A stretch of 64,000 nucleotides of DNA, taken from Thermosediminibacter oceani DSM 16646 (GTDB lineage: Bacteria > Bacillota > Thermosediminibacteria > Thermosediminibacterales > Thermosediminibacteraceae). Under the pieces are notes generated by a model, which worked only from the letters and a program-made list of their open reading frames with translations, made no database searches and had not been told where the DNA came from. A program made the position numbers and the translations under genes. Positions within the stretch are counted from its first letter, which is position 1; the number at the start of each line of letters is the position of its first letter. This document shows positions 1 through 64,000 of the stretch, one piece after another. The stretch spans positions 868,001 through 932,000 of the forward strand of contig NC_014377.1 in assembly GCF_000144645.1 (NCBI RefSeq), given 5' to 3'.

Positions 1-141
1 AGGACCATATTGATCCTGAAACTTTCCGGTTACAGCTACGAGGAAATAGCAGGAGTTCTGGGAGTAAAAAAGACTTCGGTGGGTACTCTCATAGCTAGGG
101 CTCAAAGGAGATTCAAAGAACTTTATGAAAAGGGGGTGTAA
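1..141 (+). CDS. ECF-type RNA polymerase sigma factor, C-terminal end (partial)
   Basis: The gene enters from the left edge; 46 codons remain before TAA. The translation contains GYSYEEIAGVLGV followed by KKTSVGTLIARAQRRFKELY. This is the helix-turn-helix of sigma-70 region 4, the part that reads the -35 element, and the spacing is typical of ECF sigma factors. It ends three bases before a zinc-finger anti-sigma gene, the usual sigma/anti-sigma pairing, which supports the call. Region 2 lies outside the window, so the subgroup cannot be given. Confidence 0.8.
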   Translation, partial: RTILILKLSGYSYEEIAGVLGVKKTSVGTLIARAQRRFKELYEKGV

Positions 142-144
142 CCT

Positions 145-1251
145 GTGTGTTATGATGAGGGAGTATTGCAGGCATTTATGGACGGTGAATTGAGTCGGGA
201 AGAAGAAAATGAGATAAGAGTCCACCTGGAAACCTGTAAGACCTGTACACAACAGGTGGGTGAATTGAAGGCCCTAAACGATTTCGCCCGAAGCAAACTC
301 GCCGTAGGCTTTAACCCCGGCGAGGAATATATCAAAAAGCGCTTTAAATACGTAATGATGAGGAAGGGAGTGTCGGATTTGGTGAGAAAGTACGGAAGAG
401 CCATCGCCGGTTTTGCGGCGGCATTGCTGGTTTCGTCGACGCTATGGTTTGCTCCCGTCAGGGATGCGGCGGCGGATTTTCTGAGCATATTCAGGATATC
501 GAAGGTCCAAGCTGTTAAAATCACTCTGGAAGACCTAGAGCACATTAAGCAACAGTTAAATGGAAGAGGGATAAGAGATATAGATCTAAAACAGTACGGT
601 AGAGTTAAAGCCACTGGTGGTGGCTTTGAAGAAGTCAAACCTGAGGAGATAGGTTTACTTCCTGAGAAAGTTGGCTTTAATTTCAGGTCGCTGAAGGCTC
701 CCGGAGGCTTTAAATTGGCTTCTGCTGCGCTGGAGAAACCCATGCGCATAGAAATTACTCCAAACGTGGCCAACATGAACAAGCTGATATCAACGCTGGG
801 AGGCACCAAACTGTTGCCGGAGGAACTGGATGGAAAAACCTTCGTCATAAACACCAAAGGTACTGTACAGCAGTACTTTATCCAAAATACTGCTAAAAGT
901 GAAGAATATAAATCCTTCTCTTTAACCCAGATGGGAGCTCCGAATATACAGGTTCCGGAGGGCGTGGACCTGGAGGCCGTCAGGCAGGCGGTGCTGGCGC
1001 TTCCTTTCCTGCCGGATAACCTGAGGGAGCAGCTTTACGGTATCGAGGACTGGAACACCACCGTACCGCTGCCCGTACCTGCAGAAGAAGTGGATACGGA
1101 AGAGATAATTGTTAACGGTAAACCCGGTCTTTTGATGAAAAAATCGTGGGGCTACAACGCCATTATATGGATCGACGGTGAGACGATTTTCAACATAGAG
1201 GGTAACCTGTCGCAGCAGGAATTACTTCAAATAGCAAGTCTTCTGAGGTGA
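145..1251 (+). CDS. Membrane anti-sigma factor with N-terminal zinc finger
   Basis: The 368-residue protein starts at GTG three bases after the sigma gene, with AGGGGG upstream. An H-x3-C-x2-C motif (H27, C31, C34) lies in a short N-terminal cytoplasmic domain of the anti-sigma zinc-finger type, which normally binds the partner sigma factor. One membrane helix follows at about residues 86-103. The rest, about 265 residues, would be outside the cell; its end resembles the DUF4367-like sensor domains found in Firmicute anti-sigma factors. The ABC exporter genes start four bases downstream, so the pair may control exporter expression; that is inference. The signal sensed is unknown. Confidence 0.8.
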   Translation: MCYDEGVLQAFMDGELSREEENEIRVHLETCKTCTQQVGELKALNDFARSKLAVGFNPGEEYIKKRFKYVMMRKGVSDLVRKYGRAIAGFAAALLVSSTLWFAPVRDAAADFLSIFRISKVQAVKITLEDLEHIKQQLNGRGIRDIDLKQYGRVKATGGGFEEVKPEEIGLLPEKVGFNFRSLKAPGGFKLASAALEKPMRIEITPNVANMNKLISTLGGTKLLPEELDGKTFVINTKGTVQQYFIQNTAKSEEYKSFSLTQMGAPNIQVPEGVDLEAVRQAVLALPFLPDNLREQLYGIEDWNTTVPLPVPAEEVDTEEIIVNGKPGLLMKKSWGYNAIIWIDGETIFNIEGNLSQQELLQIASLLR

Positions 1252-1255
1252 AGCC

Positions 1256-2182
1256 ATGGTCATAGAAACCTTTGGGCTTACAAAACAATACGGCGGAAAG
1301 GGCGGGTGCGTCGATATAAACCTAAAAGTCGAGCAAGGGGAAATCTTTGGATTCCTGGGGCCGAATGGTGCCGGCAAAAGTACACTGGTAAAAACTCTGG
1401 TGGGGCTTTTGCGCCCCACCTCCGGCACCGCCACCATCCTCGGGAGGCCCCTGGGGAATACAGAGGTGAAAGGTCGAATCGGCTACCTGCCCGAAAATTT
1501 CAGGTACCACGATTGGATGACTGGGCTTGAAGTTATGAGGTTTCACGCCGAGCTTTATAAAATGCCAAGGCCCGAGAGAAGAATAACAGAGCTGCTGGAA
1601 CTTGTAAGGCTTGCCGGGCACGAGAAAAAAAGGGTGGCCGGTTACAGCAAGGGAATGCAGCAGCGGTTGGGACTTGCGGTAGCCCTTCTGCCGGACCCGG
1701 AGCTCGTATTTCTCGACGAGCCCACTTCGGCCCTTGATCCCGTCGGGAGGGTAGAGATACGCGAGATAATAAGGGAACTGAAGAGCCGCGGGAAAACTAT
1801 TTTTTTAAACAGTCACCTCTTGAGCGAAGTGGAAATGGTGTGCGACAGAGTGGCAATAATCAACAAGGGTAGAATAATCACCCAGGGCAGTCTCAAAGAT
1901 ATGCTCTACTCGAGTTCGCATGTGGTGATAAGAACGGGAACTCCTGCGGCAGGACTCATCGAGGCTCTGTCGGTTGCTGCCGAAGAGATCGAACAGAGAG
2001 GTGAATTTATATCGCTGAAGGTGAAGCACAGGGAGGATATACCAACAATCGCCAGGATAATCGTGGAATCAGGGACACCCTTATACGAATTGAAGGTTGT
2101 CGGGGGATCTCTGGAGGAACTCTTTGTGAATTTGCTCCGGGGAGGGAAGACCGGTGATAACGGTAATGAAGTATTCGTTTAA
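1256..2182 (+). CDS. ABC transporter ATP-binding protein (CcmA/NosF-like)
   Basis: This 308-residue ATPase belongs to the ABC-2 exporter class. It shows a Walker A motif GPNGAGKST (35-43), a degenerate signature YSKGMQQR near 131-138, Walker B with LVFLDEPT near 151-158, and the switch histidine in NSHLLSEVE. A C-terminal extension of about 90 residues is typical of CcmA-type subunits. The gene overlaps the downstream permease by 29 bases, so the two are probably translationally coupled and form one exporter. The substrate cannot be read from the sequence; drug, peptide or copper-related roles are all known for this class. Confidence 0.88.
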   Translation: MVIETFGLTKQYGGKGGCVDINLKVEQGEIFGFLGPNGAGKSTLVKTLVGLLRPTSGTATILGRPLGNTEVKGRIGYLPENFRYHDWMTGLEVMRFHAELYKMPRPERRITELLELVRLAGHEKKRVAGYSKGMQQRLGLAVALLPDPELVFLDEPTSALDPVGRVEIREIIRELKSRGKTIFLNSHLLSEVEMVCDRVAIINKGRIITQGSLKDMLYSSSHVVIRTGTPAAGLIEALSVAAEEIEQRGEFISLKVKHREDIPTIARIIVESGTPLYELKVVGGSLEELFVNLLRGGKTGDNGNEVFV

Positions 2183-2996
2183 AGAAATGTTAAATAAAAG
2201 GGCGCTGCTGCTAGTAATAGTTCTTACCCTGGTCTTCCTGACCCTTTACGGGTACGGGCTTAAGGAGGCGTATAAAGATTTGCCCCGGTCTCCCGTTATT
2301 GCGGTTACACTTTCTTCACAACTCATTTCCATAGGCCTTTATTTCGCCGGACTCATAATCGCTTTCCTGGTAGTTTTATCGTCGGTTGGGGCGCTGTCCG
2401 CCGATATCGAAAGCGGTGTAATGCAGGCGGTGCTGGTAAAACCGGTAAAGCGATGGGAAATAGTTGTGGGGAAATTCCTAGGGATAGGGGCTATGATCTC
2501 CCTTTACGGCATTGTCCTTTTCTTCGCTATAATCTTTTTAAATAAATTCTTTGGAGCCAGGATGATTTTTTCCCCTTCAAATCTTTTTTACAGCGCGCTT
2601 TTGTTCATTTTAAGTCCCATTATTCTGCTTTCGGTTTCTTTATGGGGAAGTTCCCGGATGTCGACACTCAATACGGGCATTATGGTGGTTATGCTTTACG
2701 GGTTTGCGCTAATCGGGGGTTGGATGGAGCAGATAGGGTATTTGCTCTCCCGCAACGGGGGGAGCGCCCAGGGGCTTATAAATGCGGGTATAATATCGAG
2801 CCTGATACTGCCCATCGATGTGCTGTACCGGAAGATGAACTCGCTCTTATTTACAACGGACGGATTGAGCTTCACGGTCAATAATATTTTGGGTGGAGGG
2901 TATGAGCCCAGCATCGCAATGATGATCTACTCAGCGGTCTACCCGATTTTCATGCTATGGATGGCCGTGAGGCGATTTTCTTTCAGGGATATCTAG
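2154..2996 (+). CDS. ABC-2 type transporter permease
   Basis: This 280-residue integral membrane protein pairs with the preceding ATPase. About six hydrophobic segments are visible, the first near residues 19-35 and the last near 258-270, with a short charged loop (KPVKRWEIVVGK) after the second, as in NosY/ABC-2 permeases. The chosen start is GTG at 2154 inside the ATPase gene; an in-frame ATG at 2166 is also possible. A terminator follows the stop, so the sigma/anti-sigma/ABC group ends here. Confidence 0.82.
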   Translation: MITVMKYSFKEMLNKRALLLVIVLTLVFLTLYGYGLKEAYKDLPRSPVIAVTLSSQLISIGLYFAGLIIAFLVVLSSVGALSADIESGVMQAVLVKPVKRWEIVVGKFLGIGAMISLYGIVLFFAIIFLNKFFGARMIFSPSNLFYSALLFILSPIILLSVSLWGSSRMSTLNTGIMVVMLYGFALIGGWMEQIGYLLSRNGGSAQGLINAGIISSLILPIDVLYRKMNSLLFTTDGLSFTVNNILGGGYEPSIAMMIYSAVYPIFMLWMAVRRFSFRDI

Positions 2997-3016
2997 AATA
3001 ATAAAAAATGACGTTT

Positions 3017-3047
3017 AAAAGGATGCCTTATCCGGGCATCCTTTTTT
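3017..3047 (+). terminator. Rho-independent terminator after the ABC permease
   Basis: GGATGCC (3021-3027) pairs with GGCATCC (3035-3041) across a seven-base loop and is followed by six T. The A-tract just upstream extends the stem. Confidence 0.85.
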
Positions 3048-3109
3048 ACTTTTTCGGTCAAAATTCATTTTTTTTCGTCATAAAAATAGTTTAATAAGGG
3101 GGTGGGCTG

Positions 3110-4420
3110 GTGAAAGCGCGATATTACCTTTTGGTCGTAATGCTGGTAATCACCGTCTGGATCATGATATCCCGGTTAAACGGCGTTGTGATTGAACAGC
3201 TCAACGACACCGGGTTGGTCAGGATAACCGTAAATTTTTACGTGCCCGTAATACAGAGGGATGTGGAAGACAAAATTAACCTTGAGTCCGAAAGGCCGGG
3301 GATGGAGTTTTTAAAGACCATCCGCTGGATCGACGATAAAACTCTCGAGATATATGCTCTGGAAAAGGGACTTCCCCGGGGATTTAAGACAATGCTTTAT
3401 ATCGAGCCGCTGAAGACCGCGATACCCGGAATTTACAAGAGCGTGAAAGTTTATTACAGGGTAAATATACGACCATTTCTAACAGAGATTTCTTCACCGG
3501 TTCCCAGCAAAGGTCCCGTTATTTTGAGTTTCAGTACCCCGGTCAGCGGCGAGGAGCTTTCAAAATATCTCAGAGCCGATTTCGATTTTACCTTAAGGCC
3601 CTGCTACATACCGCTGGCAATAGAAAAACTATTCAGGGATAACAGCCGGTGGCAGGTGATCCCGCGGGAGCCTCTGGAACCCGGCAGGAGATACGGCATA
3701 AGATTTGACGGGGGCCGGAGCGGGATAACCGGCTTTAACAAGTGGTTCGAGGTGGCTGGAATTCCGAAAGTGGTATCTACTGCGCCCCGTGACGGCGAGA
3801 ACGATGTTATGCCGTATACGGTTCTTACCGTCAACTTTGATCAGGAAATGCAAGAGGTCAGCATAAAAGTGAGCAATATGACCGGCGATGTAAGGGTGAA
3901 CGGCAAAACTGCCGAGTTTAAGCCACATTCGGTTTTTATGCCGGGGAGAAGTTACGAAGTCACGGTTCAGGGTAAGTCTGTGTACGGTGAAAAGCTGAAA
4001 CCCTATAATTTCAAATTTGTCACAAAGGATATGGGAGATAGATTATGGGTGGAGGTGAACCTGAGGAGCCTGCAGAAGGTAATGGTTTACAGGGGCGACA
4101 AAATAGTAAAGACGATGCTGGCTTCGGGGGGTAGGCCTGGACCCGAGACGGAGACACCGCTGGGGTACTTTACTATAAAAGACAGGGGAGTCCGTTTCTG
4201 GTCGGAGAGGTTCGGCCAAGGGGCATTTTACTGGGTGAGGATAAAAGACAATTATCTTTTTCATTCGATGCCCAGGGACAGGGACTGGAATCTCATCCGG
4301 GAAGAATACGAAAAGCTGGGTATACCTGCCAGCCACGGTTGTATAAGGTTAAAGGACGAAGATGCCAAGTGGTTTTACGAAAACATCCCGGAAGGCGCCC
4401 TCGTGATAATCCACGATTGA
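3110..4420 (+). CDS. L,D-transpeptidase (YkuD domain) with Ig-like repeat
   Basis: The 436-residue envelope protein has an N-terminal signal anchor (about residues 4-20). Next come beta-rich, Big_5-like segments, one opening near STAPRDGENDV, and a C-terminal YkuD domain from about residue 300. The catalytic signature is complete: H385 in HSMPRDRD and the SHGCIRL motif with C411. Such enzymes form 3-3 peptidoglycan cross-links or attach proteins through a cysteine acyl-enzyme. The GTG start sits behind AAGGGGG. spmA begins 26 bases downstream, so a spore cortex or sporulation role is plausible, but this is inferred from context only. Confidence 0.88.
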   Translation: MKARYYLLVVMLVITVWIMISRLNGVVIEQLNDTGLVRITVNFYVPVIQRDVEDKINLESERPGMEFLKTIRWIDDKTLEIYALEKGLPRGFKTMLYIEPLKTAIPGIYKSVKVYYRVNIRPFLTEISSPVPSKGPVILSFSTPVSGEELSKYLRADFDFTLRPCYIPLAIEKLFRDNSRWQVIPREPLEPGRRYGIRFDGGRSGITGFNKWFEVAGIPKVVSTAPRDGENDVMPYTVLTVNFDQEMQEVSIKVSNMTGDVRVNGKTAEFKPHSVFMPGRSYEVTVQGKSVYGEKLKPYNFKFVTKDMGDRLWVEVNLRSLQKVMVYRGDKIVKTMLASGGRPGPETETPLGYFTIKDRGVRFWSERFGQGAFYWVRIKDNYLFHSMPRDRDWNLIREEYEKLGIPASHGCIRLKDEDAKWFYENIPEGALVIIHD

Positions 4421-4446
4421 TTAGATTTAAAAAAGGAGGTAGGCCG

Positions 4447-5040
4447 GTGAACGGGGTTTTTTCTTTTTTCATACTCGGAGGCATATTTGTGGCGGCTTTA
4501 AATGGAAAGCTTGACTCGATAACTCCCGCTGTCATGGCTTCGACAGAAAGCGCCGTTCAAAGGGCTATAAGCCTTATGGGTATTGTAAGCCTATGGCTGG
4601 GGGTGGCCCGGGTTGCGGAGGCCTCCGGCCTAATAGACCGGATGAGCCGGATTATAGCACCACTTTTCGCCTGGTTGTTTCCATCGATACCCAAGGGACA
4701 TCCGGCTTTAGGCTGTATTTTGATGAACCTGAGCGCCAACATGTTGGGATTCGGCAATGCGGCCACTCCTTTCGGGCTCAAAGCAATGAAAGAACTGCAA
4801 AAACTCAACCGCCACCCCGATACGGCTACGGAAGCCATGTGCACCTTTCTTGCAATTAACACATCCGGCGTAACTCTGGTACCCGCCACAATAATTGCCC
4901 TTAGGGCTTCGGCAGGTTCCAAGAATCCGTCCGAGGTAGTAGGGACGATCCTTTTCGCCACCATATGTTCAACTCTTGCTGCAATTGCCCTAGATTACGT
5001 CATGAGAATTTTAAACAGGAAAAGAAGCTTTTGGGGGTGA
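4447..5040 (+). CDS. spmA: Spore maturation protein A
   Basis: The 197-residue membrane protein matches SpmA in length and in motifs such as LNMSANMLG-like LMNLSANMLGFGNAATP and the conserved NTSGVTLVP stretch. SpmA and SpmB contain the gate domain of nucleoside-transporter-like proteins, and in Bacillus they are needed for spore core dehydration and heat resistance. The GTG at 4447 is preferred because AAAAAAGGAGGT lies just upstream; the open frame extends further left but has no ribosome site there. It lies between the L,D-transpeptidase and spmB, probably in one operon. Confidence 0.9.
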   Translation: MNGVFSFFILGGIFVAALNGKLDSITPAVMASTESAVQRAISLMGIVSLWLGVARVAEASGLIDRMSRIIAPLFAWLFPSIPKGHPALGCILMNLSANMLGFGNAATPFGLKAMKELQKLNRHPDTATEAMCTFLAINTSGVTLVPATIIALRASAGSKNPSEVVGTILFATICSTLAAIALDYVMRILNRKRSFWG

Positions 5041-5045
5041 ACGGC

Positions 5046-5576
5046 GTGACGGGTGAAATGTCGGGGTTTTCGTGGGTCATCCCCTTTATAATTTCTGCGG
5101 TTTTTCTCCACGGGATCATCAGGAAGGTAAGGGTATTCGAAGTGTTCGTGGAAGGAGCTTGGGAAGGTATTTTAATGGCCATAAAGCTCATTCCTTACTT
5201 GATAGGCATATATGTAGCCATCGGCATATTTCGGGAGTCAGGAGCCGTCGACCTTATGGTAAAAGTCCTTTACCCAATGGTCTCCTTTTTCGAAGTTCCG
5301 GCTGACGCTCTTTTACTGTCTATAGTTAGAAGCCTCTCGGGACCGGCTGCACTGGGGATGATGCTGGAGACCTTCGATGCCCACGGTCCTGATTCCTTTA
5401 TAGGAAGGCTTGCATCGACGCTGGTCGGTTCCAACGACACTACCTTTTACATAATAGCAGTTTACTTCGGTTCCGTGGGGATCAGAAAGACGAGGTATGC
5501 TATTCCCGTGGGACTGTTTGCGGATTTCGTCAGCTTTGTGGCATCGGTGTACATAGTCAGAAAGGTGTTCGGATAA
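5046..5576 (+). CDS. spmB: Spore maturation protein B
   Basis: This 176-residue multi-pass membrane protein is the partner of SpmA. It has the conserved segments IPYLIGIYVAIGIFRESGA and VGSNDTTFYIIAVYFGSVG, both characteristic of SpmB. The GTG at 5046 lies five bases after the spmA stop; the GGGGGT that ends spmA serves as ribosome site. An ATG at 5058 is a weaker alternative. Length agrees with the family (about 175-180). It probably acts with SpmA in the developing spore membrane to lower core water content. Confidence 0.9.
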   Translation: MTGEMSGFSWVIPFIISAVFLHGIIRKVRVFEVFVEGAWEGILMAIKLIPYLIGIYVAIGIFRESGAVDLMVKVLYPMVSFFEVPADALLLSIVRSLSGPAALGMMLETFDAHGPDSFIGRLASTLVGSNDTTFYIIAVYFGSVGIRKTRYAIPVGLFADFVSFVASVYIVRKVFG

Positions 5577-5663
5577 AATGTTTACGCGATATTATTAAGA
5601 CATAAACCCCAAGACTCGGGAATAAATTTTAAAGTGTATAAGTTACCTGATGGAGGGTGAAAA

Positions 5664-8303
5664 ATGCTGGACTCTTTGGGCACAGATCTTAGCAGAGGTT
5701 TATCCAGTCGGGAAATACCTCTGAAGAAAAAACTATTCGGGGAAAATCAATTAAAGGAATTCAGGACAACTCCACCGCTTGCCATCTTCTTAAACCAGTT
5801 TAAGGACACGATAACCCTGGTGCTGTTGGGTGCCACTTTAATATCCGCTTATCTGGGGGAAATAGCCGATGCCGTAGCCATCACGGCAATAGTAATCTTA
5901 AACGGCATAATGGGTTTCGTCCAGGAGTACAGGACCGAAAAATCCCTCCAGGCCCTCAGGGAAATGACGGCGCCGACCGCCAGGGTTCTGAGAGATGGGA
6001 AAATCACGGTTATACCCGCCAGAGACGTGGTGCCCGGAGACGTAGTGATTCTGGAAAGCGGGGATATAGTACCGGCCGACGGAGAACTCTTCGAGGCGGA
6101 AAATCTCAAAATAGACGAGTCGGTGCTGACCGGGGAATCAGTGCCGGTGGAGAAGTCAGCGGAAAGCCGGGACCAGGAAGGTCTGAAAATTCATAGGTCC
6201 AACCTGGTATTTATGGGGACTATGGTAGTGAGCGGCCGGGGTAAAATGCTGGTGACCCAAATAGGTATGGGTACCGAAATGGGCAAAATCGCCGGAATGA
6301 TAGAAGAGATAGAAGAGGAACAGACGCCCCTTCAAAAGCGCCTGGATCACCTGGGCAAACAGCTGGTGGTTATCTGCCTTGCTATATGCGTTATAGTCGC
6401 CCTGCTCGGGGTTATAAGAGGGGAAAACCTGTATGACATGTTCCTGTTCGGCGTGAGTCTTGCCGTAGCTGCGATTCCCGAGGGGCTCCCGGCCGTGGTG
6501 ACCATGGTTCTCACGCTGGGCGTCCAGAGAATGGTTAAAAAGAATGTGCTCATCAGGAAGCTGACAGCTGTGGAGACTCTCGGATGCGCCACGGTCATCT
6601 GCAGCGACAAGACCGGTACTTTAACTGAAAACAAGATGACCGTTAGAAAAATATACGTTGATGACGGGATACTGACGGTTACGGGGAGCGGCTACAGGCT
6701 CGAAGGCGATTTTGTGACACAGGATGGCAGGCTGCTCCGGGACCTGCCGCACGGACTTAAAAAACTGCTCGAAATATCGGTTTCATGTAATAACGCGGAA
6801 CTGACCGAACCCAAAGCGGGTCTTTTAGGAAAGTTTTTAAAATCCAGGGAAGTTATCCCTTCCGGTGACCCCACGGAAGCCGCACTGCTGGTGGCAGCGG
6901 CCAAGGCGAATATACTAAAGAGCGATGTGGAAAAAGCCTATCGAAGGATTAAAGAAATTCCCTTTGACTCCGAACGGAAATGCATGTCGGTACTCGTAAA
7001 GTCGAGGAGGGGAGAACTGTTCCTATTTACTAAAGGGGCCGTCGATGTAGTGCTCGGCTTATGCGATGGAATTGAGGTAAACGGAAAGCTAAAGGAAATT
7101 ACCGATGCCGATAAAAAGAAAATCATAGAAATCAACGAGGATATGGGCAGAGAAGCTCTCAGGGTTCTCGCCTTTGCTTACAAAAAGGTGAATCTGGCGC
7201 AGACTTCAGATACTAACCTTGAGCGAAACCTGATATTTGTAGGTCTAATCGGCATGATCGACCCTCCAAGACCTGAAGCGAAAGTTGCTGTAGAAAAGTG
7301 TTTTTCGGCTGGTATAAGACCCGTGATGATCACCGGTGACCATCGGGCCACGGCCTTGGCAGTGGCGCGGGAGCTCAACATAACGAGCGAAGGGGGTAAA
7401 ATTCTTACCGGGCAGGAGCTCGACGATATGTCCGAAACCGACTTTTTAAATTGCGTTGACGACGTTTCCGTATACGCCCGGGTGACCCCGAAGCATAAGC
7501 TCAGGATTGTGCGGGCTCTGAAGAAAAAAGGCCACGTGGTGGCGATGACCGGCGATGGAGTAAACGACGCCCCTGCGGTTAAGGAAGCCGATATAGGCAT
7601 ATCGATGGGCAGGAACGGTACCGATGTGACTAAGGAAGCTTCGGCCATGATCCTAATGGACGACAACTTCGCCAGCATCGTCGCTGCTGTGGAAGAAGGC
7701 CGCATAATCTACGATAACATCCGTAAATTCATACGTTATCTGCTCTCGTGCAATACCGGAGAAGTTCTGACAATGCTTTGGGCGTCGCTTCTTGGACTTC
7801 CCATACCCCTACTTCCCATACAGGTTCTCTGGATGAACCTTATGACCGATGGACTGCCGGCAATAGCCCTGGGTGCTGACCCGCCGGAGAAGGATGTCAT
7901 GAGCCGCAAGCCGCGGCAAAAAAACGAGAGCATTTTTTCGAGGGGCATGGGGCGCAGGATATTTTACAGGGGATTTTTGATAAGCCTGGCTACCATAGCC
8001 GCATACCTGATATCCAATCATTACGGGCATGGGGATCTGTCGTTTGCCAGGACCGTTGCCTTCTGTACCCTGATAGTTTCCCAACTGATTTTTTCTTTCG
8101 AGTGCAGGTCGGAGAGCGCAGCCGTATGGGAACAGAATCCGTTCTCTAACCTGTACCTGACGCTGGCTGTCGTATGTTCGGCAGCGATGCTTTTCGGGGT
8201 TGTATACATACCAGAGCTGCAGGCTATATTCCGGACCGTACCCCTTAATGAGGAAGTGTGGCTATTGATCCTGGCCTTGGCTGGTTTAGGCGCTGTCTTA
8301 TGA
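5664..8303 (+). CDS. P-type calcium-transporting ATPase (SERCA/PMR1-like)
   Basis: The 879-residue P2-type ATPase should move Ca2+ (possibly Mn2+) out of the cytoplasm. The actuator loop TGES is present (LTGESVPVEK). The transmembrane ion-site motif PEGLP is followed by the phosphorylation motif DKTGTLTENKMTV with D315, and by the hinge TGDGVNDAP. The N-terminal cation-ATPase domain and about ten membrane helices are recognisable. The ATG at 5664 follows GGAGGGTG. The protein stops right at the end of the last helix, without the short basic tail common in relatives such as YloB, so it is slightly short at the C terminus. It appears to be monocistronic. Confidence 0.9.
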   Translation: MLDSLGTDLSRGLSSREIPLKKKLFGENQLKEFRTTPPLAIFLNQFKDTITLVLLGATLISAYLGEIADAVAITAIVILNGIMGFVQEYRTEKSLQALREMTAPTARVLRDGKITVIPARDVVPGDVVILESGDIVPADGELFEAENLKIDESVLTGESVPVEKSAESRDQEGLKIHRSNLVFMGTMVVSGRGKMLVTQIGMGTEMGKIAGMIEEIEEEQTPLQKRLDHLGKQLVVICLAICVIVALLGVIRGENLYDMFLFGVSLAVAAIPEGLPAVVTMVLTLGVQRMVKKNVLIRKLTAVETLGCATVICSDKTGTLTENKMTVRKIYVDDGILTVTGSGYRLEGDFVTQDGRLLRDLPHGLKKLLEISVSCNNAELTEPKAGLLGKFLKSREVIPSGDPTEAALLVAAAKANILKSDVEKAYRRIKEIPFDSERKCMSVLVKSRRGELFLFTKGAVDVVLGLCDGIEVNGKLKEITDADKKKIIEINEDMGREALRVLAFAYKKVNLAQTSDTNLERNLIFVGLIGMIDPPRPEAKVAVEKCFSAGIRPVMITGDHRATALAVARELNITSEGGKILTGQELDDMSETDFLNCVDDVSVYARVTPKHKLRIVRALKKKGHVVAMTGDGVNDAPAVKEADIGISMGRNGTDVTKEASAMILMDDNFASIVAAVEEGRIIYDNIRKFIRYLLSCNTGEVLTMLWASLLGLPIPLLPIQVLWMNLMTDGLPAIALGADPPEKDVMSRKPRQKNESIFSRGMGRRIFYRGFLISLATIAAYLISNHYGHGDLSFARTVAFCTLIVSQLIFSFECRSESAAVWEQNPFSNLYLTLAVVCSAAMLFGVVYIPELQAIFRTVPLNEEVWLLILALAGLGAVL

Positions 8304-8393
8304 GTAAAATATAAATTTTTTTAGAAAATGAAAAGGAATTTTAAAATTTTTGTGGAAATTATATAGTAAAAGCGGCCAGGAGGTTGTTATAAT

Positions 8394-8702
8394 ATGATTA
8401 AAGATCTAGAGTTCAGCATAAATCTCTACACTGAAGGGGAGAAGTTCTTCGATGTCTTAAAAACCATTATAAGAGATTCGAAAAAGTCCCAATGGCCTCA
8501 CGAAAGGGAAAGAGCGGTATATGCAAAGGAATTGTTTAAAAGAGCTCTTGACACTTTTGAGGAGGCCATTCTTGTTGCAGAGAACAAGGTGGAAGAAGGC
8601 CTCCATATCGAACAGGACCTTAAAATAATAAAAGAGCTGAAAGAGAAGCGCGACTACTGGAAAACAAAGCTGGAAGAGGTTGCCTGCGTTTCCCACAGTT
8701 AA
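8394..8702 (+). CDS. Hypothetical protein, 102 residues, alpha-helical
   Basis: I do not recognise this protein. It is small, charged and predicted almost wholly helical, with Lys/Glu-rich heptad-like stretches (residues 55-92) and no membrane segment or metal motif. AGGAGGTTGTTAT precedes the ATG, so translation is well supported. It ends 19 bases before the macro-domain gene and is probably cotranscribed with it. A role linked to ADP-ribose would be speculation. Confidence 0.6.
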   Translation: MIKDLEFSINLYTEGEKFFDVLKTIIRDSKKSQWPHERERAVYAKELFKRALDTFEEAILVAENKVEEGLHIEQDLKIIKELKEKRDYWKTKLEEVACVSHS

Positions 8703-8721
8703 TCTGATCGGAGGTGGTAAT

Positions 8722-9198
8722 GTGAAAGTCGTTATAGGGGATATAACCAAGGCCGAGGCGGATGTTATCGTAAATGCTGCCAACGGTTTGGGCCCGATGG
8801 GCGGAGGTGTCGCCCTCGCCATTAAAAAGGCCGGCGGCAAGGTCATAGAAGATGAGGCTATAAGAATCTGCAAGGAGACGGACCCGCGGCCGGGCGACGT
8901 TTACGTCACTACCGCCGGGGGCTTAAGAGCAAAATACATTTTTCATGCGGTTACGATGAAAAGACCTGCAGAGCCCTCCAGTGTAGAGATCGTTAGAAAA
9001 TGCCTCCAATCGCTGCTTGAAAAGGCCAGGCAAATGGGAATAAAATCCATGGTTTTGCCGGCGTTGGCCACCGGTGTCGGAGGTGTTCCCAAAAAGGATG
9101 TAGCCCGGGTTTACAGAGAGATCCTGGGAGAAGTAAAGGATATAGACATAACGGTTATGGACATAAGCGGGGATTTCATCAAATATCTCGAAGGATAA
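8722..9198 (+). CDS. Macro domain protein (ADP-ribose binding / deacylation)
   Basis: This is a single-domain protein of 158 residues. The macro-fold signature is clear: GDITKAEADVIVNAAN at the N terminus, the GGGVALAIKKAGG loop, then the later conserved strand-loop LPALATGVGG, which lines the ADP-ribose pocket. Such proteins bind ADP-ribose, remove it from proteins, or hydrolyse O-acetyl-ADP-ribose. The GTG at 8722 behind GGAGGTGGTAAT gives the usual MKVVIGDI start; the longer open frame overlaps the upstream gene and lacks an SD. The target is unknown. A broken ADP-ribosylglycohydrolase gene lies about 6.4 kb downstream. Confidence 0.87.
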   Translation: MKVVIGDITKAEADVIVNAANGLGPMGGGVALAIKKAGGKVIEDEAIRICKETDPRPGDVYVTTAGGLRAKYIFHAVTMKRPAEPSSVEIVRKCLQSLLEKARQMGIKSMVLPALATGVGGVPKKDVARVYREILGEVKDIDITVMDISGDFIKYLEG

Positions 9199-9202
9199 TT
9201 TT

Positions 9203-9235
9203 AAAAGACGCCTTTTTATATAAAGGGCCTCTTTT
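9203..9235 (+). terminator. Likely terminator after the macro-domain gene
   Basis: AAAAGA (9203-9208) pairs with TCTTTT (9230-9235), and GCCTTT pairs with AAAGGGC with one bulge. The stem is imperfect and its descending arm supplies the T-rich stretch. Confidence 0.5.
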
Positions 9236-9309
9236 CTTATTAATCCCATTAATAGGGGTGTTTTCGATTGAGAATACTAAAATTGAAATAAGATTAAGGA
9301 GGAATTGGC

Positions 9310-9516
9310 ATGACCGGACCCAGGAAAGATAAAAAAAATATCATCATAAAAAAACCCGTGCCTCCGATGGATAGGCTAAGATTCAGGGGCGAGCTTGTCG
9401 ACGACGAAAGGCCGGAAAATTATGAGTTATCCGAGGAGTTCGAGCGGGAAAATCCTATGAAGACGCCGCCCAATAATCTTACCGTGAAGAACAGAGAAAA
9501 AAAGGAAAAAGAATGA
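9310..9516 (+). CDS. Hypothetical small charged protein, 68 residues
   Basis: I do not recognise it. The sequence is rich in Lys, Arg, Glu and Pro, has no hydrophobic core stretch, and looks largely disordered. AAGGAGGAATTGGC before ATG is a strong ribosome site, which is the main support. The next small gene starts 13 bases after its stop, so the two are probably one operon. Confidence 0.55.
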   Translation: MTGPRKDKKNIIIKKPVPPMDRLRFRGELVDDERPENYELSEEFERENPMKTPPNNLTVKNREKKEKE

Positions 9517-9529
9517 AGCAGGAGGTTGT

Positions 9530-9826
9530 TTGCACGTGTTGAATTCTATAAGGGAGACCAGGGCGGTAAAAGATGGTCTGCACAACATAATCTTGGAAAT
9601 TCCCGAAAAGGATTACCTGACCTTTTATGAAACCATCAGCGAGGAAAACGCTCATGATATCCTGAAACAGTACCTAAATTACCACCAGGACGATGCGGTT
9701 CCGAGCGATGTAAGAATCGAGCACAATAAAAACGCCCATACCGTAAACATTTATGCCAATCTCCATTATTTGGGCAACGAAAAGACAGAACCAAAGTATT
9801 ATACGGACGATGCGATGGATGAGTAG
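9530..9826 (+). CDS. Hypothetical protein, 98 residues
   Basis: I do not recognise this acidic protein. It has a mixed alpha/beta pattern, no membrane segment and no cysteine motif. GGAGG (9521-9525) lies four bases from a TTG at 9530 and ten from a GTG at 9536, so the exact start is uncertain by two codons. It follows the 68-residue protein closely, probably in the same transcript. A run of three hairpins follows the stop. Confidence 0.55.
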   Translation: MHVLNSIRETRAVKDGLHNIILEIPEKDYLTFYETISEENAHDILKQYLNYHQDDAVPSDVRIEHNKNAHTVNIYANLHYLGNEKTEPKYYTDDAMDE

Positions 9827-9838
9827 TAGTGTGTAAAA

Positions 9839-9914
9839 CGCCGGACACACGCCGGCGAAGAAATCTAAGATTTCACTGGAAAGTCCATTTATGGCAGGGC
9901 AGGTATTCCCTGCC
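9839..9914 (+). other. Three consecutive perfect hairpins in an intergenic leader
   Basis: Three inverted repeats follow one another: CGCCGG (9839-9844) with CCGGCG (9852-9857); GAAATC (9860-9865) with GATTTC (9869-9874); GGCAGGG (9893-9899) with CCCTGCC (9908-9914). None has a T-tract, so they are not ordinary terminators. They lie between the 98-residue gene and the OsmC-like gene and may form a structured 5' leader for the latter. No known riboswitch class is recognised. Confidence 0.45.
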
Positions 9915-9965
9915 GCTTATTAATCCTTATGCATTGAAATCAATTTTAAACTGGGAGGTATCATT

Positions 9966-10406
9966 ATGGCAAAAGTGACCTTCAAAGCTAAAGCGGATTG
10001 GAAAGGCGGGTTGGTAGCCGAAGCAACCGCCAGGGGTTTTAAGGTTACCCTCGACGAACCCAAAGACCTCGGCGGAACCGATACTGCCATGAACCCCGTT
10101 GAGATGCTCCTTTGTTCTCTGGGGGGCTGCATGACCATCGCAGCCAGTGCTTTCGCGCCGATGTGCGGCGTAGAATTGAAGGGTTTTTCCGTGGAACTTG
10201 AGGGAGACCTGGATCCCGACGGATTTCTAGGGAAAAATCCGAATGTTAGAAAAGGCTTTTCCGAGATACGCTACAGGATGTACATAGTTTCCGATTCCCC
10301 GGAGGAAAACATAAAGAAACTGTACAAAATGATAGAAGAAAGGTGTCCTGTCAAGGATACCCTTCAGGGCGTACCCGTTAGCGGCGAAATGATAATTGAA
10401 AAATAA
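9966..10406 (+). CDS. OsmC/Ohr family peroxiredoxin-like protein
   Basis: The 146-residue protein has the OsmC fold pattern. One conserved cysteine lies in the central helix (LLCSLGGCMTIAA, two cysteines here) and the second in RCPVKDTLQGV near the C terminus. Family members are homodimeric thiol peroxidases that reduce organic hydroperoxides, though many YhfA-like members have no proven activity. ATG follows GGGAGGTATCATT. The gene has its own terminator and a structured upstream region, so it may be regulated singly. Substrate specificity cannot be told from sequence. Confidence 0.85.
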   Translation: MAKVTFKAKADWKGGLVAEATARGFKVTLDEPKDLGGTDTAMNPVEMLLCSLGGCMTIAASAFAPMCGVELKGFSVELEGDLDPDGFLGKNPNVRKGFSEIRYRMYIVSDSPEENIKKLYKMIEERCPVKDTLQGVPVSGEMIIEK

Positions 10407-10414
10407 TGTCGTGT

Positions 10415-10446
10415 AAACTGCCGGAGTATTATTCCGGCAGTTTTTC
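10415..10446 (+). terminator. Rho-independent terminator after the OsmC-like gene
   Basis: AAACTGCCGGA (10415-10425) pairs with TTCCGGCAGTTT (10432-10443) across a six-base loop. The pairing runs into a five-T tract. Confidence 0.9.
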
Positions 10447-10532
10447 CTTTGCCATTGACGCAGAGACGTCCGGTAAATTAAACTATATATATAGCATAAA
10501 TACCGGTTTGGTGAAAAGGTGGATTTTTGCTT

Positions 10533-11516
10533 ATGATATCAAAGGACGGTTCTTTAAATGAGCTTTTATTACTGCTCCTTTCGAAAAAAGGCCAGTACGT
10601 GTCCGGGGAGGAAATCAGCGCGAGATTCGGAGTTAGCCGTACCGCTATTTGGAAGCAAGTAAACCATTTGAGACAGGTTGGGTACGAAATAGATTCTCTG
10701 CCGCGAGTCGGTTATTGCTTGAAAAAATCGCCGGACCTTCTTTTGCCGGAAGAGATTATAGCTAAAAGCAAGCTTACGTTTCTCGGCCGCAAGATTTATT
10801 ATTACCCGGCAACGGCTTCTACCAACGAAGAAGCGAAAAAACTAGCGGGAGAGGGTGCACATCATGGTTCACTGGTTATAGCGGAAGAGCAGACCGGGGG
10901 AAAAGGGAGAATGGGAAGGGTGTGGCTTTCTCCTCCGCGGGTGGGCATATGGATGTCGATCATCCTCAGGCCCGTTATACAGCCCTACGAAGCCCCCAGA
11001 ATCACCATGACGGGCGCTGTAGCTGCTGCAAAGGCCATTAGAGAAAGAACGGGGGTCACCTGCCATATAAAATGGCCTAATGACATACTGGTGGAGGGCA
11101 AAAAGGTTGCCGGCATTTTGACAGAAATGAGCGCCGATATAGACGGCATTAATTATGTCGTAATGGGCATTGGAATCAATGTTAACAACGACGACTTTCC
11201 CGGCGAATTAAAAGAAATCGCAACTTCGCTTAAAATTGCCAAAGGTGAGGCGCAAGACCGCTTGGATATTTTGACGGGATTTCTCTTCCGTTTCGAGGAT
11301 TACTATAATTGCCTCGAGGCAGGAGAATTTAAAAAGATTCTTGAAGAGTGGAGGCTGCTTTGCTGTAACCTGGGCAGGAGGGTCCGGGTTGTAGGCAGGA
11401 ACTTTACCGTAGAAGGGATTGCCCTGGACGTAGACGACGACGGCGCTCTCCTCGTCCGAAGCGAAAACGGCCGGGTGGAGAGAATTCTGAGCGGGGACGT
11501 TTCGCTTAGGGCATAA
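10533..11516 (+). CDS. birA: Bifunctional biotin ligase / biotin operon repressor BirA
   Basis: This 327-residue protein has an N-terminal winged helix (VSGEEISARFGVSRTAIWKQV, DNA binding) followed by the biotin-protein ligase domain. The ligase motif GGKGRMGRVW binds biotinyl-5'-AMP, and KWPNDILV and GIGINVNN are diagnostic. A C-terminal SH3-like cap follows. It makes biotinyl-AMP, transfers it to biotin carboxyl carrier proteins, and probably represses biotin genes when bound to biotinyl-AMP. ATG at 10533 has AAGGTGG ten bases upstream; a TTG at 10527 is the alternative. No biotin gene lies nearby. Confidence 0.92.
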   Translation: MISKDGSLNELLLLLLSKKGQYVSGEEISARFGVSRTAIWKQVNHLRQVGYEIDSLPRVGYCLKKSPDLLLPEEIIAKSKLTFLGRKIYYYPATASTNEEAKKLAGEGAHHGSLVIAEEQTGGKGRMGRVWLSPPRVGIWMSIILRPVIQPYEAPRITMTGAVAAAKAIRERTGVTCHIKWPNDILVEGKKVAGILTEMSADIDGINYVVMGIGINVNNDDFPGELKEIATSLKIAKGEAQDRLDILTGFLFRFEDYYNCLEAGEFKKILEEWRLLCCNLGRRVRVVGRNFTVEGIALDVDDDGALLVRSENGRVERILSGDVSLRA

Positions 11517-11518
11517 AT

Positions 11519-11552
11519 CACCTCCCGGATGTCAAAAATAATAGTGGAGGTG
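11519..11552 (+). promoter_or_regulatory. Complement of the SD upstream of the 67-residue gene
   Basis: CACCTCC (11519-11525), just after the birA stop, is the exact complement of GGAGGTG (11546-11552), which is the ribosome site of the next gene. Pairing would form a 7-bp stem with a 20-base loop and hide the SD. Whether it folds in the cell is unknown. Confidence 0.35.
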
Positions 11553-11560
11553 TGTTAGTA

Positions 11561-11764
11561 GTGGATGACAGACAAAGGCAGATAGAAGAAATAGTGGATT
11601 TTGTAAGTCACCACAAAAATTCCCTTGCCAGCATCAATATCTGCGCCCGTGTGCTGGGAGATAAATTTGTGCGAGTCGACGATGAGGTAATACGAGAATT
11701 GAAGGTGAAACTCCCCAGAGCGGATGACGAAGAACTCGAATCTTTTTACTATATGATAAAATAA
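11561..11764 (+). CDS. Hypothetical protein, 67 residues
   Basis: I do not recognise this small acidic, mostly helical protein. The GTG at 11561 stands ten bases after GGAGG and is preferred to the GTG at 11552, which touches the SD. It has no metal motif and no membrane helix. It lies between birA and dapB and has a clear terminator immediately downstream. It could be cotranscribed with birA from the left. Confidence 0.55.
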   Translation: MDDRQRQIEEIVDFVSHHKNSLASINICARVLGDKFVRVDDEVIRELKVKLPRADDEELESFYYMIK

Positions 11765-11772
11765 ATTAGGAG

Positions 11773-11812
11773 AAAAAAGCTTTCCTTAACCAAGGAAGGC
11801 TTTTATTTTTTT
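11773..11812 (+). terminator. Rho-independent terminator before dapB
   Basis: AAAAGCTTTCCTT pairs with AAGGAAGGCTTTT around an AACC loop, with one T.G pair. It is followed by ATTTTTTT. Confidence 0.88.
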
Positions 11813-11882
11813 GCAGGAACTTTTTGAACGACAATAGAATATACTAGAACTATGTATATTTTTTCTGTGAAGGAGGGTTTTT

Positions 11883-12638
11883 ATGATTAAAATAATCCTT
11901 AACGGTGCCAGAGGTAAGATGGGGAGGACCATAGCGGAACTGGTTGAAAGAGAAGAGGACATGCAGATAGCGGCGGGAGTCGACACTGTGGCGGAATCAG
12001 GGAAGTTTCCCATATACGACAGCATAATCAAAATAGAGGAAAAGGCCGACGTGATCGTTGATTTTTCAAATCCCAGAGCACTGGAAAACTTATGCAGTTA
12101 CGCCTCTTCCCGCAAAATTCCTATGGTAGTCGGAACTACCGGCTTTGAAGAATCGCATAAGAAAATGTTGGTTGAGGTTTCGAAGGATGTACCGGTGTTT
12201 GTGTCCCACAACATGTCTTTAGGCGTGTATGTTACCGTGATGCTTGCCAAGCAGGCCGCCAGAATCCTGGGCGATTTCGATGTAGAGATAGTGGAAAGGC
12301 ACCACAACCAGAAAATCGACGCTCCCAGCGGCACAGCCCTCATGATAGCCGACGCTATAAAAGAGGTGAGAAATGAAGCCCATTACGTTTACTGCAGGGC
12401 TGACAGGAGGGAAAAGAGGGACAGAAACGAAATAGGCATTCATTCCATCCGAGCCGGCAATCTAGTAGGGGAGCACAGGGTGATTTTTGGAGGAGAAGAT
12501 GAAACGATCGAAATAAGCCATCTAGTGACTTCCAGAAAGGTGCTGGCGGCAGGTGCCCTGAAAGCCGCGAGGTTTATAATAACCCAGGCACCCGGGTATT
12601 ATACGATGGCAGATCTGGTAAAAAGCCTTGAAAGCTAA
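11883..12638 (+). CDS. dapB: 4-hydroxy-tetrahydrodipicolinate reductase
   Basis: The 251-residue enzyme reduces the dihydrodipicolinate precursor with NAD(P)H in the lysine/diaminopimelate pathway, which also feeds dipicolinate for spores. The nucleotide-binding loop NGARGKMGRT is at the N terminus. The diagnostic VERHHNQKIDAPSGTA motif carries the catalytic His and Lys. ATG follows AAGGAGGGTTTTT. Length is normal for the family. It stands alone here, without other lysine genes, and its stop codon overlaps that of a convergent zinc-ribbon gene by three bases. Confidence 0.95.
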   Translation: MIKIILNGARGKMGRTIAELVEREEDMQIAAGVDTVAESGKFPIYDSIIKIEEKADVIVDFSNPRALENLCSYASSRKIPMVVGTTGFEESHKKMLVEVSKDVPVFVSHNMSLGVYVTVMLAKQAARILGDFDVEIVERHHNQKIDAPSGTALMIADAIKEVRNEAHYVYCRADRREKRDRNEIGIHSIRAGNLVGEHRVIFGGEDETIEISHLVTSRKVLAAGALKAARFIITQAPGYYTMADLVKSLES

Positions 12639-12997
12639 TCGATTTTTCTTCCACAGTAAGGGCAGAAATTAAAGGAGGGATCGGCGTAACTTCCACAATC
12701 CGGGCAGTAATTGCCGTGGCCGAATACTTTATGCAGCCGGCTTGTATCTAAACTTGCTCCGGATTTTAGTTCCTCGGCATAATCCTTTTCTATAGCGTAA
12801 ACGGCGGGACAGCACCTGTACTTTACAAAGTACCTCCTGTTCCACTGGAAGATGGGTATGAAAAAGAAATGAAAATAGGTAAAAACTTCTATTAATTCAG
12901 CCCTGGACAGCCTGCCGCACGATGGACAAATTACCGCATCGAATTCTTTGATAATTTTTTCCCTGTCTTGAATTCCGAAGATGCCAAAAAAGAACAT
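12635..12997 (-). CDS. Zinc-ribbon protein of unknown function
   Basis: This 120-residue protein has three CxxC pairs. One lies near the N terminus (CPSCG, residues 25-29) and two form a classic zinc ribbon at the C terminus (CPDCG and CPYCG with an 11-residue gap). Between them are aromatic-rich stretches (FTYFHFFFIPIFQW) like those of zinc-ribbon membrane-associated proteins of the DUF4870 or zinc_ribbon_15 kind. The last stop base pairs overlap the dapB stop. Its function is not known. A good promoter lies 42-70 bases upstream of its start. Confidence 0.68.
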   Translation of the reverse strand: MFFFGIFGIQDREKIIKEFDAVICPSCGRLSRAELIEVFTYFHFFFIPIFQWNRRYFVKYRCCPAVYAIEKDYAEELKSGASLDTSRLHKVFGHGNYCPDCGSYADPSFNFCPYCGRKID

Positions 12998-13038
12998 AGT
13001 CTTCCTCCCCGCACCTTAATTGTCACAAATTTAATTAT

Positions 13039-13067
13039 AATATACCCGTATTGCTTTCGCTATACAA
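13039..13067 (-). promoter_or_regulatory. Sigma-A-type promoter for the zinc-ribbon gene
   Basis: Reading the minus strand, TTGTAT (13067-13062) and TATATT (13044-13039) are separated by 17 bases. The start codon of the zinc-ribbon gene is about 42 bases further on. Confidence 0.5.
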
Positions 13068-13101
13068 TTTTTTATTTTTGGTGATTGGTAGCCCTCAGGA
13101 G

Positions 13102-13638
13102 TTACCAGGCCCTTAGCCTCTTGCCGGCGCTATAAGCATACCTTCCTCTTATATAAACTTCCCATTGAGTTACTGCAATGAATACTCCGGTCTCTTGGTT
13201 TCCCCGGATCTTGGGGTAACTGTCACCTCTCGGCGCTATAACGGTGCCCGAAACCGCAGCTGAAAGTTTTTCAGCGAAGTTGCCGGCCAGGTTACAGCCA
13301 AACAGCATTATTTGCGGATTTGCAGAGAACAAGATCTCCCGTTTATCAATGAGCTCGGCCAGGTCGCTTATATATGCGGCGTTCGGGGTGTCGTTCGGGC
13401 CGGGCTCATCGTAAAAGCCGCTCCAGTTGGTCATGATAATCCCCCTCGGGTAAGAATGGCTGAAGACCTTCATGAGGTGTATAGGCCCAGAGGTTTTGGA
13501 AATTTCTGAAAGCATCTTCAAAAATTCCTTGCCGTTATGGGGTTTTATCACTATGTGGCCAGTTTTGAAAGCCCTGTAATCGAAAGCGCCTTCGTGGCCG
13601 TACCCTTGAGCAGAGACGGCGACAGCGACATTTGTCAT
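13102..13638 (-). CDS. Uncharacterised 178-residue protein, possible caspase-like fold
   Basis: I do not recognise a named family. The protein has alternating strands and helices. A hydrophobic strand ends in FSHSYPRG (His near residue 61) and a second ends in LFGCNLAG (Cys near residue 115), followed by a helix and TVIAPRGD. This His...Gly-Cys order recalls the catalytic dyad of clan CD peptidases (C80, CHAT and DUF4347-like domains), but I base that on pattern only. ATG is preceded by GGGAGGTAGCC. It is isolated in an accessory patch, reads against its neighbours and has no obvious partner. Confidence 0.55.
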   Translation of the reverse strand: MTNVAVAVSAQGYGHEGAFDYRAFKTGHIVIKPHNGKEFLKMLSEISKTSGPIHLMKVFSHSYPRGIIMTNWSGFYDEPGPNDTPNAAYISDLAELIDKREILFSANPQIMLFGCNLAGNFAEKLSAAVSGTVIAPRGDSYPKIRGNQETGVFIAVTQWEVYIRGRYAYSAGKRLRAW

Positions 13639-13848
13639 TTTGGCTACCTCCCTGAAAAGGAGCTTTCTATATAATATTCGGCGGTTAAGATTTTGCGCCC
13701 CGCATTTTGCGCTTTTACCGCGACTTAATTTGACGACGGACTTCTGCTATGGTTTTCGGGCTTTACTTATGCAGAATCCATACCGTCCTTACCAGGATTT
13801 TAAGTGGATTTGGAAATTAATTCATAACTTAGCTTAAAAGGAGGACGG

Positions 13849-13934
13849 ATGGTGGGAAAATAGTCCCTGTTTTACTGGCGGTGATAATCACCTATATGAC
13901 AAATAGGGTTGAAAAACAGAAAAGAATGGAGTGA
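13849..13934 (+). pseudogene. Broken single-helix microprotein upstream of alkD
   Basis: GGAGG (13840-13844) precedes ATG 13849, but the frame stops after four codons (ATG GTG GGA AAA TAG). If one base is added in the GGAAAA run, the frame continues for 28 codons as M-V-G-K-I-V-P-V-L-L-A-V-I-I-T-Y..., one hydrophobic helix with a basic tail (NRVEKQKR), and ends in TGA at 13932-13934. That stop lies immediately before the alkD start at 13940, as in coupled genes. A frameshift mutation or sequencing indel explains it. The rest of the 13639-13848 gap shows no gene that I can support. Confidence 0.45.
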
Positions 13935-13939
13935 AGTAT

Positions 13940-14653
13940 TTGAGCATTATTGACCAGATAAAAAAAGAGTTGAGTGAATACATCGATAATGAAAAGGCTG
14001 CCTTTCTGCCGCGATTTTTCCGTGCCTTTGAAGGAGGTTACGGGGAAGGAGATCGTTTTATAGGAGTTTCCGTACCTAACCAAAGGAAAGTTGCCAAAAG
14101 GTATTTTAATTCTATCGACATAAAAGATATTGAAAGATTGCTTAACGAACCGGTTCATGAGTATAGGCTCACCGCGCTTTTCATGCTGGTCTATAAATTC
14201 GAAAAGGCTAAAGATGAACGGGAAAGGGAAGAAATAGTAAATACATACCTCAGAAATATTAAGGCGGTTAATAACTGGGACCTGGTTGACTCCTCCGCAC
14301 CGAAGATTTTAGGGCCCTATCTTTTTAATAAGGACAAGTCCATACTGTATGATATGGCCCGAACACCGGATTTGTGGAAACAAAGAATCGCCATAATGTC
14401 AACATTTTATTTCATAAAACAGGGCGAGTTTGATGATGCATTAAATGTTGCGCGGATATTATTGAACCACGAACATGACCTAGTACATAAGGCGGTAGGC
14501 TGGATGCTCAGGGAAATCGGGAATAGGAACTTTGATGTTGAATACGAATTTCTTAAGGAGAATTACAAAGTTATGCCCAGGACTATGCTGCGCTATGCCA
14601 TAGAAAAGTTTGAACCGGAATTAAGGCAGCAGTTCTTGGAAGGACTTATATAA
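13940..14653 (+). CDS. DNA alkylation repair protein, AlkD family
   Basis: The protein of about 237 residues is built of HEAT-like helical repeats. It shows the AlkD signatures GVSVPNQRKVAK near the N terminus and NNWDLVDSSAPKILG in the middle, whose W and D line the DNA-facing groove. AlkD-type glycosylases remove 3- and 7-alkylpurines without base flipping. A TTG at 13940 stands eight bases after GGAGTG and is preferred; a GTG at 13931 in the same frame has no SD. Length is near the family norm. The gene is in an accessory region and may have been acquired. Confidence 0.85.
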   Translation: MSIIDQIKKELSEYIDNEKAAFLPRFFRAFEGGYGEGDRFIGVSVPNQRKVAKRYFNSIDIKDIERLLNEPVHEYRLTALFMLVYKFEKAKDEREREEIVNTYLRNIKAVNNWDLVDSSAPKILGPYLFNKDKSILYDMARTPDLWKQRIAIMSTFYFIKQGEFDDALNVARILLNHEHDLVHKAVGWMLREIGNRNFDVEYEFLKENYKVMPRTMLRYAIEKFEPELRQQFLEGLI

Positions 14654-14690
14654 TCTATATATCGCCCGAAACATTAAGTGAGGAGATAGC

Positions 14691-15485
14691 ATGAAACAAT
14701 ACGGCATATTTGCATGGTTTGGATACCTGCTCCCGATGGAGACGCGGCTCCGCCTTATATCAGAGGCGGGCTTCGATTGCGTTATGCTGTGGTGGGGGGA
14801 CGAATTCTACGATACGGATGGGGAAAAAACAGGACACGTTGATCTTGCGCGAAGGTACGGACTCAATGTTGTAAATGCCCACGCACCGTATGAGCATGCA
14901 GACTATCTTTGGGACGACGGCGTGAACGGTGACGCTTATGAAGCTTTGCTTTCCGAATGCATCAAGACCTGTGCGGCTTGTGAAATACCGACTCTAGTCA
15001 TTCATCCAACAGGTGGCCCTTCTCCTTCGTTTCCGGTAGGAAATACGGGTATTCAAAGACTTTTACGGCTTTTGGAGGAAGCTTCACGATTGGGGGTTAC
15101 ACTAGCGCTTGAAAATTTGCAGCGGCCAGATTACCTTGAATACATTTTTTGTAACATTAGCTCTGATTATTTGGGCTTTTGCTATGATAGTGGTCATGCC
15201 TTTTTGGTATCCGGCGGACTTTCACTACTTGACAGATACGGACATCTGCTCAGAGCTCTTCACCTTCACGATAATGATGGATCGGAAGATCAGCATCTGG
15301 TGCCGGGTGAAGGGAACATCGATTGGGAAGACCTTAGGCTCCACTTGGATGCGGTAGGCTACAGCGGCCCAATTACGCTGGAGTGTTGCGCACCATGGCA
15401 CCCCGATATAAAAGACGCCAGCTGCGAATCGCCAGAATCTTATCTGGCTCGTGCTCTTAAAGCGGCTAAAAAGCTTTTCCGGTGA
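14691..15485 (+). CDS. Sugar phosphate isomerase/epimerase family protein (AP_endonuc_2)
   Basis: The 264-residue protein has the TIM-barrel pattern of the xylose isomerase-like superfamily. Metal-site residues can be placed in VNAHAPY (His), LALENLQ (Glu), CYDSGHA (Asp and His), LHLHDNDG (His and Asp) and a late TLECC (Glu). Members epimerise or isomerise sugars and related metabolites; the substrate is not evident. ATG follows GAGGAGATAGC. It lies 37 bases downstream of alkD. There is no kinase, transporter or regulator beside it to suggest a pathway. Confidence 0.8.
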   Translation: MKQYGIFAWFGYLLPMETRLRLISEAGFDCVMLWWGDEFYDTDGEKTGHVDLARRYGLNVVNAHAPYEHADYLWDDGVNGDAYEALLSECIKTCAACEIPTLVIHPTGGPSPSFPVGNTGIQRLLRLLEEASRLGVTLALENLQRPDYLEYIFCNISSDYLGFCYDSGHAFLVSGGLSLLDRYGHLLRALHLHDNDGSEDQHLVPGEGNIDWEDLRLHLDAVGYSGPITLECCAPWHPDIKDASCESPESYLARALKAAKKLFR

Positions 15486-15566
15486 AGCTCCTACCCTCTT
15501 TTCTGCATGCTATTCTATCCTTTCCTTGGTGTCCGGGTACAATTCCAAGAAAGGTGGTAAGTTTCT

Positions 15567-16055
15567 GTGAAAAGAACTAAAGAACATTTTAGAGGCTGCC
15601 TTTTGGGTGAAGCCACCGGTGATGCCTTAGGCCGGCCTGTTGAGTTTTTAAGACCAAATGAAATTAAGAAGGAATATGGAGAAAACGGTATAACTGACCT
15701 TATTACGGACATAAACGGCAAGGCAGGAATTACCGATGATACTCAAATAACTTTATTCACCGCAGAGGACTTACTGCGAGCCGAAACTAGAGGGAGGGAG
15801 AAGGGAATCTGCCACCTACATTCTGTAGTCTATCATGCGTACCTTCGGTGGCTTCAGACTCAAGGCTACCCCCAAGACTCCGAAAAGGACTTTATTTATG
15901 ATGGGTTGTTGATAACTGTAAAGGAACTTTACGCAAGACGCGGGCCGGGGAGCACGTGCCTTTCCGCGTTATCAAGCGGCAGGATGGGGACGATTGAACA
16001 GCCGGTAAATAACAGCAAGGGCTGTGGCGGGGTTATGAGGGTGACCCCGATATGA
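15567..16055 (+). pseudogene. ADP-ribosylglycohydrolase, truncated by nonsense mutation
   Basis: The open frame encodes 162 residues with the N-terminal half of an ADP-ribosylglycohydrolase: [18 protein letters not shown] and the magnesium-binding [15 protein letters not shown]. Intact relatives have about 300 residues and a second metal-site motif, absent here. The frame stops at TGA 16053-16055 directly after GGVMRVTPI, where the family has Gly. Reading through gives L-F-C-R-R-E-K-A-F, matching the family's continuation, until a second stop at 16110. So a GGA-to-TGA change plus loss of the 3' half has probably inactivated it. GTG follows AAAGGTGG. Confidence 0.72.
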
Positions 16056-16180
16056 CTGTTTTGCCGCAGAGAAAAAGCGTTCAAGACTATTATAGAAAAA
16101 AGACTAATTTAAGAAGTATCGACAATCTACCTGAATAGTAAAAGTTGCTAAAATTTTAAACGAATGAAGGTCCGGGGTGA

Positions 16181-16209
16181 TTGTCTTTCCCAATCCTAAA
16201 TGGTAAAAT
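16181..16209 (+). promoter_or_regulatory. Sigma-A-type promoter for comEC
   Basis: TTGTCT (16181-16186) and TAAAAT (16204-16209) are separated by 17 bases. The comEC start codon is about 30 bases beyond the -10 element. Confidence 0.6.
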
Positions 16210-16239
16210 TAACTAAATGACAGTTATGGAGGTCGGGCT

Positions 16240-18558
16240 ATGTATCGCCCGTTCTTATTTGTCTTTTTATTCTTTGCTGCGGGCATTGTTGCTGGAGAAT
16301 ACATAAAAATTTTATGGCCCTTTGCTTTGGCGCTTATAGCAGGTTTTGGATTTTATTTTTTTGCACGGGATTTTCGAAAGACGGTTTTTCTGGGAATTAT
16401 TGTATTTACTGCGGGGGCTTTATACCACAATTTCTGGTCTACCAATTTGGAAGGCACCATAGCAAATTATGCGGGAAATTATAGAACCGTAGTTGGCGTT
16501 GTGGTTTCGCCGCCGGAGGTTGATGAAACAAAAGTAACTTACGAAGTCAAGACTTTATATATTTTACAGGACGGTAAATACATTAAAGCTCCGGGCAAAA
16601 TTCGTGTATCGGTAGCCCGTAAAGATTCAGCGGAATTATTGAATTACGGCGATGCGACGGAGTTTTCTGGGTTTCTTCGTATACCAACCAACTATGAAAA
16701 TCCTGGTGGATTCGATTACAGGGCATATCTTGTGCAAAAGGGCATAACGGCTACGATGTTTTCCCGGGAAATGAAATATTTGGGCAGGGCTGATGTAAAC
16801 CCGCTGGTAAAATCCGCTTTAGATTTTAGGGAAAGGATACAAAATTTTTACCGGCGCGCGCTTTCACCTAAACTAGCATCCCTGCTTTCGGGAATCGTGC
16901 TGGGTCTTAAAGGGGATATCCCGGAAGATGTTTTAAAAGCTTTTAGCGATGGAGGAGTTCTCCATGTCCTAACGGCTTCGGGATTGAACGTTGGCATAGT
17001 TTACGCCGCAGTGGAAGGGGTATTGAAATTTTTAAAGCTTTCCCCGAGGGCTTGTTTCTTTTTTGGCAACATCGCTGTTTTATTTTATTCGCTAATGGCG
17101 GGGATGTCGCCGCCGGTTTTGAGAGCGGCGGTAATGCTGGAAGTGGTTATGCTCGGAAGGTTGATCGGAAGGAAAAGCGATCCGCTAAACAGCCTCGGTT
17201 TTGCCGGTTTTCTGCTGCTTTTGGCAAACAGCTTCAATATTTTCTCGGCTAGCTTTCAACTTTCCTTTGCTGCGACATTAGGTATAATCTTATTTTTCAA
17301 GCCTTTACAGCGATTTTTCGTTTCAATTCCCGCTTTCTTCCGTGATTCCCTGGCAGTCCTCATATCCGCTCAATTGCTGCTTTTTCCTTTCTTAGCATAT
17401 TATTTTCACAAAATATCCTTAGCAGGCTTTTTGTTAAACTTCATTATAGTGCCGCTGGCTGGAGCAGCCCTCTTAGGAGGATTTTTGACGGGTATCGTGA
17501 GTTTCCTTCCGTTTTTTGCTGTCCCGATTGTAAAAATAACCGGAGTGCTGGTCTTTTTGATGGATTGGGTAACGACCTTGGCGTCAAGGCTGCCTTTTGC
17601 TACCTTCTCGGTTCCTTCTTTAGGACCTCTTGCGGTCTTGGCATATTTTGCCCTGATTGCCGCGGTTTTTGCACCAGTGGAAGCCTTAGGGATAAAAAGA
17701 AGGCAAAAATTTGCCGTTATCGGCCTTTGTTTCTTAATCGTAGCGTGGAGCATATTTTGGGTCAAACCCGGCTTTGAAGTGACTTTTTTGGACGTTGGCC
17801 AGGGGGACTGCATTTTTATAAAAACAAAAGATGGGGGGACGGTCCTAATAGACGGAGGCGGGATGCCCGCGTACTATAAGGGCAGTTTTGACATCGGAGA
17901 AGATGTGGTTTTGCCGTATCTTTACGAGCAGGGTGTTCGAAAGCTGGATGTGGTGGTTTTCACCCATTTTGATTCCGACCACGCCGGAGGACTCTTATCA
18001 ATAATTGAGGAAATGGATGTAAATGCGGTGGTAATCGGCCATCCGGATTATTCTGAGATTTACCGGAAGATGGTGGAGGTCGCGGCCAAAAAGAAAATAC
18101 CGGTCCTTACGGTTTCAAGGGGTGATATCTTCCGTGTTGGGGAAGCGGTTTTTCACGTTTTAAACCCGAAAAAGCACGAGCTTTTTGAGGACGATAACGA
18201 CAATTCGGTGGTGCTAAAAATGATCTATAGGGGATTCAGGTTTTTGTTTACCGGAGATCTCGGCTTTGAAGGGGAAAAGGATGTGATGGCCGAATGCGAC
18301 GTAGAAGCAGATGTGCTTAAGATTGCCCACCACGGAAGTAACACTTCCACGTCACCAGAATTTTTAAATAAAGTAAACCCTGACTTTGCGGTGATCTCAG
18401 TGGGGAAAAATAACAGTTTTGGACATCCATCACCTAGAGTTATCGAACTTTTGGAAAAAAGTAAGATTAAAGTGTTTAGAACAGACATTCACGGAGCCAT
18501 CAGCTTTAAAATAAGGGGAAATAACGTAAGGCTGTACACACAGAAAAAAATCAATTAA
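16240..18558 (+). CDS. comEC: DNA internalization channel protein ComEC/Rec2
   Basis: This 772-residue membrane protein has an N-terminal DUF4131 region, the central Competence domain (motif VLTASGLNVGIVYAAVE and multiple helices, about residues 215-480), and a C-terminal metallo-beta-lactamase-like domain (TFLDVGQGDCIFI, THFDSDHAGG, KIAHHGSNTS). It forms the channel that imports single-stranded DNA during transformation, and the C-terminal domain may be the nuclease that degrades the other strand. All metal ligands are present, so it appears functional. comEA is not adjacent, but holA follows as in Bacillus. Confidence 0.93.
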   Translation: MYRPFLFVFLFFAAGIVAGEYIKILWPFALALIAGFGFYFFARDFRKTVFLGIIVFTAGALYHNFWSTNLEGTIANYAGNYRTVVGVVVSPPEVDETKVTYEVKTLYILQDGKYIKAPGKIRVSVARKDSAELLNYGDATEFSGFLRIPTNYENPGGFDYRAYLVQKGITATMFSREMKYLGRADVNPLVKSALDFRERIQNFYRRALSPKLASLLSGIVLGLKGDIPEDVLKAFSDGGVLHVLTASGLNVGIVYAAVEGVLKFLKLSPRACFFFGNIAVLFYSLMAGMSPPVLRAAVMLEVVMLGRLIGRKSDPLNSLGFAGFLLLLANSFNIFSASFQLSFAATLGIILFFKPLQRFFVSIPAFFRDSLAVLISAQLLLFPFLAYYFHKISLAGFLLNFIIVPLAGAALLGGFLTGIVSFLPFFAVPIVKITGVLVFLMDWVTTLASRLPFATFSVPSLGPLAVLAYFALIAAVFAPVEALGIKRRQKFAVIGLCFLIVAWSIFWVKPGFEVTFLDVGQGDCIFIKTKDGGTVLIDGGGMPAYYKGSFDIGEDVVLPYLYEQGVRKLDVVVFTHFDSDHAGGLLSIIEEMDVNAVVIGHPDYSEIYRKMVEVAAKKKIPVLTVSRGDIFRVGEAVFHVLNPKKHELFEDDNDNSVVLKMIYRGFRFLFTGDLGFEGEKDVMAECDVEADVLKIAHHGSNTSTSPEFLNKVNPDFAVISVGKNNSFGHPSPRVIELLEKSKIKVFRTDIHGAISFKIRGNNVRLYTQKKIN

Positions 18559-18645
18559 TTTTCAAAAGACAAAAGACACTTTTAAACCATGGATAAGGAT
18601 GTTAAAATATATTGCGAAATTATTTTTTGAAAAGAGGATACGAAA

Positions 18646-19656
18646 ATGGGAGAACTTTATTTGTTTTACGGCCAGGAGAAGCTCCTTATAAGGGAAGCTA
18701 TCGAGAAGATAAAAAGCAAATATGTTCCCGAGGCGTATGAGGTGGTAGACTTTCAGGCGCTTGATGGGGAGGATGTAACTTACGACGAGATAGTGAATGT
18801 TTGCAGGGTTATGCCGATGTTGGCTGAAAAAAGGGTTGTGGTGATTTACAATGCCGTATTTCTCGAAGAAGGCAAAAAAAAGGCCGAAAAAAGCGGGAGC
18901 GGAGAGGCGCGGTTTATTGAATTTTTGGAAAACATCCCACCGTATTTATGCCTTATTTTTTCGGCAGAAAAAGTAGACAAGCGCAAAAAAATTTACAAAG
19001 CCATACAGCAAAAGGGCGCCGCAAAGGAGTTTTCTCCTTTAAGCTTCAAAGACAAAGTTCGCTGGATACAGGCCCGTTCGGCAAAATACGGTAAACCCAT
19101 GGATCAATCGGCGGCTGTTTATATGGCGCAGTTTACCGCCGATCTCTACCACGCGGACGGAGAAATAAAAAAGGCGGTAGCGTATGTTACTGACAAGGAT
19201 GAAATCGAAAAAAGGGACCTGGATGCTATAATGTCCAAGTCAACAGAAGCAAACATCTTCGAGCTCATCGACTACCTGGCCGAGGGAAAAGTTCCCGCTG
19301 CCGTTAAAATTTTAAATGAGCTTATCTATTCCGGCGAAAAGGTTTTGGTGATCCTCTTCATGGTATCCAGACATTTCATGAACCTGCTGGCGGTTAAGGC
19401 TAACGAGGGTCTTGCTTTTCAGGAACTCCGGAACGCTCTCAACATGCATCCTTTTGCATTGAAAAAAATGGTACTACAAGCGAAAAATTTTACAACAGAA
19501 CAAATAATAAATATTCTGGCTCTTTGCCAGCAGCTTGATATTGATTTGAAAAAGGGCCGCATAGAAGAAAAAAAAGGGCTTGAAATGCTGCTAACTAAAA
19601 TAGGTGAAATGAGAAAAGGTCACCCTCGGAATGGAAGAGTTGAGGGTGACCTGTAG
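18646..19656 (+). CDS. holA: DNA polymerase III subunit delta
   Basis: The 336-residue clamp-loader subunit opens the sliding clamp. N-terminal LYLFYGQEKLLIREAIEKIK is the degenerate AAA+ P-loop region of HolA. Further on come FIEFLENIPPYLCLIF and the helical lid and collar domains (SKSTEANIFELIDYLAEGK). Length matches the family (about 340). Gene order comEC-holA-rpsT-gpr is the standard Firmicute arrangement. Its last codons carry an inverted repeat that looks like a terminator for the convergent repeat-protein gene. Confidence 0.92.
   Translation: MGELYLFYGQEKLLIREAIEKIKSKYVPEAYEVVDFQALDGEDVTYDEIVNVCRVMPMLAEKRVVVIYNAVFLEEGKKKAEKSGSGEARFIEFLENIPPYLCLIFSAEKVDKRKKIYKAIQQKGAAKEFSPLSFKDKVRWIQARSAKYGKPMDQSAAVYMAQFTADLYHADGEIKKAVAYVTDKDEIEKRDLDAIMSKSTEANIFELIDYLAEGKVPAAVKILNELIYSGEKVLVILFMVSRHFMNLLAVKANEGLAFQELRNALNMHPFALKKMVLQAKNFTTEQIINILALCQQLDIDLKKGRIEEKKGLEMLLTKIGEMRKGHPRNGRVEGDL
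19611..19651 (-). terminator. Minus-strand terminator embedded in the end of holA
   Basis: On the minus strand GGTCACCCTC pairs with GAGGGTGACC over ten perfect pairs with a 14-base loop (plus-strand arms 19618-19627 and 19642-19651) and is followed by TTTTCTC. It should end transcripts of the repeat-protein gene, although it lies within holA coding sequence. Confidence 0.65.
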
Positions 19657-19677
19657 GATTTAGTACCTCGGAGGCTC

Positions 19678-20361
19678 TTATTTTTTTGCCGGTGCAACGT
19701 AATTGGCCGTGTGTTGGCCGAACTCCTGGTTATAAGCGGATGCCCTATACTGTTCCTGGTTTGCCTTGGCCGGCGCAACTGCCTGAGCGGTATGCTGCCC
19801 GAATTCCTGGTTGTAAGCTTGATTCCTGTACTGATTATAGTTCGACCTGACCGGTGTCATCGCCTGAGTGGTATGCTGCCCGTATTCCTGGTTGTAAGCC
19901 TGATTCCTGTACTGATTGTAGTTCGATCTGGCCGGTGCTACCGCCTGTGCAGTATGCTGGCCGAATTCCCGGTTGTAGGCCTGGGCCCTGTACTGCTGGT
20001 AATTGGCTCCGGCCGGGGTTACCGTTTGAGCCGTATGCTGGGCGGCGGTCATGGTCTGCTGGTTCGTTTGAGTCATCTGGCTGGCGACTTCACGGGTCAA
20101 CGAAGACAGTTGCTGCAACTGTCTGGTGACATCGTTGCACATCTTATGCATTGTATTGAGCTGCTCGGTAGCCCTCTGTTCAGCCTGCTGAAGCTGCTGT
20201 AACCTCTGGGCTGTATTGGATTCCGCGGCAATCAACTGTGCCAGCTGGTTGGAGTTATTGCTTTCCGCCCGCTGCAAATTGTTGACCATCTGAGCTAAGG
20301 TGTTGAGGTTCTGCTGGAATTGCTGAAGCTGCTGTTCAAGCTGTAGGATTCTACCGTCCAC
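19678..20361 (-). CDS. Gln-rich coiled-coil protein with four 27-residue tandem repeats
   Basis: I know of no function for this 227-residue protein. Residues 1-100 are a Gln/Asn/Leu heptad pattern, a strong coiled coil. The C-terminal 108 residues are four tandem 27-residue units of the form NYNQYRNQAYNQEFG-QHTAQAVAPA-RS, preceded by a half unit. Start is GTG at 20361, eight bases after GGAGG; an in-frame TTG at 20376 lies upstream of the SD. There is no signal peptide or cysteine. Low complexity and tyrosine-rich repeats recall spore coat or other structural proteins, but this is inference. It lies convergent to holA and downstream of rpsT. Confidence 0.7.
   Translation of the reverse strand: MDGRILQLEQQLQQFQQNLNTLAQMVNNLQRAESNNSNQLAQLIAAESNTAQRLQQLQQAEQRATEQLNTMHKMCNDVTRQLQQLSSLTREVASQMTQTNQQTMTAAQHTAQTVTPAGANYQQYRAQAYNREFGQHTAQAVAPARSNYNQYRNQAYNQEYGQHTTQAMTPVRSNYNQYRNQAYNQEFGQHTAQAVAPAKANQEQYRASAYNQEFGQHTANYVAPAKK
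19681..20004 (-). repeat. Four tandem 81-bp repeats coding the 27-residue units
   Basis: Four consecutive 81-base units end at the last sense codon. The second and third units (20004 side counted first) are the most alike in protein and DNA. The first and last have more changes, mainly at the NYQQ and NQEQ positions. Confidence 0.8.
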
Positions 20362-20436
20362 GGCACCCACCTCCAAGGCTAAATTTAAAATCCTACATTT
20401 TTATGTTCCCACGAATATTTAAGATTACCCTGGAAA

Positions 20437-20467
20437 TAAAAAACGCGTAAGGCTACAGCTTACGCGT
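20437..20467 (-). terminator. Rho-independent terminator of rpsT
   Basis: ACGCGTAAG (20443-20451) and CTTACGCGT (20459-20467) form a perfect 9-bp stem. On the minus strand it is followed by six T. Confidence 0.9.
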
Positions 20468-20471
20468 GGAA

Positions 20472-20744
20472 TTAAATGGCAATGCTATGTTCTTTTAATT
20501 TTTTATATAAACGGGACTTTTTGCGGGCTGCCGCGTTTTTATGGATTACACCTTTTGAAGCGGCCTTATCAAGGGCTTTAACGGCACCAATGAGGGCGCT
20601 TTTTATGTTTTCAACATCCTGCAATTTCAGCGCTTCGTTGAATTTTTTGATCGCAGCCTTAATCTTTGACTTTACGAGCCGGTTCCGCAGCGTCCTCTTC
20701 CTGGCTTGGCGCATCTTCTTTTTAGCAGAAGCTGTATTTGGCAA
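20472..20744 (-). CDS. rpsT: 30S ribosomal protein S20
   Basis: This 90-residue basic protein is S20, which binds the 5' domain of 16S rRNA early in small-subunit assembly. The N terminus PNTASAKKKMRQARKRTLRN and the C-terminal VIHKNAAARKKSRLYKKL are diagnostic. TTG at 20744 gives the typical MPNT start and the family length, with GGGGGTG six bases upstream; a GTG within that SD is unlikely to be used. It is transcribed opposite to its neighbours from its own promoter and ends at its own terminator, as in Bacillus. Confidence 0.95.
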   Translation of the reverse strand: MPNTASAKKKMRQARKRTLRNRLVKSKIKAAIKKFNEALKLQDVENIKSALIGAVKALDKAASKGVIHKNAAARKKSRLYKKLKEHSIAI

Positions 20745-20774
20745 ACGTTTCACCCCCTTAAAAACACTAAACCT

Positions 20775-20803
20775 ATTTTATCATTTCATTTATTAAAATG
20801 CAA
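20775..20803 (-). promoter_or_regulatory. Sigma-A-type promoter of rpsT
   Basis: On the minus strand TTGCAT (20803-20798) and TAAAAT (20780-20775) are separated by 17 bases, about 30 bases from the rpsT start. Confidence 0.65.
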
Positions 20804-20866
20804 CCCGTATATTATGAAAATATCGAGGGAAGATATAAAAAGAACAAAATTAATGGAGGGAAAGAT

Positions 20867-21193
20867 ATGGTGGGAATGATTATCAGGTTTATCGTATCAG
20901 CTTTAGTTTTGATGCTCATTAGCTTTTTGTTACCCGGTTTTCAGGTTGCAGGTTTTACGGGAGCTCTAATCGCAGCCATCGTAATCGCTATAATGGGCTT
21001 TATCGTTGAAAGCATACTCGGAGAAAAGATTTCACCTCAGAGTCGGGGAATTGTGGGTTTTATTACCGCAGCGGTCGTAATATATTTTGCCCAGTTCCTG
21101 GTACCGGCTATGAAAGTAACCTGGTGGGGAGCTCTTCTTGCTTCGCTGGTGATCGGTATAGTCGACGCTTTCGTACCTACGGAACTACGATAG
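20867..21193 (+). CDS. Phage holin family 4 / YvlD-like membrane protein
   Basis: The 108-residue protein has four membrane helices (about residues 4-22, 30-48, 62-80 and 86-102) and the YvlD-type loop ESILGEKISPQSRG. These proteins are called holin-like from sequence similarity only; most are chromosomal and are not lysis proteins. ATG at 20867 follows GGAGGGAAAGAT. The adjacent gpr gene begins 12 bases after its stop, so they share a transcript. A sporulation or germination link is possible from this position but not shown. Confidence 0.8.
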   Translation: MVGMIIRFIVSALVLMLISFLLPGFQVAGFTGALIAAIVIAIMGFIVESILGEKISPQSRGIVGFITAAVVIYFAQFLVPAMKVTWWGALLASLVIGIVDAFVPTELR

Positions 21194-21205
21194 GGGGGAT
21201 AAATT

Positions 21206-22174
21206 ATAAACATTAGAACTGACCTTGCAATAGAAGCCCGGGAGATGACCGGAAAAGAAGAGATCCCGGGCGTGCTTATTGAAACAGAAAAATCTCAGGA
21301 AATAGCGATAACCCGCGTGAGGATTATTAATGAAGATGGCGAGAAAGCCCTGGGGAAGCCAAAAGGATACTACGTTACACTGGAAGTACCGAGGCTCAGA
21401 GAGAAGGATCCTAAGTTAACCGAAGAGGTCAGTAAAAATTTAGCCGAAGAATTAAAATTTATGATAAATCTCCCGGTAGAATCGACAGTACTGGTCATAG
21501 GCCTGGGTAACTGGAATGTTACCCCCGATTCCCTAGGTCCAAAAGTGGTTGAAAGACTTATCGTCACAAAACATCTCGTGGAGCTTATACCGGAAAGATT
21601 CAGCCCCCGAAACGGAATAAGGCCGGTATGTGCTCTGGCACCGGGAGTATTGGGAATTACCGGAATAGAGACGGGTGAAATAATAAAGGGCGTCGTGGAA
21701 AGGGTAAAGCCCGAACTTATTATCGTGATCGACGCCCTGGCCTCAAGAAGCCTGGAGAGAATAAGTACTACGATTCAGATTTCCGATAGCGGCATACATC
21801 CCGGTTCCGGCGTCGGCAACAGGCGCATGGGTATTACGCAAAAAGGCATGGGCGTACCAGTAATAGCTATAGGAGTGCCGACGGTTGTCGATGCAGCGAC
21901 TGTCGCCAGCGATACACTGGAAATGTTGATAGCGGAGTTTGAACGCCAGGCTAAACCCGGATCCGAATTTTATAAAATGCTGCAGACTTTGAACAGGGAG
22001 GAAAAATACCAGCTAATCCGGGAAGTACTTTCTCCATTTGTCGGTGAACTGGTAGTAACGCCCAAGGAAATAGATTCGCTTATAGAAAATATTTCCAAAA
22101 CCCTATCCGGCGGCTTAAATCTCGCCCTTCATCCCGGAATATCCTACGAAGAGGTCAGTACTTTTCTTCAGTGA
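21206..22174 (+). CDS. gpr: GPR spore endopeptidase, probable ATA start
   Basis: Gpr is the germination protease that degrades small acid-soluble spore proteins. The 322-residue reading includes the conserved segments VIGLGNWNVTPDSLGPKV, FSPRNGIRPVCALAPGVLG and HPGSGVGNRRMGI. The family N terminus (I/V)RTDLA(x)E is present as NIRTDLAIEARE, but no ATG, GTG or TTG precedes it: TAA at 21200-21202 closes the frame. ATA at 21206 lies seven bases after GGGGGG (21193-21198) and would give M-N-I-R-T-D-L. The first ordinary start, ATG at 21245, would delete that segment. Confidence 0.85.
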   Translation: MNIRTDLAIEAREMTGKEEIPGVLIETEKSQEIAITRVRIINEDGEKALGKPKGYYVTLEVPRLREKDPKLTEEVSKNLAEELKFMINLPVESTVLVIGLGNWNVTPDSLGPKVVERLIVTKHLVELIPERFSPRNGIRPVCALAPGVLGITGIETGEIIKGVVERVKPELIIVIDALASRSLERISTTIQISDSGIHPGSGVGNRRMGITQKGMGVPVIAIGVPTVVDAATVASDTLEMLIAEFERQAKPGSEFYKMLQTLNREEKYQLIREVLSPFVGELVVTPKEIDSLIENISKTLSGGLNLALHPGISYEEVSTFLQ

Positions 22175-22200
22175 GGTTTAAAAAAAGCCTCATTTTTTTT
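22172..22200 (+). terminator. Rho-independent terminator of gpr
   Basis: TGAGG, which includes the stop codon, pairs with CCTCA at 22187-22191, extended by T.G and T-A pairs, and is followed by eight T. Confidence 0.75.
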
Positions 22201-22236
22201 ATCTCCGGTGAATATGCTTAACCGGAGGGGATAATT

Positions 22237-23385
22237 TTGATCAACTTCAGGATAATACGCATTAAAAAAACAATAATATACATAGTGGCGGTTGTACTGC
22301 TTTTCGCAGTCGGTGTGTTGAGCGTGAAAACTGTTATGGCAAAGTCAGCTCCGGTTTTCGGCAATTTGAAAGACCCTGACCGTGTGAAGATAGTTGGAGA
22401 TCTTGATACCCGGGTGTTCCGTGCGTTTTTATTGTGGACGATACCTGCCGCCGGGGCTTATACATCGGAAAACGTCGTTTTTTTTAACCTCGGTGAATCC
22501 CTTTCAAAATTCCAGACCGAGAGTTTAGGTCTTTTTCAGCCGAAGGGCTACCTTAGCTTTCAGATACCGCTTATAAACTTGGTCAAGACAGAAGCGGTTT
22601 TAACTCCGGGTGTAGAATTGCCCGAACCGGGGGTTGTAGAAAATGAACACACGTCATCCGGTAACCCTCCGCCGGCACCCCCCGAGGATGAGGGCGGCGA
22701 TGTGGAAAAGGTCACGCCGGTAGCCGGTAAGCCTCTGGTGCTCGTCTACCATACCCATACTACGGAATCTTACATGCCTTCTAAAGCATACAATTACAAG
22801 CCCAGAGACCAGGCCTTTCACACCAACGACCTTAACTTCACAGTCGCCAGGGTGGGAGAGGTACTTACGTCCGAATTGAACAGACTCGGGATACCGACTA
22901 TACATAACAAGACCGTCCATGACGTGCCCACTTATATGTATTCCTACTCAAATTCGCTGAAAACGGTACAGGAAGTACTTAAGAAAAACCCCTCAATTCA
23001 GATAGTGCTGGATGTTCACAGGGATGCTCCCGCGCCGGATCCTCAAAAGGCAAGGGAAGTGACTACCGTAAAGATAGATAACAAGTATTATTCGAGGATA
23101 ATGTTTGTAGTAGGTACAGATAAAGTATTCCCGCATCCCTACTGGCGGGAAAACTATAAATTTGCGCTTGTCTTACAGAAAAAACTGGAAGAGCTATACC
23201 CCGGTATAACTAGAGAAATCGACCTCCGGGAACAGAGGTTCAACCAGCACGTTTCGAAAAAAGCGTTACTTGTGGAAATAGGTAGCCACGGCAACACTAT
23301 GGAAGAATCGATAGAATCGGCCAAGGCTTTTGCGAAAACTTTGGCTGAGGTCATAAAAGACCTGAGCAAAACCCAGCCTGAATAA
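22237..23385 (+). CDS. spoIIP: Stage II sporulation protein P
   Basis: This 382-residue protein is the amidase/endopeptidase that works with SpoIID and SpoIIM to thin septal peptidoglycan and drive engulfment. An N-terminal membrane anchor lies at about residues 12-32. The catalytic domain starts near residue 165 with VLVYHTHTTESYMP, containing the zinc-ligand HTH. LDVHRDA and the late LLVEIGSHGNTMEE motif complete the amidase_3-like active site. Start is TTG at 22237 behind GGAGGGG. gpr-spoIIP order is conserved in Firmicutes. Expression by mother-cell sigma-E is known for the family. Confidence 0.93.
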   Translation: MINFRIIRIKKTIIYIVAVVLLFAVGVLSVKTVMAKSAPVFGNLKDPDRVKIVGDLDTRVFRAFLLWTIPAAGAYTSENVVFFNLGESLSKFQTESLGLFQPKGYLSFQIPLINLVKTEAVLTPGVELPEPGVVENEHTSSGNPPPAPPEDEGGDVEKVTPVAGKPLVLVYHTHTTESYMPSKAYNYKPRDQAFHTNDLNFTVARVGEVLTSELNRLGIPTIHNKTVHDVPTYMYSYSNSLKTVQEVLKKNPSIQIVLDVHRDAPAPDPQKAREVTTVKIDNKYYSRIMFVVGTDKVFPHPYWRENYKFALVLQKKLEELYPGITREIDLREQRFNQHVSKKALLVEIGSHGNTMEESIESAKAFAKTLAEVIKDLSKTQPE

Positions 23386-23462
23386 AAAATTGCCTCCGGT
23401 TAAAAATAATTTGTAAAGGTGCCAACGACTTTTCAATTCTGAGGTAAAAAAAGGAGTATTCT

Positions 23463-23831
23463 ATGTATACCAAAGATCCGTATATCAAAGATCTCTTTAC
23501 TCTTTTTTTAATATTCGCAGTGGTTCTCGTCCTGACACTCCGCTTCGCCGAGGTGAGGGTATATTCCACGATGGGGCTGGATATTGCCCCCATTACCTTT
23601 GATTTTAAAATTTTGCCCGATAGAACTTACGATTTCTGCGTTCTCGACAGGCGATTTTCAATAAGACAGTTTTTAAAAATAGGCGATTTTTATGCCGACC
23701 GTCGAAGGGTGGATATAAAGTTCGCCGGCATGAACATCATTATCCCAAATATGGTTCGCGTTTACGATCCTGCAAATCTCTCCTACCTGCGGATTTATCT
23801 TGATAAAAAATATCCCAGAATGTATAATTAA
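23463..23831 (+). CDS. Hypothetical membrane-anchored protein, 122 residues
   Basis: I do not recognise a family. One membrane helix lies at about residues 10-27, followed by a beta-rich domain outside the membrane with many aromatic and basic residues. AAAAAAGGAGTATTCT stands before the ATG. It sits between spoIIP and lepA, a place where other Clostridia may have small sporulation-associated membrane proteins, but no function can be assigned. Confidence 0.6.
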
Positions 23832-23872
23832 ACTTATCGAAAAGCTTTCGCATTAAAAGAGGGGGAACCTCC

Positions 23873-25675
23873 ATGACAATACCGCAGGAGAGGATCAGAA
23901 ATTTCTGTATTATCGCTCATATAGACCACGGCAAATCCACCCTGGCCGACAGGCTTTTGGAATATACAGGCACCATACCGGAGAGAAAGATGGAAGATCA
24001 GATACTCGATAGGATGGATCTGGAAAGGGAACGCGGCATCACCATTAAAGCTCAGGCGGTCCGGATGATTTATCGAGCTGATGATGGGAAGGATTACCTT
24101 TTAAATTTGATAGATACCCCCGGACATGTTGATTTCAATTATGAGGTATCCAGGAGCCTGGCCGCCTGTGAAGGAGCCCTGCTGGTGGTAGACGCATCCC
24201 AAGGCATAGAAGCCCAGACTCTAGCAAATACCTATCTTGCCCTTGAGCACGACCTGGAGATAGTGCCCGTGATAAATAAAATAGATCTCCCCAGCGCCAA
24301 TCCGGATGGCGTAAAACGGGAAATCGAAGATATTATCGGTCTTCCGGCCGATGATGCGCTTCTCGTTTCTGCCAAGGAAGGAATCGGCATAAAGGAGGTT
24401 CTGGAAGCGGTCGTAAAGAGGATTCCTCCACCTAAAGGGTCGGAAGATGAACCGCTCAGGGCGTTGATCTTCGACTCCCTGTACGACTCCTATAAAGGTG
24501 CAATAGCTTTCGTGCGGGTGATGGAAGGTAGAATAGAACCCGGCCAGAAGATAAAGATGATGTCTACAGGAAGGACCTTCGAAGTTACCGAGGTGGGTAT
24601 TTTCAGTCCCGATATGGTAAGCACCGATAGCCTGCGGGCTGGCGAAGTGGGGTACGTGGTGGCGGGTATAAAAAATGTAAAGGACACCCGCGTGGGAGAC
24701 ACCATCACCAATGCGGAAAATCCAGCGGAAAAACCGCTGCCAGGGTATAAAAAAGCGGTGCCTATGGTTTTCAGCGGCGTATATCCGGCCGATGGAGAGG
24801 ATTACGAAAAGCTAAGAGAAGCCCTTGAGAAGTTGCAGCTGAACGATGCGGCACTGTTTTTCGAACCCGAGACTTCGGCGGCCCTTGGTTTTGGTTTCCG
24901 GTGCGGATTTCTGGGGTTGCTCCATATGGAGGTCATTCAGGAGCGCCTGGAGAGGGAGTACGGTATAAATCTGATCACAACGGCCCCGAGCGTTGTATAC
25001 CGGGTAAAGAAAACCGACGGCCAAGAAATAACGGTGGACAACCCCACGAATTTCCCCGACCCTTCGAAGATAGAATACATCGAGGAACCGTACGTAGAAG
25101 CTTCCATTATGCTTCCATCGGATTACGTGGGTGCGGTTATGGAACTCTGCCAGGAAAAGCGCGGCATTTTCAAAGATATGCAGTATATAAACGAAAAAAG
25201 GGTTATAATGCGCTATGATGTACCGCTGGCCGAAATAATTTACGATTTCTTCGATCAGCTTAAATCCCGCACCAGAGGATACGCGTCATTGGATTACGAA
25301 TTTACCGGTTATAAAAAATCCGAGCTCTGTAAGGTAGATATCCTCATAAACGGAGAGATCGTGGATGCCCTTTCCTTTATAGTCCATAAAGATAAAGCCT
25401 ACGCCAGGGCAAGGCTGCTGGTGGAAAAACTGCGGGATGTAATCCCAAGACAGCTGTTTGAAATTCCGATACAGGCAGCCATCGGCGGCCGGATAATCGC
25501 GAGGGAGACTATAAAAGCGCTCAGGAAGAACGTGCTTGCCAAGTGTTACGGTGGGGATGTGACGCGGAAGAAAAAGCTTTTGGAAAAACAGAAGGAAGGC
25601 AAAAAGAGGATGCGGCAGCTGGGTAAGGTGGAAGTGCCGCAGGAGGCCTTTATGTCGGTGTTAAAAATGGGGTAA
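23873..25675 (+). CDS. lepA: Elongation factor 4 (LepA)
   Basis: The 600-residue translational GTPase includes G1 [10 protein letters not shown]3 DTPGHVDF and G4 NKIDLPSA in an EF-G-like G domain. Domains II and III, a C-terminal V-like domain and the LepA-specific C-terminal domain ([18 protein letters not shown], ending in [10 protein letters not shown]) follow. It back-translocates or remodels stalled ribosomes and helps in ribosome biogenesis. Length is exactly typical. ATG follows GAGGGGGAACCTCC. hemW starts six bases later, the usual lepA-hemW pair. Confidence 0.96.
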
Positions 25676-25680
25676 ATGCT

Positions 25681-26805
25681 ATGAAAGAATTGGCCCTTTA
25701 CGTTCACATTCCTTTTTGTGTAAAAAAATGTGCTTACTGCGATTTCAATTCTTATGCTGAAACAGAATCTATACCTCTTTATGTGGATTCCCTAAAAAGG
25801 GAAATTTCTTTTTACTCGGGCATAAATCGGATCGTTACCAGTATTTATATAGGCGGTGGGACTCCCACCGTTTTAAGTGAAGGGGATTTGACCTCGATCA
25901 TAGAAACCATCTACGGAGCTTTTAATATAAGTGCCTCTCTTGAATTCACCGTAGAGGCCAACCCCGAGACTCTGTCGCGGAGGAAACTGGCGGTATTGAG
26001 GGATGCAGGGGTTAACCGGCTGAGTATGGGCTTGCAGGCATTTCAGGACGAGCTCTTGAAAATAATGGGCAGGATTCACACCGCAAAGGGTTTTGAGGAA
26101 AAGTTTATAATTGCCAGGGAAGAGGGGTTTGACAACATAAACGTGGATTTGATATTTGGGCTGCCCAATCAGAGCGTGGATGACTTCAGGTATTCGTTGG
26201 GAAGGCTGGCGGATTTATCCCCGGAACATGTGTCCTGTTACGGCCTCACCGTGGAGGAAGGGACGGAGTTTTACAGGCTACAAAAAGAGGGCCGGCTCCC
26301 CCTTCCTTCCGAGGACGAGGAAAGGAAGATGTACCATACGGCAAGAGAGATTTTGAAGGAGCGGGGATATTCGCATTACGAAATCTCCAATTTTGCAAAG
26401 CCCGGCAGGGAGTGCCGGCATAATTTAGTGTACTGGACTTACGGCGAATACCTGGGCCTCGGTGCCGGGGCCCACTCTTTTATGGACGGTGTAAGGTTTT
26501 ATAACGCTTACGGTATCAGAGATTATGCCGAAAGAGTAAGAAGCAGGGGTAAGGGTGTGGAAGGAGAGGAGTCCCTCTCGCTGGAGGAACAGCAATCTGA
26601 ATTCATGATACTCGGACTGAGGTTGATTAAGGGCGTTAGAAAGGCCGAATTTTACAAAAGATTCGGGAAGGATCCGGATTCGGTTTACGGCAGCGTCCTG
26701 GAGTTGTTAAAAAAGAAGGAACTTGTCACCGAAGATGGGGAATATATAAGACTTACCGAAAGGGGCCTTGACCTGGCCAATGAAGCCTTTGTGGAATTTT
26801 TGTGA
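25681..26805 (+). CDS. hemW: Radical SAM protein HemW (heme chaperone-like)
   Basis: This 374-residue protein has the radical SAM cluster motif CVKKCAYC (C-x3-C-x2-C) near residues 12-19, then IGGGTPTVL, the SAM-binding glycine motif. A C-terminal HemN-like winged domain follows (EYLGLGAGAHSF). It lacks the extra N-terminal Cys of true coproporphyrinogen dehydrogenase HemN and matches HemW, which binds heme and inserts it into targets. The ATG is six bases after lepA. As no heme synthesis genes lie here, the position is syntenic rather than functional. Confidence 0.92.
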   Translation: MKELALYVHIPFCVKKCAYCDFNSYAETESIPLYVDSLKREISFYSGINRIVTSIYIGGGTPTVLSEGDLTSIIETIYGAFNISASLEFTVEANPETLSRRKLAVLRDAGVNRLSMGLQAFQDELLKIMGRIHTAKGFEEKFIIAREEGFDNINVDLIFGLPNQSVDDFRYSLGRLADLSPEHVSCYGLTVEEGTEFYRLQKEGRLPLPSEDEERKMYHTAREILKERGYSHYEISNFAKPGRECRHNLVYWTYGEYLGLGAGAHSFMDGVRFYNAYGIRDYAERVRSRGKGVEGEESLSLEEQQSEFMILGLRLIKGVRKAEFYKRFGKDPDSVYGSVLELLKKKELVTEDGEYIRLTERGLDLANEAFVEFL

Positions 26806-26815
26806 GGGACGTAGC

Positions 26816-27691
26816 ATGAAATTTGTAGTAGACGAAACTTCGCAGGGGTTAACGGTTGGAGAATTTCTCAAAGCCAACGGGTTTTCCAGTAGAACAATAA
26901 GAAGGTTAAAACTCGGAGGAAAAATTTTAATAAACGGTGTTCCGGCATATACAAATACGAGGATAAGTTGCAATGATGTGATAGAGGTAGATTTGACTGA
27001 AAAATCCGGTATAGTGCCTTCACCGGTACCGATAAACATTTTATACGAGGATGATCATATAATTGTATTAAATAAACAACCCGGAGTTGTTGTACATCCA
27101 ACGGCATTTCATTACAACGATACGATTGCCAACGGCGTTATCTATTACCTAAACCAAAAAGGCAAGAAGGGAGGCTTTCACCCGGTAAATCGTTTGGACA
27201 GGGATACCACGGGGGTTTTGATAATAGCCCTCAGCCAGCATATGCACAACCTCATACAAACCCATGGCAGGATGAAAAAAAGATATATCGCCGTTGTTGA
27301 AGGTGTTGTAAAAGAGAACGAAGGAGTAATTGTTGAACCGATTGCGCGGAGGGAAGGAAGTCTGATCGAAAGATGCGTTTCTGAAAAAGGGCAAAAAGCT
27401 ATAACGCGTTTTAAAGTAGTGAAGAGACTAAAAGATTTGACTGTACTGGATATAGAACCGGTTACTGGCCGGACGCATCAGATAAGAGTGCATTTAAGCT
27501 TCAAAGGTCATCCGGTAGCAGGGGATACTCTTTATGGAGGTAAAAACGATAGAATAAAGAGGCAAGCCCTTCACTGTGCCGAGATGACTTTCTTTTATCC
27601 CGTAACGGGCACTTATTTATCCTTTAAAGCTCCTTTACCGGAAGATATGGTTAATCTCATAAATTCCACTCCGTATCTAAGGTTCTCTTGA
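26816..27691 (+). CDS. RluA-family 23S rRNA/tRNA pseudouridine synthase
   Basis: The 291-residue enzyme has an N-terminal S4 RNA-binding domain (SSRTIRRLKLGGKILINGV) and the RluA catalytic motif VNRLDRDTTGVLI with the nucleophilic Asp. The GRTHQIRVHL motif follows near the C terminus. It converts specific uridines in rRNA or tRNA to pseudouridine; the site (RluC, RluD or RluA type) cannot be decided. ATG at 26816 stands behind GAGGGACGTAGC. It lies between hemW and hrcA, where most Firmicutes have no such gene, and its stop codon is within the hrcA -35 element. Confidence 0.9.
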   Translation: MKFVVDETSQGLTVGEFLKANGFSSRTIRRLKLGGKILINGVPAYTNTRISCNDVIEVDLTEKSGIVPSPVPINILYEDDHIIVLNKQPGVVVHPTAFHYNDTIANGVIYYLNQKGKKGGFHPVNRLDRDTTGVLIIALSQHMHNLIQTHGRMKKRYIAVVEGVVKENEGVIVEPIARREGSLIERCVSEKGQKAITRFKVVKRLKDLTVLDIEPVTGRTHQIRVHLSFKGHPVAGDTLYGGKNDRIKRQALHCAEMTFFYPVTGTYLSFKAPLPEDMVNLINSTPYLRFS

Positions 27692-27716
27692 CAAAGGAAA
27701 TGCGAAGTGATATTTA
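27688..27716 (+). promoter_or_regulatory. Sigma-A-type promoter of the hrcA heat-shock operon
   Basis: A consensus TTGACA (27688-27693) is followed by a 17-base spacer and TATTTA (27711-27716). CIRCE begins 13 bases after the -10, so a bound HrcA dimer would cover the initial transcribed region. Confidence 0.8.
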
Positions 27717-27729
27717 TTTAAGTAGGATT

Positions 27730-27756
27730 TTAGCACTCTCGGAACGAGAGTGCTAA
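27730..27756 (+). promoter_or_regulatory. CIRCE operator (HrcA binding site)
   Basis: TTAGCACTC, nine bases, then GAGTGCTAA is an exact match to the CIRCE consensus. HrcA binds this inverted repeat and represses the operon at normal temperature. The hrcA start is 20 bases downstream. Confidence 0.97.
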
Positions 27757-27776
27757 TTTAAAGAGGTGCTTTTCGT

Positions 27777-28808
27777 ATGCTGGACGATAGGAAAATAAAG
27801 ATCCTGAGGGCTATAGTGGTTGATTATATCGCCACCGCCGAGCCCGTAGGGTCAAGGACTATCGCCAGAAAATACCATATGGGGATAAGTCCGGCTACAA
27901 TAAGGAACGAAATGGCCGACCTGGAAGAACTCGGGTATATAGCCCAGCCGTACACATCGGCGGGGAGAATTCCGTCCGATAAAGGATACAGGTTTTATGT
28001 GGATTTTTTAATGCCCGTAGTTAATCTGAGCGAAAATGAAATCAATGCAATACATCAAATATTCAAAAAGAGGATAAAGGAACTGGAAGACTTAATAGAG
28101 GAAACAAGCCGGGTTATATCAAACCTGACCAATTACACCACGGTCATACTGGGGCCTCAGCTGCACGACAGCCGGTTAAAGCACGTTGAGATTCTCAGGC
28201 TGGAAAAAGGAAAGGGCCTTTTGATTATGGTGACCAATTACGGCACTATCGTGCACCAGATTATCGAGCTGCCCCAAAACCTAAAGGATTCCGACCTTAC
28301 CCGTATTTCTAACCTGTTCAACAAATACCTGGTGGAAAAGACCGTGGAAGAAATAACCCCGGACTACATGAATCGCATAAAAAACGAGATGAGGGAATAT
28401 GAGGAAGCACTAAAATCCTTTATCCAAGTATTGATTGAGAGACTCCAGGAGGTCAAGGAAAGCGGCAAAGTGTTTTCCAGCGGGAGCTCAAGGATGCTGG
28501 ACTTTCCTGAATTTAAGGACGTAGAAAAAGCGAGGAACTTTCTGTCTCTCATCGAAGAAGAAGACTTCATAATAAGAGTGTTAAAATCTACCTCAAAGCC
28601 GAACCGAATCACGATCAGCATAGGCAACGAAAACCCATGGAAGGAGCTCCAGGAGTTCAGCATTATAACCACCAATTTTAAGGTTGGCGGCAAGAGTCTT
28701 GGCATTTTCGGCGTTATAGGTCCGACCAGGATGGACTACTCAAAAGTCGTATCCATCCTGAACAAAGTGGAGGATTACCTGAACGAAACCCTTTCTACTT
28801 TGATTTAA
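27777..28808 (+). CDS. hrcA: Heat-inducible transcription repressor HrcA
   Basis: The 343-residue repressor has an N-terminal winged helix (VGSRTIARKYHMGISPATIRNEM, about 22-45), a central GAF-like domain (TTVILGPQL) and a C-terminal dimerisation segment (SLGIFGVIGPTRMDYSKVV). It binds CIRCE as a dimer. In Bacillus its activity depends on GroEL, which couples free chaperonin to repression. Here the gene directly downstream encodes an archaeal-type chaperonin, not GroEL. ATG follows AAAGAGGTG. The gene heads the operon and should repress itself. Confidence 0.95.
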   Translation: MLDDRKIKILRAIVVDYIATAEPVGSRTIARKYHMGISPATIRNEMADLEELGYIAQPYTSAGRIPSDKGYRFYVDFLMPVVNLSENEINAIHQIFKKRIKELEDLIEETSRVISNLTNYTTVILGPQLHDSRLKHVEILRLEKGKGLLIMVTNYGTIVHQIIELPQNLKDSDLTRISNLFNKYLVEKTVEEITPDYMNRIKNEMREYEEALKSFIQVLIERLQEVKESGKVFSSGSSRMLDFPEFKDVEKARNFLSLIEEEDFIIRVLKSTSKPNRITISIGNENPWKELQEFSIITTNFKVGGKSLGIFGVIGPTRMDYSKVVSILNKVEDYLNETLSTLI

Positions 28809-28825
28809 CCGGGGAGGTAGTAATA

Positions 28826-30412
28826 TTGAGCTTTAAAAACAACAACAGCCAGGAAATCGACGAAAAGTTCGCCGCTTTTTTGACGAATTCCAATGCCATA
28901 AGAGCGGTATCTTCGGCAGTGGAAGGCACCATAGGCCCCAAAGGCCTTGACATCATGTTGGTGGACCGGTTCGGAGAGGTCACCATAACCAACGATGGTG
29001 TAACCATATTGAAGCTCATGGATATTAACCACCCTGCTGCAAAAATGTTGATAAACATAGCCAAAGCCCAGCAGGAAGAAGTTGGGGACGGAACCACCAC
29101 CGCTACTATAATGGCCGGTGCTATGGTTTCGGAGGGAGTCAACCAGATAATAAGAGGAGTTCCCGTAGCCAGGGTCATCGAGGGAATTAAATACGGGGTA
29201 AGGAGGGCTCAAGAACTTCTCCAGTCTAAGTCCATTCCTGTAAAAGGCATGGATGACCCTGCGCTAAAAAATATCGCCTTTATTGCCGGCAGGGAACACG
29301 AAGACATTGCGGAGCTGGTCACTCAGGCCGCAAAGCTCATCGGCGAAGAAAAGCTAAAGGAGAGGAACTTCAAACTAAGAGATATCGTAATGGCGAGGGA
29401 GGGAGCCGAGAACGAAGTTTTTCTCGGTATTATCGTAGACAAGGAAAAGGTCAATAAACAGATGCCCAAGGAGATTAACGACGTTAGGGTGATGGTTATA
29501 GACGATGCCCTGGAGCCGGAGAAGATAGAGGAGGAAGCCCTGGGCACCGAAGCCGGTTTTGCCCGTTACCTGGCCTTGAGGGAAGAGTTCAAACAAAATA
29601 TACAAAAACTTATAGATCTTAAGGTCAACCTGGTCCTGGTGGGCAAGGGCATCTGCGACGAGGCCCAGGAGATGCTGACCGACGCAGGTGTAATAGCCCT
29701 GGAGAGGGTATCAACCAGAGACCTGGAAAAGGTGGCGGAACATACCGGGGCCAGGATAATCAAGCGCATGGGTCTTAAAAAGCCCGTCGAAGAGATAAGA
29801 AATTACATAGGAGAGGCGGAGAGGGCCTACGAAGACGAAAAGCTGGAGCACATAAGGATCGTGGGAGGCAAAGGCAAACCCATGGCTACCATCCTCGTGG
29901 GTGCAGCCACCGCCGAAATAGTCGGCGAACGGGAGAGGATTGCAAAGGATGCGGCCTCTTCTCTGCAGGCAGCCGTAAAAGGCGGCATAGTGCCGGGGGG
30001 TGGAGCTGTGGAGGTGGCCGTTGCCAGGGAGCTGGAAAAAGAGAGGGAGAAGGTAAAGGGAATGGCCTCCTACGGCATCGATTGCGTTATCGCAGCACTC
30101 AAGCGGCCGCTGGCTCAGATAGTTTACAATGCTGGTTTTAACCCGCTGGAAAAACTGGAAGAGGTAATTTATACCCAAGCGGAAAAAGCGAGCGATGCAA
30201 TAGGCGTCAATTGCGATACCGGGGAGCTTGCGGATATGTTACAGCTCGGCGTAATCGATCCGACGCTGGTAAAAACCCATGCCGTTAAAGCGGCGGGAGA
30301 AATAGCACAAGCCATACTGAGGATCGATACTATTATCAAAAAACGGGACGAGGGGCCTGCAGCAAAGGGAGCTTCAGAATCGGTAGCCGGCATGGGAGAA
30401 ATGGACTTTTGA
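28826..30412 (+). CDS. Group III (thermosome-like) chaperonin in the dnaK operon
   Basis: This 528-residue protein is a chaperonin of the archaeal/eukaryotic CCT kind, not GroEL. Group II-type motifs are NDGVTIL (56-62), GDGTTT (87-92), a lid-bearing apical domain, GGIVPGGGAVEVAVA near 385-400 and GVIDP near residue 475. The C-terminal tail GMGEMDF is thermosome-like. It should fold proteins as a double ring with a built-in lid and needs no GroES. TTG start behind GGGGAGG, 17 bases after hrcA. Such chaperonins within bacterial dnaK operons were described from Carboxydothermus and relatives (Techtmann and Robb, group III). Confidence 0.95.
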   Translation: MSFKNNNSQEIDEKFAAFLTNSNAIRAVSSAVEGTIGPKGLDIMLVDRFGEVTITNDGVTILKLMDINHPAAKMLINIAKAQQEEVGDGTTTATIMAGAMVSEGVNQIIRGVPVARVIEGIKYGVRRAQELLQSKSIPVKGMDDPALKNIAFIAGREHEDIAELVTQAAKLIGEEKLKERNFKLRDIVMAREGAENEVFLGIIVDKEKVNKQMPKEINDVRVMVIDDALEPEKIEEEALGTEAGFARYLALREEFKQNIQKLIDLKVNLVLVGKGICDEAQEMLTDAGVIALERVSTRDLEKVAEHTGARIIKRMGLKKPVEEIRNYIGEAERAYEDEKLEHIRIVGGKGKPMATILVGAATAEIVGERERIAKDAASSLQAAVKGGIVPGGGAVEVAVARELEKEREKVKGMASYGIDCVIAALKRPLAQIVYNAGFNPLEKLEEVIYTQAEKASDAIGVNCDTGELADMLQLGVIDPTLVKTHAVKAAGEIAQAILRIDTIIKKRDEGPAAKGASESVAGMGEMDF

Positions 30413-30427
30413 TGAGAGGTGATTCTT

Positions 30428-30997
30428 TTGACTGAAAAACCCAATGAAAACCTGGAATGCGAAAGCGCACCCGAGAACGATGAAGCAAAAAGTCAGGAAG
30501 GCGCGATTTCGGATTCGGAGCATGAAAACGTCTCGGAAACCGAAGAACTGAAAAAAGCCCTGGAGGAAAAGGAAAAGGAGGCGGCTGAATATAAAGAGCG
30601 ATGGATGAAGGCCCTGGCCGATTACGATAATTTAAAGAAGCGATTCCAGAAGGAGATCGAGGAAATACACCTTTATGCGGGAGAACAGCTGATAAAGGAT
30701 ATTCTCCCCGTGTTGGACAACTTCGAAAGGGCCTTAAATTCCATCAAGGACACCGAAAGCTCTACATACGATGGCGTAAAACTCATATATAATCAGATGA
30801 AAAACGTGTTGAACAAGTACGGGGTTCGGGAAATAGAGGCCGAAGGTAAACCCTTCGACCCGCACTTCCACGAGGCAATGATGAAGGTTGAAAGCGACGA
30901 GTACGAAACCGATACAGTTGTAGAAGTCTTCCAGAAGGGTTATACTTATCATTCTAAGGTTATAAGACCCTGTTTGGTCAAAGTTGCAAAAAAATAA
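30428..30997 (+). CDS. grpE: DnaK nucleotide-exchange factor GrpE
   Basis: This 189-residue protein releases ADP from DnaK. It has an acidic, disordered N terminus, a long coiled coil (about 40-85), the GrpE dimer region LADYDNLKKRFQKE, and the C-terminal beta domain ending ...SKVIRPCLVKVAKK. The family motif LPVLDNFERAL is present. TTG at 30428 lies six bases after GAGAGGTG; a GTG within the SD also reads in frame. It sits 15 bases after the chaperonin gene and is followed by dnaK, so the chaperone set is cotranscribed. Confidence 0.94.
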   Translation: MTEKPNENLECESAPENDEAKSQEGAISDSEHENVSETEELKKALEEKEKEAAEYKERWMKALADYDNLKKRFQKEIEEIHLYAGEQLIKDILPVLDNFERALNSIKDTESSTYDGVKLIYNQMKNVLNKYGVREIEAEGKPFDPHFHEAMMKVESDEYETDTVVEVFQKGYTYHSKVIRPCLVKVAKK

Positions 30998-31012
30998 CGG
31001 AGGTGGCATCTC

Positions 31013-32869
31013 ATGGGTAAGATTATTGGCATAGATCTTGGTACGACTAACTCTGTCGCTGCTTACATTGAAGGCGGCCAGCCTGTGATAATACCCAACG
31101 CCGAGGGTTCAAGGCTCACCCCGTCGGTCGTCGCTTTTACCAAGGACGGTCAGCGGCTGGTCGGTCAGATGGCCAAGAGGCAGGCGATACTCAACCCGGA
31201 GAGAACCGTGATATCGATTAAAAGGCACATGGGGACCGATTACAAGGTGAACATAGACGGCAAGCTCTATACCCCCCAGGAGATTTCAGCGATGATTTTG
31301 CAGAAAATAAAACAGGATGCGGAAGCATACCTGGGGGAAAAGGTAACCCAGGCGGTAATTACAGTGCCGGCGTATTTTACCGACAGCCAGCGGCAGGCTA
31401 CCAAAGATGCTGGTAGAATAGCCGGTCTCGAAGTATTGAGAATAATAAACGAGCCCACAGCGGCCGCTTTAGCCTACGGCCTGGATAAAGGGGATGACCA
31501 AATTATTCTGGTCTTCGACCTAGGCGGCGGTACTTTCGATGTGTCCATCCTCGAACTCGGAGACGGAGTCTTCGAAGTAAAGGCGACCAGCGGCAACAAC
31601 CGCCTGGGAGGCGACGATTTCGACCAGAGGATAATCGACTATATAGCCGGCGAGTTCTACAAAGAACACGGTATAGATCTGAGGAAAGACGGCATGGCGC
31701 TGCAAAGACTGAAAGAGGCAGCGGAAAAGGCTAAAATAGAGCTTTCCAGCGTACTCGAGACCACTATCAGCCTACCCTTCATTACAGCTGATGCCAGCGG
31801 ACCCAAGCATATAGAGATGACGCTTACCAGGGCAAAATTCGAAGAGCTAACCAGGGATCTGGTCGAGGCTACAATGGGGCCCACAGAACAAGCGCTCAAG
31901 GATGCCGGATTGAGACCGGAGGATATCGACAAGATTATCCTGGTGGGTGGTTCAACACGTATACCGGCAGTGCAGGAAGCTATAAAGCAATTCCTGGGTA
32001 AAGAGCCGCATAAGGGCGTCAATCCTGACGAAGTAGTAGCAATGGGTGCCGCTATCCAGGCAGGCGTGCTGGCCGGAGAAGTGCGCGACGTGGTTCTCCT
32101 CGATGTGACGCCCCTCTCGCTGGGTATAGAGACGCTCGGCGGTGTGTTTACAAAGATAATCGAGAGAAATACCACGATTCCGGTTTCCAGAAGCCAGATC
32201 TTCACGACGGCTGCCGATGGGCAGACTGCCGTGGATATTCACGTGTTACAGGGCGAAAGGCCTATGGCGGCCGACAACGTGACTCTTGGCAGGTTCCAGC
32301 TTACGGGTATTCCGCCGGCTCCCAGAGGGGTACCGCGTATAGAAGTCAAGTTTGACATAGACGTAAACGGTATAGTGCACGTTTCGGCAAAGGATCTGGG
32401 TACCGGCAAGGAACAGAAGATCACCATTACCTCTTCCACCAACTTAAAAGAAGAAGAAATACAGAGAATGATCAGGGATGCAGAAAAATACGCCGAAGAG
32501 GACAGAAAGAGAAAGGAAAAAGTCGAAGCGAAGAACCACGCCGACTCGCTTATTTATCAGTCAGAGAAGATGCTCAATGAACTTAAGGATAAGATAAAAC
32601 CGGAAGAAGCGGAAAAGGTGAGAAAAGAAATCGAAAACGTGAAAAAGGCAATAGAAAGTGACGATGTAGAAAAGATTAAGAAAGCCACCGATGACCTTAC
32701 CAAAGCGTTCTATGATATTTCTTCAAGGCTCTACGGCTCTCAGGAAGCCCAGGGCAACCCCGGCCCCGGCGCCGGTGGTTTTCAGGCGGGAACAGCCACA
32801 GGCGGGGGAAATGACGAAAAAGTGGTAGACGCCGATTACAAGTTTGTAAACGAGGATGATAAAAAGTAG
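31013..32869 (+). CDS. dnaK: Molecular chaperone DnaK (Hsp70)
   Basis: The 618-residue Hsp70 has an N-terminal ATPase domain with [21 protein letters not shown] and [12 protein letters not shown]. The substrate-binding domain ([13 protein letters not shown]) and helical lid follow, and the Gly-rich tail ends in [13 protein letters not shown] in place of the E.coli EEVKDKK. It binds unfolded polypeptides with DnaJ and GrpE. The 24-residue loop found in the ATPase domain of Gram-negative DnaK is absent, as expected for Gram-positives. ATG follows GGAGGTGGCATC. A hairpin with T-tract separates it from dnaJ. Confidence 0.97.
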
Positions 32870-32871
32870 GC

Positions 32872-32900
32872 AGTCAGCCCTTTTTTGGGCTGACTTTTAT
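32872..32900 (+). terminator. Intercistronic terminator/attenuator between dnaK and dnaJ
   Basis: AGTCAGCCC (32872-32880) pairs perfectly with GGGCTGACT (32887-32895) and TTTTATT follows. It probably ends part of the transcripts, giving less dnaJ than dnaK mRNA; an RNA-stabilising role is the other possibility. Confidence 0.75.
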
Positions 32901-32914
32901 TGGAGTGATACCTG

Positions 32915-34063
32915 TTGAGCAAGAAGGATTATTACGAAATTCTCGGGGTAAGCAGGGAAGCCACGGAAGACGAGATTAAAAAAGCATACAGGAAACTCGC
33001 CAGGCAGTACCATCCGGACGTTAACAAAAGCCCCGATGCGGCCGAAAAGTTTAAGGAAATCAACGAAGCCTACGCGGTGCTGAGCGACCCCCAGAAAAGG
33101 GCTATGTACGATAGATTCGGCCACGCCGGGGTGGACCCGAATGCTGCGCAAGGTGGGTTCAGCGGCGGAGGCTTCGGAGATTTCAGCGATTTCGATTTTG
33201 GCAGGGACATTTTCGGTGACATATTTGAGAGCTTTTTCGGCGGTGGTTTCGGCCAGACCCACAAAAAGGGTCCGGTGCCCGGAGCCGACGTGAGGTACGA
33301 CCTTGAAATCACGTTGGAAGAGGCCGCTTTCGGAGTCGAAAAGGAGATCGAAGTATTCCGTACCGAAACCTGTCCCAAGTGCCGTGGCAGCGGGGCAAAG
33401 CCGGGGACGGGCTCCAGGACCTGTCCCGCCTGCGGTGGGACGGGCCAGGTTAAGCAAATGCAGAGCACGCCTTTCGGCAGGTATATCAGCATTACTACCT
33501 GCGGACGGTGCGGCGGCAGCGGTACCGTGATAGAAGAGCCTTGCCCCGAGTGCCGCGGATCGGGCCATGTCAGAGTAGCACGCAAGATAAAGGTAAAAAT
33601 ACCTCCGGGAGTCGATACGGGCTCGCGCCTCAGACTTAGCGGCGAGGGCGAGCCCGGGATCAGGGGCGGTCCGGCCGGGGACCTCTATGTAATCATTCAC
33701 GTGAAACCTCACCGGCTTTTTGTGCGCCAGGGGGACGATCTCATTTATGAGGCTCCGGTATCTTTCGTCCAGGCGGCTCTCGGCGATGAGATAGAAGTTC
33801 CCACCCTTGACGGCCGGGTAAAATTAAAAATCCCCGAAGGAACCCAGCCGGGTACAAAATTTAGGATCAAGGGTAAAGGAATGCCTCACCTTAAGGGTTA
33901 CGGGCGCGGTGATTTGCATGTAAAGGTGAATGTGGTAATCCCCAGAAAACTGAGCGACAAGCAGAGAGAGCTATTGAAAAAGTTTGCTGAGATCAGCGGT
34001 GAGGATATAAAAAAACAGTCTAAGGGATTTTTTGATAAGATGAGAGACGCCTTTGGCGTATGA
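32915..34063 (+). CDS. dnaJ: Co-chaperone DnaJ (Hsp40)
   Basis: The 382-residue DnaJ has a J domain at 1-70 with the HPD motif (QYHPDVNK) and a Gly/Phe-rich linker (about 75-115). Four zinc-binding repeats follow ([32 protein letters not shown]), then the C-terminal substrate-binding domains ([23 protein letters not shown]). It delivers clients to DnaK and stimulates its ATPase. TTG at 32915 follows TTGGAGTGATACC. A hairpin upstream may lower its expression relative to dnaK. prmA follows after 17 bases. Confidence 0.96.
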
Positions 34064-34080
34064 ATGGCGGGAGGAAAAAA

Positions 34081-35025
34081 ATGAAATGGATCGAGATTAA
34101 GGTAAAGACGTCTACCGAAGCCATAGAAGCTGTAGCTAATATACTATATGAAGCTGGAGCTGCAGGAGTGGTTATAGAGGACCCTAAAGACCTACTCAAC
34201 CGGGACAAAGATGCATGGGAGTACGTAGAGATACCCGAGGATATCGATTTTGAACAGGCCATGGTTACCGGTTATCTGCCTGAATCTGAGGGGCTGAATG
34301 ATATTCTACGGGTAATCGAACGGAGAATAGCGGAACTTCCGCGATTCGGCCTAGACGTGGGCAGCGGCAAGGTCGAGGTATCATCCGTCGACGAAAGCGA
34401 CTGGGCTAATGCGTGGAAAGCTTACTACAAAACGATACACATAGGAAAGAGGCTGGTCATTAGACCCTCATGGATACATTACGAGCCCGAAAAAGGTGAA
34501 GTGGTTGTGGAGCTCGATCCCGGTATGGCCTTCGGTACGGGAACCCATGAAACCACGGCCATGTGTCTCGAACTTCTGGAAAAATATATCGAGGGCGGTG
34601 AGACGGTAATCGACGTGGGGTGTGGATCGGGTATACTCTCCATAGCAGCGGCAAAACTAGGTGCGGGGAAAGTACTGGCCATCGACAAGGATGAGGTGGC
34701 AGTAAAGGTAGCCCGGGAGAATATCAAGAGGAATGATACGACGCAAGCGGTTGAGGTTATAAAAGGAGAAGGACTGGATTGTGTTGACGCTAAGGCCGAT
34801 ATTATTGTCGCAAATATAATCGCCGATGTGATCATAGATTTGGCCGGAGTTGCGGCGTCAAAATTAAAGCAGGAAGGCTTATTCATTTCGTCCGGTATTA
34901 TAAAAAGTAGAAAGGAATCTGTCTGTCAGGCCCTGGACAGGGCCGGACTGGTTGTAATAGAGGAAGCTGAAAAGGGAGACTGGGTGGCCCTGGTATCCCG
35001 GAAAACGCTATCGGGCGATGGATGA
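34081..35025 (+). CDS. prmA: Ribosomal protein L11 methyltransferase
   Basis: This 314-residue SAM enzyme trimethylates Lys and alpha-amino groups of ribosomal protein L11. The N-terminal substrate domain (about 1-80) precedes a Rossmann methyltransferase domain with motif I DVGCGSGILSIAAAKLGA and motif IV IVANIIADVI, and with the PrmA signature DPGMAFGTGTHETT. ATG at 34081 follows GGGAGGAAAAAA; an ATG 21 bases earlier lacks an SD. dnaJ-prmA-rsmE is a common Firmicute order. Confidence 0.94.
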   Translation: MKWIEIKVKTSTEAIEAVANILYEAGAAGVVIEDPKDLLNRDKDAWEYVEIPEDIDFEQAMVTGYLPESEGLNDILRVIERRIAELPRFGLDVGSGKVEVSSVDESDWANAWKAYYKTIHIGKRLVIRPSWIHYEPEKGEVVVELDPGMAFGTGTHETTAMCLELLEKYIEGGETVIDVGCGSGILSIAAAKLGAGKVLAIDKDEVAVKVARENIKRNDTTQAVEVIKGEGLDCVDAKADIIVANIIADVIIDLAGVAASKLKQEGLFISSGIIKSRKESVCQALDRAGLVVIEEAEKGDWVALVSRKTLSGDG

Positions 35026-35037
35026 GGGTGATGCCGT

Positions 35038-35808
35038 ATGCCCATTTTTTTTATTCATGGAAAGATGAATCCAGGAGAAGTGGTGGAGATTTCCGGTGAA
35101 GACGCCCACCATATCGCCAGGGTTTTGAGGATGGGGAAAGGCGATCTATTAAGTTTATCCAACGGCTTGGACGCCCTGGGCACCGGTCAGATACTGGAAT
35201 TGTTCCCTGAAGATCGCAAAATAAAAGTTAAGGTAATTGAAAAAAATAAATTTGAGCCGAGACGCCCGCGCATAACTTTATTTCAGAGCGTTCCAAAAGG
35301 GCAAAAATTTGACCTGATACTGCAGAAAAACACCGAACTGGGCGTATCGGAGTTTGTACCGGTCATCACAGAGCGGACGGTGGTGGAGATAGAGGGGGAG
35401 AGCAAATCAAAAAAGGCTGAGCGCTGGCGGAAGATAACCAAGGAAGCCGCAAAACAGTGCCGGCGGCCGGATTTGCCCGTCGTCAGGGAACCGGTGTCTT
35501 TTGACGGATGCCTTGAATTGTTAAAAAATTACCGGATTGTACTGGTACCATGGGAAGGGGAAAGGGAAGTATTTTTAAAATCAATTTTGTCTAATGTTCC
35601 CCCGGATGTGCCGGATATAGCCGTTCTAATCGGGCCCGAAGGTGGTTTTTCCGTACAGGAAATCGAAAGGGCTAGAAAATCGGGGGCTGTTACGGTAAGT
35701 TTGGGTCCGAGAATACTCCGGACCGAAACCGCGGGTTTTGTTGTAACGGCTGTATTAATGTACGAATTAGGTGATCTGGGAGGTGATCGGGGAAGTCATC
35801 ATGCCTAA
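35038..35808 (+). CDS. rsmE: 16S rRNA (uracil1498-N3)-methyltransferase RsmE
   Basis: The 256-residue protein has an N-terminal PUA-like domain (HHIARVLRMGKGD) and a SPOUT methyltransferase domain ending in the knot with IGPEGGFSVQEIERAR and SLGPRILRTETAG, both diagnostic of RsmE. It methylates U1498 of 16S rRNA, in the decoding centre. The ATG is twelve bases after prmA and behind GAGGGTGATG. Its end overlaps the mtaB start by eight bases. Confidence 0.94.
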   Translation: MPIFFIHGKMNPGEVVEISGEDAHHIARVLRMGKGDLLSLSNGLDALGTGQILELFPEDRKIKVKVIEKNKFEPRRPRITLFQSVPKGQKFDLILQKNTELGVSEFVPVITERTVVEIEGESKSKKAERWRKITKEAAKQCRRPDLPVVREPVSFDGCLELLKNYRIVLVPWEGEREVFLKSILSNVPPDVPDIAVLIGPEGGFSVQEIERARKSGAVTVSLGPRILRTETAGFVVTAVLMYELGDLGGDRGSHHA

Positions 35809-37108
35809 AAAAGTAGCTTTTTACACCCTGGGCTGCAAGGTCAATCAATACGAATCCGATGCAATGGCGGAACTTTTTAAAAACAGGGGCTATGAACTCG
35901 TCGGTTTTGACGATGTGGCCGACGTCTACGTCATCAATACCTGTACGGTAACCAACGAAGGTGCCAGGAAATCCAGGCAGATAATCAGAAAGGCTGCAAG
36001 AAGGAATCCCGAGGCCACAATAGCGGTAGTAGGATGCTATGCCCAGCTCGAAGCGGAAGAGGTTTCGCGCATACCCGGCGTCGACGTAGTGGTGGGAACA
36101 AAAGATCGCCATAAGATAGTGGATCTGGTAGAACAGGCCGGGAAAAACAACGAAAAAATCATAGAAGTGGAAGATATAATGCAGACAAGGAACTTTGAGG
36201 AAATAGCCTTCAGAGGACACAGGCAGAGGACCAGGGCTTTTTTAAAAATTCAGGAAGGCTGCAACATGTTCTGTTCCTACTGCATAATACCTTACGTGCG
36301 CGGACCAGTTCGCAGCAGAACGCTGGAGAGTATCATCAGGGAAGCTGAAAACCTGGCGGGGGACGGATTTAAGGAAATTGTGCTTACCGGAATACACCTG
36401 GGGCTGTACGGCGCGGATTTTAAAGGGGGCCCTACACTTTACGACGTGATTGAAAGGTTATCCAGGATAGAGGGCATTAAGAGGATACGCCTGAGTTCCA
36501 TCGAAGCCATGGAACTGAGCGATGACTTAATAAAAAAGCTCGCATCCCTGGATAACTTCTGCCATCACTTTCACATCCCCCTTCAGAGCGGTAGCGATAG
36601 GATATTGAAGCTCATGAATCGCCGCTACACTACAGCGGAATTCGAAGAGAGGCTCCGGTTCATCAGGGATATTATGCCCGATGTAGGCATAACCACCGAT
36701 GTGATAGTTGGTTTTCCCGGTGAAACCGATGAGGATTTTGAAATTACCCGTAAATTTATTGAAAGAGCGGCTTTTAGCAGGCTTCACGTATTCAAATTTT
36801 CACCCCGAAAAGGCACACCGGCGGCCGAGATGCCCGATCAAATCCCCGGTCCTGTAAAGGAATCGCGGAGTCGCGAACTTATACGTTTGAGCCGGCGGTT
36901 GGAGAGGGACTTCAGAGATGGCTTAACCGGAAAAGTATTAGACGTGCTTTTTGAAGAAAGGGATAATCGAGGACTGTACCATGGCCTGACGGACAATTAC
37001 ATAAGGGTGGCGGTATGGTCCGACCAGGATCTACACAATCGTTTACTGCCGGTACGACTGATCGAAAACAGGGACGAATACATTTTTGGGGAAATTAAAA
37101 AATTTTAA
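35801..37108 (+). CDS. mtaB: tRNA t6A37 methylthiotransferase MtaB
   Basis: This 435-residue radical SAM enzyme adds a methylthio group to t6A37 in tRNAs reading ANN codons. It has an N-terminal MTTase domain with three cluster Cys (TLGCKVNQYESD, NTCTVT, VGCYAQ), the radical SAM motif CNMFCSYCIIPY, and a C-terminal TRAM domain. ATG at 35801 overlaps the end of rsmE. The dnaJ-prmA-rsmE-mtaB arrangement matches Bacillus, where mtaB was called yqeV. Confidence 0.94.
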   Translation: MPKKVAFYTLGCKVNQYESDAMAELFKNRGYELVGFDDVADVYVINTCTVTNEGARKSRQIIRKAARRNPEATIAVVGCYAQLEAEEVSRIPGVDVVVGTKDRHKIVDLVEQAGKNNEKIIEVEDIMQTRNFEEIAFRGHRQRTRAFLKIQEGCNMFCSYCIIPYVRGPVRSRTLESIIREAENLAGDGFKEIVLTGIHLGLYGADFKGGPTLYDVIERLSRIEGIKRIRLSSIEAMELSDDLIKKLASLDNFCHHFHIPLQSGSDRILKLMNRRYTTAEFEERLRFIRDIMPDVGITTDVIVGFPGETDEDFEITRKFIERAAFSRLHVFKFSPRKGTPAAEMPDQIPGPVKESRSRELIRLSRRLERDFRDGLTGKVLDVLFEERDNRGLYHGLTDNYIRVAVWSDQDLHNRLLPVRLIENRDEYIFGEIKKF

Positions 37109-37196
37109 CTCAAGCAGGAAAATCTCTGCCCTGTGTGGAATAAAACTAATAAACTTTCGAAAAATATCTTTAGGCGTCGAAAAGGAGGTGGAAAAA

Positions 37197-37538
37197 GTGG
37201 ACTGCATATTCTGCAAGATTGTGCGCAAAGAAGTACCGGCTGCTGTAGTTTACGAAGACAACGATATCCTGGCTTTTAAGGATATAAATCCCCAGGCCCC
37301 CATCCATCTCCTTATTATTCCAAAACAGCACCTGACTTCTATAATGGATATCGACGATAGCAACGGTGACATAGTGAAAAAAATATTATTAGTGGCAAAA
37401 AATCTGGCACGGAAGAATAATATAGATAACAAAGGCTTCAGACTAGTGGTCAACACGGGAAATGATGGAGGCCAGACGGTTCACCACCTTCATTTTCATC
37501 TGTTAGGCGGCAGGTTTATGACATGGCCTCCCGGATAA
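37197..37538 (+). CDS. HIT family hydrolase (histidine triad)
   Basis: The 113-residue protein shows the Hint-type start DCIFCKIVRKE with a zinc-binding Cys pair and the active-site triad HHLHFHLLGG. HIT proteins hydrolyse adenosine phosphoramidates and AMP-linked substrates. GTG at 37197 lies behind AAAGGAGGTGGAAAAA; the open frame upstream is noncoding filler. Length and the MDCIFC start are standard. In Clostridia the gene commonly stands before rpsU, as here. Confidence 0.92.
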   Translation: MDCIFCKIVRKEVPAAVVYEDNDILAFKDINPQAPIHLLIIPKQHLTSIMDIDDSNGDIVKKILLVAKNLARKNNIDNKGFRLVVNTGNDGGQTVHHLHFHLLGGRFMTWPPG

Positions 37539-37607
37539 TGCTTTGCCAATAACTCAATTTATATACATCTGTTACATTAAAAGTAGATGCGGGGGGAGGG
37601 AATAAAG

Positions 37608-37784
37608 ATGGCAGAAGTGCGCGTTGGGGAAAACGAGTCGATAGACAGTGCCTTAAAAAGGTTCAAGCGCCAGTGTCAGAAAGCCGGCGTGCTCTCTGAG
37701 CTTCGCAAGAGAGAACACTATGAAAAGCCCAGCGTAAGAAGAAAGAAAAAGTCCGAAGCAGCGCGTCGCAGAAAGCACAGGTAA
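37608..37784 (+). CDS. rpsU: 30S ribosomal protein S21
   Basis: The 58-residue basic protein is S21, with [20 protein letters not shown] and the [14 protein letters not shown] tail. It binds the small subunit near the anti-SD end of 16S rRNA and helps in initiation. ATG at 37608 stands behind GGGGGAGGGAATAAAG. The family length is 57-60. yqeY follows after 23 bases, as in most Firmicutes. Confidence 0.95.
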
Positions 37785-37807
37785 GGATCTCAAGGAGGTA
37801 TGGGCAG

Positions 37808-38251
37808 TTGTCCATAAAGGACGTTTTGAATGAAGATATGAAAAGGGCTTTAAAAGAAGGCCAGAAAGAACGCCTTTCCGTAATCCGGATGGCTAGAGCG
37901 GCTATAGTTAATGAAGAAAAGAACCGCATGCACGAACTGAACGACGAAGAAGTTATAGAGGTTCTGGCCAGAGAAGTGAAAAAGCGCAGGGATGCTAAGG
38001 AGGAATACGAACGGCTCGGCCGCGTGGATGTGGCGGAGGAGTTGGAAAGGGAGATTAACATTCTGTCAAGTTACCTCCCTCTGCAACTTACCGAGGAAGA
38101 GCTTGAAGAAATCGTGCGCCAGACCATATTTGAGGTCGGTGCAAACAGCATTAAGGATATGGGCAGAGTTATGAGTGCAGTCCTTCCCAGGGTAAAGGGC
38201 AGGGCTGACGGCAGGGCTGTCAACGCCATTGTAAAAAAACTACTCCAGTAA
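37808..38251 (+). CDS. GatB/YqeY domain-containing protein
   Basis: This 147-residue protein is YqeY-like, all alpha-helical, related to the tail domain of GatB (the tRNA-amidotransferase subunit). The motifs RLSVIRMARAAIVNEEKN and YLPLQLTEEELEEIV and the C-terminal GRADGRAVNAIVKKLL are typical. Its exact function is unknown; an RNA or tRNA-related role is suspected from the GatB similarity. TTG at 37808 follows AAGGAGGT by nine bases. A terminator follows. Confidence 0.88.
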   Translation: MSIKDVLNEDMKRALKEGQKERLSVIRMARAAIVNEEKNRMHELNDEEVIEVLAREVKKRRDAKEEYERLGRVDVAEELEREINILSSYLPLQLTEEELEEIVRQTIFEVGANSIKDMGRVMSAVLPRVKGRADGRAVNAIVKKLLQ

Positions 38252-38255
38252 CCGA

Positions 38256-38290
38256 AAAGCTCGGCATTTGCCGGGCTTTGTTTTTTTTGA
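38256..38290 (+). terminator. Rho-independent terminator after yqeY
   Basis: AAAGCTCGGC (38256-38265) pairs with GCCGGGCTTT (38270-38279) across an ATTT loop with one T.G pair. The sequence G then nine T follows. Confidence 0.9.
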
Positions 38291-38363
38291 AGTTCCTTTT
38301 TGTAATGAAATTGCGTGCTCGGGAATAAATTTAAAAAAGAACTTAATAGGGAAGAGGATGCTT

Positions 38364-38645
38364 ATGAAGAGGACCAACCAGGAGAGTCTAAGGGCAAGGA
38401 TTTCCGATGCTCTGGAACTCCCCAAAGACATTGTATTGGACCTTCCCCGCATTACCGTCATCGGGAAGATCAGTGTTTTTATTGAAAATCATAAGGGTAT
38501 ACTGGAATACGGCACGGATAAGGTGTGCGTAAACACCAATATAGGCCTTTTGGTGATTAAAGGCCGGGAACTCATTTTAAAGTCGATTGTAGCCGACGAG
38601 ATTGTCGTTGAGGGGAAGATCGAGAGCCTTGAGTTTGAAGAATAA
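38364..38645 (+). CDS. yqfC: Sporulation protein YqfC
   Basis: The 93-residue protein is a YabP/YqfC family member with LDLPRITVIGKISVFIENHKGI and NTNIGLLVIKGRELILKSI. YqfC is made in the mother cell under sigma-E during sporulation; its role is not established. Two ATGs are possible (38358 and 38364); the second has AGGGAAGAGG at better distance. yqfD follows after 16 bases, the conserved pair. Confidence 0.88.
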   Translation: MKRTNQESLRARISDALELPKDIVLDLPRITVIGKISVFIENHKGILEYGTDKVCVNTNIGLLVIKGRELILKSIVADEIVVEGKIESLEFEE

Positions 38646-38661
38646 CCCGGAGGGGAGCTAG

Positions 38662-39852
38662 ATGCTGCTCATTAAACTATGGAATTGTTTACGGGGATAT
38701 GTTATTATAAAGATAGTAGGGCCGTACGGTGAAAGGCTTATAAATCAGGCCGCATTGCACGGCCTTTACCTCTGGGACATAAAAAGGATCGATGAAGATG
38801 TACTTTTAGCCAAGATAAGCGTGCACGGATTTTTCGAGCTTCGCCCCCTTGCGAGAAAAACAAGGTGCAGGATCTATGTATTGCAAAGGTGTGGGCTATT
38901 CTTCTCTTTATACAGGTTGAAGAGACGCAAGGCGCTTATAGGTGGGGTTCTGTTTTTTATAGCAATAATGTACATCCTTTCGTCGATTGTATGGAGCGTG
39001 CAGGTAAATACCCAGGATGAAACCTTGAAGCTTTCAATTCTCAAAGACCTGGAAGAGTGGGGTTTAAAGCCGGGTGTTTTTAAGCATAATATTGACAAAA
39101 AATATTATCTTGATAAAATACTTTTTAATTATAAAAATATAGCCTGGGCGGAAATTGAAATAAGGGGCACCAGGGTAATAATAGATCTAGTAAGTAAAGA
39201 GATGCCGCCCCGGATCGAAGACGACACTCCGTGCAATATAGTAGCTTCAAAAGATGGAGTAATCGAAGAAGTGATTCCTTTTAGAGGTGAGGCTGTTGTA
39301 AAGCCGGGAGATACGGTAAGTAAGGGGGATGTGCTGATTTCGGGTAGCGTAACTCTGGTTGGAAGCGATAATACTAAAGACCATATGCTCGTCCGAGCGA
39401 AAGGTATTGTGAAGGCAAGGGTATGGTACCGGAAATCAGTAGAAGTCCCACTGGTTGAACTTAAAAAGTCTTATACAGGAAGGGTAAAAAAAGCGTACAG
39501 GTTCAAGCTGGGGAACCGTGAGATCGATATCCAGTGGGGAGACGTGAAATTCCCCGCCTATGTTGAAGAGAACCTGCAGGAGAAGCAAATACTGCCTGCC
39601 AATTTCGGGAATCTGAAGTTCAATGTGGTTCTCTACCGGGAGGTAAAGGAAGAAAGGCGTTTTTTGGGTGTGGAAGGTGCTGCGGAAGAGGCGAGAAAAA
39701 AGCTTTCGGAGGAACTCCGGGATTTGCCCCAGGACCTTCAGGTTGTCCAAAAGAAAATGGAATTTACTTTGAATCAGGAAAAACAGGCTGTTATAGGTAC
39801 CCTGATGTTGGAGGTTATAGAGGACATCGGGGTGGAACAAAAAATTAACTAA
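38662..39852 (+). CDS. yqfD: Sporulation protein YqfD
   Basis: This 396-residue protein has an N-terminal cytoplasmic region and one membrane helix at about residues 92-112. A large outer domain follows, with the YqfD features AWAEIEIRGTRVIIDLVSK and VVKPGDTVSKGDVLISG. It is a sigma-E-dependent mother-cell membrane protein; YqfC and YqfD probably act together. ATG follows GGAGGGGAGCTAG. phoH, pgpH and ybeY follow, the standard gene order of this block in Firmicutes. Confidence 0.9.
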   Translation: MLLIKLWNCLRGYVIIKIVGPYGERLINQAALHGLYLWDIKRIDEDVLLAKISVHGFFELRPLARKTRCRIYVLQRCGLFFSLYRLKRRKALIGGVLFFIAIMYILSSIVWSVQVNTQDETLKLSILKDLEEWGLKPGVFKHNIDKKYYLDKILFNYKNIAWAEIEIRGTRVIIDLVSKEMPPRIEDDTPCNIVASKDGVIEEVIPFRGEAVVKPGDTVSKGDVLISGSVTLVGSDNTKDHMLVRAKGIVKARVWYRKSVEVPLVELKKSYTGRVKKAYRFKLGNREIDIQWGDVKFPAYVEENLQEKQILPANFGNLKFNVVLYREVKEERRFLGVEGAAEEARKKLSEELRDLPQDLQVVQKKMEFTLNQEKQAVIGTLMLEVIEDIGVEQKIN

Positions 39853-39870
39853 ACAGGGAGGAAGTTTTTA

Positions 39871-40848
39871 TTGAGCAAAAATCCGGCGGAAGCCAAGGTC
39901 TGCGTTGACGATATCAAAAATATGGTTAATCTGTTCGGGAGCAGAGACGAGAATATTAGATTTATAGAAAAAGAGTTTAATGTAAGGATAATAACCAGGG
40001 GCGGAGAAATTATCATACTTGGCGACAAGGAAAATGTGTTAGCGGCTGAAAGGCTCCTTTACCAGCTGATAAACGTTTTAAAGGGAGGAAATTCTTTGAC
40101 TTCATCGGATATCAGGTATATCTCCACGCTTACTAAAGAGGGACATGAAGAAAAAATCACCGACCTTTATGACGACGTTATATGCATCACCCACAGGGGA
40201 AAACAGATCAAACCGAAAACGATAGGGCAGAAGTTGTACGTAAAGGCTATCAAACAAAATCACATCGTATTTTGCATAGGCCCGGCAGGTACAGGTAAGA
40301 CTTATCTTGCGATGGCTATGGCTGTTACCGCCCTTAAAGAAAGAGAAGTCAGCCGTATTATACTTACGCGCCCGGCCGTGGAAGCGGGAGAAAAACTTGG
40401 ATTTCTGCCGGGGGATCTACAGGAAAAGGTGGACCCCTATCTCAGACCCCTTTACGACGCCCTCTACGATATACTCGGTGTGGAGACCTTTCAGCGATAT
40501 ATGGAAAAGGGAGTAATAGAAGTGGCTCCCCTGGCTTACATGAGGGGAAGAACCCTTGACGATTCCTTTATAATTCTCGACGAAGCTCAGAACACTACCT
40601 CCGAACAGATGAAAATGTTTCTGACCCGCCTAGGATTCGGCTCAAAGGCGGTGATTACCGGTGATATAACCCAGGTGGACCTCCCAAAGGGAGTGTACTC
40701 AGGCCTGGAAGAGGTTCAGGTTATACTGAGAGGCATCGAGGGGATTGAATTTATCTACCTGAGCGACAAAGATGTGGTGCGTCACGAAGTTGTTCAAAAA
40801 ATAATAAAAGCCTACGAAAGGTACGAAGAAACCCGTAAACCCCAATGA
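39871..40848 (+). CDS. PhoH family ATPase
   Basis: This 325-residue ATPase has an N-terminal KH-like RNA-binding part and a PhoH domain with Walker A GPAGTGKTYLAMAMA and Walker B DDSFIILDEAQN. Also present are the TRPAVEAGEKLGFLPGD and ITGDITQVDLP motifs. PhoH2-like proteins are RNA helicases or nucleases; the plain PhoH kind here is linked to rRNA processing because it always lies by ybeY. TTG at 39871 is preceded by AGGGAGGAAGTTTT. pgpH begins 12 bases after its stop. Confidence 0.92.
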   Translation: MSKNPAEAKVCVDDIKNMVNLFGSRDENIRFIEKEFNVRIITRGGEIIILGDKENVLAAERLLYQLINVLKGGNSLTSSDIRYISTLTKEGHEEKITDLYDDVICITHRGKQIKPKTIGQKLYVKAIKQNHIVFCIGPAGTGKTYLAMAMAVTALKEREVSRIILTRPAVEAGEKLGFLPGDLQEKVDPYLRPLYDALYDILGVETFQRYMEKGVIEVAPLAYMRGRTLDDSFIILDEAQNTTSEQMKMFLTRLGFGSKAVITGDITQVDLPKGVYSGLEEVQVILRGIEGIEFIYLSDKDVVRHEVVQKIIKAYERYEETRKPQ

Positions 40849-40860
40849 GGAGCTGGTGTT

Positions 40861-42951
40861 GTGTCTAGTTATCTTAGACGCGGCTGGTCAAAAATACTAA
40901 AAAGAAATAAAAAACTCCTGTCCAATCGCGCCTTCCAGAAGTCAATGGTGGGGGCCGCGTTTTTTTTGGCGATAACAGCTCTGATACTGGCGAATACACT
41001 TCCAAGAAAATACGATCTAAATGTGGGGGATATAGTCCAGGAAGACATCGTTGCGCGGAAGGACGCTATAGATACCGTTGCGACCCGTAAATTGCAGATG
41101 GCTGCCGCTAATTCTGTCCCAGAAAAGTACACCCTCGACCAGAATATCACCAGGGAAGTTAAAGGCAAGGTAACGGAAATTTTCAATGCGGTAAGAAATG
41201 TTCAGTCCAGGGATTTTTCGGACAATGCTGCTAAAATAAAGACTTTAAAGCTCATGATCCACGACGGGCTTTCCGAAGATACTTACTCTGTCCTGGTAAA
41301 TATGAGCGGTCCCGACTTAAAAGAACTGGAGACAGTTACCAAAGCGGTTATAGAAACCGTGATGGACGACGGGGTTAAGGAAGAATCCATAGACAGGGCG
41401 AAAGCTTTTATAATAGAGGAATTCAAGGCTGTCAGCCTCCCCCAACCCGTTAAAAACGCGGGTGAGGATATTGCTTTTGCAGTACTCAAGCCTAATATGA
41501 TTTTCGACAAGGAAGCTACCCAGAGGGAACAAAAGGCGGCCATGGAAGCTGTCGCCCCCGTCAAGATCACAAAGGGGCAGGTGCTGGTCGAAAAGGGCAA
41601 ACCGGTGACGGCCGAACAGATAGAACTCTTAAAGGAGCTTGGGCTTTTAGCTAAGGACAAGTCTTCGTATTTTTCGATGATTCTGGGCGTCATCCTACTT
41701 GTGGCGATTTTAGAGGTTATATTGATTATTGCCGTATATTTATTCCACCGGGACCTTTACGAAAACGTATCATATCTGGGATTACTGGCTCTGATTATAG
41801 TATCAACCCTTTTCATCGCCACTGTTTTTAAGACCATATCGAACTTTTTAATACCTCTGGCAGCCGGGAGTATGCTGATTTCGATATTGATAAACCCGTC
41901 TTTGGCGCTTATTGCCAGCTTTATAATGTCGATTGCCGTGGGGGTAATCCTGGATAATGATTTTATAAGCTCCCTTGTAGCTTTGCTCGGCGGGCTTGCG
42001 GGAGTGTTTTCTACTAAAAGAGTCTCCCAGCGAAACGATTTAACCAAGGCGGGCGGCCTTGTAGGCCTGGTGAACTTTCTAGTAATCCTCAGCCTGGGGC
42101 TGTTAAACTATAGTTCTATGTGGGACGTGGCTAGGCAAAGCTTCTGGGGCATAACCAACGGGTTTTTATCTTCGATTTTAACAGTGGGCATACTGCCCTT
42201 TTTGGAAAACGCCTTCGGCATAACAACTTCCGTCAAACTTCTGGAACTTTCCAACCCAAATCAGCCTTTGTTGCGCCGGTTGTTGCTGGAAGCTCCGGGA
42301 ACTTACCATCATTCCATAATCGTAGGGAATCTCGCCGAGGCTGCAGCCGAAGCCGTGGGTGGAGATCCGCTGCTGGCACGGGTAGGTGCTAGCTATCACG
42401 ATATCGGGAAATTAAAGAGGCCGTACTTTTTTATCGAAAACCAGCTGGCTTCTGAAAATCCCCATGACAAACTAAATCCTACGTTGAGTGCGCTGATAAT
42501 TACTTCCCATGTGAAGGACGGCTTAGATATAGCAAGACAGTACAATCTGCCTCCTATAGTCCAAGACTTTATCGTTCAGCACCACGGTACCTCGCTGCTT
42601 ACGTTATTCTACAAAAAAGCCTTGGACAGCGACGCTGAGAAAAAGCCGGAAGAGAACAGCTTCCGCTATGATGGACCTAAACCGCAGACAAAGGAAGTCG
42701 CCATAGTAATGCTGGCCGATTCCGCCGAGGCAGCGGTGAGGTCAATGACCAAGCCTACACCGGGGAAAATAGAAGGGCTCGTAAGGCAAATAATTAAAGA
42801 AAAACTGGCTGACGGTCAGCTTGATGAGAGCAACTTGACGTTGAAGGACCTCGACAAAATAGCTTCGGCCTTTTCGAAGGTGCTGACGGGCATATTCCAC
42901 ACCCGAATCGAATATCCGGAAAAGCTGAAGGAACTGGAAAGGAAGGGTTGA
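40861..42951 (+). CDS. Cyclic di-AMP phosphodiesterase PgpH-like (7TMR-HDED, HD)
   Basis: This 696-residue protein has a membrane helix at about residues 28-48 and an extracellular 7TMR-HDED sensor region (about 60-270). About seven membrane helices (270-460) and a cytoplasmic HD phosphohydrolase domain follow. The HD residues appear in GTYHHSIIVGNLAEAA and SYHDIGKLKRP, with later VQHHGTS. Homologs break cyclic di-AMP to pApA and thereby control osmolyte and cell-wall balance. GTG start. The order phoH-pgpH-ybeY is conserved; ybeY begins at its last codon. Confidence 0.92.
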   Translation: MSSYLRRGWSKILKRNKKLLSNRAFQKSMVGAAFFLAITALILANTLPRKYDLNVGDIVQEDIVARKDAIDTVATRKLQMAAANSVPEKYTLDQNITREVKGKVTEIFNAVRNVQSRDFSDNAAKIKTLKLMIHDGLSEDTYSVLVNMSGPDLKELETVTKAVIETVMDDGVKEESIDRAKAFIIEEFKAVSLPQPVKNAGEDIAFAVLKPNMIFDKEATQREQKAAMEAVAPVKITKGQVLVEKGKPVTAEQIELLKELGLLAKDKSSYFSMILGVILLVAILEVILIIAVYLFHRDLYENVSYLGLLALIIVSTLFIATVFKTISNFLIPLAAGSMLISILINPSLALIASFIMSIAVGVILDNDFISSLVALLGGLAGVFSTKRVSQRNDLTKAGGLVGLVNFLVILSLGLLNYSSMWDVARQSFWGITNGFLSSILTVGILPFLENAFGITTSVKLLELSNPNQPLLRRLLLEAPGTYHHSIIVGNLAEAAAEAVGGDPLLARVGASYHDIGKLKRPYFFIENQLASENPHDKLNPTLSALIITSHVKDGLDIARQYNLPPIVQDFIVQHHGTSLLTLFYKKALDSDAEKKPEENSFRYDGPKPQTKEVAIVMLADSAEAAVRSMTKPTPGKIEGLVRQIIKEKLADGQLDESNLTLKDLDKIASAFSKVLTGIFHTRIEYPEKLKELERKG

Positions 42952-42953
42952 TT

Positions 42954-43442
42954 TTGGCTACAGTGCTGATAAGCAACCTGCAGAACAGGATTACCGTCAA
43001 CGAAAAAATGGAGGAACTGGTCAAAAAAATCGTTGAGTTCGCATTGGACTTCGAGGGGGTAGCCGGCGAGGTAGAAGTCAGCGTGGTCTTCGTGGACAAT
43101 GATTATATTCGCGAATTGAACAGGTCTTACAGGGGAAAAGATATGCCAACGGATGTGCTTTCTTTTTCCATGAGGGAAACAAGCGCTGATGAGGCCTTTG
43201 ACGGCAATGAAGAAGTGGAGCGGATGCTCGGGGACATAGTGATTTCTCTGGAAAAAGCCCGGGAACAGGCGGACGCCTTCGGTCACTCCTTCGAAAGGGA
43301 AGTTGGATATCTCGTCGTCCACGGGGTTCTGCATCTTCTGGGATACGACCACGAAGAGGAGCGGGATAAAAAAATAATGAGAGAAAAGGAGGAAGAGGTG
43401 CTCCGAGCCTTCAGGCTTACTCGTGAGGAATTTCAGCTATGA
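42954..43442 (+). CDS. ybeY: Endoribonuclease YbeY
   Basis: This 162-residue metalloprotein is needed for 16S rRNA 3' maturation and ribosome quality control. The zinc motif HGVLHLLGYDH (H-x3-H-x5-H) is near residues 122-132, and the RELNRSYRGKDMPTDVLSF segment is diagnostic. TTG at 42954 has GGAAGGG six bases upstream, and a TTG at 42948 is the alternative, overlapping the pgpH stop. dgkA overlaps its end by four bases (ATGA). Confidence 0.94.
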   Translation: MATVLISNLQNRITVNEKMEELVKKIVEFALDFEGVAGEVEVSVVFVDNDYIRELNRSYRGKDMPTDVLSFSMRETSADEAFDGNEEVERMLGDIVISLEKAREQADAFGHSFEREVGYLVVHGVLHLLGYDHEEERDKKIMREKEEEVLRAFRLTREEFQL

Positions 43443-43834
43443 AGAAAGCCAGAACGCTTCTCGAAAGTTTCTTTTACGCCGTTTCGGGGGTTCTTTACTC
43501 CCTGAAGACCCAGCGAAATCTCAGGCTTCATTTTTTTGCTGCTTTTTTGGTAATGGCAGCAAGTAGGTATTTAGGCTTAAATCACCTGGAGCTGGCGGCT
43601 GTATTTTTCGCCGTATCTTTGGTGATAGTTACAGAAATGATAAATACGGCCGTGGAAACTACGGTCGACATGATAACCGAAACATACCACCCGCTGGCCA
43701 GAATATCCAAAAATGTAGCGGCAGGTGCTGTGCTGGTTGCGGCCCTGAACGCCGTTGTAATCGGCTACCTGATTTTTTTTAACAGGATCCGGCCGCTGAT
43801 GACCGCGCTGCAAAAGGTGCTCTTTGGCCGGTAA
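43439..43834 (+). CDS. dgkA: Diacylglycerol / undecaprenol kinase (DgkA type)
   Basis: This 131-residue integral membrane kinase has three helices and the catalytic signature EMINTAVETTVDMIT. In Gram-positives the enzyme phosphorylates undecaprenol to recycle the cell-wall lipid carrier. The N-terminal SFFYAVSGVLYSLKTQRNLRLHFFAA is typical. The ATG overlaps ybeY. In Bacillus dgkA is followed by cdd and era; here a DUF3048 lipoprotein gene follows instead. Confidence 0.92.
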   Translation: MKKARTLLESFFYAVSGVLYSLKTQRNLRLHFFAAFLVMAASRYLGLNHLELAAVFFAVSLVIVTEMINTAVETTVDMITETYHPLARISKNVAAGAVLVAALNAVVIGYLIFFNRIRPLMTALQKVLFGR

Positions 43835-43868
43835 AAGCGGTTTGCGTTGAGAACTGGGGGTGCACGTC

Positions 43869-44909
43869 GTGAAAAAAATTTACGTCGCGGTGCTGGCGTT
43901 TTTTTTCCTTTTGGCAGCAGGCTGCGGGAGAATAATTGGCGGTAATAAAACGCCCGTAGACAAAACACCGGTCTTGACACCGAACGAGCAGAGCCAACCG
44001 GTGGTAGAGGAGCCTGTAGTTAAAAACCCTCTGACGGGTCTTAATATGGATAAAGACAAGGAGGGCAGGAGGCCCCTGGCCGTAATGATAGAAAACGAAA
44101 AGAGCGCAAGACCTCAGTCGGGCTTAAACAAGGCTGATGTGGTATACGAGGTCCTAGCCGAAGGGGGCATCACCAGGTTCCTCGCCATTTACCTGGGGGA
44201 AGATGCGGGTGAGATAGGACCCGTGAGAAGTGCAAGGCCTTACTTCATAGACTTTGCCATGGAATACGATCCCGTTTACGTCCATTATGGGGCAAGCCAG
44301 TCGGCCTATTCGGACCTTCAAAAAAACAAAAATATATACGGTATAGATGGGATCTACGATAGAGTCACCTTCTGGAGGGACAAAACCCGGAAAGCGCCTC
44401 ACAACGCTTACACCAGCACAGAAAATATCCTAGAGACCGCCCGAAGGCGCGGATACCTTAAACCGGTTTACCTCAAGAGGTGGGAATTCAACGAAGGGGA
44501 AGCTCCCGTTGCGGGTGAGCCCCTTGAGGAATTCGAGCTGGTCTACTATAAAAATTATACGGTAAAGTACGTCTACGATGAAGAAAAAAAGGCTTATGTT
44601 AGGTACATAAACGAAAAACCCCATACCGACAGAAAGACCGGGGATCCCATTGTTGTAAAAAATATCATCCTTCAATTCATGGACACCCGGGTGATCGATT
44701 CGGAAGGCAGACTTGCCATAAAGACCACCGGGTCCGGCACCGGTTATTATATAAGCAACGGAAGCTATACCCGTATTAAATGGCACAAACCCGGGCGTTT
44801 CAAGAAGACCGAGTACACCCTTGAAGGGGGCGGCCAGTTAAAATTAAATCCGGGAAATACCTGGATTCAGATACTACCGTCTCGGGATAAATTTAAAATA
44901 GGCACCTGA
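43869..44909 (+). CDS. DUF3048 (YerB-like) lipoprotein
   Basis: The 346-residue exported protein has a lipobox (LLAAGC, Cys near residue 19), a Pro/Thr-rich linker and the DUF3048 domain. The domain starts at NPLTG and carries PLAVMIENEKSARPQSGL, GPVRSARPY and, near the C terminus, GNTWIQIL. Function is unknown; YerB of Bacillus is a membrane lipoprotein. GTG at 43869 follows GAACTGGGGG. It lies in the dgkA-recO gap where cdd and era normally stand, and has no terminator before recO. Confidence 0.88.
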   Translation: MKKIYVAVLAFFFLLAAGCGRIIGGNKTPVDKTPVLTPNEQSQPVVEEPVVKNPLTGLNMDKDKEGRRPLAVMIENEKSARPQSGLNKADVVYEVLAEGGITRFLAIYLGEDAGEIGPVRSARPYFIDFAMEYDPVYVHYGASQSAYSDLQKNKNIYGIDGIYDRVTFWRDKTRKAPHNAYTSTENILETARRRGYLKPVYLKRWEFNEGEAPVAGEPLEEFELVYYKNYTVKYVYDEEKKAYVRYINEKPHTDRKTGDPIVVKNIILQFMDTRVIDSEGRLAIKTTGSGTGYYISNGSYTRIKWHKPGRFKKTEYTLEGGGQLKLNPGNTWIQILPSRDKFKIGT

Positions 44910-44948
44910 ACTTCGCCATATATAACTTTTCCGGTTGAGTGAGGTATA

Positions 44949-45710
44949 TTGCGCATGGGACTTTATACGACAGAAGCTGTGGTGGTTGGCTACCGGGATC
45001 TGGGAGAAGCCGACAGGATACTGACGCTTTTTTCGCCCGAAAGAGGTAAGATCCACGCTGTGGCAAGGGGCGTCCGTCGGCCCAGGAGTCCTCTGATGGC
45101 CGGCACGCAGCTTTTTTCCTACAGTAAATTTCTCCTGGTAGAGGGGAGGAATTTGGATTCCATAAGCCAGTGTGAGCTTAAGGAATCCTTTTTTAGAATA
45201 AGGGAAGATCTGGACAGGATGGCTTACGGATCTTACTTTGCCGAGCTTTTGCGCATTTCAACCCGTGAATCCGAAAAAAGCGAGGAACTTTTCCGGTTTT
45301 TCATGAAAGTTTTATACCTGCTACAGGTATGGGAAGACCTGGAATTTATGGCTCGTATATTCGAGTTAAAGTTGATGGCCCTTCAAGGATATACGCCCCA
45401 GCTTTCACATTGCGTAAATTGCAGGAATGATGAGTTGAAAGAAATCAGGTTCAGCCACGCGTTGGGAGGAATTTTGTGCGAAAAATGCAGGGGAAGCGAT
45501 GAAAAGTCCGTTGTGATTTCCCGGGCGGTTTTGATGATGATGAGGAGAATGCTCAAAGGGAAATTCGAAGACCTTGCAAAACTAAAAGTAGAAGATGGCG
45601 TGAAGGAAGAACTCAAAGCAGTGCTTACGGGTTTCGTGCTGCACCACATGGAACGCAAGCCTCGCACCCTGCGCTTTCTGGATGACATCGCCAAAATATC
45701 GCATAAATGA
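44949..45710 (+). CDS. recO: DNA repair protein RecO
   Basis: This 253-residue recombination mediator has an N-terminal OB fold (LYTTEAVVVGYRDLGEADRILTLF), a helical middle and a four-cysteine zinc motif at about residues 157-178 (CVNC, then CEKC). It loads RecA onto gaps with RecR. Start is TTG at 44949 or ATG at 44955, the latter giving the common MGLY start. The gene precedes spoIIM by 13 bases. Confidence 0.92.
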   Translation: MRMGLYTTEAVVVGYRDLGEADRILTLFSPERGKIHAVARGVRRPRSPLMAGTQLFSYSKFLLVEGRNLDSISQCELKESFFRIREDLDRMAYGSYFAELLRISTRESEKSEELFRFFMKVLYLLQVWEDLEFMARIFELKLMALQGYTPQLSHCVNCRNDELKEIRFSHALGGILCEKCRGSDEKSVVISRAVLMMMRRMLKGKFEDLAKLKVEDGVKEELKAVLTGFVLHHMERKPRTLRFLDDIAKISHK

Positions 45711-45723
45711 AGGAGGAAAAAAT

Positions 45724-46320
45724 TTGAAAGTCATCTTTGATTCATTCAGGGGGAAGGGTAAATATATATTCTTCTCGATAGTTCTGTTCGCGGCTGGGGC
45801 GGTTCTGGGTTATGCAGTGTTCTGGCAGGACCCCAGGGTAATCCTGGCGAACCTGGACAGGATACTGGGGAATATTCTGAAGATTAGCGATGCGGTAGAG
45901 AATGCGAATAAGCTTTACGTTTTTGGGTTGATATTTCAGAACAACGTAAGAGCTTTACTCGTAATGATTTTCGGCGGCGTTGCTTTCGGGCTGGTGCCGC
46001 TCTTTACGGTACTGTTTAACGGTTTCGTCGTAGGGTTGATACTTGCTCTCAACTTTTATTCGGGGCAGTCCCTTTCATTTTTCCTCGCCTCTATCCTACC
46101 CCATGGGATTCTCGAACTGCCGGCAATTCTGGTGGGCGCCGCTTTCGGTTTGAAAATAGGATTCGAGCTTTTCTCACCTCGCGGTAAAACCCGGGTTGAA
46201 GTGCTGAAGGAAAACTTAAAGGATGGCATTCTCGCCCTCGGAATTCTGATTCCTGTCCTTCTCCTGGCAGCCCTGATAGAAGCAATAATTACGCCTCTGG
46301 TAGCTAGGCCTTTTTTATGA
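45724..46320 (+). CDS. spoIIM: Stage II sporulation protein M
   Basis: The 198-residue membrane protein has about five helices and the SpoIIM family motif ILPHGILELPAILVGAAFGLKIG. SpoIIM anchors SpoIID and SpoIIP at the septum for engulfment; spoIIP is in this window too. TTG at 45724 stands behind AGGAGGAAAAAA; the longer open frame overlaps recO and has no SD. Length is near that of B. subtilis SpoIIM. The location after recO is uncommon; glyQS, which often stands there, is absent. Confidence 0.88.
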   Translation: MKVIFDSFRGKGKYIFFSIVLFAAGAVLGYAVFWQDPRVILANLDRILGNILKISDAVENANKLYVFGLIFQNNVRALLVMIFGGVAFGLVPLFTVLFNGFVVGLILALNFYSGQSLSFFLASILPHGILELPAILVGAAFGLKIGFELFSPRGKTRVEVLKENLKDGILALGILIPVLLLAALIEAIITPLVARPFL

Positions 46321-46346
46321 AATATAGTATACTTTTTTGAGTAAAT

Positions 46347-46357
46347 GTGATATACTT
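46347..46357 (+). promoter_or_regulatory. Candidate CcpN operator upstream of ccpN
   Basis: TGTGATATACT matches the CcpN operator consensus that I recall from Bacillus (TRTGHYATAYW) at every position. It contains a TATACT -10-like element and lies about 64 bases before ccpN, so autoregulation is possible. The consensus is quoted from memory. Confidence 0.45.
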
Positions 46358-46420
46358 ATTACTTGAATAACCAAATATGCCGCACATTTTTTGGCATGTT
46401 GTGGAAGGGAGGGAGGACAA

Positions 46421-47053
46421 ATAGAATTAACACCTAGACAAATGATGATAGTTGACATTGTAAAAAAACACGAACCAATAACCAGTGAAGAAATAGCGGC
46501 AAAGCTCAATATTACAAGAGCCGCTTTAAGGCCCGACCTGTCCATTCTTACCATGGCGGGTATCCTCGAAGCCAGGCCGCGGGTGGGTTATTTCTATGCC
46601 GGCAAGAATACGAAGAGCCTGCTGGCTGAAAAGATAAGGAGCATAAAGGTCAGCGACATTAAGGCTGTGCCTGTTGTGATAAAAGAAGAAACATCAGTAT
46701 ACGATGCTATCGTGACACTGTTTCTGGAGGATGTCGGTACGCTTTTTGTTGTCCAGGAGGACGGCAGCCTGTGCGGTGTGGTTTCGCGAAAAGACCTGCT
46801 CAAGATAGCGATGGGAAACGCCGATATAAGGCAGATACCCGTGAGCGTAATTATGACCAGAATGCCGAATCTGGTCACAGTAACGATGGAGGAAAGCGCT
46901 TTTGATGCAGCTCGAAAAATAGTCGAACATCAGGTAGACGCCCTACCTGTGGTTAAGCCGGAAGAGTTTGAAGGGAAAGTAAAATACAAAGTTGTAGGCA
47001 AGGTTACCAAGACCACAATAACCAGGCTTTTTGTTGAATTGGGAAGAGGTTAA
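46421..47053 (+). CDS. ccpN: CcpN-like repressor (HTH plus CBS pair), probable ATA start
   Basis: The 210-residue protein has an N-terminal helix-turn-helix ([17 protein letters not shown]..., [27 protein letters not shown]) and two CBS domains. This matches CcpN (YqzB), which represses gluconeogenic genes and senses ATP/ADP. The family start ...IELxxRQ corresponds to ATA at 46421, eight bases after a GGAGG (46408-46412). A TTG at 46391 lies upstream of the SD, and the next ATG (46442) is 25 bases too far. ppsR follows after 14 bases, as in Bacillus. Confidence 0.87.
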
Positions 47054-47067
47054 AGGGGGGATTCAAA

Positions 47068-47889
47068 ATAGTTAGTTTAGGTGAACCTGTAATTTTTGCC
47101 GTATCAGACTCTATAGGGGAAACGGCTGAGCTGGTTGCTCGGGCTGCTGCGGTGCAGTTCAATTCCGGGCACGTGGAGATAAGAAGATATCCATTCGTGA
47201 CAGACCTAGAGTATGCCAGGGAAGTAATAGAGGAAGCCAGGAAATTAAAAAATTGCGCAATAGTTTGTACAATAGTGCTGCCTGAAATCAGGAAAAGCTT
47301 AGTAGAGCTCGCTGAAGCCAACAATATCCCTATTATAGACATTATGGGACCAATGATGGACATTGTTTCTAAAATAACCAGCGCCAGGCCAAAACTCGAG
47401 CCAGGTCTGGTGAGGAAGATCGACGAAGACTATTTCAAAAAAATAGAGGCGATAGAATTTGCGGTAAAATATGACGACGGTAAGGATCCGAGGGGCCTTG
47501 CCAAAGCCGATGTGGTTCTAGTGGGGGTTTCCAGGACTTCGAAAACACCGCTGTCTATGTATCTTGCCCATAAAAGGCTTAAGGTGGCCAATCTGCCTCT
47601 CGTGCCTGAAGTTTCCCCTCCCGAGGAGCTGTTTCAACTACCTCCCGGGACCGTCATAGGCCTTACAATAAACCCTGAAATCCTTTATAGGATTCGGCGG
47701 GAGAGGTTAAAAGCTTTGGGACTTAGCAGCGATGCTACGTATGCCAGTATGGAGAGAATTTTAAAAGAGCTTGAGTATGCCGATGGTATAATGAAAAAAA
47801 TCGGCTGCCCCAGGATCGACGTTTCTAACAAGGCAGTCGAGGAAGTCGCTGCCAGAATCCTGGAAATCATCAGGAGGGGAGAAGACTGA
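47068..47889 (+). CDS. PPDK regulatory protein PpsR (DUF299), probable ATA start
   Basis: The 273-residue enzyme is the bifunctional ADP-dependent kinase and Pi-dependent phosphorylase that turns pyruvate phosphate dikinase off and on. The family N terminus [19 protein letters not shown] is encoded but no ATG, GTG or TTG precedes it; ATA at 47068 lies seven bases after GGGGGG (47055-47060). The first ordinary start, GTG at 47152, would remove 28 residues including this motif. The P-loop-like [15 protein letters not shown] is intact. The gene overlaps ppdK by one base. Confidence 0.88.
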
Positions 47890-50534
47890 TGAAAAAATAC
47901 GTTTTTCAGTTTAAAGAGGGAAGAGCTTCAATGAAAAATCTGCTGGGCGGCAAGGGTGCCAACCTGGCAGAAATGATCCATATAGGCCTTCCTGTACCTC
48001 CGGGCTTTACGGTGACTACCGAGGCGTGTACGCGATACTACAAAGAAGGACAAAAAATTGCCGAAGATATCCTCGAACAGACCTTTGATGCCCTTCGAGA
48101 ACTGGAGCAGGAGACCGGTAAAAAGCTGGGAAATCCCGATAACCCGCTGCTGGTCTCCGTCAGGTCCGGAGCGCCGATATCCATGCCGGGCATGATGGAT
48201 ACCATACTAAATCTAGGCTTGAATGATGAAACGGTCGAGGGTCTTGCCCGTTCGACGGGTAACAGGCGTTTTGCCCATGACTGCTACCGCAGGTTTATAC
48301 AGATGTTCGGGAATGTGGTGCTGAACATAGAACACGAGAGATTCGAGGATATCATAAGCGGCGTCAAGAAAAGGAGGGGCTTTGCCCTTGATACTGAACT
48401 GGGAGCCGAAGACTGGCAGGATGTCATAGAGCAATATAAGAACCTGGTGCTTAAGCATACCCGCCGGGAATTCCCACAGGACCCAAGAGAGCAGCTTGTG
48501 ATGGCGATCGAAGCAGTATTTCGTTCCTGGAACAACCATAGAGCTATCATTTATAGAAAAATAAACAAAATACCCGACGAACTGGGAACTGCAGTAAACG
48601 TCCAGGCTATGGTGTTCGGAAACATGGGAGAAGATTCCGGAACCGGAGTAGCCTTTACGAGAAATCCCGCGACGGGAGAAAAGGAAATTTACGGAGAGTT
48701 CCTGCTCAATGCTCAGGGCGAAGACGTAGTGGCGGGGATCAGGACCCCGAGAAATATAAAAGATATGGCTGCCCTTATGCCCGACGTCTACCGGCAGCTG
48801 ACGGATGTTTGCGCTCTTTTAGAAAAGCACTATAAGGATATGCAGGACATCGAATTCACCGTAGAAAAAGGTAAACTGTACCTACTCCAGACCCGCAACG
48901 GAAAAAGGACGGCAGCAGCCGCGGTTAAAATAGCCGTAGATATGGTAAAGGAAGGCCTGATTTCCAAAGAGGAGGCCGTGCTGAGGGTTTCGCCAGAGCA
49001 TGTAGTTTCTCTGCTGCACAGGAGGATAGACCCCGAAGCTAAAGTGGAAGTTATTGCAAAGGGATTGCCTGCTTCGCCGGGAGCGGCCTGGGGTCATATT
49101 GTCTTTGACCCCGACGAGGCTGAAACTCTGGGGCAGCAGGGCCAGAAGGTCATCCTCGTAAGAACCGAAACCACCCCCGATGATATCCACGGCATAGTCA
49201 TGGCCCAGGGTGTACTAACCAGCCGTGGCGGTATGACCAGCCATGCCGCGGTAGTGGCCAGGGGAATGGGTAAACCCTGTGTGTGCGGTTGCGATGCTAT
49301 TTCTATTGACTTAGAAAAAGAAGAGTTTAGGGTTGGAGATCTTGTCGTAAAGAAGGGAGATATAATTTCGATAGACGGCTCAACCGGTCAGGTAATACTG
49401 GGACAGGTGCCAATGATAGACCCCGTTCTCTCGCCGGAGTTCAAAGAACTTCTGGGATGGGCCGATGAATTCAGGGTGCTTTCCGTGCGGGCAAATGCTG
49501 ATACGCCGGAGGACGCAAGGGTCGCCAGGGATTTCGGCGCTGAAGGTATTGGTTTGTGCCGGACCGAGCACATGTTCATGGGTCAGGACCGCCTGCCGGT
49601 GGTACAGGAGATGATTATGGCCGAGACCAAGGCAGAGAGGGAGAAGGCGCTGGCTAAATTGCTGGATTTCCAGCGGCAGGATTTTGAAGGCATTCTTGAA
49701 GCGATGCGGGACCTGCCGGTGACGATAAGGCTTTTAGATCCACCGCTTCACGAATTCCTGCCCAACGCGGAAGAGCTCATCCAGGAAATTGCGGAGCTTA
49801 AGGCAGCGGGCGATGAGGAAACCCTGAAGAGAAAGCAGGAAATCCTCAAAAGAGTAAAGGCTCTCGGCGAATTTAATCCTATGCTTGGTCTGAGAGGATG
49901 CCGTCTGGGGATACTATACCCGGAAATTTACGAAATGCAGGTCAGGGCTATCTTTCTGGCAGCGTGCAGCCTGGCTAAAAGGGGCATTAAGGTGTATCCC
50001 GAAGTGGAAATCCCTCTTGTGAGCAACGATAACGAACTGAAGCTGCTGAGAGAACTTGTAGAAAACATCGCGGCCCAGGTAATGAAAGAAGAGGAGATAA
50101 AAGTCGATTACAGCATAGGTACGATGATAGAAATACCAAGGGCGTGCATAACCGCCGATGAACTGGCCCGTTACGCAGACTTTTTCTCCTTCGGCACCAA
50201 CGACCTCACCCAGACCACCTATGGCTTCAGCCGCGACGACGCCGAAGCCAAGTTCCTACCATATTATATAGACCATAAAATCCTGACGGAAGATCCCTTT
50301 ATAGTTCTGGACCGCAGGGGTGTGGGATATCTTATGAAAACCGCCGTAGGCCTGGGAAGAGGGGTCAAAGAAAACCTTACCGTAGGTATATGCGGCGAGC
50401 ACGGAGGAGAACCGAGTTCCGTAGAGTTCTGCCATGAGATAGGTCTCGACTATGTGAGCTGCTCGCCTTACAGGGTTCCGATAGCGAGGCTTGCTGCGGC
50501 TCAAGCCGCCTTAAAAAATAAAAAGAACTCTTAA
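47889..50534 (+). CDS. ppdK: Pyruvate phosphate dikinase
   Basis: This 881-residue enzyme interconverts pyruvate, ATP and Pi with PEP, AMP and PPi. It has an ATP-grasp domain (GGKGANLAEM, SVRSGAPISMPGMMDT), the swivelling phosphohistidine domain with GGMTSHAAVVARGMGKPC (catalytic His) and the PEP/pyruvate TIM barrel (GLCRTEHMF, FGTNDLTQTTYGFSRDD, GICGEHGG). The Thr before the catalytic His is present (MTSH), the target of PpsR. The upstream ccpN and ppsR link it to gluconeogenic control. Its terminator has been split by an insertion sequence. Confidence 0.97.
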   Translation: MKKYVFQFKEGRASMKNLLGGKGANLAEMIHIGLPVPPGFTVTTEACTRYYKEGQKIAEDILEQTFDALRELEQETGKKLGNPDNPLLVSVRSGAPISMPGMMDTILNLGLNDETVEGLARSTGNRRFAHDCYRRFIQMFGNVVLNIEHERFEDIISGVKKRRGFALDTELGAEDWQDVIEQYKNLVLKHTRREFPQDPREQLVMAIEAVFRSWNNHRAIIYRKINKIPDELGTAVNVQAMVFGNMGEDSGTGVAFTRNPATGEKEIYGEFLLNAQGEDVVAGIRTPRNIKDMAALMPDVYRQLTDVCALLEKHYKDMQDIEFTVEKGKLYLLQTRNGKRTAAAAVKIAVDMVKEGLISKEEAVLRVSPEHVVSLLHRRIDPEAKVEVIAKGLPASPGAAWGHIVFDPDEAETLGQQGQKVILVRTETTPDDIHGIVMAQGVLTSRGGMTSHAAVVARGMGKPCVCGCDAISIDLEKEEFRVGDLVVKKGDIISIDGSTGQVILGQVPMIDPVLSPEFKELLGWADEFRVLSVRANADTPEDARVARDFGAEGIGLCRTEHMFMGQDRLPVVQEMIMAETKAEREKALAKLLDFQRQDFEGILEAMRDLPVTIRLLDPPLHEFLPNAEELIQEIAELKAAGDEETLKRKQEILKRVKALGEFNPMLGLRGCRLGILYPEIYEMQVRAIFLAACSLAKRGIKVYPEVEIPLVSNDNELKLLRELVENIAAQVMKEEEIKVDYSIGTMIEIPRACITADELARYADFFSFGTNDLTQTTYGFSRDDAEAKFLPYYIDHKILTEDPFIVLDRRGVGYLMKTAVGLGRGVKENLTVGICGEHGGEPSSVEFCHEIGLDYVSCSPYRVPIARLAAAQAALKNKKNS

Positions 50535-50558
50535 GAGAGGCAATTGATTGCCTCTCTT
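50533..50558 (+). repeat. 26-bp direct repeat, left copy (ppdK terminator hairpin)
   Basis: A perfect palindromic 11-bp stem AAGAGAGGCAA/TTGCCTCTCTT with TTGA loop directly follows the last ppdK codon, so its first two bases are the end of the TAA stop. It is identical to 52154-52179. No T-tract follows, since the insertion sequence begins at 50559. Confidence 0.95.
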
Positions 50559-50572
50559 CAGCTTGTAGACAA

Positions 50573-50610
50573 AGCCGCTTTTAGGATGCATAACCTAAAA
50601 GCGGCTTTTT
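50573..50610 (+). terminator. Bidirectional terminator at the left IS end
   Basis: GCCGCTTTTAGG and CCTAAAAGCGGC form a perfect 12-bp stem around ATGCATAA. T runs follow on both strands. The transposase stop codon lies within it. On the plus strand it would block ppdK readthrough from entering the element. Confidence 0.75.
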
Positions 50611-52041
50611 GTTGAAGGCGAAGAAAATTTTTAAGAAAAACGAATGTAAAGCGGGGACTGTTGGCGGAAACGTTCCCCGTCTTTTCTTCCATAAAGCCAG
50701 CTTTTTTAAATTCATGCATGCGAAAAGAAGCGTGAGGTAATGTCCAACTTTCCTCAAGCCTCGTAGATTTGTATAGCGCATGCCATGCTTTTCCTTCGCA
50801 TCGGCAAATACCCGCTCGATGGTCTGGCCGCGCATTTTGTATAGTTCTTTACCCCATTGGGTGTGTCTTATATCTTCCGCTATTTCTATGTAATGCTCCC
50901 ATATATGCCGAGTTATGATTTTTGTGTAATTTTTACTTTTGGTGCACTGTAGGCGCATGGGACATTTACAGCATATTTGGGGGTTGCTCCTATATTCCCG
51001 GTATCCCGCCCGGTTGGTGGTGCTGTATTCTAATATTTGGTTGTTGGGGCATATGTAACAATCATAATATTCGTCATAGACGTATTCGCGTTTTTTAAAG
51101 TAACCATCTTTGGTCATCGGCCTCTTGTAGGGCATAACGGGAAGCGCTCCTGCCTCAATGATTTCTCTGCATATCCCGGGGGTTTTGTAGCCTGCATCAA
51201 CCACTACCGCCTCTATTTTAGAAAATTTATCGTTTACTTCTTGAAATAAATCGGAGAATACCTGGCTGTCATGAACATTTCCAGGTGCTATTTTGACACC
51301 AAGGACAAAGTTGTTCCGGTCACAGGCTACAGAAGCTGTGTAGGCAAAGCAGCGCTCTTTTTCCCCTTTTTGAAACATCCCACTTTCAGGATCTGTGGTG
51401 CTTACCCTGACTTTTTTAGAGCTATTTTCTCCTTTGTTGTTATCGTCATCATCATCTTCTTCTTCAAAGGGCTTTTTACCGTTTGCTTCCCGTTCGGCGT
51501 TGATTTCTTTTAAAAGTTCTTCCTTATATTTTTGAGTCCGTTGCTTAGCGACTTTCTCGATATATTTATTCTTATTGGCACTGGCTTTTATGTGAGTAGC
51601 ATCGATAAATACTGCATCTGTTTTAACAAACCCGCATTCTATTGCTTCCATCAACACCCGCTCGAATATCTTTTCAAATAGATCACTTTCCTTAAACCGC
51701 CGTTCATAGTTTTTTCCAAAAGTTGAAAAGTGAGGTATTTTTTCTTGTAATCCATAGCCTAAAAACCAACGGTAAGCTACATTGACTTCTACTTCTCTGA
51801 TGGTTTGGCGCATGGAGCGGATTCCATACAATGCTTGGAGCATGAGTAGCTTAATTAACACTACCGGGTCAATACTAGGTCTTCCTGTATTTTCGCTATA
51901 TAGGTCTTTTACTTCATCATAAATGAAATTAAAGTCGATGCTTTCTTCTACTGCCCTAAGGAGATGGTCTTGAGGTACTAAGCTATCGATGCTTACTAAT
52001 TCTACCTGCTCTATTATTTCTCGATTTTTCTTCGTTAACAT
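50581..52041 (-). CDS. IS1182 family transposase
   Basis: The 486-residue DDE transposase has the InsH-like N-terminal domain (GRPSIDPVVLIKLLMLQALYGIRSMRQ). The catalytic acids can be placed in VFIDATHIKASANK (Asp), VVDAGYKTP (Asp) and ERVFADAKEKHGMRYT (Glu). A zinc-like Cys cluster (CCKCPMRLQC) sits before the last acid, as in IS1182 members. ATG at 52041 lies eight bases after GGGG; an in-frame TTG at 52056 is the alternative. The gene is complete and faces ppdK. Confidence 0.92.
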   Translation of the reverse strand: MLTKKNREIIEQVELVSIDSLVPQDHLLRAVEESIDFNFIYDEVKDLYSENTGRPSIDPVVLIKLLMLQALYGIRSMRQTIREVEVNVAYRWFLGYGLQEKIPHFSTFGKNYERRFKESDLFEKIFERVLMEAIECGFVKTDAVFIDATHIKASANKNKYIEKVAKQRTQKYKEELLKEINAEREANGKKPFEEEDDDDDNNKGENSSKKVRVSTTDPESGMFQKGEKERCFAYTASVACDRNNFVLGVKIAPGNVHDSQVFSDLFQEVNDKFSKIEAVVVDAGYKTPGICREIIEAGALPVMPYKRPMTKDGYFKKREYVYDEYYDCYICPNNQILEYSTTNRAGYREYRSNPQICCKCPMRLQCTKSKNYTKIITRHIWEHYIEIAEDIRHTQWGKELYKMRGQTIERVFADAKEKHGMRYTNLRGLRKVGHYLTLLFACMNLKKLALWKKRRGTFPPTVPALHSFFLKIFFAFNKKPLLGYAS

Positions 52042-52153
52042 TTCATCGCCCCACAATATTTTTGTATCTTCTTTAATTTTACTAAAAAGCTGATGATTTT
52101 TGTACTAGCTTTTGCAAAAAAAGACTGTCGACAGTTACTTTGTCGACAGTCTG

Positions 52154-52186
52154 AAGAGAGGCAATTGATTGCCTCTCTTTTTTTGC
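52154..52186 (+). terminator. Right copy of the 26-bp repeat, terminator with T-tract
   Basis: Identical to 50533-50558, but here TTTTTT follows the stem at once. This is the distal half of the original ppdK terminator. Placed just before dgt, it would now end transcripts leaving the IS. Confidence 0.9.
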
Positions 52187-52254
52187 GGAATTTTTTAGTA
52201 TAATTAAAAATATATTCTACATGTAAAATATCTCTTCGCAGCGGAGGGCTTTTT

Positions 52255-53262
52255 ATGAATATCAGGGAAATTACCGAAGAACTGGAGGAGCGGATGCTTT
52301 CTCCTTATGCGACGCTGAGCAGCAAAACAAGGGGCAGGAAAGTAGCGGAAGAAAAGTGTACCGTCAGGACCGAATTTCAACGGGACAGAGACAGAATTCT
52401 CCACTCAAAGGCTTTCAGGCGACTGAAACACAAGACCCAGGTTTTCATCACACCTGAAGGTGACCATTACAGGACAAGATTAACCCATACCCTGGAGGTA
52501 GCGCAGATAGCGAGGACGATATCAAGGGCGTTAAGGCTCAATGAGGACCTCACCGAAGCAATCGCGTTGGGACATGATCTCGGCCACACGCCCTTCGGTC
52601 ACACGGGAGAAGTGGTCTTAAACAGGCTCATGAAGAACGGCTTCAGGCACGAAGAACAGAGCCTCAGGGTAGTCGAAGTACTCGAACAGGGGAATGGCTT
52701 AAACCTCACGTGGGAAGTGAGGGACGGCATCCTGAATCATACCAGCCGCGGTAACCCCAGTACACTGGAAGGACAGGTCGTCAAATTAGCGGATTGGATA
52801 GCGTATATAAATCACGATATAGATGACGCCATAAGGGCGGGGATACTCAGGGAAACCGACCTGCCGTCAGCCCCTATAAAAATCCTTGGCGACAAACACG
52901 CTAAGCGTATAGATACGATGATAAAAGACATAATTAACGAAAGTTTCGGAAAGCCCTTCGTCAGAATGAGCCAGGAGGTTTATTCCGCCACGGTGGAATT
53001 AAGAGAGTTCATGTTCGAGCGGGTTTACATCGGTTCTAGCGCCAAATCGCAGGAAATTAAAGCCCAGAGAATGCTGGAGCTGATGTTCGAATACTTTATA
53101 AAAAATGTAGATTCCCTACCGGCCGAATTTATCAGGATCGCGGAAAGGGAGGGTGTAGAAAGAGGAGTGTGCGATTACATTGCGGGAATGACCGACAGCT
53201 TTGCTACATACAAGTTCAGGGAAATTTTCGTGCCTTCACCATGGCCGTTAAGCAGGAAATGA
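52255..53262 (+). CDS. dgt: Deoxyguanosine triphosphate triphosphohydrolase-like protein
   Basis: The 335-residue HD-domain enzyme hydrolyses dNTPs to nucleoside and triphosphate. Motifs: RDRILHSKAFRRLKHKTQVF, RLTHTLEVAQIAR (metal His), ALGHDLGHTPFGHTGE (HD), and IAYINHDIDD. It is of the shorter, Gram-positive dGTPase-like type. ATG at 52255 is preceded by GCAGCGGAGGGC. In Firmicutes dgt often precedes dnaG and rpoD, as here. Confidence 0.92.
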   Translation: MNIREITEELEERMLSPYATLSSKTRGRKVAEEKCTVRTEFQRDRDRILHSKAFRRLKHKTQVFITPEGDHYRTRLTHTLEVAQIARTISRALRLNEDLTEAIALGHDLGHTPFGHTGEVVLNRLMKNGFRHEEQSLRVVEVLEQGNGLNLTWEVRDGILNHTSRGNPSTLEGQVVKLADWIAYINHDIDDAIRAGILRETDLPSAPIKILGDKHAKRIDTMIKDIINESFGKPFVRMSQEVYSATVELREFMFERVYIGSSAKSQEIKAQRMLELMFEYFIKNVDSLPAEFIRIAEREGVERGVCDYIAGMTDSFATYKFREIFVPSPWPLSRK

Positions 53263-53433
53263 TTGCTGAAATTAATTTTTAGTGAAAAAGAAGGAATATT
53301 TATGGTTAATGTAGAATAATCATTATGCAACAGTAAAGTTTGTATTATTTTGTAATAAGTAAAGGTCTTACCCCTAATTTGAATTTTTACGATGGCAGGG
53401 GGAGATTTTTTTTGGATTAGGCAGGTGGGCACA

Positions 53434-55266
53434 ATGAGCCTCTACCCCGAGGAGTTAATAAGGGAAGTACAGAACCGAGCAGATATTGTAGAAATCGTGT
53501 CAGATTACGTTTCGTTGAAAAAACGCGGTGAAAATTACGTGGGGCTGTGCCCTTTTCACTCGGAAAAAACTCCCTCTTTTACCATAAGCCCGAAAAAACA
53601 ACTTTTTTACTGTTTTGGTTGCGGTACGGGCGGTAATATCTTCTCATTTCTCATGAAAAAAGAGAACTGGACTTTTCCCGAAGCTGTGAGGTGGCTGGCC
53701 GAAAGGGTAGGTGTAAGACTGCCGGAAGAAGGAACCTGGGGCAAGGTATCGGAAGCTTTTAAACAAAAACGAGAAATTCTTGAAATAAATAGGTTGGCAG
53801 CTGAATTCTTTCACCAGAACCTTATAAAAACGGCAGAAGGCAAAAGAGCCCGGGAATACCTGGCGAACCGGGGTATTACTTCGGAAACCGTGGAAAAGTT
53901 TTTTCTGGGATACGCACCACCCCGCTGGGACGGTTTGATAAGGTTTATGCGGTCGAAAGGCGTAAGAGACGATTCCCTTTTAAAGGCCGGTTTGGTAATC
54001 CCTCGCAGTGACGGGAAAGGATACTATGATAGATTCAGAGACAGGGTCATTTTCCCCATAAAAGATATAACCGGCAACACGGTGGGGTTTGGCGGGAGAA
54101 TTCTGGGTGAGGGTGAGCCCAAGTACCTGAATTCGCCGGAGACCACCGTGTTTACAAAAAGGGAGCAGCTTTACGGCCTGCCGATGATAAAAAAAGGAGG
54201 CTCAAATCTTATTCTGGTAGAAGGATATATGGACTGTATTTCCCTGCATCAGAACGGTTTTACCCAAACCGTGGCCTCCCTTGGGACTTCGCTGACAGAA
54301 CAGCAGGCAAAAATTCTAAAAAGATACTCCGAAGAGGTTATTATAGCGTATGACGCAGATACGGCGGGACAGTCCGCAACCCTTCGGGGAATCGAGATTC
54401 TGGTAAAAGAAGGATTGAAGGTCAGAGTGCTGAGTTTACCCGAAGGTAAGGACCCCGATGAATTCATCCGCACAAGAGGCAAGGATGCCTTCGCCGAGCA
54501 GCTATCATCAGCGCGCAATTTTGTAGACTATAAGCTGGACCTGGCTGGGAGGGGCCTTGATCTAAAGACCCGGGACGGAAAAATAAAGTTTATAAAAAAT
54601 GCTATTTCCGTTCTGGCGGGTATCGAAAACCGGGTAGAGAGAGAACTTTATGTTCAAAAGCTTTCGGAAGAACTAAACATCCCCAGACAGGCCCTTTATG
54701 AAGAGATAAATAAAATAATAGATAGAACTACATTGCCAAACATTGGCTCTAAGTATAAAAACAGCCAATTAAGGGATAATAATAAAGAATTGACAAGATT
54801 TAAAGCGCTGTCGGGAGTTCGTAAGGCAGAAAGGGACATCCTTAGGATGATGATAGAAGACGATTCGGCAAGGGATAAAATCATGAAGAACTTAACCCCT
54901 AACAATTTCGTGGATACAAAACACAGAAAAATCGCGGAAATGATATTCGAAATGGTGAATAGAAACGAAGTCGTTACGCCCAATGGAATTTCTATTAAAT
55001 TAAAAGACGATCAGGAAACCGCCGCGGAGCTCGCGAACATTCTCATGGAAACCGCTGACATAGAAAACAGCATGGTGGACGCTCTGATCAACCGGGTAAA
55101 AGAAAATTATCTGAAGCTCGCCATAAAAAAGATTAAAAATGAAATCAACCAGGCGGAAAAAATAGGAGAGGTTAAAAAAGCTTTCAGCCTTCTGAATACC
55201 TATCACAGGCTTAAGCTTGAAATAGAACAATTAAAGAGAGACTCTTCTAGGAAGGGGGGAACCTGA
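53434..55266 (+). CDS. dnaG: DNA primase
   Basis: The 610-residue primase has an N-terminal CHC2 zinc domain (CPFHSEKTPSF and FYCFGCG), a central TOPRIM domain (LILVEGYMDCISLHQNGF, IIAYDADTAGQ) and a C-terminal DnaB-binding domain. ATG at 53434 gives the family's usual MSLYPEELI start; a TTG 42 bases earlier reads in frame without an SD. The stop overlaps an ATG at 55266 (TGATG), which is the SD-supported start of the sigma factor gene's upstream frame. Confidence 0.95.
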   Translation: MSLYPEELIREVQNRADIVEIVSDYVSLKKRGENYVGLCPFHSEKTPSFTISPKKQLFYCFGCGTGGNIFSFLMKKENWTFPEAVRWLAERVGVRLPEEGTWGKVSEAFKQKREILEINRLAAEFFHQNLIKTAEGKRAREYLANRGITSETVEKFFLGYAPPRWDGLIRFMRSKGVRDDSLLKAGLVIPRSDGKGYYDRFRDRVIFPIKDITGNTVGFGGRILGEGEPKYLNSPETTVFTKREQLYGLPMIKKGGSNLILVEGYMDCISLHQNGFTQTVASLGTSLTEQQAKILKRYSEEVIIAYDADTAGQSATLRGIEILVKEGLKVRVLSLPEGKDPDEFIRTRGKDAFAEQLSSARNFVDYKLDLAGRGLDLKTRDGKIKFIKNAISVLAGIENRVERELYVQKLSEELNIPRQALYEEINKIIDRTTLPNIGSKYKNSQLRDNNKELTRFKALSGVRKAERDILRMMIEDDSARDKIMKNLTPNNFVDTKHRKIAEMIFEMVNRNEVVTPNGISIKLKDDQETAAELANILMETADIENSMVDALINRVKENYLKLAIKKIKNEINQAEKIGEVKKAFSLLNTYHRLKLEIEQLKRDSSRKGGT

Positions 55267-55397
55267 TGGCAAGGGAAGAAAAGGAAGTTGAAAAAGTGTC
55301 AGCAGCGGCAGAGAAGAAAGCCGAAAAAGCGACCAAAGAAGAAAGCTCAGAAAAAAAAATTGAGATTAGAAAAAGACCGGGAGAAAAAGACCGATAA
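55266..55397 (+). other. SD-equipped upstream frame of rpoD ending after an A9 tract
   Basis: ATG 55266 overlaps the dnaG stop and has GGGGG six bases upstream. The frame gives 43 charged residues ([17 protein letters not shown]...) and stops at TAA 55395-55397, one base before ATG 55399 of the sigma frame. A run of nine A (55351-55359) lies within. Loss of one A, or gain of two, joins it to the sigma frame as ...[15 protein letters not shown], giving 398 residues. Confidence 0.6.
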
Positions 55398-55398
55398 G

Positions 55399-56463
55399 AT
55401 GAAAGCAGTAAAGGAACTTATAGAAAAGGGCAAGAAAACCGGAGTTCTCACTTACAAGGAAATAATGGAAACGTTAGGAGATATTGAGGATCTGGATGCC
55501 GAACAGATTGATAAGATATATGAATCCTTCGAGGATATGGGCATTGAAATTATAAATGACGCCGATGATATACCCGAATCCCTTTTGGAAGAGATTTCAG
55601 AAGTAGAGCTGGACCTTTCCATCCCCGAGGGAGTGGCCATCGATGATCCCGTGAGAATGTACCTCAAGGAGATTGGCAAAATACCTCTCCTGACGCCGGA
55701 AGAAGAAATCGAATTGGCAAAGCGCATAGAGAAGGGAGACAAAGAAGCAAAACGGCGCCTTGCCGAAGCTAACCTGAGGCTCGTTGTGAGCATTGCCAAA
55801 AGGTACGTAGGGAGGGGAATGCTGTTCCTGGATCTAATCCAGGAGGGCAATCTAGGGCTTATAAAAGCCGTGGAGAAATTCGATTACCGCAAAGGATACA
55901 AATTCAGTACCTATGCTACCTGGTGGATAAGACAAGCTATAACCCGGGCTATCGCCGACCAGGCCAGGACGATCAGAATTCCTGTCCACATGGTAGAGAC
56001 TATAAATAAACTAATAAGAGTGTCGCGCCAGCTGTTGCAGGAGCTGGGCAGGGATCCCACACCCGAAGAGATTGCGGAAGAAATGGAACTGCCTGTGGAA
56101 AAGGTGAGGGAGATTATGAAGATAGCCCAGGAGCCGGTTTCTCTCGAGACTCCAATAGGAGAGGAAGAAGACAGCCATCTGGGGGATTTTATCCCCGACG
56201 AAGAAGCGCAGGCTCCCGCCGATGCCGCCGCTTACAGGCTCTTGAGGGAGCAGCTGGAAGACGTACTGGAAACCCTAACTCCGCGGGAGGAAAAGGTGCT
56301 GAGGCTTCGTTTCGGGCTTGATGACGGCAAACCCAGGACCCTTGAAGAAGTGGGACAGGTTTTCGGTGTTACCCGGGAGAGAATCAGGCAGATAGAGGCC
56401 AAGGCCTTGAGAAAACTGCGCCATCCGAGCAGGAGCAAAAAACTGAAGGATTTTCTTGAATAA
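55399..56463 (+). CDS. rpoD: RNA polymerase principal sigma factor RpoD (SigA)
   Basis: From the ATG at 55399 the protein has 354 residues and all regions of a housekeeping sigma: region 1.1 ([15 protein letters not shown]), 1.2 ([19 protein letters not shown]), 2 ([18 protein letters not shown]), 3 and 4 ([24 protein letters not shown]). It directs polymerase to TTGACA/TATAAT promoters, as found in this window. ATG 55399 has no good SD; the SD-supported start is at 55266 in another frame, so real protein may be longer. The sigma frame also has a TTG at 55288, judged unlikely. It forms the dnaG-rpoD operon. Confidence 0.92.
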
Positions 56464-56487
56464 AAAGCGGGGATATCCCGCTTTTTT
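56462..56487 (+). terminator. Rho-independent terminator of the dnaG-rpoD operon
   Basis: GCGGG (56467-56471) pairs with CCCGC (56477-56481), flanked by A and T runs that extend the stem (AAAA...TTTTTT). It begins just after the rpoD stop. Confidence 0.8.
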
Positions 56488-56513
56488 GCTACGTTTGATG
56501 AAAGGTGTCGGAA

Positions 56514-57269
56514 ATGAAGTTGAGCGAAAGGTTGATGGCAATAGCTCATTTAATCCCTCCGGGAACCGCTGTCGCCGACGTGGGCACCGATCATGGATAT
56601 CTCCCTATATACCTCGTGAAAAACGGGATATCCCGGAAGGCTATCGCCACCGAAGTCAGGGAAGGGCCTTTTGAGAGAGCTAGGGCTAACATCAAAAAAG
56701 CCGGCCTGGAGGAATTCATAGAAGTTCGCCTGGGCTGGGGCCTCACTCCTCTAAAACCCGGAGAGGCGGAGGTAGCGGTAATCGCTGGGATAGGTGGGGA
56801 GACTATATGGAAGATAATAGAAAAATCCCCCGATATTATAAACTCCATGTCCGCCGTCATCGTTCAACCCATGAAATACCAGCATAAGCTCAGAAAAGCT
56901 CTCATGGACCATGGCTTTAATTTCATCGAAGAGCGCGTAGTAAAAAGCGAAGACAGGTTTTACGAAATAATCGTGGTAAGGAAGGGAGATTGGGTTTCCT
57001 ACGACGAAATCGATGTGCTGGTGGGACCTGTTTTGAAAAAAAAGAAGACCCCGGAAGTCCTGGACTACATTAAAACGAGGATCGAGAGGCTGATTTTTAG
57101 GTTAAAGGAAGTAGAAGGCCGTAATACTTCATCGGCCGCTAAGGCCAGAGAGTCCATTATGAAAGAGATCGAGTTGCTGAGGGAGGTGTATAAAAATGCC
57201 GACCTGCCAGACGGTAATAAATATCATAGAGCGGCTAGCTCCGAAGAAACTGGCCCTGCAATGGGATAA
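56514..57269 (+). CDS. trmK: tRNA (adenine22-N1)-methyltransferase TrmK
   Basis: This 251-residue class I SAM enzyme has the motifs LIPPGTAVADVGTDHGYLPIYLV and VIAGIGGETIW, which define the COG2384/TrmK family. It methylates A22 in the D-loop of tRNA. A C-terminal helical extension (KTRIERLIFRLKEVE) is usual. ATG at 56514 has AAAGGTG six bases upstream; a GTG nine bases earlier is unlikely. Its 3' end overlaps the nif3-like gene by 74 bases, a long overlap also seen in relatives. Confidence 0.92.
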   Translation: MKLSERLMAIAHLIPPGTAVADVGTDHGYLPIYLVKNGISRKAIATEVREGPFERARANIKKAGLEEFIEVRLGWGLTPLKPGEAEVAVIAGIGGETIWKIIEKSPDIINSMSAVIVQPMKYQHKLRKALMDHGFNFIEERVVKSEDRFYEIIVVRKGDWVSYDEIDVLVGPVLKKKKTPEVLDYIKTRIERLIFRLKEVEGRNTSSAAKARESIMKEIELLREVYKNADLPDGNKYHRAASSEETGPAMG

Positions 57270-58308
57270 CGTAGGGCTGATGGTCGGCGATTATTCGGCA
57301 AAGGTCGACAGAATTCTTGTCGCTTTAACGGTTACGCCCGGCGTTATGAATTACGCTATAGGACGCAAAGTGGACATGATAATCTCGCACCACCCTTTCA
57401 TATTTAAACCCCTAAAATCCATAAGAAAGGATCTCCTCTCGGGGAAGATGATTTATGACGCCGTAAAAAACGATATAGTAGTTTACTCGGCCCATACCAA
57501 CCTGGATGTAGCTTCCGGCGGGGTCAACGACTTATTAGCAAGATGCCTGGAACTGGAGGGTGTGGAGGTTTTGGAGACGACCGGGGAAGAGCCGTTGAAA
57601 AAAATTGTAGTATTCGTGCCGAGGGGATATGAAGACGCCGTAAGAGATGCGATGGGAAATGCGGGCGCCGGTCATATTGGTAATTACAGCCACTGTACCT
57701 TTAATGCTGCCGGTATTGGCACTTTCAAACCTCTCGAGAAAGCAAAGCCATTTATAGGAGAGGTAGGGCAGCTGGAGCGTGTGGAAGAGGTGAGGATCGA
57801 GACGATCGCTCCTGAGTCTCTAGTAAAAAAAATAGTAAGCGCTATGCTAAAAGCTCATCCTTATGAAGAGGTGGCTTACGATGTGTACCCGGTGGAAAAC
57901 AAAGGAGGCGTCTTCGGTCTGGGGCGTATCGGATACCTTAAATCTCCCCTGACTCTCGGGGATTTATGCGAGATCATAAAGCAAAAGCTTAAAGTTAATT
58001 CCCTTAGGGTAATTGGAAGTCTTACTAAAAAGGTTTCAAAAGTCGCGGTATGCGGGGGTGCGGGGGGAGATCTCGTTTTAAAGGCGGCTTTTCTGGGAGC
58101 CGATGTCTACATTACCGGAGACGTCAAGTACCATGAGGCCGAAGAAGCGAGGACCGTCGGTATGGCTTTGATAGATGCCGGCCATTACTCGACCGAAAAA
58201 TTAATTTTAAACTTTTTAGCCGACCATTTAAAAAAGGAGCTTTCCGCGCTGGGGGAAGATGTCAGCGTAGAAGTCTACGACGAAGGCGAGCCCTTTGTAA
58301 TCGTTTGA
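57196..58308 (+). CDS. Nif3-like dinuclear metal center hexameric protein
   Basis: The 370-residue protein is of the YqfO/NIF3 family. It binds two metals through ISHHPFIF, YSAHTNLDVA and the C-terminal DAGHYSTE motif, and has an inserted PII-like domain in the middle (about 125-230). It may act as a GTP cyclohydrolase I type 2-like hydrolase or a regulator; function is not settled. ATG at 57196 lies inside trmK, behind GAGGGAGGTGT. trmK-nif3 is a fixed pair in Firmicutes. Confidence 0.92.
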   Translation: MPTCQTVINIIERLAPKKLALQWDNVGLMVGDYSAKVDRILVALTVTPGVMNYAIGRKVDMIISHHPFIFKPLKSIRKDLLSGKMIYDAVKNDIVVYSAHTNLDVASGGVNDLLARCLELEGVEVLETTGEEPLKKIVVFVPRGYEDAVRDAMGNAGAGHIGNYSHCTFNAAGIGTFKPLEKAKPFIGEVGQLERVEEVRIETIAPESLVKKIVSAMLKAHPYEEVAYDVYPVENKGGVFGLGRIGYLKSPLTLGDLCEIIKQKLKVNSLRVIGSLTKKVSKVAVCGGAGGDLVLKAAFLGADVYITGDVKYHEAEEARTVGMALIDAGHYSTEKLILNFLADHLKKELSALGEDVSVEVYDEGEPFVIV

Positions 58309-58375
58309 TAAAGGGTGGCGGTAGAAGGTGACACCCGGGTAGAACCCAGGGGTAATATATAATCAAATCAGAAAA

Positions 58376-58533
58376 ATGAAAAAAGAATACAATCAAATGA
58401 GATTGAAAAATATGAGAGAACTTGATAAAATAAAGGGTGGATTGGTAGAGCTGTGTCTTTGGTTACGATTCAGGAGGTGAGCGCCTACAGGAACATAGTA
58501 TATTGTGAAAATTGCAGGAGAATTCTCATCTAA
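58376..58533 (+). pseudogene. Decayed C4-type zinc-ribbon (DUF164-like) gene remnant
   Basis: In most Firmicutes a roughly 240-residue C4 zinc-ribbon protein lies between nif3 and rnhA. Here one frame from 58376 reads KKEYNQMRLKNMRELDKIKGGL, a piece of its coiled coil. Another frame ends at 58533 with TIQEVSAYRNIVYCENCRRILI, its C-terminal cysteine pair. The frames are joined by a shift near 58445 and the first CxxC is missing, so the gene has lost its 5' part and middle. The 58309-58549 gap holds no other gene that I can support. Confidence 0.65.
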
Positions 58534-58549
58534 CTTTACAGGAGGTATT

Positions 58550-58978
58550 ATGAGAAGGCTTACTGTATACACAGATGGAGCTTCTCGGGGAAATCCGGGT
58601 GATGCAGGAATCGGCATAGTTATACTCGATGAAAACGGCAACACTCTAAAGGAAATAAGTGATTACATTGGACAGACCACAAATAACATTGCCGAATATA
58701 CAGCTCTGGTCACTGCTTTGAAAGAGGCGCTCGAAATGGGCTGCGAAGAGATAGGCATCTTTTCCGACAGCGAGCTCATGGTCAAACAGATAAACGGTGA
58801 ATATCAGATTAAAAATGAAGGAATAAAGCGCTTGTATGCCCAGGCCATGGAGTTATTAAAAGAATTTAAGAGGTTCAGTATAAGTCACATAAGGCGGGAA
58901 CAAAATAAGAGGGCCGATGAGCTCGCCAACGAAGGTATAGATCTTGCCGTCAGCGAAGAAGAGATTATTGACTTTTAA
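58550..58978 (+). CDS. rnhA: Ribonuclease HI family protein
   Basis: The 142-residue RNase H fold protein has catalytic acids in YTDGASRGNPGDAGIG (Asp), NIAEYTALVTAL (Glu), FSDSELMVKQ (Asp) and a final KRADELAN (Asp). It cuts the RNA strand of RNA/DNA hybrids. It is the short, reverse-transcriptase-like type. ATG at 58550 stands behind ACAGGAGGTATT; the open frame extends 15 codons upstream. The end of the gene contains the rnpB promoter. Confidence 0.9.
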   Translation: MRRLTVYTDGASRGNPGDAGIGIVILDENGNTLKEISDYIGQTTNNIAEYTALVTALKEALEMGCEEIGIFSDSELMVKQINGEYQIKNEGIKRLYAQAMELLKEFKRFSISHIRREQNKRADELANEGIDLAVSEEEIIDF

Positions 58979-58996
58979 ATAAAACGGTGTTATACT
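58968..58996 (+). promoter_or_regulatory. Promoter of rnpB overlapping the rnhA stop
   Basis: TTGACT (58968-58973), a 17-base spacer and TATACT (58991-58996). The -35 is made from the last codons of rnhA. Predicted transcription start near 59003. Confidence 0.75.
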
Positions 58997-59016
58997 TATA
59001 ATCTAGCAAAATGATG

Positions 59017-59366
59017 GTGAGTAGGTCGGATGGTCGCGGGCTTATGCCCGAGGAAAGTCCGAGCTCCACAGGGCAGGGTGCTGGGTAATACCCAGTGAGG
59101 GCGACCTCAAGGAAAGTGCAACAGAAATATACCGCCCGATGGGAAGCTACCGCTTCCCGTTGGGTAAGGGTGGAAAGGTGAGGTAAGAGCTCACCAGCGG
59201 TCAGGCGACTGGCCGGCTCTGTAAACCCCACCTGGAGCAAGACCAAATAGGGGAGCACATGCGGTGGCCCGCCGCGCTCCCGGGTGTGGTCGCTAGAGGT
59301 GTCAGGCAACTGGCATCCTAGATAGATGACCATCCACGACAGAACTCGGCTTACAGACCTACTCAT
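59017..59366 (+). ncRNA. rnpB: RNase P RNA (bacterial class A)
   Basis: The RNA is recognised by GAGGAAAGTCCGAGCTCC near its 5' end and by the conserved 3' segment ACAGAACTCGGCTTACAGACCTACTC. The 5' GAGTAGGTC (59019-59027) pairs with 3' GACCTACTC (59356-59364) to form P1. The ATGCGGTGGCCCGCCGCGCT and GTCAGGCAACTGG segments fit the type A layout. It is the catalytic subunit that matures tRNA 5' ends. It lies directly after rnhA. Confidence 0.97.
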
Positions 59367-59376
59367 TCATACCGCA

Positions 59377-59410
59377 TAAAAACTCAAGGCTTTTTGGCCT
59401 TGAGTTTTTA
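59377..59410 (+). terminator. Rho-independent terminator of rnpB
   Basis: AAAAACTCAAGGC pairs with GCCTTGAGTTTTT around a TTTTTG loop. The stem's A and T runs allow use on both strands. Confidence 0.9.
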
Positions 59411-59422
59411 AATTTTATAGTC

Positions 59423-59460
59423 AAAAAAAGGTGGCCCGAATCAGCAGGATTCGGACCACC
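59423..59460 (-). terminator. Minus-strand terminator of the FmdB-like gene
   Basis: On the minus strand GGTGGTCCGAATC pairs with GATTCGGGCCACC, with one mismatch, and seven T follow. It lies six bases after the FmdB-like stop. Confidence 0.88.
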
Positions 59461-59466
59461 TTTGCT

Positions 59467-59703
59467 TTACACTGCCTTTTTATCGGAAGCTTCTTTATTT
59501 TCCGATGCACTGGAAGAAGAATCCTTATGGACGTAATCGGTTATATGAAATCCCGAACCTTTAAAAACCAAACCGACATTGCGGCTTATCAAGCGCTTTA
59601 CCGGACTGCCGCATGTGGGGCAGCTTTCCAAAGGAGATTCGGTTATTGGCTGTTCTTTTTCAAAATCCCCACAATTTGCGCATCTGTACTCGTAAAGCGG
59701 CAT
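59467..59703 (-). CDS. FmdB family zinc-ribbon protein
   Basis: The 78-residue protein has the FmdB signature MPLYEYRCANCG, the second pair CPTCGS, and a hydrophobic patch (GLVFKGSGFHITDY) usual in the family. The tail is rich in Ser, Lys and Glu. FmdB-like proteins are predicted transcription regulators with no proven role. The ATG at 59703 gives MPLYEY with GGAGG eight bases before; an ATG one codon earlier is equally near. It is divergent from the SCIFF maturase gene. Confidence 0.9.
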   Translation of the reverse strand: MPLYEYRCANCGDFEKEQPITESPLESCPTCGSPVKRLISRNVGLVFKGSGFHITDYVHKDSSSSASENKEASDKKAV

Positions 59704-59826
59704 CATTTGCACCTCCTCGTCAGCGTCATTTACAAAAGATTATATACAACGGTTTTTACTGTTTGTCAAGCCGTTTATTGCTAAAGGGTTTTGTGATAAA
59801 ATCAATGTTGAAGGGAGAGGATCTGG

Positions 59827-61218
59827 TTGAAGGGTCAGGTACATAGATTCGAAGTATGGGATACAAAAATGGTTTTTGATGTAAACAGCGGTTCCGTTTT
59901 CGAAGTTGACGACCTGGTCTACGACGTGCTGGAATTTTACGGGGAAAAAAAGCCGCAGGAGATAGTATACAGGTTGAAGGATAAATACGAAGAATCGGAT
60001 ATAATCGAAGCGATAAAAGAGCTGGATGAATTGAAGGCAAGGGGTTTCCTTTTTGTAGAGGCGGATCTTACCCGGGCCCTCGAGGGCCTGAGGCAGAAGA
60101 AAAACGTGAAAGCCCTCTGCCTTAACGTTGCCCACGACTGTAATCTAAGATGCAAATATTGTTTTGCGTCCAAAGGCCACTATAATGGGGAAAGGCGACT
60201 AATGGATAAAAAGGTGGCCCAAAGTGCCGTAGATTTTTTGATAGAACACTCCGGAAATCTGAAAAACTTGGAAGTGGATTTTTTCGGTGGCGAGCCTCTG
60301 ATGGCTTTTGATACCATCAAATACGTGATTTCGTATGCCAGGAGCCTCGAGGACAGGTGCGGCAAAAGATTTCATTTTACCGTTACCACCAACTGCACTA
60401 TACTCAACGATGAGATTATCGATTACCTTCACGAAAATATGGACAACATCGTCATGAGTCTTGACGGAAGAAAGCGGGTAAACGATGCGATCCGCGTAAA
60501 GGCCGATGGATCGGGCAGTTACGACCAGGTGGTGGAAAATATAAAGAGGATCGTCAAACTCAGGAAGAGGGACGGTAAGGATTATTACGTCAGGGGGACG
60601 TTCACCAGACACAATTTAGACTTTGCCGAAGACGTCTTTCACCTGGCCGATCTCGGGTTCGGCGAGATATCCATAGAACCCGTCGTTGGATCGGAAGGGG
60701 ATCACCTGATCGGATACGGCGATCTAGAGACCATATACCAACAGTACGATAGAATTGCGAGAGAATATATTTACAGGAAAAATTCAGGCCGAAACCCCTT
60801 CAGGTTCTACCACTTTAATGTAGATATTTACAACGGTCCATGCATCTATAAAAGGCTTTCCGCCTGCGGGGCCGGAAGAGACTACCTCGCTGTTACTCCG
60901 GAGGGCGACATATATCCATGCCACCAGTTCATAGGCTACAGGGAATTTTATATGGGAAACGTATTTGAGAAAAAATTGAACGCTGAAGTCATCGATAAAT
61001 TAAACAATACCCATGTGCTTGCAAAATCCGAGTGCGAGTCGTGTTGGGCCAGGTTTTTGTGCAGCGGTGGCTGCAGCGCAAATAATTATCAAATAAACGG
61101 AGACCTGAATGTACCTTACGATATAGCCTGTAGGCTCCAGAAAAAGAGAATCGAATATGCAATTTATCTCAGCGCGAAAACCGGGAAGGAAAGGGGTAGC
61201 GAAGCCCTACGGTGCTAA
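59827..61218 (+). CDS. SCIFF peptide maturase (radical SAM/SPASM)
   Basis: The 463-residue enzyme belongs to the thioether-forming SCIFF maturase family (CteB-like). An N-terminal RiPP-recognition domain (about 1-80, VFDVNSGSVFEVDD) precedes the radical SAM motif CNLRCKYC near 102-109 and the FFGGEPL motif. The C-terminal SPASM domain (CHQF, CESCWARFLCSGGC) binds two more clusters. It links Cys sulfur to another residue in a 45-residue, six-Cys precursor. No such precursor is encoded beside it here. TTG start behind GGGAGAGG. Confidence 0.9.
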   Translation: MKGQVHRFEVWDTKMVFDVNSGSVFEVDDLVYDVLEFYGEKKPQEIVYRLKDKYEESDIIEAIKELDELKARGFLFVEADLTRALEGLRQKKNVKALCLNVAHDCNLRCKYCFASKGHYNGERRLMDKKVAQSAVDFLIEHSGNLKNLEVDFFGGEPLMAFDTIKYVISYARSLEDRCGKRFHFTVTTNCTILNDEIIDYLHENMDNIVMSLDGRKRVNDAIRVKADGSGSYDQVVENIKRIVKLRKRDGKDYYVRGTFTRHNLDFAEDVFHLADLGFGEISIEPVVGSEGDHLIGYGDLETIYQQYDRIAREYIYRKNSGRNPFRFYHFNVDIYNGPCIYKRLSACGAGRDYLAVTPEGDIYPCHQFIGYREFYMGNVFEKKLNAEVIDKLNNTHVLAKSECESCWARFLCSGGCSANNYQINGDLNVPYDIACRLQKKRIEYAIYLSAKTGKERGSEALRC

Positions 61219-61367
61219 GTTCGACCAAAAAGCGACAATTTTCTTACAATTTATATCAAAGTATAAAAATAAGAACGTAATATGGTGATAGATGTAAAAA
61301 AAGCCGAAAGATGGTAATAATGCTAAAATAATACATATATAATGGGAATAAATGGAACACACTGTCT

Positions 61368-61396
61368 TTGAATCTAGGTGTGATTTATGATAGAAT
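61368..61396 (+). promoter_or_regulatory. Sigma-A-type promoter of the Spo0E-like gene
   Basis: TTGAAT (61368-61373), 17 bases and TAGAAT (61391-61396). The start codon at 61434 is about 37 bases further. The upstream stretch 61219-61367 is AT-rich and holds no gene that I can see. Confidence 0.6.
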
Positions 61397-61433
61397 CTCA
61401 CCGTGAAAAAAATCAGGTTTGAAGGTGAATTTC

Positions 61434-61604
61434 ATGTCGACCTCAACATTACTCAATCTCAGCACGGAAATAGGGAATTTGAAGAGGAAGTTAAACGAGA
61501 AGCTGGAGAAAAAGAATCTACTTGCCCATGAGGTATATGCCATAAGCATAGAACTTGATAAGCTGATTTTGGCTTACCAGAGGATTGCGTTCAAGATGGA
61601 ATGA
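61434..61604 (+). CDS. Spo0E family sporulation phosphatase-like protein
   Basis: This 56-residue two-helix protein has the Spo0E-type signature S-I-E-L-D-K-L-I in its second helix (AISIELDKLILAYQRI), which in Bacillus contacts Spo0A-P. Family members dephosphorylate Spo0A and delay sporulation. ATG at 61434 has GAAGGTG upstream; other in-frame starts within five codons are possible. The gene is single, with its own promoter and terminator. Substrate and effect here are inferred from family. Confidence 0.78.
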   Translation: MSTSTLLNLSTEIGNLKRKLNEKLEKKNLLAHEVYAISIELDKLILAYQRIAFKME

Positions 61605-61626
61605 GGAATACCGGACCTACCGGGAG

Positions 61627-61655
61627 TGCTGCATTTATCGTGCAGCATTTTTATT
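61627..61655 (+). terminator. Rho-independent terminator of the Spo0E-like gene
   Basis: TGCTGCA (61627-61633) pairs with TGCAGCA (61641-61647); TTTTTATTTT follows. Its tail touches the next promoter. Confidence 0.85.
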
Positions 61656-61684
61656 TTGACATCCCTTTCACGGTCTAATATAAT
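61656..61684 (+). promoter_or_regulatory. Consensus sigma-A promoter of the aminotransferase gene
   Basis: TTGACA (61656-61661), 17-base spacer, TATAAT (61679-61684): a full match to the vegetative consensus. The start codon lies 33 bases past the -10. Confidence 0.88.
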
Positions 61685-61716
61685 TCTTCTTAAAGAAATA
61701 TTTGCGGGGTGTTATT

Positions 61717-63099
61717 ATGAGGCTTTTTAAAATTGAGGATGTGGAAACTTTAAACCGCAATGAAGTGAAAAAACTCTATTCTGAATACGTAAATCCGGGG
61801 CTTACTTCAATACTAGGCCTTTTAAACTTTGACAGGACGTACATAAAAGCCGAAGGATGCTATGTTTGGGATGCCGAAGGGCAAAGATACTTGGATTTTC
61901 TGGGGGCATACGGTGCTCTAAATCTGGGGCACAATCCTCCTGAAGTGCTGGAAGCCTTAAAGACAGTAAGCCAAAGACCAAATTTGCTTCAGGCTACTCT
62001 AAACCCGTATGCGGCCGTTTTAGCCCACAATCTTTCAATGATAGCACCGGAAGGCCTGAAACACAGCTTCTTCTGTAACAGCGGTACTGAAGCGGTGGAA
62101 GGAGCGTTAAAAACAGCCAGGGCTGCCACAGGAAAACAAAAAATAATATCCTGCGATGGGTCGTTTCACGGAAAGACTTTCGGCGCTCTATCAGCTACCG
62201 GCAGGGACAAATACAAGGGTCCGTTCTTGCCGCTGGTTCCGGGTTTTGAGAGGGTACCTTACGGAGACCTGGAGGCTCTCGAGGCAAAATTGAAGGAAGG
62301 TAATGTTGCTGCCTTCATCGTGGAGCCGATCCAGGGAGAAGGTGGAATAGTAATACCGCCGAAAGGTTTTCTGAAAGGCGCCCGGGAACTATGTGATAGG
62401 TACGGGGCACTATTGATAGTGGACGAAATTCAGACGGGGTTCGGCAGGACCGGCAGGATGTTTGCCTGTGAAGAGGAGGGTGTAAGGCCCGATATAATGT
62501 GCGTGGCCAAATCCTTAGGAGGCGGTGTAATGCCCATAGGTGCCTTCATCACAACCGAAGAAGTATGGAACAAGGCCTATTCTGGGATGGATAAATGCCT
62601 GCTGCATACCTCGACTTTCGGCGGAAATACTTTTGCCTGCGCCGCAGGCATTGCAGCAATAAACGCCATTGTAGAGAAAAAACTGACCGAGAGGGCCGCT
62701 GAACTGGGCAATTACTTCCTTTCCAGGCTGAAAAATCTACAGGAGAAGTTCGGAATTATTAAAGAGGTCCGGGGAAGGGGCCTGATGATAGGCATCGAAT
62801 TTGAGCCGCCGGTAAAAGGGTTTATGAGCAAAATAACCGGAGGGATTATCAACAAATTATACGAAGAATTCACCGGGGCGCTTGTGGCCGGTGAGCTGCT
62901 GAACAAACACCGGGTGATCACCGCTTACACCCTCAACAACCCGAACGTTATAAGGTTGGAGCCGCCTCTGGTTGTTTCAAAAGAGGATATCGATGAGGTG
63001 TTAAGCGCTCTCGAAGACATATTCAGCCGTTACAGAGGATTTATGGGAATAACTTTGAATGCGGTGAAAACCGCCGCCAGTTCATTGCTGTCAAGGTAA
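61717..63099 (+). CDS. Class III (PLP) aminotransferase, putrescine aminotransferase-like
   Basis: The 460-residue PLP enzyme has the motifs NSGTEAVEGALKTAR, SFHGKTFGALSATGR, VEPIQGEGGI, IVDEIQTGFGRTGRM and the PLP-lysine segment CVAKSLGGGVMP. The long N-terminal region and FNL-type spacing resemble putrescine and other diamine aminotransferases more than acetylornithine enzymes, but substrate is not certain. ATG at 61717 follows GCGGGGTGTTATT. It is a single gene with a consensus promoter and its own terminator, so it may be highly expressed. Confidence 0.88.
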   Translation: MRLFKIEDVETLNRNEVKKLYSEYVNPGLTSILGLLNFDRTYIKAEGCYVWDAEGQRYLDFLGAYGALNLGHNPPEVLEALKTVSQRPNLLQATLNPYAAVLAHNLSMIAPEGLKHSFFCNSGTEAVEGALKTARAATGKQKIISCDGSFHGKTFGALSATGRDKYKGPFLPLVPGFERVPYGDLEALEAKLKEGNVAAFIVEPIQGEGGIVIPPKGFLKGARELCDRYGALLIVDEIQTGFGRTGRMFACEEEGVRPDIMCVAKSLGGGVMPIGAFITTEEVWNKAYSGMDKCLLHTSTFGGNTFACAAGIAAINAIVEKKLTERAAELGNYFLSRLKNLQEKFGIIKEVRGRGLMIGIEFEPPVKGFMSKITGGIINKLYEEFTGALVAGELLNKHRVITAYTLNNPNVIRLEPPLVVSKEDIDEVLSALEDIFSRYRGFMGITLNAVKTAASSLLSR

Positions 63100-63120
63100 A
63101 ACCTAATGATTCATAAAAAT

Positions 63121-63158
63121 AAGGTAAGCACCAGACGTGCTTACCTTTTGTTTTTTTA
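63121..63158 (+). terminator. Rho-independent terminator of the aminotransferase gene
   Basis: AAGGTAAGCAC pairs perfectly with GTGCTTACCTT (11 bp) around CAGAC, then TTGTTTTTTT. The stretch 63159-63367 beyond it is AT-rich and holds no gene that I can support. Confidence 0.93.
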
Positions 63159-63367
63159 CTTTTAGGGCTATAGTACGGATGACGTAAATAAACCTTTAAA
63201 TAATAATAGGGTTAACATTGAGCGAGATTGTAGTAACTAAAAAATCCCTGATAGATGCACAACTTGGTAAGTATGAAAAAAGAGGATATATGCTCTTATA
63301 TTGAACATAATATCCTCCGATCATTATGTATGTATATCCAAAATCCTTTTTTCTAAAAAAATAAAAA

Positions 63368-63444
63368 TGGTCGGGACGGCGGGACTTGAACCCACGGCCT
63401 TTCGGACCCGAACCGAACGCGCTACCAAACTGCGCTACGTCCCG
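63368..63444 (-). tRNA. tRNA-Pro (anticodon CGG)
   Basis: On the minus strand the 77-base RNA begins CGGGACGTAGCGCAG and ends in CGTCCCGACCA with encoded CCA. Acceptor stem CGGGACG/CGTCCCG is perfect. The anticodon arm TTCGG-TTCGGGT-CCGAA gives CGG, reading the proline codon CCG. T arm GTGGG-TTCAAGT-CCCGC is normal. Discriminator base A fits tRNA-Pro. Confidence 0.95.
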
Positions 63445-63453
63445 ACGACAAAT

Positions 63454-63482
63454 ATTATACTACAAACCGAGATTTTTTTCAA
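63454..63482 (-). promoter_or_regulatory. Promoter of the tRNA-Pro gene
   Basis: On the minus strand TTGAAA (63482-63477), 17 bases, TATAAT (63459-63454). The tRNA begins about ten bases after the -10. Confidence 0.8.
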
Positions 63483-63620
63483 ACATTTTTTTTCGAAATC
63501 ACTAACTTGCAAAATTACAGCATAAACTAAAAGTAGCGCACTATTTAAATGTTCGGGAGGAATTTTTCAACAAAAAGAGAAAATAAAATGATGCGAAGCT
63601 ATATAGAGGAGGTAGGCAGT

Positions 63621-64000
63621 TTGAATAATCTTTTTACCCGTAAAACATTAGATAACGGGATCAACCTCTATACCTGTTCCACCGACAAATTTAAAACGAT
63701 TACGATCTGTGCCTTCATTCATCAGAGTCTGGAAAAAGTTACAGCTACTAAGACGGCCCTTTTGCCCTTTGTCCTGAAGCGAGGTAGCCACGATTTTCCG
63801 AGTTCGAGGGTCATCAACCGTTACCTGGAAGAGCTCTACGGTGCAGATTTTGGTGGCGATATCTTAAAAAAAGGCGAAAGGCAGATAATTCAGTTTTTTA
63901 TAGAGATGGTAAATCCCATGCACGTGGGTGCGGAGGATAGAATTCTGGATGAGGGTTTGAAACTCTTCAAAGACGTCCTCCTGAATCCGGCAACGGAAGG
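63621..64000 (+). CDS. M16-type zinc peptidase-like protein, YfmF-like (5' part)
   Basis: The gene leaves the window at the right edge; 126 codons are seen. The translation TRKTLDNGINLYTCSTDKFKT, then TALLPFVLKRGSHDFPSSRVI and YLEELYGADFGGDILKKG matches YfmF-like members of the insulinase fold. These lack the HxxEH zinc site and usually work beside a catalytic partner (YmfH-like). TTG at 63621 follows GAGGAGGTAGGCAG; an in-frame ATG at 63591 has no SD. The partner gene would be expected downstream, outside the window. Confidence 0.82.
   Translation, partial: MNNLFTRKTLDNGINLYTCSTDKFKTITICAFIHQSLEKVTATKTALLPFVLKRGSHDFPSSRVINRYLEELYGADFGGDILKKGERQIIQFFIEMVNPMHVGAEDRILDEGLKLFKDVLLNPATE

Follow-up and report, generated by a model that had tools for sequence, protein, structure and literature searches.

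We examined the start of gpr in a 64,000-nucleotide stretch of Thermosediminibacter oceani DSM 16646 DNA (hereafter the window), where the gene lies directly downstream of a gene for a YvlD-like membrane protein (Phage_holin_4_2) and directly upstream of spoIIP (Table 1). GPR is the protease that degrades the small acid-soluble, DNA-protecting proteins of the spore at germination. Judged by its profile and structure matches, the frame at 21206..22174 encodes this germination protease: its product matches the equivalog model TIGR01441 from end to end (421.7 bits against a cut-off of 120; model positions 1-306 of 306), as well as PF03418 (Peptidase_A25, 358.3 bits) and PDB 1c8b (E=4e-89), and the GPR of Thermosediminibacter litoriperuensis is 94% identical to it.

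Table 1 Features around the start of gpr and at two further genes of the window
Feature	Position	Strand	Remarks
Promoter-like element GTATA-N17-TATA ahead of yvlD-gpr	20810..20840 (approximate)	+	By eye
yvlD-like membrane protein gene (Phage_holin_4_2)	20867..21193	+	PF04020, 71.8 bits
GGGGGG, Shine-Dalgarno (SD) sequence of gpr	21193..21198	+	Overlaps the yvlD stop codon
ATT, alternative gpr start, less likely	21203..21205	+	SD spacing 4, or 5 by aligned count
ATA, supported start codon of gpr (initiator Met)	21206..21208	+	SD spacing 7
gpr, germination protease; an ATA start gives 322 aa	21206..22174	+	Stop TGA 22172-22174
Codons N-I-R-T-D-L, covering the short pro-segment with its presumed autocleavage site (D|L)	21209..21226	+	Cut by analogy with B. 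megaterium GPR
In-frame ATG, first canonical codon, rejected as gpr start	21245..21247	+	Without a spaced SD
ccpN, ATA start 46421, without a usable canonical start	46421..47053	+	NF053704 equivalog, 325.5 bits
ppsR, ATA start 47068	47068..47889	+	PF03618, 343 bits

The 5' end of gpr reads GGGGGG (21193-21198), A 21199, TAA 21200-21202, ATT 21203, ATA 21206, AAC 21209 and ATT 21212, after which AGA ACT GAC CTT GCA, encoding RTDLA, begins at 21215. ATT, ATA, AAC and ATT are the only codons separating the in-frame TAA (21200) from the RTDLA motif, with no ATG, GTG or TTG among them, and the following in-frame ATG is at 21245. An earlier note on this DNA had placed the start of gpr at ATA 21206, and its gpr coordinates are all correct: the near-cognate codons that it named (ATT 21203, ATA 21206 and ATT 21212) match our reading, and GGGGGG to ATA 21206 is exactly seven bases. 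The parallel that it drew with ppsR is also accurate, since GGGGGG at 47055-47060 precedes ATA 47068 by the same seven bases. The yvlD stop codon, TAG 21191-21193, is 12 bases upstream of ATA 21206. The three 16S copies have the standard anti-SD CCTCC, with which the SD of gpr pairs; this SD is kept in each of the order's 20 genomes that carry gpr, with the variants GAGGGA, AGGAGG or AAGGAGGTGATC in relatives. An Rfam search of the gpr start site found neither a riboswitch nor any other known RNA, and no conserved hairpin covers the start; single-sequence folds vary among species.

We compared this region across the order Thermosediminibacterales, represented by 22 genomes from about 11 genera, 20 of them with gpr. 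At SD spacing every one of the 20 genes carries an AUH codon (AUA, AUC or AUU) and none carries ATG: ATA is found in 17, ATC in G016 and ATT in G018, and one gene, that of G014, is ambiguous, its TTG, ATC and ATA lying at spacings 3, 6 and 9. The comparison of orthologous start codons, which had been suggested as a check, thus came out in favour of ATA. In 17 of the 20 genes, no ATG, GTG or TTG occurs in the interval from the preceding in-frame stop to RTDLA; the canonical codons of the remaining three are not well placed, the ATG and TTG of G018 and G021 falling inside the yvlD overlap. That a canonical start is lacking and that an AUH codon is conserved at SD spacing are both apparent from the aligned genes themselves. 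The gpr start lies 12-15 bases past the yvlD stop in all 20 genomes, in any of the three relative frames, and the distance from ATA to RTDLA is three codons in family f1 and usually five in family f2. Because the distance to the yvlD stop is fixed while the distance to RTDLA and the frame vary, the ATA keeps its place relative to the SD, which is the behaviour expected of a start codon. Sequencing error as the source of the ATA is excluded by the independent assemblies of the relatives. One genome of the order, G015 (99% complete), has no GPR match; it may have lost sporulation or carry a diverged protease.

ATG 21245 is the first canonical codon of the gpr frame, and automatic annotation may well pick it, in which case gpr would be translated from there and the RTDLA codons upstream would be untranslated. 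The evidence makes such a start, which the earlier note had named as the finding that would overturn its proposal, exceedingly improbable, and we reject it. The position is Leu (CTT, CTG or CTC) in 10 of the 20 genomes, and the ATG has no spaced SD; GGGAG directly abuts it. The 12 codons before it read N-I-R-T-D-L-A-(I/L)-E-A-R-E with almost no amino-acid change across the 20 genomes, whereas their synonymous sites are saturated, with all six Arg codons occurring at the first Arg and 4-fold sites differing at 0.60-0.67 on average within families. Translation of gpr upstream of ATG 21245 is evident from this protein-level constraint, and the almost purely synonymous variation of the RTDLA pro-segment region across the order indicates that it belongs to the translated GPR. 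Further, R4, T5, D6, L7, A8 and E10 are invariant in an alignment of 16 Clostridia relatives down to 43% identity, and TIGR01441 begins at RTDLA, upstream of this ATG. The AlphaFold prediction (mean pLDDT 78, from just 16 sequences) shows disorder over residues 1-5 and a helix over residues 7-15; a start at ATG 21245, which is residue 14, would drop the family-invariant R4-E10 and most of the predicted helix.

Two other ways of translating this region can be weighed against the same comparison. Initiation could fall one codon earlier, at AUU 21203, giving M-I-N-I-R-T-D; AUU is a known near-cognate start (infC), its SD spacing here is acceptable, and in the window itself it may serve as a minor gpr start. 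However, the ATT of 21203 is present in only five of the 20 genomes, its place being taken elsewhere by AAT, GTT, AAA, GAT or other codons, while the ATA stays, at a spacing of 7-8 that is nearer the optimum. We favour ATA 21206, since ATT is missing in most relatives and ATA keeps the SD spacing, and regard AUU 21203 as an improbable main start. A YvlD-GPR fusion made by stop-codon readthrough or by frameshifting on the G run is exceedingly improbable. The two genes do share a frame in G000 and most of family f1, some with a single intervening stop, and the G6 run before gpr could be slippery, but all three relative frames occur across the order, and several genomes, the window included, have a second in-frame stop between the genes. 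With relative frames that are not conserved, we reject the fusion.

Outside the order, gpr has a canonical ATG, TTG or GTG start with an SD in 53 of the 56 genes that our search motif could read (about 30 further stretches were unreadable by it), and in none is the start AUH-only; the class-level outgroup neighbours of the order use TTG. Fisher's test of the order versus the outside genes gives p of about 1e-13 to 1e-15, which, because the sequences are related, we read as one ancestral change to an AUH start that has been kept since. Order-wide conservation, purifying selection upstream of ATG 21245 and a canonical start at the same place in the outgroups together support the proposed start at ATA 21206, and it is from these that we infer initiation at the AUA itself. 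The genome scan for GGGGGG-N7-ATA, also put forward as a check, is uninformative alone (15 matches versus 11 for a reversed control), and codon counts after SD-like motifs without gene models were too noisy.

Using a start-finder based on a simple pairing score, we surveyed starts in a sample of 864 kb (38% of the genome) containing 783 gene-like ORFs; the sample may miss further AUH genes. A canonical start with an SD was found for 659 of the 783 ORFs (ATG 422, TTG 131, GTG 106), and about seven resemble AUH starts: gpr, ccpN, ppsR, infC (ATT), and genes for a Lin0512 family protein (ATA), a histidine kinase (ATA) and a TrkH-like transporter (ATC). An altered initiator tRNA is ruled out, as the two initiator tRNAs are both CAU with the usual initiator features, and an altered anti-SD by the standard sequence of the three 16S copies. 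Loss of RsmH, which raises AUU mis-initiation (PMC13317604), is ruled out as well: RsmH is found in 21 of the 22 genomes, and the exception is a genome that is 68% complete. Given ordinary initiator tRNAs, anti-SD and RsmH and the rarity of AUH starts, a relaxed code is unlikely, and the AUA start of gpr appears to be a local, gene-specific feature.

Our main reading, to which we give a probability of about 0.82, is that gpr is translated from the near-cognate AUA 21206, and that weak initiation there would provide a low, yvlD-linked supply of GPR zymogen. The strong SD seven bases upstream would position the 30S subunit with AUA in the P site, where ordinary fMet-tRNA (CAU) would pair with it despite a mismatch at the third position. 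IF3 normally rejects third-position mismatches at the start codon, and initiation at the AUA would for this reason be weak. Ribosomes terminating at the yvlD stop probably feed the gpr start, since the SD overlaps the yvlD stop codon. The outcome would be a low supply of zymogen, linked to yvlD, and the benefit would be that a self-activating protease is limited in the forespore. The weakness of the AUA, the coupling to yvlD and the benefit of a dosage throttle are put forward as our best reading, a hypothesis about gpr. The yvlD-gpr neighbourhood is also found in the TTG-start outgroups, at a longer distance, and is not specific to AUA. Ahead of yvlD-gpr, a GTATA-N17-TATA-like element, recognized by eye, is conserved order-wide (L001-L025, L114-L118); it resembles sigma-F/sigma-G promoters and is consistent with a forespore sigma factor.

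The proposed start also has a consequence for the pro-segment. Processing of B. megaterium GPR removes about 15 residues. In that protein about ten residues precede SVRTDLA (comparison with PDB 1c8b); by analogy, a cut after D6 in the window GPR would release only M-N-I-R-T-D, and the pro-segment of the zymogen would be very short.

The low-dosage hypothesis fits what has been measured in S. aureus, where infC, ccpN and citZ have mapped AUA starts. Compared with AUG, expression from the AUA/AUU sites tested there (those of ccpN, citZ and cvfC1) is about 10%, reaching 30% for ccpN in rich medium, which is a 3- to 10-fold penalty (PMC13009471). The hypothesis also fits the absence of AUA-to-AUG reversion within the order. 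The third base of the gpr start is never G in the 20 genomes, whereas each of the 15 invariant Lys/Glu/Gln columns in gpr contains both A and G. The chance of finding no ATG is roughly 0.007 at the mean G fraction and 0.1-0.35 if G is rarer; because the genomes represent about 11 genera, this absence gives limited independent support, and it hints at selection against AUG at the gpr start in a way that is suggestive only. Alternatively, the AUA could be a relic that is tolerated but has no regulatory value, expression being sufficient thanks to the strong SD and the coupling to yvlD. Several observations would sit well with this: non-ATG starts are common among the SD-supported starts of the genome (the 131 TTG and 106 GTG beside 422 ATG counted above), the class outgroups already have TTG for gpr, and ppsR, the AUA-start neighbour of ccpN, has ATG or GTG in about five genomes, while in 15 of 22 its ATA is the sole choice, with no canonical codon available. 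However, gpr and ccpN are never ATG across the order, though one transition would yield it (the ccpN start is AUH in all 20 order genomes where it was found), and genome-scale work describes selection towards AUG with only a handful of switches to AUU; bacteria-wide such switches are extremely rare, at 1 of 61,358 ancestral AUG starts (PMC5622118). We consider a relic possible and clearly less likely than a start kept for its low output.

Very few bacterial genes are known to have a conserved AUA, AUU or AUC start, and gpr, with no usable AUG, GUG or UUG at its N-terminus and a strong SD before an AUH codon in 20 of 20 genomes, is by its sequence features a member of the infC/ccpN kind. Like gpr, infC (IF3) has a near-cognate AUU or AUA start behind a strong SD, but infC is autoregulated by its own product, whereas gpr encodes a sporulation protease without a known link to IF3. 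The AUA of ccpN in S. aureus and B. subtilis likewise has a strong SD at suitable spacing and is conserved within its clade (PMC13009471), and the ccpN of the window has such an AUA too; ccpN encodes a metabolic repressor, and its AUA site was mapped by ribosome profiling and reporters, whereas that of gpr is read from sequence. In cvfC1 (AUU) and E. coli pcnB (AUU), which are other genes in other lineages, an inefficient near-cognate start was experimentally shown to limit expression, the role that we propose for gpr. The canonical gpr of Bacillus and Clostridia (B. megaterium, PDB 1c8b) shares the family, the RTDLA segment and the forespore role; it starts with ATG, GTG or TTG, in contrast to the AUH start found in the order and the six-residue putative pro-segment of the window GPR. 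We found no published AUA start for gpr in the open-access literature. With gpr, a core sporulation protease gene whose AUH start extends over a whole order, the near-cognate list gains a developmental gene, which suggests that start-codon weakness can persist across an order as dosage control. Gene finders limited to AUG, GUG and UUG would truncate AUH-start genes. Such a truncated annotation is likely for gpr, and the protein predicted from it would lack its pro-segment together with the presumed site of autocleavage.

The other AUH genes differ in how widely the start is kept. Each of the 21 infC copies that we read, from 19 genomes of the order, begins with ATT behind GGAGGTGA, as expected for IF3 autoregulation; the G000 copy lies at G000:C1 about 1370684 (L186, L253:5684 minus). 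It is conceivable, though doubtful, that the set of infC, ccpN, ppsR, gpr, Lin0512 and the histidine kinase is translated according to the state of IF3 or of free ribosomes; if so, GPR synthesis in the forespore would be timed by start-codon stringency besides sigma factors. Candidate starts were also noted for a sensor histidine kinase (ATA; L084:17714 plus) and for a TrkH-like transporter, named by eye from its sequence (ATC; L253:4528 minus). The Lin0512 family gene, another near-cognate candidate (L098:13887 minus), has ATA in five of eight genomes, ATT in G015 and ATG in G009 and G012; the G012 copy (G012:C1:2167003-2167337; L194, L195) appears to be broken, with in-frame stops and a frame change.

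What the first reader, a model, noticed from the sequence alone, without database searches (positions are those of the whole stretch)
47055..47154. ppsR appears to start at an ATA codon
The DUF299 N terminus ([15 protein letters not shown]) is encoded with no ATG, GTG or TTG before it. The frame is closed by TGA at 47035. ATA at 47068 lies seven bases after GGGGGG, the best SD spacing. The first ordinary start (GTG 47152) would cut 28 residues, including the most conserved motif. The same arrangement occurs at gpr and ccpN, so this looks like a recurring initiation mode in this organism.
Basis: partly seen in the sequence, partly recalled or inferred. Interest (0 to 1): 0.75.

Follow-up and report, generated by a model that had tools for sequence, protein, structure and literature searches.

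The report
PPDK regulator starts at AUA codon
A gene for a metabolic regulator really does seem to start at the weak codon AUA instead of AUG, a feature shared by its relatives across many Bacillota, which probably keeps the regulator scarce compared with the enzyme it controls.

Summary
The DUF299 frame has no ATG, GTG or TTG between TGA 47035 and GTG 47152, and ATA 47068 lies 7 nt after GGGGGG. It is not a sequencing error: all eight sampled relatives of the same family carry ATA at that codon behind the same ribosome-binding site. In 183 ppsR/PDRP loci across Bacillota, 66 score as AUA/AUU/AUC starts, 99 as canonical and 18 as ambiguous. ccpN has a start-type codon at one fixed column in 163 of 165 loci, 121 of them AUA/AUU/AUC; gpr has ATA throughout the family. 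infC (AUU, the textbook case) and a trkH gene follow the same pattern. There is no genome-wide excess of such starts in a 464-kb sample, and both initiator tRNAs found have anticodon CAU. So this is gene-specific and lineage-wide, not a special code of this organism. ccpN's AUA start was shown in S. aureus in 2026 (PMC13009471); I found no open-access report for ppsR, gpr or trkH. Most likely mechanism: inefficient, IF3-discriminated initiation by ordinary fMet-tRNA on a strong SD, keeping the regulator scarce relative to PPDK encoded next door. The dosage role is inferred.

The parts
47068..47889 (+). PDRP/ppsR-type coding sequence, 273 codons plus TGA, initiated at ATA; predicted product begins [26 protein letters not shown]
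   Evidence: PF03618 E 1.1e-102; NCBIfam PRK05339 324 bits, cut-off 225; PDB 5d0n E 7.9e-47 from residue 8
47068..47070 (+). ATA start codon
   Evidence: Conserved in all 8 same-family relatives; SD-scored AUH start in 66 of 183 Bacillota loci
47052..47060 (+). extended Shine-Dalgarno element AAAGGGGGG, 7-nt spacer to ATA
   Evidence: Sequence; identical or near-identical in relatives, GGGGGGATTCAAAATA
47035..47037 (+). in-frame TGA that closes the frame upstream
47152..47154 (+). first canonical in-frame start (GTG), rejected as the real start
   Evidence: Removes the conserved N-terminus; codon not conserved: AGC/AGT in 46 of 66 AUH loci, GTG in 8
46421..47053 (+). ccpN, ATA start at 46421, SD GGGAGGGAGG upstream; immediately upstream of the PDRP gene
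   Evidence: NCBIfam CcpN 325 bits from residue 1; start column ATC60 ATA38 ATT23 ATG21 TTG12 GTG9 of 165 loci
47889..50534 (+). ppdK, pyruvate phosphate dikinase, ATG start overlapping the PDRP stop (TGATG 47887-47891)
   Evidence: TIGR01828 1429 bits; sequence
21206..22174 (+). gpr, germination protease, ATA start after GGGGGG 21193-21198 (separate locus, same phenomenon)
   Evidence: TIGR01441 422 bits from residue 4; ATA/AUH and no canonical start in family and most of the order

Best explanation
The PDRP (ppsR-type) gene is translated from AUA 47068 by the ordinary ribosome and ordinary fMet-tRNA (anticodon CAU), helped by a strong Shine-Dalgarno element at optimal spacing and probably by ribosomes finishing ccpN 14 nt upstream. 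Because IF3 discriminates against AUA, AUU and AUC, initiation is inefficient. This likely holds the regulator well below PPDK, which is encoded by the next gene with an AUG start overlapping the PDRP stop codon. Start position: shown by comparison (about 0.93). Inefficient, IF3-sensitive initiation: inferred from infC, sigR and ccpN experiments in other bacteria (about 0.85). Keeping the regulator sub-stoichiometric to PPDK as the selected purpose: inference (about 0.5).
For: Same ATA and SD in all 8 family relatives. Of 66 AUH loci, 22 have no ATG/GTG/TTG from the previous stop (or 40 codons up) to the SDS motif. AUH occupies the SD-defined start in 65 of 117 non-NTG loci, background 8.4%. 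The neighbouring ccpN start column shows only start-type codons in 163 of 165 loci, 62 of which have an in-frame stop within five codons upstream. The infC positive control recovers AUU in this genome and its relatives. Both initiator-tRNA-type genes found are CAU. Kohl et al. 2026 (PMC13009471) measured AUA/AUU starts of ccpN, cvfC1 and citZ in S. aureus at about 10% of AUG in poor medium. PMC5472188 shows IF3 repressing a non-canonical start that keeps SigR below its operon partner. ppdK lies directly downstream in 63 of 66 AUH loci against 57 of 98 canonical ones.
Against: No protein or ribosome data for this organism. The ppdK association is confounded by phylogeny: the independent-pairs test had too few informative pairs. 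Canonical starts occur in 99 of 183 loci, so AUH is not required. AUH at ccpN and AUH at ppsR do not co-occur beyond chance (p 0.71). Start calls rest on a simple SD score of my own.
Confidence: 0.85

Rival explanations
1. Translation starts at GTG 47152 and the upstream similarity is untranslated or a decayed remnant.
For: GTG 47152 is the first canonical start in frame.
Against: It would remove the first 20 Pfam positions, including the SDSxGET motif that is invariant or nearly so. The codon is Ser (AGC/AGT) in 46 of 66 AUH relatives. Protein-level conservation extends upstream to about residue 8, also against maize PDRP 5d0n.
Confidence: 0.03
2. ATA is a sequencing or assembly error for ATG.
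For: A single base separates ATA from ATG.
Against: Eight independently assembled relatives of the family carry ATA at the same codon, several orders use ATA/ATT/ATC there, and G001 is a separately sequenced species of the genus.
Confidence: 0.01
3. Ribosomes enter the frame from ccpN by frameshifting, giving a fused or re-framed product instead of initiating at ATA.
For: ccpN ends 14 nt upstream and the two are in different frames.
Against: The distance from ccpN stop to ppsR start ranges from -20 to +161 and falls in all three frames across the 62 AUH loci measured. AUH starts have their own strong SD.
Confidence: 0.03
4. The organism carries an altered initiation system (special initiator tRNA or relaxed IF3) that makes AUA a general start codon.
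For: Three AUA genes in one 64-kb window, plus infC and trkH AUH starts elsewhere.
Against: No excess of SD+AUH over SD+control codons in a 464-kb sample: 2.3 hits per 1000 codons against 1.7-4.1 for controls. Both tRNAs matching the initiator pattern have anticodon CAU. The same genes carry AUH in other lineages.
Confidence: 0.03
5. AUH at ppsR is merely tolerated (nearly neutral), not selected to lower expression. This accepts the AUA start and rivals only the dosage part.
For: At least 20 switches between AUH and canonical starts on the ppsR tree. No co-occurrence with ccpN AUH.
Against: ATA kept throughout the family with a strong SD. In ccpN the third base changes among A, T and C at least 28 times, against at least 11 changes between AUH and AUG (not a formal test).
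Confidence: 0.35

Closest known systems
infC (IF3) AUU/AUC/AUA start with IF3 autoregulation
   Same: AUH start conserved behind an extended SD; AUU found in this genome too
   Different: infC feeds back on its own translation; PDRP does not act on initiation
ccpN AUA/AUC start (Kohl et al. 2026, PMC13009471)
   Same: Adjacent gene, gluconeogenesis/PEP-node regulator, AUH start, extended SD
   Different: Shown by Ribo-Ret and reporters in S. aureus; ppsR is not mentioned in that paper
sigR GUC start in Streptomyces (PMC5472188)
   Same: Non-canonical start lowers a regulator relative to its partner encoded by the next, overlapping gene
   Different: GUC rather than AUH; sigma factor and anti-sigma partner
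pcnB AUU start in E. coli (Binns and Masters 2002, known to me by title from the reference list of PMC13009471)
   Same: Weak AUH start limiting expression
   Different: Different gene and phylum; not tested here

Membership tests
PPDK/PEP-synthase regulatory protein family (PF03618, DUF299) | Full-length profile match above cut-off | tested here: met
   PF03618 positions 1-256, 343 bits; PRK05339 324 bits, cut-off 225
PPDK/PEP-synthase regulatory protein family (PF03618, DUF299) | P-loop GVSRTSKTP and N-terminal SDSxGET motif | tested here: met
   Both present; the P-loop residues are invariant and SDSxGET invariant or nearly so in 16 homologues
PpsR sensu stricto (PEP synthase-specific) | NCBIfam equivalog NF049928 cut-off of 350 bits | tested here: not met
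   149.8 bits; neighbour is ppdK, so PDRP type
Genes with IF3-discriminated AUH start codons (infC, pcnB, ccpN type) | AUA/AUU/AUC at the SD-defined start with no canonical alternative | tested here: met
Genes with IF3-discriminated AUH start codons (infC, pcnB, ccpN type) | Conservation of the non-canonical start across species | tested here: met
   All 8 family relatives; 66 of 183 Bacillota loci
Genes with IF3-discriminated AUH start codons (infC, pcnB, ccpN type) | Lower expression than the AUG version | not testable with these tools
   Shown for ccpN, cvfC1 and citZ in S. aureus only (PMC13009471)
Genes with IF3-discriminated AUH start codons (infC, pcnB, ccpN type) | Response to IF3 level or infC fidelity mutations | not testable with these tools
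   Needs an in vivo or reporter assay

The most novel reading that the evidence does not exclude
Clostridial Bacillota have a small, old set of regulators and related genes (infC, ccpN, PDRP/ppsR, and in this order gpr and trkH) whose AUH starts are kept by selection and make them jointly sensitive to IF3 or initiator-tRNA status, tying translation-initiation fidelity to the PEP/pyruvate switch and to spore outgrowth.
Probability: 0.2. Interest if true: 0.8.

Novelty: new member of a known kind. Interest (0 to 1): 0.55.

Why it matters
Gene finders that accept only ATG/GTG/TTG will truncate or misplace conserved AUH genes; here the cut would remove the most conserved motif of an enzyme regulator. 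Three further genes (PDRP, gpr, trkH) beside infC and ccpN would show that AUH starts are an old and repeatedly used way of limiting certain proteins in Bacillota. The comparative series gives ready test cases, because close relatives differ between AUH and AUG.

Tried and rejected
Sequencing error: rejected by conservation. Start at GTG 47152: rejected. Frameshift from ccpN: rejected, gap varies in all frames. UAU initiator tRNA: none found; both pattern matches are CAU. Genome-wide AUA mode: two counts on 464 kb gave no excess (an earlier, cruder count agreed). Link between ppsR-AUH and ppdK adjacency: strong raw association (Fisher 2e-8), but the phylogenetic pairs test was uninformative, so kept only as a lead. 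Link between AUH at ccpN and at ppsR: none (p 0.71). FAD-oxidoreductase ATA candidate (L034:187): relatives have ATG there and own has TTG two codons later, ambiguous. trkH AUH outside the order: mostly canonical.

Full report
WHAT WAS CHECKED. The frame is closed by TGA 47035, has no ATG/GTG/TTG before GTG 47152, and ATA 47068 follows GGGGGG (47055-47060) by seven bases. The protein is a PPDK regulatory protein of the DUF299 family: PF03618 E 1.1e-102, with profile position 1 at window 47092, and NCBIfam PRK05339 at 324 bits. It falls short of the PEP-synthase-specific PpsR equivalog, and ppdK follows immediately with overlapping TGATG, so PDRP is the better name. The genome is 2,280,035 bases in one contig. 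Its nearest named relative is Thermosediminibacter litoriperuensis: L153 lies on a 91,340-base contig, the same length as G001:C11. That the window is T. oceani is my recollection of genome size, not a test.

IS THE ATA START REAL? In all eight sampled relatives of the same family (G001-G008) the ATA and the preceding GGGGGGATTCAAA (or a one- to few-base variant) are kept. The only ATG/GTG/TTG codons before the conserved motif are a GTG without SD three codons after the ATA in three of them and an SD-less TTG upstream in some. In the wider order, several species have ATA at the same place and others have ATG, GTG or TTG nearby. I extended this to 183 distinct loci across Bacillota. Start candidates were scored by SD pairing and spacing with a handicap of 4 kcal for AUH (H = A, C or U) codons. 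66 loci are AUH (27 ATT, 26 ATA, 13 ATC), 99 canonical and 18 ambiguous. Taking only the codon 6-8 nt after the best SD, 65 of 117 loci without an NTG codon there have ATA/ATT/ATC, against 8.4% in the same genes' interior; the binomial value is not a fair probability because the loci are related. 22 of the 66 AUH loci lack any canonical codon from the previous stop (or 40 codons upstream) to the motif. The state changes at least 20 times on the tree.

THE PARALLELS. For ccpN the start column is fixed by the alignment (I/M/V/L-E-L-T-x-R-Q). Its codons in 165 loci are ATC 60, ATA 38, ATT 23, ATG 21, TTG 12, GTG 9 and two others, while the neighbouring Leu column uses the full synonymous range. 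62 of these loci have a stop within five codons upstream. Only a start codon explains such a column. Kohl et al. 2026 (PMC13009471) demonstrated the AUA start of ccpN in S. aureus by retapamulin profiling, found it conserved in B. subtilis, and measured about 10% of AUG activity in poor medium and up to 30% in rich medium; that part is therefore known. gpr has ATA with no canonical start in own and in all eight family relatives, and AUH in most of the order. infC has AUU after GGAGGTGA in this genome and its relatives, a positive control. A trkH-type gene beside infC has ATC/ATT/ATA at one codon in 15 genomes of the order, own included, but is mostly canonical elsewhere.

IS IT A MODE OF THE ORGANISM? 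No. In 464 kb of the genome, SD+AUH sites that beat every canonical start are no commoner than SD plus control codons: 2.3 per 1000 AUH codons against 1.7-4.1 for ten control sets (one search agrees). The two loci matching the initiator-tRNA anticodon pattern are both tRNA-Met with CAU. The set of genes is small and gene-specific.

MECHANISM. Shown by comparison: the start position and its conservation. From established work: non-canonical starts are discriminated against by IF3 and are inefficient (infC, and sigR with GUC in PMC5472188; ccpN reporters in PMC13009471). Inferred: the PDRP gene is translated at a low rate from AUA, possibly aided by ribosomes leaving ccpN, so that a catalytic regulator stays far below PPDK, its substrate, encoded by the next, AUG-started gene. 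This resembles sigR, where a non-canonical start keeps the regulator below its overlapping partner. In support, ppdK follows the PDRP gene in 63 of 66 AUH loci against 57 of 98 canonical ones, but a phylogenetic pairs test had too few informative pairs. A joint ccpN-ppsR control is not supported: their AUH states do not co-occur (45 of 61 against 60 of 86, p 0.71).

NOVELTY. The phenomenon is known (infC, pcnB, ccpN, cvfC1, sigR). I found no open-access paper on non-canonical starts of ppsR/yqfL, and none of the papers that came up treats gpr or trkH this way (gpr and trkH were not searched for by name, and subscription journals are not in the library). So these are new members of a known kind, with broad conservation.

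Noticed in passing
L273 (minus strand; own genome C1:1369528, next to infC): A TrkH-type K+ uptake gene has ATC behind AGGAGGCGATCGAAA, and ATC/ATT/ATA at the same codon in all 15 genomes of the order examined, own included; mostly canonical in other orders.
   Followed up: yes
L034:187 (own genome C1:248187): A FAD-dependent oxidoreductase has ATA after a strong SD in this genus, ATG at that codon in five relatives of other genera, and TTG two codons downstream; the real start is unclear.
   Followed up: partly
G063, G135, G162 (places): Some Bacillota carry two PDRP-type genes in near tandem (about 1-2 kb apart), suggesting separate regulators for PPDK and PEP synthase or for two PPDKs.
   Followed up: no
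ccpN of Bacillus-type loci such as L137 and L230: The SD itself (AAGGTGGTGAG) contains in-frame GTG codons three and four codons before ATC, which would attract annotation to the wrong start.
   Followed up: no
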